Assembly (NCBI GenBank): GCA_028282005.1 | Contig: JANQIV010000268.1 | Span: 1 to 39,434 of the forward strand | Reading direction: 5' to 3' | Length of the DNA: 39,434 bases | From: Melioribacteraceae bacterium | GTDB lineage: Bacteria; Bacteroidota; Ignavibacteria; Ignavibacteriales; Melioribacteraceae | Shown here: positions 1-39,434 of the stretch, piece by piece | How the letters are laid out: each line of letters starts with the position of its first letter | Position numbering within the stretch: the first letter of the stretch is position 1 | Position numbers and translations under genes: made by a program | The notes under the pieces: generated by a model | The model's database searches: none | Told to the model about the DNA's origin: nothing | Seen by the model: only the letters and a program-made list of their open reading frames with translations

Positions 1-2188
1 CAGCAACAGCGTTTTCTAATTCTTCCTGCTTAGGATATCTAATTCGTTTGTGGTGCTGAACTAATAGTGTTTTGAGAAATGATTCTTTTATTTTCTTTAT
101 ATCTTGAAGAGTAATTGGGGACTCGTCAAGCTGGTTATCGTCAACCCGCATTTTTATCAAGTTTGCGATTACATTTTCTACTTGTTTTACTTCAGGTTCA
201 ACCATAGATCTCACGGTTGATTCACACGCATCAGCAAGCATTACCAATGTAGTCTCTTTCGTATTTGGCTTTGGCCCCGGATAACGATAATCATCTGGTA
301 AAATTTCGTTATCAGGATTTTTCTCTTTAGCTTTTTCATAAAAATATTTAACGACCATTGTACCGTGATGCATTGGTATAAAATCGATAATCTCTTTCGG
401 CAGTTTATTTTTCTTTGCTAACTCTATACCTTGATTTACATGCTCAATTATGAGTTTAGCACTATCTTCCGGTTCTAATGATTCGTGAACATTTTTATTA
501 TCAAGCTGATTCTCAACAAATTTATCAGGCTCCAATGTTTTGCCGATATCATGATAATAGGCCCCAACCCTTGCTAATATTGGGTTTGCTTCAATTTCAA
601 CTGCCGCATTCTCAACCATTGAACCGATTGTCATTGAATGAGTGAATGTTCCCGGTGCATCACTTGCAAGGTTTTTTAGTAAAGGATTATTAAAGTCGGT
701 TAACTCTAGTAAAGTAAGATCGGTCGTTATCTTAAATGATTTTTCAAAAAATATAATTAGTCCGTAAGTTAAAACAGCACTAATTAGTGCATTACTTGCT
801 GCGAAACCACACTGCAACAATATTTGATCTAACGAATCAAATCTTTCAAGTCCGAATGCTGTAATTGTAATTACATAACCAATCATTATATAAATAAACG
901 ATGTAAAAATTTGTGTTCTGTTCTTTATATCGCGGACAGTGTAAGCGGCCATACCGCCAGCAACGATATTGGTTAAGGTTAACACATAATCATTACCTTT
1001 TATTCCACCAACAATTAATGCTAAAACAACGGTTACATAAAAACCGATTCTGGAATCAAAAATAATTGTAATTAACATCGACGCAACAGGCACTAATACT
1101 AAATACTCAAAAGGTAGTGCTACATCCAAATCAATATGGAAAATCAGAAAGGCTAATGATGTAATAAACAACATTACAATTGAGATCAACAGGATTTTAT
1201 AGTTATCGTAGTATATTTTTTTTCTAAATAGAAAAATGTAAATGCTGAATAAAATAAAGACAGAAATGATATGTAAAAACTTACCGAGATTTTGTGCAAA
1301 CCTAGCCCAAAAGCTGCTATCTTCACCTTTTGCTATTCTATAAGAATCAATTTTATCTTTGATTTCTTTGGTAATTCTATCATGTTTGGCTACGATTCTT
1401 TCATTCTCGTTTATTATACCTTTGTTCCGAAGAACTCTATCTTTGGCCAAGTCAATAGCATCATTAGTTGCCTGCCCATTATAAATCACATTTGGGAAAA
1501 GAAAGTAATTTATATATTCAGCTACAGAATTATTGTAAACTGAGTCGCGGCTAAGATAATTAAACAAATAATTATCGATATAGACATTCGCACTATTTTT
1601 ATCGTAATATTTCGACTTATTTGTTACTCTTTCAAATTTGCCTTCACGAATTGATATGCTATCTTTCTTGATATCAAAAAAGTACAGATTAAGTAAACCT
1701 CGTCTGTAAATCCTATCTATTATTCTATTTGAGACATCAAAAACTCTATTTAAGGTTACCGTTGAACTAGATGAAAAATTATTTTCTTGCCTTCTTATTT
1801 CCTTAAAAACTTCATATGCTGTTGGCGATAAAACAGTAGTGTTTAAGAATTCACTATTTCCTAAAAACAAATCTTCATCTAAAACGTTTCTTAATAGATT
1901 ATTATAAGTTGCTATACTGTCTTTAGCTATTTGAGGAACAGAGTTGTTAATTACAAAAATCTGGTGGGTGTTATCTTCAGCGTTTCTTTTTTCTCTTTCG
2001 TAAACTTCAGGTTCTTTAAGAATTTCAAATGTTGTCGAGGCGATAAGATCATTACTCATCCAAATACTGCCAACTGTTACTTCCGATTCAATTGATTCAC
2101 CTTTCGGAAACATAAGAACGATTAATATAATTGTTATAAAGACAATTATAGTTCTTACTTTACTGTCAGATTTAATTCCATTGCTCAT
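1..2188 (-). CDS. 7TM-HD (PgpH-type) cyclic-dinucleotide phosphodiesterase, C-terminus cut by window edge
   Basis: The frame opens at an ATG at 2186-2188 and runs off the left edge after about 729 codons, so the C-terminus is missing. A membrane segment near residues 11-27 is followed by a large extracytoplasmic region to about residue 300, then a block of hydrophobic helices (roughly residues 300-480), and then a cytoplasmic HD domain with FTHS near residue 516 and YYHDIGK near residue 545. This order (signal anchor, 7TMR-HDED-like sensor, 7TM, HD) is that of PgpH proteins, which in Listeria hydrolyse c-di-AMP. The substrate here is inferred from family. The HD metal-binding His and His-Asp residues are visible, so the enzyme looks intact. 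It lies downstream of the STAS-domain gene with a 78-base gap. No diadenylate cyclase is seen in this window. Confidence 0.88.
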   Translation of the reverse strand, partial: MSNGIKSDSKVRTIIVFITIILIVLMFPKGESIESEVTVGSIWMSNDLIASTTFEILKEPEVYEREKRNAEDNTHQIFVINNSVPQIAKDSIATYNNLLRNVLDEDLFLGNSEFLNTTVLSPTAYEVFKEIRRQENNFSSSSTVTLNRVFDVSNRIIDRIYRRGLLNLYFFDIKKDSISIREGKFERVTNKSKYYDKNSANVYIDNYLFNYLSRDSVYNNSVAEYINYFLFPNVIYNGQATNDAIDLAKDRVLRNKGIINENERIVAKHDRITKEIKDKIDSYRIAKGEDSSFWARFAQNLGKFLHIISVFILFSIYIFLFRKKIYYDNYKILLISIVMLFITSLAFLIFHIDLDVALPFEYLVLVPVASMLITIIFDSRIGFYVTVVLALIVGGIKGNDYVLTLTNIVAGGMAAYTVRDIKNRTQIFTSFIYIMIGYVITITAFGLERFDSLDQILLQCGFAASNALISAVLTYGLIIFFEKSFKITTDLTLLELTDFNNPLLKNLASDAPGTFTHSMTIGSMVENAAVEIEANPILARVGAYYHDIGKTLEPDKFVENQLDNKNVHESLEPEDSAKLIIEHVNQGIELAKKNKLPKEIIDFIPMHHGTMVVKYFYEKAKEKNPDNEILPDDYRYPGPKPNTKETTLVMLADACESTVRSMVEPEVKQVENVIANLIKMRVDDNQLDESPITLQDIKKIKESFLKTLLVQHHKRIRYPKQEELENAVA

Positions 2189-2266
2189 AATAATTCTTAG
2201 TTATACAGTATAATATTATTATTGTTCTTGGGAAGTAATGAACACGCGAATAATTTAATTAAAATA

Positions 2267-2626
2267 CTATAAGTTCTGCAATTCCTCAATTGCTTCGTCT
2301 ACTGTATCTTTAATTGGGAGGATTCTGTCTAGCTGAGAAATTTCAATTAAAGTTTTTACGTGTTTAGTTGGATTTGCAATTCTGATAGCACCATTATTCG
2401 ACTGCAAAATTCTAAACGCCAACAAAATTGCACTTAAACCTGAGCTATCACAATAATCTACGCTAGATAAATCAATTATAAGTTTATTTACGTCTTCTGT
2501 ATGTAGAATTATAGTAAATTCGCCTTTAACTAGACCAGCTATCTGTGCATTAAATCTTTTTTCATTTAATTTGAAAACAGCAATGTCGTTTATTTTCTTT
2601 AATTCAAAATTAATGTTTTCTTCCAT
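2267..2626 (-). CDS. STAS-domain protein, anti-sigma factor antagonist-like
   Basis: This 119-residue protein is a single STAS domain of normal length. The signature is IDLSSVDYCDSSGLSAILLA at about residues 51-70. Ser61, directly after the Asp, sits where SpoIIAA and RsbV are phosphorylated by their anti-sigma kinases. By family it would work in a partner-switching pathway, binding an anti-sigma kinase when unphosphorylated. No kinase or PP2C phosphatase lies nearby, so the partner is unknown. It follows the small gene ending at 2703 after a 76-base gap and precedes the PgpH-type gene. The domain call is firm; the pathway is inference. Confidence 0.85.
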   Translation of the reverse strand: MEENINFELKKINDIAVFKLNEKRFNAQIAGLVKGEFTIILHTEDVNKLIIDLSSVDYCDSSGLSAILLAFRILQSNNGAIRIANPTKHVKTLIEISQLDRILPIKDTVDEAIEELQNL

Positions 2627-2702
2627 AACTATAATTCTATTTTTGATTATTTATTAAATACGTAAATAAGTAACACGAAATTTATTACTTATTTGAATAA
2701 GT

Positions 2703-6076
<3,374 letters not shown>

Positions 6077-6087
6077 AGGAGTTTATA

Positions 6088-7461
6088 TTATTTTATTTTA
6101 ACAAGCTTAGCTGCAAAAGAACCATCAATTTTATGTATGTTCGGTAATGATTGAATACACTTTTTATCATCAATCAAGTTTTTATGAAACGTGTCTTCAG
6201 CTGGCTGCAATTCAAATTCTAAACTATTATCCTTTAAAAATCTTTCAATTACTTCATAGTTTTCATCAGGTTCAATGGTACAAGTGCTGTAAACAAGAAT
6301 TCCATCTTTTTTTAGCAATGTTGATGCTTTTGTTAATAGCCGATATTGCAAATCAGCTAATTTTCGTAATTCGCCCATATCACGTTTCCACTTGATATCG
6401 GGCTTCTTTGTTATTGTACCCAAACCTGAACAAGGTGCATCAACCAGAATTCTGTCGAACAATTCTCCATCAGGTTCATATTCCATTGCATCAACTTCAA
6501 CCATATTTACATTGGTTACACCCAATCTATCCAAATTTTTCTTTAGTACTTTTAGACGGCTTGCGTATTTATCAAGAGCTATGATTTCACCTTCGTTTTT
6601 CATAAGATCAGCAAGCATTCCGGTCTTGCCTCCGGGGGCAGCACATAAATCTAATACCTTCATTCCCGCTTTAACATCTAATAATTTGCATGAAAGTCCG
6701 GTGCTTTCATCTTGAATGCTAAAATAACCTTTACCAAAATATTCCCAATCTTGGATATTTGTTAAATTGTTTAGTCTTACAAATTCATCATGAAATTTGG
6801 AATGTGTATAACGGAGTTTTACTTTTTTCAGTAATTCTAAAAAATCTTCTCTGGTAGTTTTTAATTTGTTAATTCTTAACGACAAAGTTGGTTTCTGATT
6901 ATTTGCTATTAACAAATCTTCCGTAAAATCTTCACCAAACCTTTTTACCCATCTTTTAACAAGCCATGATGGGTGCGAATAATACGCACTTAAAAAATTT
7001 ATTTTATCATCCTCTTTATTCGGATAACGAATGCCTTCTTTATTTCTAATTATATTCCTTAAAACAGCATTTGTGAGATTTGCAGATTTTTCACCTTGAA
7101 GTTTTTTTACGAACTCCACCGCTTCATTAACTGCTGCAAATTCGGGGACTTTATCCAGAAAAAGTATTTGATATAATGCAACTCTCATTGCATTTTTTAC
7201 ATTGGGAATACATTTAGAAAATTGGCCTTTGTAAAATCCAGTTAAAATCCAATCTATTCTTCCTAACCATCTGATTACACCATGTACTATTTCAAATAAA
7301 AGAGCTTTATCTTTTGGATGAAGATTAGAATTTTTTAGTTCTATTTCCAACATTTTATCGAGGTAGGCATCAGTTCTATCGATTCTATTCAATAATTTTA
7401 CAGCAATTCCTCTTATACCTTTATACAGATTTAAACCTGAAAATTCTTTTACTTCCGACAT
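6088..7461 (-). CDS. rsmB: 16S rRNA (cytosine-967-C5)-methyltransferase RsmB
   Basis: This 457-residue protein has the two-part structure of RsmB. The N-terminal NusB-like helical domain (about residues 15-150) includes FEIVHGVIRWLGRIDWIL. It is followed by a SAM-dependent Rossmann methyltransferase with VLDLCAAPGGKTGML (motif I), DAPCSGLGT (motif IV cysteine) and YSTCTIEPDEN (motif VI, holding the nucleophilic cysteine). It methylates C5 of a cytosine in 16S rRNA. It is the first gene of the rsmB-rodZ-ligA unit, with an AT-rich 110-base upstream stretch before the rpmE terminator. All motifs needed for catalysis are present. Confidence 0.96.
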   Translation of the reverse strand: MSEVKEFSGLNLYKGIRGIAVKLLNRIDRTDAYLDKMLEIELKNSNLHPKDKALLFEIVHGVIRWLGRIDWILTGFYKGQFSKCIPNVKNAMRVALYQILFLDKVPEFAAVNEAVEFVKKLQGEKSANLTNAVLRNIIRNKEGIRYPNKEDDKINFLSAYYSHPSWLVKRWVKRFGEDFTEDLLIANNQKPTLSLRINKLKTTREDFLELLKKVKLRYTHSKFHDEFVRLNNLTNIQDWEYFGKGYFSIQDESTGLSCKLLDVKAGMKVLDLCAAPGGKTGMLADLMKNEGEIIALDKYASRLKVLKKNLDRLGVTNVNMVEVDAMEYEPDGELFDRILVDAPCSGLGTITKKPDIKWKRDMGELRKLADLQYRLLTKASTLLKKDGILVYSTCTIEPDENYEVIERFLKDNSLEFELQPAEDTFHKNLIDDKKCIQSLPNIHKIDGSFAAKLVKIK

Positions 7462-7572
7462 ATTTACCTAATTAAAATTCACAAAGAAATTAGCATTAAA
7501 GATAAAAAAAAACTTCTACTTATATTAATTTATATTTGGGGAGTGTAGTTATCTTGATGTTATTTAAAACGA

Positions 7573-7596
7573 AAAAGTCCGGCTGAACCGGACTTT
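7573..7596 (-). terminator. Rho-independent terminator of rpmE2
   Basis: A 9-base perfect stem (AAAGTCCGG at 7574-7582, CCGGACTTT at 7588-7596) encloses a 5-base loop. Read on the minus strand, the stem is followed by TTTTTCGTTTT. It sits 15 bases beyond the rpmE2 stop and upstream of rsmB, so it separates the two units. Confidence 0.85.
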
Positions 7597-7611
7597 GAAT
7601 AAAAACTTTTC

Positions 7612-7866
7612 TTAGCTTTTGGATTTAAGACCGTATTTTTTGTTGAATCTTTCAACTCTACCAGCTGAATCCAATATTTTCTGTTTACCAGTGAAAAACG
7701 GATGGGACTGACTTGAAATTTCTAATTTCACTAAAGGATATTCGTTACCATCTTCCCATACAATAGTATCTTTAGTATCAACAGATGACTTAGTTAAAAA
7801 TGCGAAATCAACAGAAACATCTTTAAACACAACCGGTCTATATTTTGGATGAATACCTTTTTTCAT
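7612..7866 (-). CDS. rpmE2: 50S ribosomal protein L31 type B
   Basis: This 84-residue protein begins [16 protein letters not shown] and contains [10 protein letters not shown] and [10 protein letters not shown], the signature of L31. It lacks the CxxC zinc cysteines of the standard form, so it is the type B (zinc-independent) paralogue. It is a single-gene unit with a promoter candidate at 7898-7926, GAGGA upstream of the ATG, and a strong terminator behind it. Whether a zinc-binding L31 exists elsewhere cannot be judged. The absence of cysteines suggests function without zinc. Confidence 0.96.
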
Positions 7867-7897
7867 TTTTACAAATTCCTCAAAAATTTAGAAAAGA

Positions 7898-7926
7898 ATT
7901 ATAGCAAAATTATTTTAAATTAACAA
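7898..7926 (-). promoter_or_regulatory. Candidate sigma-70-type promoter for rpmE2
   Basis: On the minus strand TTGTTA (7926-7921) and a perfect TATAAT (7903-7898) are separated by exactly 17 bases, ending 31 bases before the rpmE2 ATG. The spacing and -10 match are good, but the region is AT-rich, so chance matches are possible. Confidence 0.5.
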
Positions 7927-7937
7927 ATAATTTCACT

Positions 7938-8603
7938 TTACTTCTGTTTGCTTTTCCAATTTTTCAATGAGTCCAATCTTGCTTTTTCTTTCAACAATTC
8001 TTCATTATTAATTTCAATTCTGATATAAAATCCGTTAAAATCAAAATATTCTTCATTTCCCCTATTTCCTGCGGTGCCCACAGTTCTTAAAGCGCTTGGA
8101 TTTGAGTTATCCATCACATTGTCTAAATCTACTGACGAATTTTCATTGAACGGATAATTTACTCTTTCCTGCACAACTACATCATTTGGATTTACTACCA
8201 CAACATAATTTTCTTCTGCTATGGTATCCTCAGTCGGCGTTGCAGCTTTAGATAAAAGTTTCTTCGGCTGACTTTCATTTACGTTGCCTGAACTTGCATC
8301 ACCAACTAATTCAGTTTTTGGAAGTGGATCTTCCAGCAATGGATTGCCGATATCCTCATTTTCACCACCAAAAACAAAAAACAATAAAACAGCAGACATT
8401 ACGAGTGCAGTGGCAGGAGCATAAATCCAAGACCAACCAACAGTTTTTTCTTCACTTTTAATATTAAACTGTTTGTTTTCAATTCTGGTGAGAAGTTTGA
8501 ACTCAAAGTCATCCGGGGTATTTACACGCGGTAAATCCGAGAGTGTTTGTCTGAGTTCTTCAAATCCTTCTTCTTTATTAAAATTGTAAGTTTCTTTTCC
8601 CAT
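7938..8603 (-). CDS. Membrane protein, probable anti-sigma factor paired with the ECF sigma factor
   Basis: This is a protein of about 221 residues. The N-terminal cytoplasmic segment contains LRQTLSDLPRVNTPDDFEFK, the pattern seen at the start of many anti-sigma factors. One membrane helix follows at about residues 65-85 (WIYAPATALVMSAVLLFFVF), then an extracytoplasmic low-complexity region with a final Phe/Tyr-rich segment. The Cys/His ZAS zinc motif is absent. An ATG two codons further upstream (8607-8609) lies only one base after the AAGG ribosome binding site, so the ATG at 8601-8603, seven bases after it, is preferred. It directly follows the sigma-factor gene. The anti-sigma role is inferred from that pairing and the topology. 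Confidence 0.75.
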   Translation of the reverse strand: MGKETYNFNKEEGFEELRQTLSDLPRVNTPDDFEFKLLTRIENKQFNIKSEEKTVGWSWIYAPATALVMSAVLLFFVFGGENEDIGNPLLEDPLPKTELVGDASSGNVNESQPKKLLSKAATPTEDTIAEENYVVVVNPNDVVVQERVNYPFNENSSVDLDNVMDNSNPSALRTVGTAGNRGNEEYFDFNGFYIRIEINNEELLKEKARLDSLKNWKSKQK

Positions 8604-8612
8604 AAGCATACC

Positions 8613-9197
8613 TTAATTGTATATATCTTTTAATAATTTTTGAAGCTGTGTTCTCCCCCTATTTATTCTTGATTTTACTGTGCCTATCGAAAGCCCGGTA
8701 ATTTCAGAAATCTCTTCATAAGATAAACCTTCAATGTCTCTCAAAATTACAACTTCCCTATAAACCGGTTTTACTTTTAACAGAGCTTTTTGAACAAATT
8801 CATTTTTAATTGAATTGTCAGCCGATCTATCAGGTGCTACAAATTTTTTATCTTCAATTTGCAGTGTTTTTTCGTCGTCATCCTGCTGATTTATTGAATA
8901 AATTGTGCGTCTTCTTTTTCGCTTTAATTCATTCTTTGCAAGATTTCCGGCAATTGTGTAAATCCATGTTGAGAACTTCGCAAAGGACTTATATGAGTCC
9001 TTGTTCAAATAAAACTTGATCATCGTGTCTTGAACAATATCGATGCTCGTATCTTTATCACCGACAAATCTAAAAACAAAGTTGGTCAGCGGATCTTTGT
9101 ATCTTTTCACCAATAGTTCATAAGCTTCAAGTGTATTGTTGTCTTGAAACTCTTTAATCAATTGTTCGTCAGTAAGGTCACTCAGCTTTTTTATCAA
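8613..9197 (-). CDS. ECF (RpoE-like) sigma factor
   Basis: This 194-residue protein has region 2 (YELLVKRYKDPLTNFVFRFV and IDIVQDTMIKFY) and region 4 (LSYEEISEITGLSIGTVKSR), joined by a basic linker. It lacks regions 1 and 3, the layout of extracytoplasmic-function sigma factors. The only plausible start is TTG at 9195-9197, because a stop lies three codons upstream in frame (9204-9206). The partner gene begins a few bases after its stop. A promoter-like element just upstream (9204-9233) suggests autoregulation. The stimulus is not visible in the sequence. Confidence 0.93.
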   Translation of the reverse strand: MIKKLSDLTDEQLIKEFQDNNTLEAYELLVKRYKDPLTNFVFRFVGDKDTSIDIVQDTMIKFYLNKDSYKSFAKFSTWIYTIAGNLAKNELKRKRRRTIYSINQQDDDEKTLQIEDKKFVAPDRSADNSIKNEFVQKALLKVKPVYREVVILRDIEGLSYEEISEITGLSIGTVKSRINRGRTQLQKLLKDIYN

Positions 9198-9203
9198 TGG
9201 GAT

Positions 9204-9233
9204 TTATACTTATTTAGTTTTGAAAAAGTTTCA
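9204..9233 (-). promoter_or_regulatory. Candidate autoregulatory ECF-type promoter
   Basis: On the minus strand TGAAAC (9233-9228) and GTATAA (9209-9204) are separated by 18 bases, close to the GGAAC...GTCTAA pattern of RpoE-type sigma factors. The -10 ends only 6 bases before the TTG start, so the transcript would be leaderless or nearly so. The match is suggestive only. Confidence 0.3.
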
Positions 9234-9276
9234 AAAAGATTTAATAATGAAAGCAAAATAAAAAAAAATTTCACAT

Positions 9277-10293
9277 TTATTGAAGCATTTCACTAATTAA
9301 AATTGTTACTAGTGTGTATTTATTTGAAGCACTCGTTTTGACAGATAAATCTGCATTTAATAATGCCCTCGAAGCATTCAGTAATCGATCTTTAGATAAA
9401 AAATATCTGGCCTTTTTACAATTCAAATAATAATAGTAAGATACACCTGCAGATTTTGCACCTTCGTTGTCACTCACTTTTCTACGAGTCAAATCAAAAA
9501 TATGTGCGATTGTCGTGATGTACTTTGTTAACATCGACAAAATAAAAACCGGTTCTATTCCATTTGAAAGCAAATTAAACGCGACATCCAAAGCTCCAGG
9601 CTTGTTGCCCTTACCCAATTCATCGAGTAATTGAAATATGTTATTTTCTTTTGTTGCAGAAGTAAGTTTATTAATTACATCTTCTGTTATTTCTTCCCCC
9701 TCCGCAAGGAAATTGGAAAACTTTGCAATTTGACTTTCGAGTAAAGCTTTATCTTCACCAACGATATCAACTATAGTTTTTGCCTGCTCGTAATTTAATT
9801 TCAATCCTTCTTTATCAGCCAAACGAATAAACCAGTTTATCCACTCTTCACCACGCAATTCTTTTGCTTCAAATAAAAAATTACTTTTTAGTAATGATTT
9901 AAATGGTTCTTTAGAAAAATCATTTACTTTGGTGTAATTAGAAATCACCAAAATCGTGTGCTCGGCCGGATTATTTACATAACCTTCAAAAGCTTTCTTA
10001 TCAGAAATATTCTCAAAGTTTTTAAGTATCAAAAGTTTTTTCTCACCGCCAAATGGGAACGCTGAAGCAATATCAATTACCGAATTAATAGACTGTTTTT
10101 TTTCTGCTGAAATTACTTCTCGGTCAAATTCTGAAGTAATTAAATGTTCTACTGATTTTTCTATTAACTTTGCTGCTTTGTCTATCGAGTAATAATCTTC
10201 GCCACACAAAAAATAAATTGGCAGAAAATTATCATCTTTTAAATATTTTGCTACATCATAAATTGAGGGAACTTGAGGTCTGTTTTTAGCCAT
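9277..10293 (-). CDS. holA: DNA polymerase III delta subunit HolA
   Basis: This is a protein of about 338 residues, the usual length for the clamp-loader delta subunit that opens the sliding clamp. It shows the divergent AAA+ pattern of delta: DNFLPIYFLCGEDYYSIDKA near the N-terminus, then FPFGGEKKLLILKNFENISD, and a helical C-terminal collar domain. The start is set at the ATG at 10291-10293. A TTG seven codons upstream is also open, but the ATG forms an ATGGCTAA overlap with the stop of the preceding membrane peptide, a common coupling arrangement. It is the last gene of the cyclophilin-transporter unit; the functional link to its neighbours is not obvious. Confidence 0.9.
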   Translation of the reverse strand: MAKNRPQVPSIYDVAKYLKDDNFLPIYFLCGEDYYSIDKAAKLIEKSVEHLITSEFDREVISAEKKQSINSVIDIASAFPFGGEKKLLILKNFENISDKKAFEGYVNNPAEHTILVISNYTKVNDFSKEPFKSLLKSNFLFEAKELRGEEWINWFIRLADKEGLKLNYEQAKTIVDIVGEDKALLESQIAKFSNFLAEGEEITEDVINKLTSATKENNIFQLLDELGKGNKPGALDVAFNLLSNGIEPVFILSMLTKYITTIAHIFDLTRRKVSDNEGAKSAGVSYYYYLNCKKARYFLSKDRLLNASRALLNADLSVKTSASNKYTLVTILISEMLQ

Positions 10294-10402
10294 CGTTTCT
10301 TTTCTTAGTTTCAAACTTTATTGCAGTAATCAGGAAGAAAATAAATCCTCCCCAAATTAATCCGCCAATTATCATAAATGTTAAAATCGTTACTAATTCC
10401 AT
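10286..10402 (-). CDS. Putative NSS transporter small subunit (MetS-like, 38 aa)
   Basis: A 38-codon frame lies between the transporter gene and holA. It starts MELVTILTFMIIGGLIWGGF and continues as one membrane helix, with a basic tail KFETKKRNDG. Its ATG lies within the last codons of the NSS gene (10-base overlap) and its stop overlaps the holA start by 8 bases, so translation is probably coupled on both sides. Single-helix small subunits next to NSS transporters are known, for example MetS with MetP in Corynebacterium glutamicum, and the GG..WGGF..FL pattern fits that type. The assignment rests on position, size and pattern, not on a search. Confidence 0.72.
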   Translation of the reverse strand: MELVTILTFMIIGGLIWGGFIFFLITAIKFETKKRNDG

Positions 10403-11865
10403 TGATTACTCAATGTTTTCTTCACAATAAATTTATTAAAAATTATAAATGTTCCAAGCACAAGCGACCATTGAAATATACATGTTCCGGCATTTTCTGC
10501 GTGAAATGGATTCCACCAGTCAGGGTCCCAAGAAACTGAAGAGATCAGCCACCAGCCAAGTAAAAATAGAGCCTGAACCGGAATCATATATTTTATAACA
10601 ACATTGTACCATTTCCCGATTTTTAAATCTGAGCCCGAACCATTTATTACTTCTGTTCTAAATTTTTCTGTGCCATATTTAATTATTGAGAAAGAAATAA
10701 ATGCACCACTTAAAATTAAACCAACTCCCCAAACCCAATCTTGGTTTGCAAAAATCTTCATATCAAGAGCCGATGGTAGACCAAATAAGAAACCACAAGC
10801 AGCCACAATCCAAATTGCTTTTTTGCGGATAATTCCAAAATCGATTACAGTTCGAGTTGTTAATTCCATCATTGAAATTAATGACGAAAATGCGGCAAAT
10901 GATAATGCAACAAAAAATATAGTCGCAAAGAAAATATTTACAGTTTCATAAGGGGTTATTTTTGAAAACAATAGCGGCAAATATATAAATGTCAATCCTG
11001 TGTTAGCCGGTCCGGATTGAGTAATTTGGTTCATCGCGTCAACAGAACTCAATGAAAATACGGTAGAGAAAATTGTTATCCCAGCAATCAATGAAATTGA
11101 ATTATTTCCGAAACCGATTAAAGCTGCATTAATAGGTATATCTTCTCTCTTGCGCATATAAATCGCGTAAGTTAAAATTAGTCCCCAGCCGGCACCAGTA
11201 TCCCACGCATTTTGGGTTAATGCATTCAGCCAAACCTTATAATCCATAAGATAAGTAATATCCGGTGTAAAGAAATACTTTATTCCTTCAATTGCTCCCG
11301 GCAAAGTTACAGCCCTAAATAGCAGCATAAATAAAATCACAACTAATGAAACAACCAGAAACTTGTTGGCTTTTTCAATTCCTTTTACCACGCCTCTGTA
11401 AATTATTAGTGCTCCAATCGCCATAGCAATGAAATGATAAATAACAGGTTGATAACTTCCAGAGAAATTATTCCAGTAAACAAGGTGATCTGCTGTATTG
11501 AATAAGTCTCCGCTAATTGCTGAAGTAAAGTAGCGGATACACCAACCGGTAACGATTGAGTAATAAAACATTATAGCGGTGGAAACAAAAGCTATGAAAG
11601 CACCCATCCAGCCAAAATTATTCCCTGCTGTTTTCGCAATAGCACCAATAGGTCCGTAGCGGGTTGATTTACCTATTGCAAACTCAGCTATGATAAGCGG
11701 CACCGACCAAATTAAAAGGAATATTGCCCAAGGGATCAAAAATGAACCGCCGCCGTTCTGTGCAACAATTCGCGAAAACCGCCAAATATTTCCTGTTCCA
11801 ATTGCAATACCAAGGGTGGAGATTATCAACCCCCACCGTGATGTGAAAAATTCAGTTTGCTTCAT
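10393..11865 (-). CDS. Sodium-dependent transporter, NSS (SNF/LeuT) family
   Basis: This 490-residue polytopic membrane protein has about 11-12 hydrophobic helices. The first helix has the family motif GTGNIWRFSRIVAQNGGGSF (about residues 22-41), which lines the sodium and substrate sites in LeuT. Later segments AWDTGAGWGLILTYAIYMRK and FAAFSSLISMMELTTRTVID match family positions. By family it imports amino acids or related compounds with sodium; the substrate cannot be read from sequence. It starts 9 bases after the cyclophilin stop and overlaps the small membrane peptide. MetP-type transporters with such a partner carry methionine and alanine, which makes amino-acid import likely. Confidence 0.95.
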   Translation of the reverse strand: MKQTEFFTSRWGLIISTLGIAIGTGNIWRFSRIVAQNGGGSFLIPWAIFLLIWSVPLIIAEFAIGKSTRYGPIGAIAKTAGNNFGWMGAFIAFVSTAIMFYYSIVTGWCIRYFTSAISGDLFNTADHLVYWNNFSGSYQPVIYHFIAMAIGALIIYRGVVKGIEKANKFLVVSLVVILFMLLFRAVTLPGAIEGIKYFFTPDITYLMDYKVWLNALTQNAWDTGAGWGLILTYAIYMRKREDIPINAALIGFGNNSISLIAGITIFSTVFSLSSVDAMNQITQSGPANTGLTFIYLPLLFSKITPYETVNIFFATIFFVALSFAAFSSLISMMELTTRTVIDFGIIRKKAIWIVAACGFLFGLPSALDMKIFANQDWVWGVGLILSGAFISFSIIKYGTEKFRTEVINGSGSDLKIGKWYNVVIKYMIPVQALFLLGWWLISSVSWDPDWWNPFHAENAGTCIFQWSLVLGTFIIFNKFIVKKTLSNQWN

Positions 11866-11874
11866 TAAGCCTGA

Positions 11875-12507
11875 TTATCTTGTTCTTTTTTCTACTGTTA
11901 CTTCTTCCATTACAACATCTTTCACAGGCTTATCAAAAGGTTTTGTGGTAGGTACTTTTCCAATTGATTCTAAAACATCCATTCCGCTAATTATTTTTCC
12001 GAAAACTGAGTGCTTTCCGTTTAACCATGGAGTTGCAGCTAAAGTAATAAAAAACTGGCTACCGTTAGTATTTGGGCCGGCATTAGCCATTGATAAAATT
12101 CCGGGGCCACTGTGAGTCGCATTGTTACTGAATTCATCATTAAACGTTCCGCCAAAATAACTATCACCACCACTTCCCGTTCCGGTCGGATCACCGCCTT
12201 GTATCATAAAGCCATCAATAACTCTATGGAAAGTAACTCCGTTGTAATAATCTTTTTTTATTAATCCACAAAAGTTTTCAACTGTTTTTGGAGCTTCTTT
12301 CGGGAATAATTCTAATTCCATTTTTCCTTGATTGGTTTGAATAGTAGCCACCAAATATTCATTTTCGTTTAGATTTAATAGTTCTTTCAATACGTCCTCT
12401 TCTTTGTTTGTTTCAACTGTTTCTGTTTGTTTTTTTTCTTCTTCCTTTTTATCACCGCATGCAAAAAAAGCAAAAGCGAGAGTAAAAATTAGAACATATT
12501 TAAGCAT
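11875..12507 (-). CDS. Cyclophilin-type peptidyl-prolyl isomerase lipoprotein
   Basis: This is a 210-residue protein. Residues 1-17 form a lipoprotein signal peptide ending FAFFAC, with Cys17 as the lipidation site, then a charged Lys/Glu linker (18-45). The rest is a single cyclophilin domain with [20 protein letters not shown] and [20 protein letters not shown], including the catalytic Arg-Phe environment and the conserved Trp. It should catalyse proline isomerisation of folding proteins in the periplasm or at a membrane. AGGAG lies 5 bases before the ATG. It is the first gene of the unit that continues into the NSS transporter. Confidence 0.94.
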
Positions 12508-12550
12508 TATAACTCCTGCCGTTTAATATAAATTTAATTGGGAATTATTT

Positions 12551-12558
12551 CAAAGATA
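12551..12558 (-). promoter_or_regulatory. Possible Bacteroidota-type -7 element for the cyclophilin unit
   Basis: The minus strand reads TATCTTTG, an exact match to the TAnnTTTG -7 element described for Bacteroidota, about 44 bases before the cyclophilin ATG. A good -33 element is not evident, so confidence is low. Confidence 0.25.
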
Positions 12559-12643
12559 GTAATTATTTATAAAATAATTATTTTTTTTCAATTATAGATG
12601 TTATTTTGATTCCGGGAAAATTCAATTCAATAAAAATTCTGTT

Positions 12644-13189
12644 TTGAGCAAAAAAAACCGAACAAAAAAATCCGAGAAAGAAAAAGTTAAAAAACAAGAG
12701 AGCATTGTTTACAAGCTTGTTCTTCGCAATTTGATTTCTTTAGCTGTATTAGCTTTAGTAATCTACTTGTTGTATTCAAATGTACCAGGCTACAATTGGC
12801 TGTGGAACGGATTAATAAAAGGTAATTTAGAAACTATTAGAACATACCCGGATTTAACTAGAGATATAAAATTTGAATATAAAGAAAATCCGGATGCCGG
12901 ATATGTAAACTTTATTAAGAACAATACCAGTGATACTTCATCAATTGTTTTTCCACCGAGGAATTTACTTATAAATAATGAAAAAGGATTTAAGAGATTG
13001 CACACTAAAGCTTGGATAACTTATACACTATATCCAAGGCGAGTTGAATATTACAATGAGCTCCCGGATACAAATGACTTGGAAAGCTTTGATTTTATAG
13101 CTGTATTTAATTATTGGGGATATGACAAAGTTTCGTATCCAACAAATAGAGCAAATGAATACTACTTAATTCCGACTAAAGCAAAATAA
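12644..13189 (+). CDS. Single-pass membrane protein of unknown function in glycosyltransferase cluster
   Basis: This is a 181-residue protein. A very basic N-terminus (residues 2-20, mostly Lys, Arg, Asn, Glu) is followed by one membrane helix at about 27-46 (LVLRNLISLAVLALVIYLLY) and an extracytoplasmic domain rich in Tyr and Asn. That domain ends NYWGYDKVSYPTNRANEYYL. The best start is TTG at 12644; there is no internal Met to use instead, so the exact start is uncertain. The stop is 3 bases before the next start, indicating translational coupling with the GT-C protein. The family is not recognised. Location suggests an accessory part of the glycosylation module. Confidence 0.75.
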   Translation: MSKKNRTKKSEKEKVKKQESIVYKLVLRNLISLAVLALVIYLLYSNVPGYNWLWNGLIKGNLETIRTYPDLTRDIKFEYKENPDAGYVNFIKNNTSDTSSIVFPPRNLLINNEKGFKRLHTKAWITYTLYPRRVEYYNELPDTNDLESFDFIAVFNYWGYDKVSYPTNRANEYYLIPTKAK

Positions 13190-13192
13190 TTT

Positions 13193-14581
13193 ATGTTTAC
13201 AATTAGTTTAATAGTCTTCTTTTTATTAGGGTTATCTGTCGTTAACCTTATCTCAAAAGATTTTTCAATTGGTGAAAAATTTGGTTATTCACTTTTAATC
13301 GGAATACCCATCAATACTTTTTTTATAATGGTTCTGTCCTTAGTTGGTGTAAAAGTAACTGCTGTTACTCTATTGATAATTTCTATTGTTTTAATAATTC
13401 TGTTAAATATCAAAAATGTAAACTGGATTACCGAATCAATTAGTGATGCAAAAAAAATAAATCTCTCAAAAATAAATTTCAAAAACTATCATCTTGTTTG
13501 GCTTTCGCTTTTGTTGATTACAGCTTACATAACCTATGGGATAAGTGCTAAAAATTTATACTGGCCAACTTTTGCGTTTGATAGTGTTGCCGGCTACGAT
13601 TTGATGGGTAAAGTAATAGCTGCTGAAGGATCGGTTTTCAACAGCCTATTTAATGAATCCGGGAAAGCGGTTGCGGGTTCAGCGCATAGAATTATTTATC
13701 CACCAAATATGGCGGGAAGTTTTGCAATTGCTTATATGAACGGACTTGAACTTCCCAAAATAATGATTACGATATTTTTTGTTTTCTTTTTGATTTCCCT
13801 CTACTTTTTATCGAAAAAATATAACACTAAAACCGGTGCTGCAATTATTGTTTTTCTAACAATCATAACACCTGAGATGACTTCCCACGCAGCATTATCT
13901 CTCATAAATTTACCTCAGGCAGTATTTGTCGGTTTGGGCTATATTGCAGTGTGGCTTTGGATTTCAAACAACGACAGAAAATATTTAATACTATCGGCAG
14001 TATTTCTTGCAATTAATGTTTGGACCCGCTCGGATGGAATAGTGTTCAATTTTGTTGCCGGACTAGCTGTTCTCTATTTTTGCGTAAAACAAAAAACTTA
14101 CAAAGATTTGGTAATATTCAGCTCCCTTGTTTTATTTCCATTTGTTGCATGGTACGGCTTTATGGCAGTCTATAACATTAAAGCTGCAGTTGAAAATCAA
14201 CAATTATTAGTTACTCATTTATTCTGGGATCCTGAAAAATTAAGATCACTTTGGGGTAGTGTTAAGTTTGTTCTTTCAAGCATGAATTATTACGGAGCTA
14301 TTCTTTATATTTTCTTTGGCGCTGTTGCAATTAACTTATACAACATTTATAAAAAAGAACAATTGCCGCTTCTTTTTTTGATAACTTTTTCGTGGCTTAC
14401 TTTCACTCTTTTCTATTATCAAATTGATTATTCATGGGATTCGATGCAGAACGTAATCAGTTATTCTTATAAAAGAGCTTTTTTCTGTTTTGTACCAATG
14501 CTAGCTTTCTACATTGCTTCCAACAAAATCTCATTAAATCTGCTGAATAAGTTTGAAGACTTCGTAACCGGCAAGAGTTAA
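13193..14581 (+). CDS. GT-C type membrane glycosyltransferase-like protein
   Basis: This 462-residue protein has roughly 10-12 hydrophobic helices. After the third or fourth helix comes a longer loop with FAFDSVAGYDLMGKVIAAEG (around residues 126-145), whose acidic residues sit where GT-C enzymes keep their catalytic Asp/Glu. Such enzymes transfer sugars from polyprenyl-phosphate donors on the outer face of the membrane. The adjacent GT2 gene is of the type that makes such donors, which supports the reading. Acceptor and sugar are unknown. The C-terminal region is also membranous. No close named family was recognised. Confidence 0.75.
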   Translation: MFTISLIVFFLLGLSVVNLISKDFSIGEKFGYSLLIGIPINTFFIMVLSLVGVKVTAVTLLIISIVLIILLNIKNVNWITESISDAKKINLSKINFKNYHLVWLSLLLITAYITYGISAKNLYWPTFAFDSVAGYDLMGKVIAAEGSVFNSLFNESGKAVAGSAHRIIYPPNMAGSFAIAYMNGLELPKIMITIFFVFFLISLYFLSKKYNTKTGAAIIVFLTIITPEMTSHAALSLINLPQAVFVGLGYIAVWLWISNNDRKYLILSAVFLAINVWTRSDGIVFNFVAGLAVLYFCVKQKTYKDLVIFSSLVLFPFVAWYGFMAVYNIKAAVENQQLLVTHLFWDPEKLRSLWGSVKFVLSSMNYYGAILYIFFGAVAINLYNIYKKEQLPLLFLITFSWLTFTLFYYQIDYSWDSMQNVISYSYKRAFFCFVPMLAFYIASNKISLNLLNKFEDFVTGKS

Positions 14582-14590
14582 ATCTATTAA

Positions 14591-15337
14591 ATGAAATTAT
14601 CAATCGTAATTCCCGTATACAACGAAGAAAAATCAATTCAGAATTTACTGCAAAAAATTTGTGACCTAAAATTAGTAAATGAATTTAAAAAAGAAATTTT
14701 AGTTGTTAATGATTGTTCAAAAGATTCAACTGAAGAGAAGATTTTTGATTTCATGAAAAGTGATGATGGGAAAGCGATAAAATATTATAAACATGAAGTG
14801 AACAAGGGCAAAGGCGGTGGTGTAAAAACGGGGATTAAAAATGCTACCGGTGATTTAATTATTGTTCAGGATGCTGACTTAGAATACGACCCAAATGATA
14901 TAAATCCAATAATCGAAAAATTCAATGATGAATCTGTAAAAGTAGTATATGGCTCTCGCACTGCAAAAGAAAGAGAGTTAAATAGAAGTGCTTTACTTAA
15001 AGGCAAACATCCTGATGCTTATCTTTTGGCTTACATCGGAAATGAAATTATAACCGGATTAATCAATTTACTTCACGGAAAAAGATACACCGATATTTTT
15101 ACTTGTTATAAGTGTTTCAGAGCTGACTTTATAAAACCAATTCAAATTGATAATGACGATTTTGATTGGGAGCCTGAACTAACGGTAAAGTTTGCAAAAG
15201 CAAATGTTGTAATTTATGAAGTACCAATTTCCTACCATCCACGAAGGACAAAAGAAGGTAAAAAAATTAATTGGAAAGATGGTGTAAAAGCCATCATCTG
15301 CATTTTGAAATATACAATCGGAAATTTTAAGCTGTAA
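14591..15337 (+). CDS. GT2 glycosyltransferase, DPM1/polyprenyl-phosphate sugar synthase-like
   Basis: This 248-residue GT-A fold enzyme has LSIVIPVYNEEKSIQNLLQK at the N-terminus, the nucleotide-binding DCSKDST, the metal-binding DADLEYDP (around residues 94-101), VVYGSR and a later FTCYKCFRADF. It has no membrane helices, matching the catalytic domain of dolichol-phosphate mannose synthase. It probably charges undecaprenyl phosphate with a sugar for the GT-C enzyme encoded 9 bases upstream. Its last 11 bases overlap the end of uppP, which runs in the opposite direction and recycles the same lipid carrier. Donor and sugar identity are not readable. Confidence 0.9.
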   Translation: MKLSIVIPVYNEEKSIQNLLQKICDLKLVNEFKKEILVVNDCSKDSTEEKIFDFMKSDDGKAIKYYKHEVNKGKGGGVKTGIKNATGDLIIVQDADLEYDPNDINPIIEKFNDESVKVVYGSRTAKERELNRSALLKGKHPDAYLLAYIGNEIITGLINLLHGKRYTDIFTCYKCFRADFIKPIQIDNDDFDWEPELTVKFAKANVVIYEVPISYHPRRTKEGKKINWKDGVKAIICILKYTIGNFKL

Positions 15338-16175
15338 TTATACCGAACTGCAATAGCCCGATAATTATAAGTCCAATAGCAATTCTATAAAAAACAAAAA
15401 CTAAAGTAGAATGCTTCTTTAAAAACCTTAAGAGAAACTCTATTGTTAAATATCCGCTAATTGCAGCAGTAATTGTGGCAATTATCAATTTTAGAATTCC
15501 ATCAGCATCAATGTACTCCAACGCTTCAAATAATTCCAAAAGGCCGCTACCGGCAATGGCAGGTACACTAAGCAAAAATGAGAATCTTGCTGCTGTTTCC
15601 CTTTTCAATCCGAGAAATAATCCGGCAGTTATAGTTGTACCTGATCTCGAAGAACCCGGTATTAAAGCAAATGACTGAGCTATCCCGATCAATAATGAAT
15701 CAAGCCAGGTAATTTCCTTTAAGTCTTTTTTGAACTTTCCAACCATCTCAGCAAGTGACAAAATAATTCCAAGTGCAATTAAACTTGAGGCAATTAAATA
15801 TAAATTTTTTGTTAGTGCTCCTTCAATCACATCTTTAAAACCTAAGCCAATAATTACAACAGGAATGGTACCTAGAATAATATACCAACCAAGCTTTGAA
15901 TTTTCACTCTGGGCTTTAAATCCTTTTCTATCAAAAAGATTATCTCTAAAAAAATCTGTAATTATATTTATTATATCTTTATAAAAGTATGTTAAGATAG
16001 CAACCAAAGTTCCAATTTGAACAATAGCTATAAATGCTGTCCATCTTTCAGGGTTTTCTTCAGAAATTAATCCGAGTAATTTTCCGACAACTGTTAAATG
16101 GCCGGTACTACTTATTGGTAAAAATTCGGTTAAACCTTGTATTATGCCTAAGAGAATGGCTTCAATATAGCTCAT
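15327..16175 (-). CDS. uppP: Undecaprenyl-diphosphatase UppP (BacA)
   Basis: This 282-residue polytopic protein has both active-site signatures of the family: GLTEFLPISSTGHL (about residues 14-27) and IPGSSRSGTTITAGL (about 170-186), with the conserved Glu, Ser and Arg. It converts undecaprenyl diphosphate to the monophosphate at the inner membrane, regenerating the carrier for peptidoglycan and surface sugars. It also lowers bacitracin sensitivity. It is the last gene of the minus-strand run and starts 9 bases after the stop of the barrel-protein gene. Confidence 0.97.
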   Translation of the reverse strand: MSYIEAILLGIIQGLTEFLPISSTGHLTVVGKLLGLISEENPERWTAFIAIVQIGTLVAILTYFYKDIINIITDFFRDNLFDRKGFKAQSENSKLGWYIILGTIPVVIIGLGFKDVIEGALTKNLYLIASSLIALGIILSLAEMVGKFKKDLKEITWLDSLLIGIAQSFALIPGSSRSGTTITAGLFLGLKRETAARFSFLLSVPAIAGSGLLELFEALEYIDADGILKLIIATITAAISGYLTIEFLLRFLKKHSTLVFVFYRIAIGLIIIGLLQFGIITA

Positions 16176-16184
16176 GAAAATTTC

Positions 16185-16820
16185 CTAAAATATGTAAGTT
16201 ACACCAAGCTTCAATCCAATTGAAAACGAGTTGGCACTTACTGATTCATGTAATGAATTATTAACTATTTTTGCACCGTTATCTTCGGGCTCGCCAGGTG
16301 CATCATAACGAATTTCGACAACAATGTTTGCATGAAAGTTACCGCCCAACAAAGTATTTCCAACTGCTTTGGCAACAGCACCCACGCCTGTCGACGAATA
16401 ATCTATTTCGGTTGGGGAAAGTTTTTCAGTCACACTCGAAATTCTTGGTCCTGCACCAGCTCCAAATTTAAAGTTATAACCTTCACCTCTCAAAACATAA
16501 TAACCAATTAAAGACGGCTTGTGGTTCAACATTGAAAACTCGTATTGTCCAATGCTAAATACAGAATTAGTGAACGACCACAAAGCAAAATCATATTCAA
16601 TTGCTAGCTGATAGCTTTCAGAAACATCAAAAGCTGCTTCAATATAAAAATCAATCTGAGGATTAAATGAAGATAATCCATCTCCACCAACGGCAAAATT
16701 GCCGTTTATGTAATCAGTTAATTTGGAATTGTTAAAATAGCTTATCCCCATTCCACCGGAGATCTGCTGTGCATTAGAAATAAAAATTAAAGCAAAAAAA
16801 ACTACTATTAATTTTTTCAT
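16185..16820 (-). CDS. Outer-membrane beta-barrel-like protein
   Basis: This is a 211-residue protein. A signal peptide covers about residues 1-18 (MKKLIVVFFALIFISNAQ). The remainder is rich in Gly, aromatic residues and alternating polar/nonpolar strands, and ends SIGLKLGVTYIF with a terminal Phe, as outer-membrane barrels do. Length fits a barrel of about 8-10 strands. Function is not recognised. Its ATG overlaps the stop of the upstream membrane-protein gene by 4 bases. Confidence 0.75.
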   Translation of the reverse strand: MKKLIVVFFALIFISNAQQISGGMGISYFNNSKLTDYINGNFAVGGDGLSSFNPQIDFYIEAAFDVSESYQLAIEYDFALWSFTNSVFSIGQYEFSMLNHKPSLIGYYVLRGEGYNFKFGAGAGPRISSVTEKLSPTEIDYSSTGVGAVAKAVGNTLLGGNFHANIVVEIRYDAPGEPEDNGAKIVNNSLHESVSANSFSIGLKLGVTYIF

Positions 16821-17893
16821 TTTTCATCCGCGTTAAAATTGAATTTGAACACACTGAAGATATTCTCTTTTTCGCCGCCGCTTAATGAATTTCTTTTATT
16901 GATATAATAAATGGAAATGACTGTGGAAAGTATAAAAATTATATAAGTTAAAAGGTGCGTTAATATAGCGTATGCAGAACTTATGTCATTATCAAAATTA
17001 AATATAGTCGTAAGTACCATTATCGAAATAAAATGATATGATCCCGTTCCACCAGGTGTTGGAATTACTACTCCAAAAGCACCAATTGTCATAAATATCC
17101 AAGCCATTCCAAAAGTAATATCCTTCATACTGTCCATCTTCATCATAAAGAAACCAGCATAGGAATTAAGTCCGTAGACAATCATAACTAATGCCGATAA
17201 GAAAACTATAATGAAAAAATCTTTTTTGCTTTTTACTGTGTTAAAGCCATCAATAAGCATATGAAAAATATATGCTAATTTTTCTGCAGCTTTATGAGAA
17301 ACTTTCCCAACATATTTTAGAATTAAGTTGTAGAACCGGTCTTTCAACACAACTACAAAATAAAGGAATAGTATTAATACAATAATAGCAGCAAAACCAA
17401 TGTAGAGGCTGGGTTTTAACCATGCTATCTCTTCGTACAAATCACCCGAATAGATTAAACCGCTTACAATTACAGAAAATGCTAATGCGATTACATCAAT
17501 AATTCTTTCAACAACTACAGTTCCCACCATAGAAGATCGCGAAATTTTCTCCCATCTACCGAGAAAAAGTGCTTTGTATAGTTCTCCCATTCTTGGGATT
17601 ACACAGTTTATGCCGTATCCAACCATTGTTGCGCCATAAAGATTCACAATGGAGGAGTCCGGCTTAACAGACCTAATTAAAACTTTCCAACGATAAGCTC
17701 TAACAAGTGGGGCAAATAAAAAAATAATTATAAAAATGATTGTCCATGCTAACGAAGCCTCAGTTATTAAATAAAACGCTTCGTTTAAATCAACATCTTT
17801 AAATGCGAGATAAAGAAAAACTGCAGTCAAAGCAATAGATATTAAATATCCTGTTACTTTTTTAGGATCAACACCCTTTTTATCTGAAGTCAA
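16817..17893 (-). CDS. Lysylphosphatidylglycerol-synthase-type membrane protein (UPF0104)
   Basis: This 358-residue protein has about 8 membrane helices and no catalytic aminoacyl-transferase domain. Family landmarks are PLVRAYRWKVLIRSVKP, GYGINCVIPRMGELYKALFL and VIPTPGGTGSYHFISIMVLT (the PGGTG motif near residue 285). These match the membrane half of MprF, which moves lipids across the inner membrane; stand-alone versions are common and mostly uncharacterised. It overlaps the lolA-like gene by 14 bases and the barrel-protein gene by 4 bases, so it sits in an envelope-biogenesis unit. A lipid-flipping role is inferred. Confidence 0.87.
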   Translation of the reverse strand: MTSDKKGVDPKKVTGYLISIALTAVFLYLAFKDVDLNEAFYLITEASLAWTIIFIIIFLFAPLVRAYRWKVLIRSVKPDSSIVNLYGATMVGYGINCVIPRMGELYKALFLGRWEKISRSSMVGTVVVERIIDVIALAFSVIVSGLIYSGDLYEEIAWLKPSLYIGFAAIIVLILFLYFVVVLKDRFYNLILKYVGKVSHKAAEKLAYIFHMLIDGFNTVKSKKDFFIIVFLSALVMIVYGLNSYAGFFMMKMDSMKDITFGMAWIFMTIGAFGVVIPTPGGTGSYHFISIMVLTTIFNFDNDISSAYAILTHLLTYIIFILSTVISIYYINKRNSLSGGEKENIFSVFKFNFNADEK

Positions 17894-18482
17894 TTACTTT
17901 ACTATCCTCTGGAATATTAAACTCGAAAAAATCATCCGGCAAATCTTTATTTAACTTATAATTACTAAATTCAAATATTATCTCAGCCTTTGTTAAATCT
18001 ATAATCTTGATCTTGCTTATTAAATTATCTTTAGTCAATGATATAATTGCCTGTTCAAAATTAAGCTCAGTTGAATTGGGAATAAAAATCAACTTATTGA
18101 AATCGTTTTTGTCAATTGATACGTTACATAAATCGGGATACTCAAAAACAATTTTCTTTAATGAAATAATTTCTGAATCTTCACTCCAACTATTTATTAC
18201 AGTCCTATTTTGATTATTGTCATAATTCCAAAGAGTTTGGCCGTCAGACACAATTTTGGTTTTGGATAAATCAATTACAAACTTATTACCCTTTTTGTAA
18301 TAAAATGTTCCGCTGAATGATTGCGAAACATTAAAATTCGGATTGTCGGATGCTTGTTTAAATTCAGCCTGAAAATCAATAATAGTTCGAAATTTATTCT
18401 GCAATTGTTCTACTTTTTCCTCTGCAGATTGAGCATTGATCGTCCCGATAAATATGAAAATAGCAATAATAATTTTCTGCAT
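17880..18482 (-). CDS. LolA-like outer-membrane lipoprotein carrier protein
   Basis: This 200-residue protein has a signal peptide (MQKIIIAIFIFIGTINAQS). The mature part has the LolA pattern: VEQLQNKFRTIIDFQAEFKQ, SFSGTFYYKKGNKFVIDL, KTKIVSDGQTLWNYDNNQNR and later strands that close the half-barrel. LolA ferries lipoproteins through the periplasm to the outer membrane. Its ATG overlaps the final base of ftsK, so the genes are coupled; ftsK-lolA adjacency is also seen in proteobacteria. No LolB or LolCDE genes are in this window. Confidence 0.88.
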   Translation of the reverse strand: MQKIIIAIFIFIGTINAQSAEEKVEQLQNKFRTIIDFQAEFKQASDNPNFNVSQSFSGTFYYKKGNKFVIDLSKTKIVSDGQTLWNYDNNQNRTVINSWSEDSEIISLKKIVFEYPDLCNVSIDKNDFNKLIFIPNSTELNFEQAIISLTKDNLISKIKIIDLTKAEIIFEFSNYKLNKDLPDDFFEFNIPEDSKVIDFR

Positions 18483-20947
18483 TAAAGTGACCTTAAAATA
18501 GTTTCAAGCTGTTCTTCATTTTCAACAATAACTTCGCGGGCTTTACTTCCTTCGGAAGGTCCAACTATGCCAGCCTCTTCAAGTTGGTCTACAATTCTTG
18601 CGGCTCTTGAATAACCAAGTTTTAGACGTCTTTGCAAAAGAGAAACCGAACCTTGTTGATGACGAACAATAACTCTGGCTGCATCTTCAAACATTGGGTC
18701 CAAATCAGCTAAGAAATTACCTTGTGCGCTTTGCTTTTTCTCAAACATTGAAGGCAGCATAAATCGTTTCGCATAACCTTTTTGCGTATAAATGTAGTTA
18801 GTAAGTTTTTCTACTTCTTCTGTGGAAATAAATGCATTTTGAATTCTTATCGGCTTTGGAGCCCCTCCTGGTAGAAAGAGCATATCCCCTCTACCCAATA
18901 ATTGCTCAGCACCTTTCATATCAAGTATTGTTCTTGAATCAATTTTTGTTGCAACCTGATAAGCAACACGGGCACTAAAATTTGCTTTGATTGTTCCCGT
19001 GATAACATTTACGGAAGGCCTTTGTGTTGCAACAATTAAATGGATACCAACCGCACGTGCCAACTGAGCCAACCTTGCAATCGGTTCTTCAACTTCTTTA
19101 CCACTCGTAATCATTAAATCTGCAAGCTCGTCAATTATTACGATTATATATGGCATCTTGAAGTGCTGCATTTTGTCTGTATCTTTTGGTTTGGTCTTTG
19201 GATTTTCAATTTTTTTGTTGTAATCAACAATGTTGCGGACGCCAACTTTTGCAAGCTTATCGTAACGCTTTTCCATTTCGTGTTCAACTGCTTTTAATAC
19301 CAATAACGCGTTCTGTGGATTAGTAATTATTTCTTCTTCCAAATCCGGGGACACAGCAAGGAAATGTTTATTTAATGCTCTATAAAAGGAGAGCTCAATT
19401 TTTTTCGGATCAATAATTACAAATTTAATTTCAGAAGGGTGCTTAGCGAAAATCAAACTTGTGATCATCATATTAATACCAACGCTCTTTCCGGCCCCGG
19501 TTGCGCCGGCTATTAAAAGGTGCGGCATTTTTGCAAGATCCGTAATGTAAGTTTCACCGGAAATAGTTTTTCCAAACGCAAGTGGTAGTTCATCTTTTGA
19601 TGTCTTCAATTTCTTAATAACACTTTTGGCACTCACCATTTCAGCTTCAGCATTTGGAATTTCAACACCTATAGCACTTTTACCCGGAATTGGCGCTATA
19701 ATTCTAATACCTCTGGCAGCAAGTGCTAATGCAATGTCGTTTTCAAGACTAACGATTCTGCTGATCTTTACACCAGGTGCAGGCACAAGTTCGTAAAGAG
19801 TTACAACGGGTCCGGGAGTAACGGATATTTTATCAATGTGAATGTCAAAGAGCGCAAGTTTTTCTTTTAATAATTCGGCATTCCTTTTTAATTCTTCATC
19901 GGAGATTGATACAGTAACACCTTCATAATCTTCCAGCAATTCCAATTGCGGCGATGAATACTCAATACTTTCTTCCCACTGTTCCGGTAAATCTCTTTCT
20001 TCCAAAACATCAACATCAGGCATTTCTGAAACATCAACTTTTTCTCCTTGCTGTTCGGACTCAATATTTATTTCTTCTTCAGAAGCATCAACCTGCTCAT
20101 CTTTGTTAATTATCCTAATTTTAGTTTCATTAATTGGTTCTTCTGCTAGAATTTCCGGAAGTTCTTCTTCAACTGGTTTTTCTTCTTCTATCTTTTCAGT
20201 TTCTTTTTCAATTTTCTCTTCTTCTGGTTCTTCTATTATTTCAAAAGTTTTCTGTTTCGGCTTTTCAACTTCCTCTAGTTTTTCTTCTTTGTCTTTTTTG
20301 GTAAAAACTTCTTTTAAAGTAAGCTCAATAAACTCAGACAATTTCCCGAATTTAATATCAAATGCAATAAAGACTATTATAAATTGGATTGTGAGCAACA
20401 GAATTATGCTACCAATTCCACCTAAAAAAAGAGATAAGCCATTGCCAAACAGTAAACCGATTTTACCGCTAATTTCAGGATGATTTTCAAGAAGCTGATA
20501 TTCAGAAATTAATACACCGAAAAAAGCTGAAGCAATTATTGAAGAAGCAATGGTAAAGTTGGAAAGAAATAGAGGGATTTTAAAGCTATCATTCTTAATA
20601 ATGAAAAAACCCCAAATAAAAACTAGTACCGGAAAAACGATTGAAAAATAACCAATTGTAGAATTAATAAAAAAGTTTGATGTATAAGCCCCAAAAATTC
20701 CTAACCAATTTCTTGTGCTCTCTGCTCTTCTTAAAAACTCTGGTTCATTTGAGAAAAGTTTCTGTAGATCTGTTAACCCCTTTGCCAGATTGGCTAAATC
20801 AAATTTAGAGTACGAAACAATACTTAGAAAAACAAAAACTCCCAATACACAAAGGAACAAACCCAATATCTTGATTTTTTTATCAACAGGAATTATGGGC
20901 GTACTTTCGTTCTTTTTTACTGTTTTCTTTTTTCTTTGTTTAGCCAT
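18482..20947 (-). CDS. ftsK: DNA translocase FtsK/SpoIIIE
   Basis: At 821 residues it has full length. Four or five N-terminal membrane helices (about residues 25-215) are followed by a Glu/Lys-rich linker (about 215-330), the alpha/beta domain and the motor. Walker A GATGAGKSVG is near residue 482 and Walker B VIIDELADLM near 602, followed by the QRPSVNVITGTIKANFSARV sensor region. The C-terminal winged-helix gamma domain (SLLQRRLKLGYSRAARIVDQ) reads DNA orientation sequences. FtsK pumps DNA at the septum and supports dimer resolution by XerCD. The linker is shorter than in E. coli. It is followed directly by the lolA-like gene. Confidence 0.97.
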   Translation of the reverse strand: MAKQRKKKTVKKNESTPIIPVDKKIKILGLFLCVLGVFVFLSIVSYSKFDLANLAKGLTDLQKLFSNEPEFLRRAESTRNWLGIFGAYTSNFFINSTIGYFSIVFPVLVFIWGFFIIKNDSFKIPLFLSNFTIASSIIASAFFGVLISEYQLLENHPEISGKIGLLFGNGLSLFLGGIGSIILLLTIQFIIVFIAFDIKFGKLSEFIELTLKEVFTKKDKEEKLEEVEKPKQKTFEIIEEPEEEKIEKETEKIEEEKPVEEELPEILAEEPINETKIRIINKDEQVDASEEEINIESEQQGEKVDVSEMPDVDVLEERDLPEQWEESIEYSSPQLELLEDYEGVTVSISDEELKRNAELLKEKLALFDIHIDKISVTPGPVVTLYELVPAPGVKISRIVSLENDIALALAARGIRIIAPIPGKSAIGVEIPNAEAEMVSAKSVIKKLKTSKDELPLAFGKTISGETYITDLAKMPHLLIAGATGAGKSVGINMMITSLIFAKHPSEIKFVIIDPKKIELSFYRALNKHFLAVSPDLEEEIITNPQNALLVLKAVEHEMEKRYDKLAKVGVRNIVDYNKKIENPKTKPKDTDKMQHFKMPYIIVIIDELADLMITSGKEVEEPIARLAQLARAVGIHLIVATQRPSVNVITGTIKANFSARVAYQVATKIDSRTILDMKGAEQLLGRGDMLFLPGGAPKPIRIQNAFISTEEVEKLTNYIYTQKGYAKRFMLPSMFEKKQSAQGNFLADLDPMFEDAARVIVRHQQGSVSLLQRRLKLGYSRAARIVDQLEEAGIVGPSEGSKAREVIVENEEQLETILRSL

Positions 20948-20977
20948 CTTGAAATATAAATTAAGAAAATAATTTAT

Positions 20978-21694
20978 TTATGAAGATTTATCAATCTTTA
21001 TAAAGTCGGAATTGAAAGTAGGAACAACATCAGTTGAATTCAACTTTGAACAGAAAGCAATATCATCTTCAAAGCCATTGTTAACAAGCTTTTTGCCATG
21101 CTCGCTTTCAGATAACATCTTATGTAAATCATCACTATAGGTTTCACTCAATATTTTGCTGGCCTTACCGGCATCACTAATTTCAATATCATTAGTAATG
21201 CTACTAATTTCCTTGATCAAAAGCCCAGCACAAACGGTGTCTTCTAGACAAAACATGCCTTCGGAACCTGCACATAAAATAGTAATATCTTTATTAATTT
21301 TTAATAACTTTTCTGCAACAGCTTTAATATTACTGAATGAGCACATTAAAAGGTTTTCTGAAAACTTTGCCCTTACAATTGCCCTTGAACCATTGGTAGT
21401 AAAAAAAACAATTGATTTGTTTTCAACATTCTCTTTTGAGTATTCAATCGGAGAATTTCCGAGGTTAAATCCTTCAATTTTATTTGTATTCCTCTCACCA
21501 CCTAAGAGCACTTTACTACCGGAAGCTTTTAATGCAAATTCGATTGTACCAATCGGCCTCATTTCTTTTGCACCGTTTTCAATTGCATTAATAATTGTTG
21601 AAGTAGCACGCAAAACATCAATAACAACAGTTGTTTTGCCTGTAAAATAAAGCTCCTCCGCATTAAGCGGAGAGAGCAGCACATGAATTTTCAT
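20978..21694 (-). CDS. comB: 2-phosphosulfolactate phosphatase-like protein ComB
   Basis: This 238-residue protein has the ComB signature TTVVIDVLRATSTIINAIEN near residues 20-39, KVLLGGERNTNKIEGFNLGN, and FTTNGSRAI plus CAGSEGMFCLEDTVCAG. The family includes the phosphatase of coenzyme M synthesis in methanogens, which acts on 2-phosphosulfolactate. In bacteria without coenzyme M the true substrate is often unclear, possibly linked to sulfolactate. No other coenzyme M or sulfolactate genes are nearby. It begins one base after the gcvT stop. Confidence 0.9.
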   Translation of the reverse strand: MKIHVLLSPLNAEELYFTGKTTVVIDVLRATSTIINAIENGAKEMRPIGTIEFALKASGSKVLLGGERNTNKIEGFNLGNSPIEYSKENVENKSIVFFTTNGSRAIVRAKFSENLLMCSFSNIKAVAEKLLKINKDITILCAGSEGMFCLEDTVCAGLLIKEISSITNDIEISDAGKASKILSETYSDDLHKMLSESEHGKKLVNNGFEDDIAFCSKLNSTDVVPTFNSDFIKIDKSS

Positions 21695-21695
21695 A

Positions 21696-22778
21696 TTATT
21701 TTTTTACAAATGGTAATTGAATAATTGTAGCAGGTATTGATTTATTTCTTATCACCCAGTTAACAGTATTGCTGACTTCAGCATATTCTGATTTCACATA
21801 ACCTAATGCAATTGGTTTATCTAGTATTGGGCTCATTGTACCACTAGTTATTTTCCCTACAATTTCACCGTTTACCGTAATTTCGTATCCTTGTCTCGGG
21901 AAAGCCTTATCATCAGCTACCATTGCAACTAATTTTCTATTCGGGCCTTCTTCTTTTACTTTTTTGATCTCATCGATCCCAATGAAATTCTCTTTCTTCA
22001 ATTTTGTAATCCAACCTAAGCCGGCTTCAATTGTGTTTGTAGTTTTATCAATATCGTTTCCATAGAGACAATACCCCATTTCAAGTCTGAGAGTATCTCT
22101 AGCGCCAAGTCCAACCGGTTCAATTTCGAATTCTTTCCCGGCCTCAAAAATTGCATCCCAAACTTTTTCCGCATCAGCTTCATCGCCTTTGAAATAAAGC
22201 TCATAACCCAGCTCACCAGTGTAACCTGTTCTTGAAACAATCATATCAACACCAGCAACTTTAGCTCTTACGAAATGGTAGTATTCCATATCGATTTCTT
22301 TATCAGCAATTTTAGAAATTACTTTTTGTGAATTAGGTCCTTGTACGGCCAACAACGAATAATCGTCACTCTCATCAGTCAATTCAACTCCAAAAGAGTT
22401 GTTGTCATTCATCCATTGAAAATCTTTGTCTTTATTTGACGCATTCACAACTAGCATAAATTCATCTTCAGCTATTCTATAAACAAGAAGATCATCAACT
22501 ATTCCACCGTCATTGTAGCACATTGCAGAATACTGAACTCTACCCGGAAATAATTTTGATGCGTTGTTTGTAGTTATGAGCTGAACAAACTCTAAAGCTT
22601 TTTCACCTTTTACTTTCACTTCTCCCATGTGCGAAACATCAAACACACCAACTGATTCTCTTACTTTTTTATGCTCTGCAATAATCGAGGAATACATAAC
22701 AGGCATTTGATAGCCAGCGAATTCTACGATTTTAGCTCCTAGTTTTTCATGTACATTATAGAATTTTGTTTTCTTCAT
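21696..22778 (-). CDS. gcvT: Aminomethyltransferase, glycine cleavage system T protein
   Basis: This protein has about 360 residues, typical for GcvT, which transfers the methylene group from the H-protein to tetrahydrofolate and releases ammonia. Conserved stretches are HMGEVKVKGEKALEFVQLIT, GGIVDDLLVYR with the folate-binding Asp, MIVSRTGYTGELGYELYF and GLGARDTLRLEMGYCLYGND. A TTG ten codons upstream (22806-22808) is open, but the ATG at 22776-22778 is preferred. It follows AAGG by 8 bases and lies 2 bases beyond the transaldolase stop. The P and H proteins are not in this window. Confidence 0.95.
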   Translation of the reverse strand: MKKTKFYNVHEKLGAKIVEFAGYQMPVMYSSIIAEHKKVRESVGVFDVSHMGEVKVKGEKALEFVQLITTNNASKLFPGRVQYSAMCYNDGGIVDDLLVYRIAEDEFMLVVNASNKDKDFQWMNDNNSFGVELTDESDDYSLLAVQGPNSQKVISKIADKEIDMEYYHFVRAKVAGVDMIVSRTGYTGELGYELYFKGDEADAEKVWDAIFEAGKEFEIEPVGLGARDTLRLEMGYCLYGNDIDKTTNTIEAGLGWITKLKKENFIGIDEIKKVKEEGPNRKLVAMVADDKAFPRQGYEITVNGEIVGKITSGTMSPILDKPIALGYVKSEYAEVSNTVNWVIRNKSIPATIIQLPFVKK

Positions 22779-22780
22779 TA

Positions 22781-23431
22781 TCAAACCTTTTGATTTAGTT
22801 TCTCCCAATCACTTAAAAACTTAGCTAATCCATTTTCAGTTAATGGATGGTTAAATAATTTTTTGATTACAGCAAACGGAATTGTTGCAACATCGGCACC
22901 CATTTTAGCTGCTTCTACTAAATGAAGTGGGTGTCGGATACTTGCTACAAGCACTTCTGTTTCATAACCGTAGTTATCATAAATTTGTACAATTTCTTCA
23001 ATTAAATACATTCCATCATGACTAATGTCATCTAATCTGCCAACAAATGGCGAAATGTAAGTAGCACCTGCTTTAGCAGCCAACAAAGCTTGAGATGCAG
23101 AAAAACATAAAGTAACATTTGTTTTGATTCCTTCAGCAGATAAAGATTTAACCGCTTTTAGTCCTTCAGGAATTAAAGGAACTTTGATAACAATATTATT
23201 GTGAATTTTAGCAAGATCGTGAGCTTCTTTCATAATGCCATCATAGTTAGTTGAAACAACCTCAGCGCTGATAGGACCATCAACTACCTCAGTAATCTGC
23301 TTCAATAATTCAATAAAATCAGCACCTTCTTTTGCAACTAAAGATGGATTAGTAGTTACACCATCAAGCACACCCATTGATGCAGCTTCTTTAATCTCTT
23401 CAATGTTTGCAGTGTCAATAAAAAATTTCAT
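22781..23431 (-). CDS. tal: Transaldolase, small MipB/TalC subfamily
   Basis: This 216-residue single-domain TIM barrel has [24 protein letters not shown] and [11 protein letters not shown], where Lys83 forms the Schiff base. [10 protein letters not shown] follows. Phe129 in that last motif is typical of transaldolases; fructose-6-phosphate aldolases of the same fold carry Tyr there. It should therefore move dihydroxyacetone units between sugar phosphates in the pentose phosphate pathway. AAGGGA lies upstream of the ATG. It is followed at once by gcvT, and separated from the RNase G/E gene by 76 AT-rich bases that may hold its own promoter. Confidence 0.94.
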
Positions 23432-23507
23432 TTGATTATCCCTTCTTTTTTATATTCAATTTATGATATCTATTTAATCAGGATATTAAAGAATAATTAA
23501 AAAATTA

Positions 23508-25076
23508 TTAAGAGAATTCTTCCGTTAAATCTTCACCCGTTTTTGCAGACAATATTGTAAATGACTGTGGGCTAATCGCCTCTTTTTCTTGAAGCCTAAT
23601 TTTTACGAAATATCGATACTGTAACTTTGTCAGAGTTGAAACAAAACCTTGCTTCAAACTTCTTCCAAGATGAGGGTGAACTTGTAAAATCAAAGACTTC
23701 TGTCTGCCTTCAAGTTTATATCTCTTCAGCCATTCTTCAATTTCATGAATTAAGTTAGATTGTTTAACAAGCAGCCCAGTACCATTGCAATATGGGCAAA
23801 CTTCTTGAGTGGATTGCAAAATATTCTCACGAATTCTCTCTCTTGTGATCTGCATCAAACCAAAGTCGGTCATTGGCAGCATGGCGATTTTGGCACGGTC
23901 TCTTTTAAATTCTTTTTTAAGTTCGTCAAAAATTTTCTTGCGGTTTTTGTCATCTTCAAGATCAATAAAATCCACTACAATCAAACCACCAATGTCTCTT
24001 AGTCTCAATTGTCTCGCAAGTTCACGGGAAGCTTCCAAATCTGTTTTAAGGGAGTTCAATTCCTGGTCTTTTTTTGCTGCATATCTGCCACTATTTACAT
24101 CAATTACAACCATTGCTTCGGTGTGTTCTATTACAATATGACCACCACTAGGCATTGGTACTTTTCTGCCCATTGCTGTCTTTATCTGCTCTTCAATGTT
24201 AAAAGCTTCAAAAATGGGTGTATCATTTTTGTAATAATCAATTTTACCCGCTAAATCCGGCTGAATGAAATCAACGTAATTTTTAATTTCTTTGAAGATT
24301 TTTTTTGAATCGACAAATACTTTGTTTACATCTTTTGTGAAAAGATCACGAATTACACTTACAGTTGTGCTAAGGTCTTTGTAAACAAGTGCTGGCGGAG
24401 AATTCTTTTTAACTTGTTCCTGAAGTTCTAACCAAGTTTTTATCAAATATTTTAAGTCACCCTTGAGTAACTCATCCGACTGCCCTCTTGCAGCAGTTCG
24501 GATTATCAATCCACACTTCTTAGGTAAAATCTCTCTTGCAATTTTGCGCAGTCTTCTTCTTTCTCTAAAATCTACAATTTTTTTGGAAATCCCTACTTTG
24601 TTGTCATAGGGTAGCAAGACACAAAATCTGCCTGGAATTGAAATTGCCGAGGAAACACGAACTCCTTTATCTTTTACCGGTTCTTTTATTATTTGGACAA
24701 GTATTTCCTGTCCTTTGTGCAATTTAGGGGTAGATTTTTCCTTTTCAGGCTTCTCGTCCTCTTCTTCATCCTCATCAAGATCATCATCTATATTATCGTC
24801 CACTTCTTCATCTTCACCATCATCAAAAACATTTTGCAATGCTTCTAATCTATCCCCAATGTCTGAAAAGTGTAAAAAAGCGTCGTGTTTTAATCCTATA
24901 TCTATAAAAGCTGCTCTGATACCTGGTAATACTCTGGCTACGGTACCGAAATAAATATTGCCAACCATTCTTCTTTTCTCAGGGTGGTCAACAAAAAAAT
25001 CCACTAATTTTGAATCTTCTGTAATTGCGACCCTTGTCTGAGATGCAGAAGAATTAATTATAATTTCTTTTTGCAT
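23508..25076 (-). CDS. rng: Ribonuclease G/E family endoribonuclease
   Basis: This 522-residue protein has the catalytic core without the long RNase E scaffold tail, so it is RNase G-like. An S1 domain (about residues 37-143) is interrupted by a strongly acidic run at about 84-117. The metal-binding aspartates are in VVIDVNSG (Asp326) and IVVDFIDLED (Asp369), and the zinc-link cysteines are in CPYCNGTG (Cys427, Cys430). It cleaves single-stranded RNA and matures rRNA and mRNA. It starts 20 bases after the dusB stop. Confidence 0.95.
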   Translation of the reverse strand: MQKEIIINSSASQTRVAITEDSKLVDFFVDHPEKRRMVGNIYFGTVARVLPGIRAAFIDIGLKHDAFLHFSDIGDRLEALQNVFDDGEDEEVDDNIDDDLDEDEEEDEKPEKEKSTPKLHKGQEILVQIIKEPVKDKGVRVSSAISIPGRFCVLLPYDNKVGISKKIVDFRERRRLRKIAREILPKKCGLIIRTAARGQSDELLKGDLKYLIKTWLELQEQVKKNSPPALVYKDLSTTVSVIRDLFTKDVNKVFVDSKKIFKEIKNYVDFIQPDLAGKIDYYKNDTPIFEAFNIEEQIKTAMGRKVPMPSGGHIVIEHTEAMVVIDVNSGRYAAKKDQELNSLKTDLEASRELARQLRLRDIGGLIVVDFIDLEDDKNRKKIFDELKKEFKRDRAKIAMLPMTDFGLMQITRERIRENILQSTQEVCPYCNGTGLLVKQSNLIHEIEEWLKRYKLEGRQKSLILQVHPHLGRSLKQGFVSTLTKLQYRYFVKIRLQEKEAISPQSFTILSAKTGEDLTEEFS

Positions 25077-25096
25077 TTATGTCTCAAACTTTAATT

Positions 25097-26167
25097 CTAT
25101 TTTTCGCAGACAGTCTCTTTTTCTTCTGTCTGCCAAAAAACAACTTTGTTGTTAAATCTTTTTGAAATAATCTCTATATCTTCTTTTTGATATTCTTCGT
25201 TTTCAATTTTTTGTGTATGTATTTCTACTAATTCTTGTATTTCATCAACAGATTTAAGTGATAATAATTTTTCAATTAAATAAGATATTCCGTTGTATTT
25301 TCGAAAATACCAAATTACATTTTTTTTGATTTTATCCAATGAATTAAATTCACCGTATTCAACTGTTAATAATTTGATATGCTTAATACAAACGTCTCTT
25401 ACTTCTAAAACTTCTGGTAATCCGTTTCCTTCAAATCCATCCGAGATTTGATTAAATTCTCTAAATAAAAACGGATTTCCTAATGCACCTCTTGCAATCA
25501 TTACAGAATCACATCCGGCTAAATGAATCATCTTTTGGGCATCTTTCGCTTCGAAAACGGATCCATTTCCTACGAGTGGAATGGACAATGAATTTTTAAC
25601 TTTTGTTAACCACTCCCAGAGCGCACAAACTGAGTAGCGATCTTCCCTTGCCCTTGCATGAAGAATTACCATTGATGCGCCATTGTCTTCAATTATTTTG
25701 GCATTCTCAATAATGTTGATTGAACTTCTGTCACGCCCCAATCTCAATTTTACGGAAACGGGTATTCCTTCAGCACCTTTTACCATGCTAGCAACAAGTT
25801 TGCCAAGCAATTCCGGATTATCCATTATAGCAGAACCCATTTCATGTTTTGTTACTTGATCAACTGGGCAACCGCAATTTAAATCAATTACATCTGGCTT
25901 GAACCTATGTAATTCTTTGGTAGCTGCATATAAAATATCAGGATCTTTTCCTAATAATTGAACACCGATAGGTTTTTCGGATCTACTGAATGCTAATTTG
26001 CGAAGTGTATAAAACTCGTTAGTGATAATGCCTTTGGCACTAACCATTTGTGTGAATGTTAATCCGGCTCCATGTTCTTTGGCAATTGTCCTGAATGGAG
26101 TATCCGTAACATCAGCCATAGGAGCAAGAATTAATTTTTCACCAATATCTAATCTGCCAATTTTCAT
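25097..26167 (-). CDS. dusB: tRNA-dihydrouridine synthase DusB
   Basis: This 356-residue FMN enzyme reduces uridines in the tRNA D-loop. It begins with the TIM-barrel signature LILAPMADVTDTPFR, then DLNCGCPVDQVTKHEMGSAI, where Cys100 of NCGCP is the catalytic acid. VILHARAREDRYS and LVGNGSVF follow, and GCDSVMIARGALGNPFLFRE binds the FMN phosphate. The C-terminal helical domain is present. It lies just behind the pnp terminator, with about 28 bases in between, so it may have its own short promoter or depend on readthrough. Confidence 0.95.
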   Translation of the reverse strand: MKIGRLDIGEKLILAPMADVTDTPFRTIAKEHGAGLTFTQMVSAKGIITNEFYTLRKLAFSRSEKPIGVQLLGKDPDILYAATKELHRFKPDVIDLNCGCPVDQVTKHEMGSAIMDNPELLGKLVASMVKGAEGIPVSVKLRLGRDRSSINIIENAKIIEDNGASMVILHARAREDRYSVCALWEWLTKVKNSLSIPLVGNGSVFEAKDAQKMIHLAGCDSVMIARGALGNPFLFREFNQISDGFEGNGLPEVLEVRDVCIKHIKLLTVEYGEFNSLDKIKKNVIWYFRKYNGISYLIEKLLSLKSVDEIQELVEIHTQKIENEEYQKEDIEIISKRFNNKVVFWQTEEKETVCEK

Positions 26168-26195
26168 ACGAGTTCATTCGTTATAAGTAACTCAC

Positions 26196-26232
26196 AAAAA
26201 AAATGCTGAATGACTTAATTATCATTCAGCAC
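26196..26232 (-). terminator. Rho-independent terminator after pnp
   Basis: A 10-base perfect stem (TGCTGAATGA at 26204-26213 and TCATTCAGCA at 26222-26231 on the plus strand) with an 8-base loop is followed on the minus strand by eight T residues (26203-26196). It lies between pnp and dusB and closes the rimP-pnp operon. Its stem sequence recurs at the pnp start site. Confidence 0.9.
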
Positions 26233-26241
26233 TTTAAAGAA

Positions 26242-28374
26242 TTAATCTTCTTTTTTAGAATCACTATTTTCTTTTTCGTTACCTTGCTGCTCTTCTTTCT
26301 TTTCTAAAAGAACTTTTCTAGATAAACTGTATTTACCGTTTTCTATTTTCAACAACTTAACTTTTACTTTTTCACCAACTTTCAAAACATCAGTAACAGC
26401 ATTTATTCTTTTTAGATCAACTTGTGAAATGTGTAACAAACCGGTAGTTTCCGGTAAAATTTCAACAAAAGCACCATAAGCTTCAATTTTAACTACCTTT
26501 CCTTCGTATATTTTTCCTTCTTCCGGAACAGCAACCAAAAGCTTGATATATTCTTTTGCTTTCTTTGCGTTCTCAGCTATCGGACTAGCAATGTGAACTG
26601 TACCATCTTCATCAATATTGATTTCAACACCGTAATCTTTTTGTATGCCTTGAATAACTTTTCCGCCAGGCCCAATAACAGTACCAATTTTTTCCGGATT
26701 AATTTTTGCAGATAATAGTGTTGGTGCATGATCTGAAATCATTTCACGTGGTGTAGAAATAATTTCATCCATTTTGTCAAGAATATGCATTCTACCATCT
26801 TTAGCTTGCGCTAAAGCTTTTTCCATAATTTCAAAAGAAATACCTTGAATTTTGATATCCATTTGAATTGCTGTAATACCATCTCTTGAACCGGCTACTT
26901 TAAAGTCCATGTCACCAAGGTGGTCTTCATTACCTAAAATATCAGAAAGTATTGAATATTGTTCGCCTTCTTTAACAAGACCCATTGCAATACCGGAAAC
27001 AGCACATTTAATCGGTGCACCGCCATCCATTAAAGCTAATGAACCGGAACAAACAGTCGCCATTGACGATGAACCATTTGATTCAAGTATGTCGGAGTTC
27101 AATCTGATTATATATGGGAATTTTTCTTCAGCTGGAACAATATTTTTTAAAGCTCTTTCAGCTAAGTTTCCATGACCGATTTCTCTTCTGCCAGTTCCAC
27201 CGTATCTTCCTGTTTCACCAACTGAGAAAGGTGGAAAATTATAGTGAAGCAAGAATCTTTTTTTGTACTCAGGCTGCATACCGTCAACTATTTGTTCGTC
27301 TCCGGAAGTTCCCAAAGTTAATGTCATTAAACTCTGAGTTTCGCCTCTAGTGAACAGTGAGGAACCATGTGTCCTAGGAAGTAATCCAAGTTCAATTGCG
27401 ATTGGTCTGATGTCGGTAGTAGTTCTTCCATCAAGTCTCATTCCTTCTTCAAGAATTCTAGTACGCATCAATTCTTTTTCGATATCATGGAGTACTTCTT
27501 TAATTTCTTTTTCGCGTTCTTCATATTTTTCAGCAAGAGTTTCTAAAACAGATTCAGCTAATTCACCGTTTCTCTCTGATCTTTCTTCTTTTGCTAAAAC
27601 AGAATTAACAATTTCTTTGAATTTGTCATAAGCTAATTCGTGAACATCTTTTTGTAATTCTTCGTCAACTTCTTTTGCTTTAACTTCCATTTTTTCTTTG
27701 CCGCAAAGTTCACGAAGTTCATTTTGAATCTGCACAAGTTTTTTAATTTCTTCGTGTGCAAATTTTAGTGCTTCTAAAAGATCTTCTTCACTAGCTTCTT
27801 TTGATTCGCCTTCAACCATCATAATTGAATTGTCAGTACCTGCAACAACTAATTCTAAATCACCATCTTCAATTTCCTGCTGAGTTGGATTGACGATAAA
27901 TTTCCCGTCAATTCTTCCAACTCTAACTTCACCGATTGGCTCTAAAAATGGGATATCGGAAATTGCAAGTGCAGCCGATGCACCAACTGCAGCAACTACA
28001 TCTGAGTCGTTTTCACCATCATAAGAATAAACAAACGCCGCAACTTGCGTATCGTTTTTATATTCTTTTGGGAATAACGGTCTGATAGGCCTATCAATAA
28101 GCCTAGCACTTAAAATTTCTTTTTCGCTCGGACGTCCTTCACGTTTTATAAATCCGCCAGGAAATTTCCCAGCGGCAAAAGCTCTTTCTTTATATTCAAC
28201 TGATAGCGGAAAATAATCCATATCTTCTGCAGCTTCTTTTGCAGCAACTGCAGTAACTAAAACCATTGTATCTGCATAACGCACCATTACAGCACCGTTA
28301 GCTTGCTTAGCTAATTTGCCAGTTTCAATCGTTAATTTCTTTCCGCCTATTTCAACTTCTTTGCTGTATACCAT
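26242..28374 (-). CDS. pnp: Polyribonucleotide nucleotidyltransferase (PNPase)
   Basis: This 710-residue protein has the full PNPase architecture: first RNase PH core, helical linker, second RNase PH core (GLLPRTHGSSLFTRGETQSL and later SDILGNEDHLGDMDFKVAGS), then KH (IGPGGKVIQGIQKDYGV) and S1 (YEGKVVKIEAYGAFVEILPE) domains. It degrades RNA 3' to 5' using phosphate. The C-terminal tail is Lys/Glu-rich. It follows rpsO by 11 bases, the standard order. GAGG lies 8 bases before the ATG, and the region around the start, ATGCTGAATG, is complementary to the terminator behind the gene. Confidence 0.98.
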   Translation of the reverse strand: MVYSKEVEIGGKKLTIETGKLAKQANGAVMVRYADTMVLVTAVAAKEAAEDMDYFPLSVEYKERAFAAGKFPGGFIKREGRPSEKEILSARLIDRPIRPLFPKEYKNDTQVAAFVYSYDGENDSDVVAAVGASAALAISDIPFLEPIGEVRVGRIDGKFIVNPTQQEIEDGDLELVVAGTDNSIMMVEGESKEASEEDLLEALKFAHEEIKKLVQIQNELRELCGKEKMEVKAKEVDEELQKDVHELAYDKFKEIVNSVLAKEERSERNGELAESVLETLAEKYEEREKEIKEVLHDIEKELMRTRILEEGMRLDGRTTTDIRPIAIELGLLPRTHGSSLFTRGETQSLMTLTLGTSGDEQIVDGMQPEYKKRFLLHYNFPPFSVGETGRYGGTGRREIGHGNLAERALKNIVPAEEKFPYIIRLNSDILESNGSSSMATVCSGSLALMDGGAPIKCAVSGIAMGLVKEGEQYSILSDILGNEDHLGDMDFKVAGSRDGITAIQMDIKIQGISFEIMEKALAQAKDGRMHILDKMDEIISTPREMISDHAPTLLSAKINPEKIGTVIGPGGKVIQGIQKDYGVEINIDEDGTVHIASPIAENAKKAKEYIKLLVAVPEEGKIYEGKVVKIEAYGAFVEILPETTGLLHISQVDLKRINAVTDVLKVGEKVKVKLLKIENGKYSLSRKVLLEKKEEQQGNEKENSDSKKED

Positions 28375-28385
28375 TCAGCATCCTC

Positions 28386-28655
28386 TTATTTTCTTAATTT
28401 CAATTCTTTTATTATAGCTCTGTATCTTTCGATATCTCTTTTAGCAAGATAATCTAACAATCTTCTTCTTTTACCAACCATCTGCATCAAACCTCTTCTT
28501 GAAGCGTGATCTTTTTTATGATCAGCAAAGTGTGCAGTTAAGTTGTTGATCTTCTTTGTCAATAACGCAACTTGTACTTCAGCTTTTCCACTGTCTTTTC
28601 CGTTGTCACCGAATTTGTCGATTATCTCTTGTTTCTCTTCTTTTGTTAAGTTCAT
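28386..28655 (-). CDS. rpsO: 30S ribosomal protein S15
   Basis: This 89-residue protein has the S15 fold and the signature [20 protein letters not shown] followed by [20 protein letters not shown]. It binds 16S rRNA early in assembly of the 30S platform. GGAG lies 8 bases upstream of the ATG. The 43-base gap from ribF contains two short CCTGGG/TCTGGG repeats, which could be part of a leader but show no convincing fold. Followed by pnp as in many bacteria. Confidence 0.98.
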
Positions 28656-28698
28656 TTTATAACTCCTTTTTTCGATTGAATCCCAGAATTACCCAGGA

Positions 28699-29637
28699 TT
28701 AATTAACTAATGTACTGATAAAACTTTCTGCTTCTTTTTTATCTAATTTAATTTGTTCTATCAACTTTTCTTTTGAATTAAATTTTTTTTCCTCTCTTAT
28801 TCTCTTTAAGAGATTTACTTTTATTTCTTTATCGTAAACTTCTTTTTCAAAATCAAAAATATTTACCTCAATGAGAGTTTGATTATCATTTTTGAATGTC
28901 GGCCTGTTTCCGATATTCATTATTCCGTAATGTATTTCGTTTTCAAATTCAACAGAAACTACATAAACACCAATTGAAGGAATTAACTTCTTTTCATCTT
29001 CAACTTTAATGTTTGCTGTTGGGAAGCCCAGCTTACGGCCTCTTCCCTCTCCTTTAATTACTTTGCCGGAAATAGAATAATTTCTACCAAGATGAATTTT
29101 TGCAGACTCAACATCACCGAGTCTCAACAATTTACGAATTTTAGTACTGCTCGAAATTTCACCGTCGATTGTTTTTGCCGGAACCAATGAAACATCAAAT
29201 CCGAATTTATTTCCGTAATCCCTCATCGTTTGTTCATCACCGCCGCGGTCTTTTCCAAATTTGTGATCGTAACCTATAACAAATTTTTTAACACCGACAC
29301 CATTAACAATATAATTGATAATAAATTCTTCCGAAGTCAATTGCCTAAACTCTTCAGTGAATTTGATTATCACTAAATTATCAATTCCGACTTTTTCGTA
29401 TTGTTCAATTCTCTCATCAAGTAAAGTAAGCAGTTTTACGTCATAGCCTTTTGAAACTACTGTTCGCGGGTGGGGTTCAAATGTAACCACTACCGATCTG
29501 CAGTTCAAGTGCTTAGCCGAATAAACTACTTCATTCAAAATGTCAAAGTGCCCAATGTGCAATCCATCAAAAGTCCCGACAGTCACTACTGAATTCGTAT
29601 CTTTTTCTATTTCACTAATATCAGAATATATGTTCAT
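28699..29637 (-). CDS. ribF: Bifunctional riboflavin kinase/FAD synthetase RibF
   Basis: This 312-residue protein has two domains. The N-terminal FMN adenylyltransferase has VGTFDGLHIGHFDIL (HIGH-like motif at residues 27-30) and later ISSSTKIRKLL. The C-terminal flavokinase has GRGRKLGFPTANIKVEDEKK and PTFKNDNQTLIEVNIFDFEK. It makes FMN and FAD from riboflavin. It starts 5 bases after truB and sits between truB and rpsO, a common bacterial order. Both active sites look complete. Confidence 0.97.
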   Translation of the reverse strand: MNIYSDISEIEKDTNSVVTVGTFDGLHIGHFDILNEVVYSAKHLNCRSVVVTFEPHPRTVVSKGYDVKLLTLLDERIEQYEKVGIDNLVIIKFTEEFRQLTSEEFIINYIVNGVGVKKFVIGYDHKFGKDRGGDEQTMRDYGNKFGFDVSLVPAKTIDGEISSSTKIRKLLRLGDVESAKIHLGRNYSISGKVIKGEGRGRKLGFPTANIKVEDEKKLIPSIGVYVVSVEFENEIHYGIMNIGNRPTFKNDNQTLIEVNIFDFEKEVYDKEIKVNLLKRIREEKKFNSKEKLIEQIKLDKKEAESFISTLVN

Positions 29638-29642
29638 TACTT

Positions 29643-30359
29643 TTAATTTCTTTCAGCACTTACAGAATTGTTTTTCAATTCTACAAAATCATTAATCTTA
29701 AACGCATCGTCAACTGAGTAATCGCCAATTTTTGTTCTTCGTAATTTTTTAAGATAGCCTCCGCAGCCTAGCTTTTTGCCGAAGTCATCTGCAATTACTC
29801 TTATGTAAGTTCCTTTGGAACAAACAACTTCAAAATGTACTGCCGGTAAATCTATTTTTTTTATTTCAAACCTTTCAATAGTAACTTTTCTCGGTTCTCT
29901 TTTTATCTCAACACCTTTACGAGCATATTTATAAAGAGATTTACCTTTATGCTTTAAGGCCGAATACATCGGCGGAACTTGTTCAATCTCACCTAAGAAT
30001 GAATCTCTGGTTTCCAAAATGTTTTTTTCATCAATTCCATCAATTGGCTTTTCTTCTTCAACTTCAGTTTCACCGTCCATTGATGGAGTTTTTTTCCCGA
30101 GCTCTATAATACCGGTATAAGTTTTAATACTTTCTTGATATTGATTGATCTCTTTTGTTTTCTTTCCTGTGCACACAATCAGCAATCCGGTTGCAGCAGG
30201 ATCAAGTGTACCAGCATGACCAACTTTTTTTACTCCAACTGCTTTGCGTACTTTATATACAATATCAAAAGATGTAAGCACAGGATCTTTATCAATTAAA
30301 ATTACTTCCCCGGCATTGAAGTCAATTTTACTAAGGTCATTCAGATTCTTTGTTATCAT
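29643..30359 (-). CDS. truB: tRNA pseudouridine-55 synthase TruB
   Basis: This protein has about 238 residues. The catalytic Asp is in HAGTLDPAATGLL (Asp53), preceded by FDIVYKVRKAVGVKKVG, and later KGTYIRVIADDFGKKLGCGG completes the family pattern. It isomerises U55 of the tRNA T-loop. The frame stays open to about 30419, but the ATG at 30357-30359 is preferred because family members start near the motif GEVILIDKDP and a longer form would add a basic extension embedded in rbfA. Even so, it overlaps rbfA by 23 bases. No clear ribosome binding site is seen, consistent with coupling. Confidence 0.93.
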   Translation of the reverse strand: MITKNLNDLSKIDFNAGEVILIDKDPVLTSFDIVYKVRKAVGVKKVGHAGTLDPAATGLLIVCTGKKTKEINQYQESIKTYTGIIELGKKTPSMDGETEVEEEKPIDGIDEKNILETRDSFLGEIEQVPPMYSALKHKGKSLYKYARKGVEIKREPRKVTIERFEIKKIDLPAVHFEVVCSKGTYIRVIADDFGKKLGCGGYLKKLRRTKIGDYSVDDAFKINDFVELKNNSVSAERN

Positions 30360-30696
30360 TGTCGTGAATCTTTTTGAATAACCCTTCCATCTTTTCAACG
30401 TAGTCAAGTGTATCATCAATAAAGAAAATAAGTTCAGGAATATACCTTAACCTTTTCAGTTTTTGACCAAGTTCGCCTTTAATAAGGCCTTTTATGTCAT
30501 CAATTTTTTTAAGAACACTTTCTCTGTTTTCTTTATCGTAAACAGAGATATAAACTTTTGCCTGACGAATATCAGGACTTACTTTTACATTTGTAATTGT
30601 TACTAAACCCAAATCCGGGTCTTGAACTTTGTTCAAAAAAATCAAACTAAGTTCCTCTTTCAACAAGCTTGATATTTTCTCTAACCTAACGGACAT
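30337..30696 (-). CDS. rbfA: 30S ribosome-binding factor RbfA
   Basis: This 119-residue KH-fold protein has IFLNKVQDPDLGLVTITNVK, VSPDIRQAKVYISVYD and LRYIPELIFFIDDTLDYVEK, the RbfA landmarks. It binds the 16S 5' helix and helps late maturation of the small subunit. Its ATG shares one base with the infB stop, and its 3' end overlaps truB. The gene order infB-rbfA-truB is conserved across bacteria. Confidence 0.96.
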   Translation of the reverse strand: MSVRLEKISSLLKEELSLIFLNKVQDPDLGLVTITNVKVSPDIRQAKVYISVYDKENRESVLKKIDDIKGLIKGELGQKLKRLRYIPELIFFIDDTLDYVEKMEGLFKKIHDNDNKESE

Positions 30697-33521
30697 TAGT
30701 CTTCAAGTTTCTTTTTCGTTTCAATAATTTTATACGCTTCAATGATGTCGCCTATTTTAATATCATTGAAATTTTGTATGTTTAATCCGCATTCGTAACC
30801 AGCATCAACTTCTTTAACATCATCCTTGAATCTTTTTAGTGTTGCCAATTCACCTTCATAAATAACAATACCTTCACGGAACAATCTAATTTTATCTGTT
30901 CTTGTTATTTTACCATCTTGAACATAACATCCGGCAACTGTTCCAATTTTTGGTACTTTGAATGTTTCCCGCACTTCAATTGTTGCAACAAGTTCTTCTG
31001 AAAGCACTGGTGCAAGCATACCTTCGAGCGCTGACTTCACTTCGTTAATTGCATCATAAATAACATTGTAAAGCCTGATATCAACTTTTTCTGTTTCTGC
31101 TAATTTTCTTGCGTTAATGTGCGGGCGTACATGGAAACCAACAATAATACCTTGTGATGCTGATGCTAAAAGAACATCATGTTCGGTAATTGCACCAACA
31201 CCTTTGTGGATAACATTTATTACCACTTCCTGGTTGGATAATTTCATTAATGAATCGGAAAGCGCTTCAACGGAACCATCCACGTCACCTTTAACCACCA
31301 GCGGTAATTCTTTAACACCACCTTGTGCAATTTGGCTTGCAATTTCATCAAGTGTGATATGTTTAACCTGACGGTGATCTTGTTCTCTTTTAAGTTGCTG
31401 ACGCTTGAGTGCAACTTCTCTAGCTTCTCTTTCAGATTCTACAACTACAAAAGAATCACCAGCTTGAGGGGCATCTTCCATACCAAGGATTACAACCGGG
31501 CCGGAAGGGCCAACTTCATCAAGTTTTTTATTTCTTTCATCAAACATTGCTCTTACGCGGCCGAAACTGTTACCCGCGACAAACGGCTGGCCAACTTTTA
31601 ATGTTCCTTTTTGAACAAGAATAGTTGCAACTACACCTCGGCCTTTATCCAACTGTGCTTCAATAACTGCACCGTGAGCAAATCTATCCGAGTTTGCTTT
31701 TAATTCTAGAATTTCTGCTTCAAGTAAAACTTTTTCAAGTAGCAGGTCGATGTTGATTCCTTTTTTTGCAGAAATTTCAACACACTGATATTTACCGCCC
31801 CAGTCTTCTACTAGAACATTTCTGTCTGCTAATTGCTGTTTAATTTTTTCAATGTTTGCGTTAGGCTTATCAATTTTATTTATTGCCACAATAATAGGAA
31901 CACCTGCTGCCAAAGCGTGGTTAATGGCTTCAACTGTTTGAGGCATCACCGCATCATCTGCTGCAACAATAAGAATTACGATATCAGTAACTTTGGCACC
32001 TCTCGCACGCATCGCAGTAAACGCTTCGTGACCAGGTGTATCTAAAAATGTGATGTGCTTTCCGCCATCTACTTTTACTTGATAAGCACCAATGTGCTGG
32101 GTAATACCACCTGACTCACCTGCTACAACATTTGCTCGTCTGATATAATCCAATAGAGATGTTTTACCGTGATCAACGTGACCCATTATTGTAACAACCG
32201 GCGGTCTTTCTGTAAGTGTATCTTCCGGATCTTCTTCATCTTCCAAAATATCAAAAGCATATTCTTCTTCTTTTTCTACTTCAAATCCAAACTCGTCTGC
32301 GACCAAAGTAATTGTTTCAAAATCAAGGCGTTGATTAATTGAAACCATCAAACCTAGTCCAATACATTTTGAAATCACTTCGGATACCGAAACTCCCATC
32401 ATGTTTGCAAGTTCATTTGCAGCGATGTATTCAGGCAAATGCAGCACTGTACTTTCAGCTGCCTTTTGCTCTTCAATTATTTCCTGCTGAATTGCTTTTT
32501 CTTTTCTTTTCTTTTTCCTTTGGCTCGCTCTGTCACCAACAGAAGTTTCGTCCATGCTGAGCATGGTTTTCTTAATAGCCTGCTCAACTTCCCTTTTATC
32601 TACTTCAAACTTTTTAACTTTCTTTTTCTTTTTAGCAACCGGATTATCATCTGGCTGTGCATCCGGCTTTTTCTTTGCTTTTAATTTTTTCTTTTTCTTT
32701 TTATCAGCAGAATCATCAGTAGTTGTTTCTTTAGCTGTTTCTTTTGGTTGAACTTTTGCCGGGGTATCAACTATTTTTGATTTATCAGAAATTTGAACTT
32801 CTTTTTTCTCTTCTTTTTTAGGTTCTTCTTTCTTTTTCTTTTTAGGCGATAAATCAATTTTACCGACAACCTTTAAGCCCTTTTTATTTTTCTCAAGTTC
32901 CAATTCAGTTTTTGTTTTGAATGGTTTTGCCGGTTCAACTTCCTCTTCTTCTTTAGTCTCAGTAACTTCAGGTTCAGTTGCTTCAACTTCTTCAGCAACT
33001 GTTTCTTCTTTTTCTTCCTCTTCAGCAGCAACAACTTCTGTTACTTCGGTTGATTCCTCTTCCCCAATTTCTTCTTCAGTTTCTTCAACTTCAGGTTCAG
33101 CTGCTTCAGTTTCTTCTGAGATAACTTCTTCCGCAGTTTCAATTTCTCCGGTTTCTTCCGATGCTTCAGCTTCTTCGGTTTCTTCCGAAGTTACTTCTTC
33201 AACTTTAGCTTTTTCAGCTTTTTCTTCTTCTACAACTTCAACTTCTTCAGGCTTTTCTTCATCTTTTGTATCTTTTTCAGCTCTATCTTCTCTTAGCTTT
33301 TGAAATTCAGAAATTTTCCTGTAGTGTTTCTCTGCTTTTTCAATATCCTTTTTAAATTTAGTATGAATATCCGTTAGCATTTCATCGGTAAGCAAGGACA
33401 TGTGTGACTTAACTTCGTAACCTTTTTCAGTTAAAAATTCTACCAATGATTCTGTAGCTAGATTATATTCAGAAGCAAATTTGTAAAGTCTTAATTTTTT
33501 CTTTTTTGTTTTTTCGGGCAT
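30696..33521 (-). CDS. infB: Translation initiation factor IF-2
   Basis: This 941-residue protein starts with an IF2N domain ([20 protein letters not shown]). It is followed by a long Glu/Val/Thr-rich and then Lys-rich linker (about residues 70-345), and a second IF2N-like segment (about 357-410). The G domain carries [20 protein letters not shown] (near 444), the switch [35 protein letters not shown] and EISAKKG. Domains II-IV follow and bind initiator tRNA. It recruits fMet-tRNA to the 30S subunit. The linker is extreme in composition but in frame. It lies 15 bases behind nusA. Confidence 0.98.
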
Positions 33522-33536
33522 ATTTTAAAAATCCGT

Positions 33537-34784
33537 TTATTCTTCTTCCTCGAACTGGTTTTTGAGTATTTCGATTATTTCTTCCGCTTTCTCATCATCG
33601 AGTTCTTCAATTTCTTTTAATTTTTCTACACCAGCAGTAAGTACCTCAACTGCAGTATCAAATCTGTTGTTAATTAGCAGTTCAACAAGTTCAGCGCCTA
33701 ATTCTTCTCTTAAGTCGATCAATTCTATATCGTCTTCATATTCTTCGAATGGTTTTTCTTCTCTGATCACTTCAATATCATAGCCGGTTAATTTCATTGC
33801 CAGCCTGATGTTTACACCATTACGTCCAACTATTAAAGATACTTGATCGCTGTCTGCAACAACTGTACATTTTCTTTCTTCTTCGTCAACTTCAATTTGT
33901 TTAAGTTTTGCCGGAGCTAAAGCTCTCTGAATGTAAGTGATTGAGTCTTCGGAAAAATTTATCACGTCAATATTTTCGTTGTTTAATTCGCGAACTATTG
34001 CGTGAATTCTGACACCTTTCATACCAACACAGGCGCCAACCGCATCAATTCTGGAATCTTGGGATTCGACAGAAACCTTCGCTCTTTCACCGGGCTCACG
34101 CGCAATACCTTTAATTTCAATTACTCCGTCATAAATTTCCGGGATTTCAATTTCAAACAATCTTTTTAAGAAAATATTATCACCGCGGGAAATAATAATT
34201 ACCGGGCCGTTCGGAGTTTTTCTTACTTCTTTAACGATAGCGCGAACAGTGTCACCCTTTCTGTATTTCTCTCTCGGTATCTGCTCTAATCTAGGCATCA
34301 ACAATTCGTTTTTGTTGTGATTAACAAGAACGTCGTTTTTACGAACCTGGTAAATATCGCCCACAACAATTTCGCCCATCATTTCATTGTATTCGTTTGT
34401 AACTATTTCTTTTTCGATTTCTCTAATTTTTTGGTTCAAACTTTGGCGGGCAAGATTTATCAATCGTCTGCCGAACGAAACCAGCTCTAATTTTTCAACA
34501 AAGTCGTCGCCCACTTCAAGTTCCTCTTCGTTTCCTTTTTCATTTACTTCGTCAATGCTTATCTGAGTATTTTCATCTTCCACTTCATCAACAATCTCTC
34601 TTTCAAGGAAAATCTCGATATCGCCTTTATCCATATTCACAACAACATCATAAACTGCTTCAAGACCATATTTTTTCTTAACCATCAATCCGAATATCTC
34701 TTCAATTATTCCCGCGAGAACATCTTTGTCGAGTGATTTTTCACGAACCATTGCTGCAAATGATTCAACTATAGCTGTATTCAT
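33537..34784 (-). CDS. nusA: Transcription termination/antitermination factor NusA
   Basis: This 415-residue protein has the NusA N-terminal domain that contacts RNA polymerase (about residues 1-125), S1 (about 130-200), KH1 and KH2 (PGERAKVSVESQDSRIDAVG, GACVGMKGVRIHAIVRELNN and VSLIVGRNGVNIRLAMKLTG). An acidic C-terminal segment (about 350-415) probably forms a short helix-hairpin-helix region. GGAGG lies 6 bases before the ATG. NusA promotes pausing and hairpin-dependent termination, which is relevant to the hairpin found in front of this operon. Confidence 0.97.
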   Translation of the reverse strand: MNTAIVESFAAMVREKSLDKDVLAGIIEEIFGLMVKKKYGLEAVYDVVVNMDKGDIEIFLEREIVDEVEDENTQISIDEVNEKGNEEELEVGDDFVEKLELVSFGRRLINLARQSLNQKIREIEKEIVTNEYNEMMGEIVVGDIYQVRKNDVLVNHNKNELLMPRLEQIPREKYRKGDTVRAIVKEVRKTPNGPVIIISRGDNIFLKRLFEIEIPEIYDGVIEIKGIAREPGERAKVSVESQDSRIDAVGACVGMKGVRIHAIVRELNNENIDVINFSEDSITYIQRALAPAKLKQIEVDEEERKCTVVADSDQVSLIVGRNGVNIRLAMKLTGYDIEVIREEKPFEEYEDDIELIDLREELGAELVELLINNRFDTAVEVLTAGVEKLKEIEELDDEKAEEIIEILKNQFEEEE

Positions 34785-34799
34785 TTGATTCCTCCAAAA

Positions 34800-35252
34800 T
34801 CAAAAGCTAATCTTTACTTTAGCATTTAATATATCTTCGTACTTAAGAGCTGTTTCATTTCCCTTTACGTCAAAATACAAAAAGCCGTTTTCCACTTTTA
34901 GTAACTTGCCCGTAAGTTTTTTCTTTTCATCTTTAAAATTGTATTCAACTTCAAAATTTCTATTAATGTGTTTTTGAAATTGATCAATAAATTTCAGCGG
35001 CCTATCCACACCTGGCGAAGAAACATCCAATCTATACTTTGAAGTGATCAGTTCTTCATCTTCAATAATTTTGTTCATTTCCCGGCTGATGTCGGCACAC
35101 AAATTGGTGGTTATCCCTTCGGAGTTGTCTATAAAGACTTCAATAATCCTGTTGTTGTTATCGCCTCTGAAAACTATATCGATCAGTAAACAACTGTGTT
35201 TGCTTACTATTTCTTTTAATTTTGCTTCTATTTCTACTTTTTTCATAACCAT
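34800..35252 (-). CDS. rimP: Ribosome maturation factor RimP
   Basis: This 150-residue protein has the RimP pattern: IDIVFRGDNNNRIIEVFIDN, CADISREMNKIIEDEELITS and YRLDVSSPGVDRPLKF, then an SH3-like C-terminal domain. It aids 30S maturation. It is the first gene of the rimP-nusA-infB operon. Two ATGs two codons apart (35250-35252 and 35244-35246) could serve as start. Neither has a strong ribosome binding site, because the T-run of an upstream hairpin occupies that position. Confidence 0.95.
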   Translation of the reverse strand: MVMKKVEIEAKLKEIVSKHSCLLIDIVFRGDNNNRIIEVFIDNSEGITTNLCADISREMNKIIEDEELITSKYRLDVSSPGVDRPLKFIDQFQKHINRNFEVEYNFKDEKKKLTGKLLKVENGFLYFDVKGNETALKYEDILNAKVKISF

Positions 35253-35257
35253 ATAAT

Positions 35258-35279
35258 AAAAAACGCCCTTTTAAGGGCG
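35258..35279 (-). terminator. Terminator-like hairpin in the rimP-nusA leader
   Basis: On the minus strand a GC-rich stem (GGGCG paired with CGCCC plus flanking A-T pairs, 35264-35279) is followed by TTTTTT (35263-35258), ending 5 bases before the rimP ATG. It has all marks of an intrinsic terminator. It may end transcripts from the upstream small membrane-protein gene or act as an attenuator in the leader. Confidence 0.7.
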
Positions 35280-35290
35280 AATTAGACTTG

Positions 35291-35322
35291 TAAATGTAAC
35301 ACATTTTTAAGGATTTAGCAAG
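35291..35322 (-). promoter_or_regulatory. Candidate Bacteroidota-type promoter for the rimP-nusA operon
   Basis: On the minus strand CTTG (35322-35319) is followed after 20 bases by TACATTTA (35298-35291), matching 7 of 8 positions of the TAnnTTTG -7 element. Transcription would begin near 35284, placing the hairpin at 35258-35279 at the very 5' end of the mRNA. Confidence 0.4.
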
Positions 35323-35384
35323 TTTGCCAGATTTAAAGATTTAAGTTCTGCGGGAAGTTATTCTCAATGTCAAGTAATGGTTTT

Positions 35385-35459
35385 GTCGTTCCCGCATGCA
35401 TTTAGCGGGAATCTATTTACAATACTTGTGGATTCCCAATTAAAGCACACGGGAATAAC
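35385..35459. repeat. Imperfect palindromic repeat element (REP/MITE-like)
   Basis: Two 31-base arms in inverted orientation (35385-35415 and 35429-35459) are separated by a 13-base spacer. Each arm contains the core TTCCCG...GGGAATC, which is itself partly palindromic. Comparing the left arm with the reverse complement of the right arm gives mostly matches with scattered transitions, as expected for an old decayed copy. A further GCGGGAA stretch at about 35350-35357 may be a fragment of another copy. It lies between the rimP leader and the Tic20-like gene. Confidence 0.65.
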
Positions 35460-35473
35460 ACTACTCTAATAAT

Positions 35474-35824
35474 TTATTTTATCACACGCATATTCAAGGG
35501 GTATAAATAACTCTCACCTTCATTTGCTTTTACCGAGGCAATAATAACCATAATAAAACTGAACAGGCCAATAACCACAAGCAGCGGTATGCCTATCAAA
35601 ACAATAATCAGAATTGCAGAAATAATTGAATAAATCGTAATTGAGATCTGAAAATTCAGAGACTCTTTACCCTGCTCGTTTACGAATGGAATTTCATCTT
35701 TTTTAATTAGCCAAACCACAAGCGGGCCAACGATATGCCCCATCGGAAAAAAGAAAAACGCAAACGCAGAAAGGTGGCAAAGCATGCCCCACATTCTTTC
35801 TTCTTTTGATAAGCTTAAATTCAT
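35474..35824 (-). CDS. Tic20-like small membrane protein (DUF4870)
   Basis: This 116-residue protein begins KEERMWGMLCHLSAFAFFFF and has GPLVVWLIKKDEIPFVNEQG followed by KESLNFQISITIYS and a hydrophobic pair of helices to about residue 100. This is the DUF4870/Tic20-like pattern, with three to four membrane helices; function in bacteria is unknown. It stands alone between a palindromic repeat downstream and a 134-base gap upstream. That gap shows no RNA gene or clear promoter. Confidence 0.88.
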   Translation of the reverse strand: MNLSLSKEERMWGMLCHLSAFAFFFFPMGHIVGPLVVWLIKKDEIPFVNEQGKESLNFQISITIYSIISAILIIVLIGIPLLVVIGLFSFIMVIIASVKANEGESYLYPLNMRVIK

Positions 35825-35958
35825 TTTTATACCAAATTTATTTTCCTAAAAATAATAAATTTGTTCGGGAATAGGGTAAATTTTGTCATGGTTCGGCTAC
35901 GACAGTCAAGAAATAGTTTAACTTTTGTTTTACAATAACAAAAAATTTATTAAATAAA

Positions 35959-36903
35959 TTACATTTCATCCGTACTGAATAGTAATCTTTGAACCGTATC
36001 TTTATCAAACGAACAGTTAATTATATGATTATTAATATTCGATTTATAGTTGTCGAAGTTCTGGAAAAATATTTCACCTATTTCGTATTCCTTTTGAAGA
36101 GTCGTATTAAATATTGCAGGATCATCAGTTGATAAAGTGAAGAAAATGTCAGAATCTAACCATTTTTTTAGTGGATGATTTCTTAAATTAGGAGTTAGAT
36201 TTAATGATTGATTACTAGTCAAGCAAACATCAATTTTACCAAATTTTTTACCGTCATCAATCAACCAATCTGCAATTGAAAGTCCATGAGCAATTCTATC
36301 AGGATTAAGCTCGCTTACAATTGCTCTTGCAAAATCTTCATTTGTTGTTTCACCAGCATGTGTTAAAAGATTCAAATTTACGTCTCTAGCTTTTTTAAAT
36401 ATTTCTGCTACCTCTTTTGGTCTTGCTAAATTTTCATCTCCTCCCATACTAATTCCAACCACTCCAAATTCTTTATACTCTTCATTACTAAAAATTATTT
36501 CTTCAAAACTTCGAGCTGAAAACTGCCATGGTAAATCAATTATAAACCTGACAGTTTTGTTTTTCTTCGATAATAAATTATTAAATTCTTTTAATAATTT
36601 TTTAAGATCGATATAAAAGGTTTTAATCAAAGCGTAATTCAATTGGATTTCAGAATAAACAATATTTTGATTATCCATATATTCTAAATAATCATTAAAA
36701 ACAGAAACATACTTTTCAATACCATTTAAAAAATTATATCCAAAGCGAAGTTGTGCAAGAAACCTGCCAAAAGGTTCAGAATTTAAATCATAAAAGGAAA
36801 TTGGAGGGAAAAAATATTCAGATGTATCCCAAAATTCTTGAATATGTTTATTCCAAATACATCCCTCCAAATGAACATGAAGTTCAAAATTATTAGTCTC
36901 CAT
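35959..36903 (-). CDS. Adenosine-deaminase-like metal-dependent hydrolase
   Basis: This 314-residue TIM-barrel hydrolase has all zinc and catalytic residues of the adenosine deaminase family: HVHLEG (His9, His11), THAGE (His182, Glu185), RIAHG (His206) and STDDPAIF (Asp260, Asp261). A GGDEN stretch (154-158) and SNQSLNLTPN (230-239) also match. It should deaminate an adenine-containing nucleoside or similar purine. It is shorter and more divergent than housekeeping adenosine or aminofutalosine deaminases, and its first 11 bases overlap the transglutaminase-fold gene. That coupling suggests a role in an accessory system, not in purine salvage. The substrate is unknown. Confidence 0.85.
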   Translation of the reverse strand: METNNFELHVHLEGCIWNKHIQEFWDTSEYFFPPISFYDLNSEPFGRFLAQLRFGYNFLNGIEKYVSVFNDYLEYMDNQNIVYSEIQLNYALIKTFYIDLKKLLKEFNNLLSKKNKTVRFIIDLPWQFSARSFEEIIFSNEEYKEFGVVGISMGGDENLARPKEVAEIFKKARDVNLNLLTHAGETTNEDFARAIVSELNPDRIAHGLSIADWLIDDGKKFGKIDVCLTSNQSLNLTPNLRNHPLKKWLDSDIFFTLSTDDPAIFNTTLQKEYEIGEIFFQNFDNYKSNINNHIINCSFDKDTVQRLLFSTDEM

Positions 36904-38314
36904 TTTGATTATTTTTATATTTTTTAATAAGCATGTATCTTTTTGCCATTAAGTCAGCCATGATTTCATTTAATGAATCTTTCATTAATGATGTAAGAGG
37001 ATATTTTATTACATGGTTAATATCCATCACAACTGGGTTTGTTTCTCCTATTTTTGCGCCATAATCTATTGGAACATATTTTTCTTGATCTTCATCGAAG
37101 AACTCAAGGTAAACATGATTATTTGTCTGAGGGTTAAATTCACGTCCCATATATAAACAAATCTTTACCTTTTTATTTGTATTGAGAGCAATATAGGAAA
37201 GAAGTGATACTAAAGCTTTGCAATTACCAGTTTTTGTTCGAGCAGTATTTATAGGATGCTTTACTATTTTGTCTATGTTAGTATTTGTTAATCCATTTAG
37301 ATATTCATGAATCATTTCAAGTGAAACATTATTATCTAGATCAATATTATCACCCTTCAATATGGGATAAATGTCATTCTTAACAAATGGGTTTGATAAT
37401 TGATCCCTTATGTCTTTTAACATAGTATACTCAGATATGCTACCTAGTTCATTTGCTATTTTTAACCGCGTTTCATTATCAACAATGTTTCTGTATGCCT
37501 GTAAAGCAATTGCACTTCGTCTGAGATCATCTCTAAACAAGTGATCTTCAAATTCTTTCTGCTCAATAAATTTTTTTAAAAATTCTTTTATTTTTTCTTT
37601 GTCTAAATATTTTGTTTCATTTGATTGATGAAGATTATAAAGCATAAAACTTATACTTTCAGGATCAATTTGAGCAAAATATCTATAAAAATTTGTCTCT
37701 GGTTCCTTATCTATAATATCTTCAATCCCACCAGAAAATAAACGAAAAAATAAATTTGATGCAGAATCTACTCCTAGTTTTTGACAAATAACGGCTCCAA
37801 AAAGGTATTGATCATACAACTTTAAAGCATATTCTTTTTCCTTGTAATTGGCTTCCATGTATGGAATACACATAGCCATTTGGTATGCATATGCGTACCT
37901 ATGCTTTTCTTCAATTATATTCCCTTTTTCGATAAGTCTGTATAAATACTGGCCGAATAAAAAAATACTGAATTGATTAGCAAAATAGTATAAGGGATTA
38001 TCTTTCCAATCTTCTAAAGGGCCTGTAATAGATATTAGCTCATTACTATTACCAATCTTTAATTCCTTTTTTCCAAGTAATGTTGCTGAACTGACTCTTA
38101 AAATAAATTCTATTTGACTATCAGCAGCAAATCCCTTTGGCAAATCAGTAATCCCTTCAAATAACTTATCAAATACTTCATTATTTTCACCAAGGTATTC
38201 GTAATATAAGGTACAAATATTGATTAAATTTAATGTTTCTCCAAAATAGTTTTTGGCAACCTTGCTATTTATATTCTGAGCTGCATCAAAAAGTTTATCA
38301 CTTAGATTATCCAT
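36893..38314 (-). CDS. Uncharacterised protein with C-terminal transglutaminase-like cysteine domain
   Basis: This 473-residue protein has no signal peptide. Residues 1-340 are mostly helical and unrecognised. The C-terminal part shows a transglutaminase/papain-like triad in order: Cys365 in RTKTGNCKALVSLLSYIAL, His400 in NNHVYLEFFD and Asp417 in YVPIDYG. Such domains act as cysteine proteases, amidases or cross-linking enzymes. The start shares one base with the stop of the preceding small gene, and its end overlaps the deaminase gene by 11 bases. Which reaction it performs cannot be told from sequence. The triad is seen; the family assignment is by pattern. Confidence 0.72.
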   Translation of the reverse strand: MDNLSDKLFDAAQNINSKVAKNYFGETLNLINICTLYYEYLGENNEVFDKLFEGITDLPKGFAADSQIEFILRVSSATLLGKKELKIGNSNELISITGPLEDWKDNPLYYFANQFSIFLFGQYLYRLIEKGNIIEEKHRYAYAYQMAMCIPYMEANYKEKEYALKLYDQYLFGAVICQKLGVDSASNLFFRLFSGGIEDIIDKEPETNFYRYFAQIDPESISFMLYNLHQSNETKYLDKEKIKEFLKKFIEQKEFEDHLFRDDLRRSAIALQAYRNIVDNETRLKIANELGSISEYTMLKDIRDQLSNPFVKNDIYPILKGDNIDLDNNVSLEMIHEYLNGLTNTNIDKIVKHPINTARTKTGNCKALVSLLSYIALNTNKKVKICLYMGREFNPQTNNHVYLEFFDEDQEKYVPIDYGAKIGETNPVVMDINHVIKYPLTSLMKDSLNEIMADLMAKRYMLIKKYKNNQNGD

Positions 38315-38664
38315 TATTCACACCCACAATAATTATCAAGTCCTTGAATTATCAATAATTTTGCTAAAGTTAGATAAGGGATATTGGAAAATTCTTCTGC
38401 TAACCAAACATCAGCACTGACAATAAATGCTTCAATTAGTTCATTTCCCGTAAATTCCTTTTTTAGAGCCGGGTACCTATCTTCACGGCAAATTGCTTTA
38501 TATATTCGACCTTGTCTTGCTTCGAGCCAATCCAGGGCTTTTGCTTTATAATCTCCAAACCCTTGAAAATCATTGTCAAACACAGCTTTTCCAAATTTTT
38601 CGTAAAGTTGTTCATCTGTTAATTTGTTTAATTCTTCAATTTCTTTCATTTTACTTTCATCCAC
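38314..38664 (-). CDS. Small helical protein of unknown function, first gene of cassette
   Basis: This 116-residue protein is acidic and predicted mostly helical, with no membrane segment, ending LDNYCGCE. The start is GTG at 38662-38664, 5 bases after a strong GGGAGG ribosome binding site; an in-frame ATG five codons later is less well placed. Its stop overlaps the start of the transglutaminase-fold gene by one base. I do not recognise a family. As the first, small and strongly translated gene it could be a sensor, adaptor or antitoxin-like partner, but that is only a guess. Confidence 0.7.
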   Translation of the reverse strand: MDESKMKEIEELNKLTDEQLYEKFGKAVFDNDFQGFGDYKAKALDWLEARQGRIYKAICREDRYPALKKEFTGNELIEAFIVSADVWLAEEFSNIPYLTLAKLLIIQGLDNYCGCE

Positions 38665-38864
38665 AACAACCTCCCTTTATTATAATTAATTTTTACAATA
38701 TCATTTTTTAGAATCGTACATTTGTAGGTAAGCAAACCAAGTCTTCAAAATAAATGGACAATAAATCATTCAATATTTTAATCAAAACTAAAATAAAAAA
38801 AGGTCACATTCATATCAATCTAAATTAATAAAACTTTTTCTATCTAAAGATAAGCGATCTTAAA

Positions 38865-39434
38865 TTAACGGGTTCGCTGCTCAGCTATCTTAAATATTTG
38901 ACTTTTAGCATAAACTGTAAGTGTCAATCCTCTCGCAACCATAAAGACTGTCATTGCCAGCCAGAGGCTGTGGTTGCCTATAATATCTTTAGTTAAGTAG
39001 TAGGTTGGCAAAAATAGAACAAATGTGCAGATAATCATTGAGTTGCGCATGGCTTTTGTAGCTGTTGCACCTATAAAAACTCCATCCCAAATAAAGCAGA
39101 CACTATTAATTATCGGGGCAATAATTGTCCAAATTAAAAAAGGTAAAGCTAGTTCAAGTAAAAATTCTTTGTCTGTAAAAAGTATAAAAATCTGCTCACC
39201 GAAAAGAAGGTAAATTAAACTTAACAAACCACCCAAAGCCATTCCCCAGTAAAAAGAATATTTTATTGCCTTCTTCAAATTGTGCTCATCTTTTGCACCA
39301 ATGTAAGTGCCCACAAGGCTTTCGGCTGCAAAGGCAAAACCGTCAACTCAGTAAGCTAAAATCATCCAGAGCTGCATTAAAAGTGTGTTCACCGCGAGAA
39401 GGTTATCGCCAAACTTTGCGGACTCTGCAGTAAA
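38865..39434 (-). pseudogene. MATE-family efflux transporter fragment with in-frame stop codon
   Basis: The minus-strand frame is open from the right edge, reading FTAESAKFGDNLLAVNTLLM then QLWMILAY, hits TGA at 39350-39348, and continues in the same frame as VDGFAFAAESLVGTYIGAKD and four more membrane helices to a TAA at 38865. The segment around the stop matches the DinF-like MATE pattern (AY.xDGFAFAAE). MATE proteins export drugs and metabolites using a sodium or proton gradient. Other genes here end with TGA, so it is a normal stop in this genome. The stop is therefore a nonsense mutation or a sequence error. The 5' part lies outside the window. Confidence 0.72.

What the first reader, a model, noticed from the sequence alone, without database searches (positions are those of the whole stretch)
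35959..38664. Unfamiliar three-gene cassette: small helical protein, transglutaminase-fold protein, adenosine-deaminase-like enzyme
Three minus-strand genes are fused by overlaps of 1 and 11 bases behind one strong ribosome binding site, in an AT-rich stretch between a decayed palindrome and a broken transporter gene. Seen directly: a C-H-D cysteine-enzyme triad in the second protein and a complete adenosine deaminase metal site in the third. Adenosine deaminase domains occur in at least one anti-phage system (RdrB of RADAR), and cysteine-protease folds recur in conflict systems. The inference is that this could be a defence or nucleotide-signal module in which a small sensor and a protease control a deaminase. 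I do not know this combination.
Basis: partly seen in the sequence, partly recalled or inferred. Interest (0 to 1): 0.72.

Follow-up and report, generated by a model that had tools for sequence, protein, structure and literature searches.

The report
Acquired deaminase–protease operon, function unknown
A rare block of three tightly overlapping bacterial genes (a small helical protein, a probable cysteine peptidase and a strongly diverged adenosine deaminase) sits between two ordinary genes that touch in relatives; it is probably an acquired accessory module, possibly anti-phage, but no other genome searched carries the trio.

Summary
The anatomy is confirmed: three minus-strand genes (38664-38314, 38314-36893, 36903-35959) overlap by 1 and 11 bases behind one good ribosome-binding site, at 29% GC against 33% for the window. 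In two relatives the flanking MATE transporter gene directly adjoins rimP, so the stretch was probably inserted. Gene 3 is an adenosine deaminase with all metal and catalytic residues. It is no ordinary salvage copy: the genome has another one, it falls below the ADA equivalog cut-off, and its tree branch is among the two longest. It is not RADAR, Cad1 or Kongming by any partner gene. It keeps the acidic residue that housekeeping enzymes have and both Kongming deaminase types lack, which favours nucleosides over nucleotides as substrate. The transglutaminase fold of gene 2 is plausible but weakly supported. The small protein has probable relatives on two Streptomyces plasmids, each overlapping an unrelated Lit-like HExxH peptidase gene, which suggests a portable partner of peptidases. 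Best reading: a mobile conflict-type module with the small protein regulating a peptidase and the deaminase as a second effector. Defence is unproven.

The parts
38314..38664 (-). Gene 1 (P0003): 116-aa all-helical protein, GTG start
   Evidence: ORF; no Pfam, PADLOC or NCBIfam family; probable relatives P0004 and P0006 on two Streptomyces plasmids; low-confidence model with six helices only
38665..38690 (-). Leader with ribosome-binding site GGGAGG, 5 bases before the GTG start
   Evidence: sequence
36893..38314 (-). Gene 2 (P0002): 473 aa, about 330-aa helical N-terminus plus C-terminal transglutaminase-like domain with C365, H400, D417
   Evidence: Pfam Transglut_core E 0.069, below cut-off; local TGase profile ranks it above 200 shuffles; hhalign not significant; no relatives found
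35959..36903 (-). Gene 3 (P0001): 314-aa diverged adenosine deaminase, H9/H11, E13, H182, E185, H206, D260, D261
   Evidence: Pfam A_deaminase E 4.1e-31; TIGR01430 124 bits, below the 216.55 cut-off; tree
35474..35824 (-). DUF4870 membrane protein gene, also absent between MATE and rimP in two relatives; probably not part of the operon (134-base gap, GC3 0.40)
35370..35480 (.). Two REP-like palindromes (TTCCC..GGGAA) between DUF4870 and rimP
38865..39434 (-). 3' part of a DinF-like MATE gene, one in-frame stop, cut by the contig end; one border of the insertion
34800..35252 (-). rimP; other border of the insertion

Best explanation
The three genes are one horizontally acquired accessory operon and most likely a conflict module (anti-phage or toxin-antitoxin-like). 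Shown: a single overlapping transcription unit, inserted between MATE and rimP, with an adenosine deaminase that has a complete active site and is fast-evolving. Probable: the small helical protein belongs to a family whose other members overlap genes for an unrelated Lit-like zinc peptidase, so it is a portable partner of peptidase effectors. Inferred: the small protein binds gene 2 and holds it inactive, or senses an infection product. On a trigger, the transglutaminase-fold enzyme cleaves or modifies a host or phage protein. The deaminase, which keeps the acidic residue that contacts the nucleoside 5'-hydroxyl, converts adenosine or deoxyadenosine to (deoxy)inosine as a second effector, or to deny salvage nucleosides to the phage.
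For: Overlapping operon with one RBS. Empty site in two relatives. Low GC and GC3. A separate ADA elsewhere in the same genome scores 278 bits on TIGR01430 against 124 for P0001. P0001 has a very long tree branch, like Vibrio KomA. H-x-H-L-E-G as in housekeeping ADAs, against HLRG and HLNG in Kongming. The small protein's relatives precede HExxH peptidases in 2 of 2 intact cases, with overlaps of 4 and 14 bases, and the peptidases are unrelated to gene 2. P0007 resembles Lit, E 0.006. Papain-fold transglutaminase-like peptidases are reported as effectors in bacterial conflict systems (PMC8195603).
Against: The trio is known from one genome only. No defence genes, integrase or tRNA border were seen. 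No PADLOC family hit for genes 1 or 2. Against whole collections the small-protein match is only E 0.6. The transglutaminase assignment is weak. Structure models were too poor to use. No activity data exist.
Confidence: 0.4

Rival explanations
1. Kongming-like signalling: the deaminase makes an inosine-type signal that the small protein senses, and the transglutaminase-fold enzyme is the effector in place of the SIR2 NADase.
For: Same logic of ADA plus sensor plus effector in one overlapping operon; Kongming operons seen on Zymomonas and Vibrio plasmids; mechanism described in PMC12948488. Kongming ADAs are themselves not monophyletic (AU p 0.0009), so an independent recruitment is possible.
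Against: No HAM1-like sensor. P0001 keeps the acidic 5'-OH-contacting residue that both Kongming ADA types replace by R or N, so a nucleotide substrate is less likely. P0001 does not group with the Zymomonas type (AU p 0.004); grouping with the Vibrio one is not excluded (0.17).
Confidence: 0.15
2. A non-immune accessory operon: a scavenging or regulatory adenosine deaminase acquired together with a peptidase-like protein of metabolic or stress function.
For: Complete ADA active site with the housekeeping substrate residue; a position inside the Bacteroidota ADA clade is not excluded (AU 0.52); the flanking genes are ordinary translation and transcription genes.
Against: A second, ordinary ADA exists in the genome; extreme divergence; unknown, taxonomically isolated partners; low GC.
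Confidence: 0.27
3. A type II toxin-antitoxin-like pair (genes 1 and 2) next to a deaminase co-transcribed by chance.
For: The small protein precedes a larger enzyme with overlap, as in TA pairs; the pair without ADA exists in Streptomyces with another enzyme.
Against: The 11-base overlap of genes 2 and 3 argues for a selected translational link; no DNA-binding domain recognised in gene 1.
Confidence: 0.13
4. Gene 2 is not a transglutaminase-fold enzyme; the C-H-D pattern is chance and the protein is a helical scaffold. (A question about one part; it can be true together with any of the readings above.)
For: Pfam E 0.069 and below cut-off; hhalign P 0.03, not above all shuffles; AF2 pLDDT 42.
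Against: Residues C, H and D fall in the right order within GNC, NHV and PIDYG motifs; the local TGase profile scores it above all 200 shuffles.
Confidence: 0.2

Closest known systems
Kongming (KomA adenosine deaminase, KomB HAM1-like, KomC SIR2)
   Same: Three overlapping genes including a small, fast-evolving ADA of about 320 aa; mobile
   Different: No HAM1 or SIR2 gene; the substrate-pocket residue is acidic here, R or N in KomA; different partners
RADAR (RdrA, RdrB)
   Same: Contains an adenosine deaminase catalytic site
   Different: No AAA+ ATPase; P0001 is 314 aa; RdrB model 11.4 bits against a cut-off of 800
Cad1 (CARF-adenosine deaminase of type III CRISPR)
   Same: ADA part aligns (PADLOC CARF_ADA E 3e-18)
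   Different: No CARF domain in the protein; type III CRISPR genes were not seen next to it
Housekeeping adenosine deaminase (TIGR01430)
   Same: Fold, metal site, HxHLEG motif
   Different: 124 bits against cut-off 216.55; own genome has a separate 278-bit copy
Lit-like HExxH peptidases with an upstream small protein (Streptomyces plasmids)
   Same: Homologous (probable) small first gene and overlapping operon layout
   Different: Second gene is an unrelated metallopeptidase; no deaminase
Papain-fold transglutaminase-like peptidase effectors of bacterial conflict systems (PMC8195603)
   Same: C-H-D triad, proposed peptidase effector role
   Different: No STAND, EAD or other fused conflict domain detected in gene 2

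Membership tests
Adenosine deaminase superfamily (PF00962) | Profile match above gathering score and HxH, HAGE, HG, TDDP metal/catalytic residues | tested here: met
   108.7 bits against 27; residues at 9, 11, 182, 185, 206, 260, 261
Housekeeping adenosine deaminase equivalog (TIGR01430) | Score above 216.55 bits | tested here: not met
   124.3 bits; own-genome copy 277.7
RADAR | RdrB-type deaminase (NF041744) | tested here: not met
   11.4 bits against 800
RADAR | Adjacent RdrA AAA+ ATPase | tested here: not met
   Neighbours are MATE and genes 1-2 on one side, DUF4870 and rimP on the other; the region beyond the MATE end is off the contig
Kongming | HAM1-like gene and SIR2 gene in the operon | tested here: not met
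   Absent; present in L010 and L077 controls
Kongming | ADA groups with KomA | tested here: inconclusive
   Rejected with Zymomonas type (p 0.004), not rejected with Vibrio type (p 0.17), long branches
Cad1 | CARF domain fused to ADA | tested here: not met
   Match covers only profile 342-554 of 605; protein is 314 aa
Transglutaminase-like superfamily (PF01841) | Profile score above cut-off | tested here: not met
   13.9 bits against 23
Transglutaminase-like superfamily (PF01841) | C-H-D triad in order | tested here: met
   C365, H400, D417; alignment covers C and H
Anti-phage defence system | Protection from phage | not testable with these tools
   needs a plating assay
Anti-phage defence system | Recurrent co-occurrence and location in defence islands | tested here: not met
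   No second copy of gene 1 or gene 2 among the Bacteroidota genomes sampled nor of the trio in plasmid, phage and viral collections

The most novel reading that the evidence does not exclude
A new kind of bacterial immune operon in which a portable small helical sensor/inhibitor is combined with interchangeable peptidase effectors (transglutaminase-fold here, Lit-like HExxH in Streptomyces) and, here, with a nucleoside-acting adenosine deaminase.
Probability: 0.2. Interest if true: 0.78.

Novelty: new variant of a known kind. Interest (0 to 1): 0.42.

Why it matters
Deaminases that make inosine nucleotides are a newly recognised arm of bacterial immunity (RADAR, Cad1, Kongming). An operon that pairs a diverged deaminase with a putative protease and a small partner protein, with a pocket residue pointing to nucleosides, would extend that theme. 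It would also point to a small protein that plugs into different peptidases. If it proves non-immune, it is a minor oddity.

Tried and rejected
The P0002 hit in G412 (E 1.4e-4, 56 residues) is antisense to a multihaem cytochrome-like gene and interrupted by a stop: chance. Weak small-protein profile hits in actinobacteria checked here (L021, L022) lie inside or across unrelated genes, and L014, from the Bacteroidota class search, likewise: chance. A suspected similarity of gene 2 to the Lit-like peptidases (FYRYFAQID against YRRFAEID) is not significant: hhalign P 0.14, z 0.3 and 0.6. AF2 single-sequence models of genes 1 and 2 have pLDDT 54 and 42, so no fold search was run. An alignment of ADAs was too diverged to seed a viral-contig scan. 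No Rfam match in the window. Repeats around the cassette are AT-rich chance pairs with no clear target-site duplication. Literature searches for ADA plus transglutaminase defence found no description of this trio.

Full report
Observation. The three minus-strand genes are exactly as described: P0003 (38314-38664, 116 aa, GTG start), P0002 (36893-38314, 473 aa) and P0001 (35959-36903, 314 aa), with overlaps of 1 and 11 bases and a GGGAGG five bases before the first start. The cassette is 29.2% GC (window 33.5%), with the lowest third-position GC of the 14 genes measured (0.19-0.21, though pnp at 0.21 is close). The upstream neighbour is the 3' part of a MATE transporter gene with a single in-frame stop, cut by the contig end. 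The downstream neighbours are a DUF4870 membrane gene, two REP-like palindromes, rimP, nusA and infB.

Insertion. In relatives L031 (G345) and L043 (G490) a MATE gene directly precedes rimP; the L031 gene is intact and 61% identical to the window's fragment. The DUF4870 gene and the cassette therefore lie in an insertion at a site that is otherwise MATE-rimP. At least one other relative has different genes there (L028), so the spot varies.

Gene 3. P0001 is an adenosine deaminase (Pfam E 4e-31) with every metal and catalytic residue. The same genome has a second deaminase on another contig (L002, 30% identical). That copy scores 277.7 bits on the ADA equivalog model, whereas P0001 scores 124.3, below the 216.55 cut-off; the two Kongming deaminases score 262.6 and 173.1. 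No deaminase closer than about 32% identity was found in 164 genomes of the order or 390 of the phylum at strict thresholds, nor on plasmids (at most 36% over half the length) or phages. In the tree P0001 has a branch of about 4 changes per site, like Vibrio KomA, and no supported place. A position with the Bacteroidota deaminases is not excluded (AU 0.52). Grouping with the Zymomonas-type Kongming deaminases is rejected (0.004), and with the Vibrio one it is not (0.17). The Kongming deaminases are not monophyletic themselves (0.0009), so absence of grouping says little about function. One residue is informative: ADAs with a legible motif that are not in a Kongming operon carry H-x-H-L-[D/E]-G, as P0001 does, while the Kongming enzymes carry HLRG or HLNG. 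From knowledge of the mouse enzyme, the acidic residue contacts the ribose 5'-hydroxyl. KomA works on dAMP (PMC12948488), so loss of the acidic residue there fits a phosphate, and its retention here suggests a nucleoside substrate. This is inference from three Kongming-type sequences.

Gene 2. P0002 has no family above cut-off. Transglut_core is the best match (E 0.069) and covers the triad. A profile made from transglutaminase domains of related genomes ranks P0002 above 200 shuffles (6.8 against 4.3 bits), but hhalign does not separate it from shuffles. I treat the fold as probable (about 0.75 to 0.8). No relative was found in plasmids, phages, viral contigs or genome contigs, nor in 395 phylum and 164 order genomes. 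The pattern-based scans find close relatives only.

Gene 1. The best hit in 72,556 plasmids is WP_266773371 of Streptomyces sp. NBC_00257 (27% over 95% of the length, E 0.6). The collection-wide E-value alone is not significant. It is strengthened by a z-score of 14 against shuffles, profile E-values of 1e-8 for a single comparison, and the fact that it falls on a complete 115-aa gene over its full length. That gene is also the first of an overlapping two-gene unit whose second gene is 474 codons long. A second plasmid has a 56% identical small protein in the same layout. Identities shared with P0003 are not clearly enriched among positions conserved between the two Streptomyces proteins (19 of 31 against 56% overall), so I put the homology at about 0.8. 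A remnant without a peptidase was found in a third Streptomyces (L017). The second genes are 39% identical HExxH proteins (HESAH and HEAAH plus FAE.DAD); one of them, P0007, resembles Lit (E 0.006) and M48 peptidases (E 0.006). They are unrelated to P0002 (z 0.3 and 0.6). If the homology holds, the small protein is a portable partner of peptidases of different catalytic class, which is the most suggestive new observation here.

Known systems. Neither RADAR (RdrB model 11.4 bits against 800, no ATPase), Cad1 (no CARF domain) nor Kongming (no HAM1, no SIR2) fits. Papain-fold transglutaminase-like peptidases are described as effectors in bacterial conflict systems (PMC8195603). I found no paper describing this trio.

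Conclusion. Solid: an intact, inserted, accessory three-gene operon with a diverged but complete deaminase. Probable: a cysteine-enzyme fold for gene 2 and peptidase-partner family membership for gene 1. Hypothesis: an anti-phage or toxin-antitoxin-like module, about 0.4. The genome sampling is limited (fewer than 2000 genomes by profile, and no metagenome scan was available), so rarity is a statement about these collections only.

Noticed in passing
L010 3551-4507 (HVHLRG), L081 (HVHLRG) and L077 2536-3516 (HVHLNG): Kongming-type deaminases replace the acidic residue of the ADA HxHL[D/E]G motif by Arg or Asn, a possible marker for nucleotide-acting defence deaminases; the Zymomonas and Vibrio types do not form one clade.
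   Followed up: partly
L005 5004-6772 and L016 3998-5627: Streptomyces plasmids carry an overlapping pair: small 115-126-aa protein plus Lit-like HExxH peptidase, both unnamed in annotation; possible toxin-antitoxin or exclusion pair.
   Followed up: partly
window 35474-35824 and L002 8-373: Both adenosine deaminase genes of this genome have a DUF4870-family gene nearby; possibly coincidence.
   Followed up: no
window 38865-39434: MATE transporter gene has one in-frame stop where a relative reads through, then runs off the contig: a pseudogene or a sequencing error.
   Followed up: partly
window 35389-35455: Two REP-like TTCCC..GGGAA hairpins between DUF4870 and rimP, the only ones of this form in the window.
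   Followed up: no
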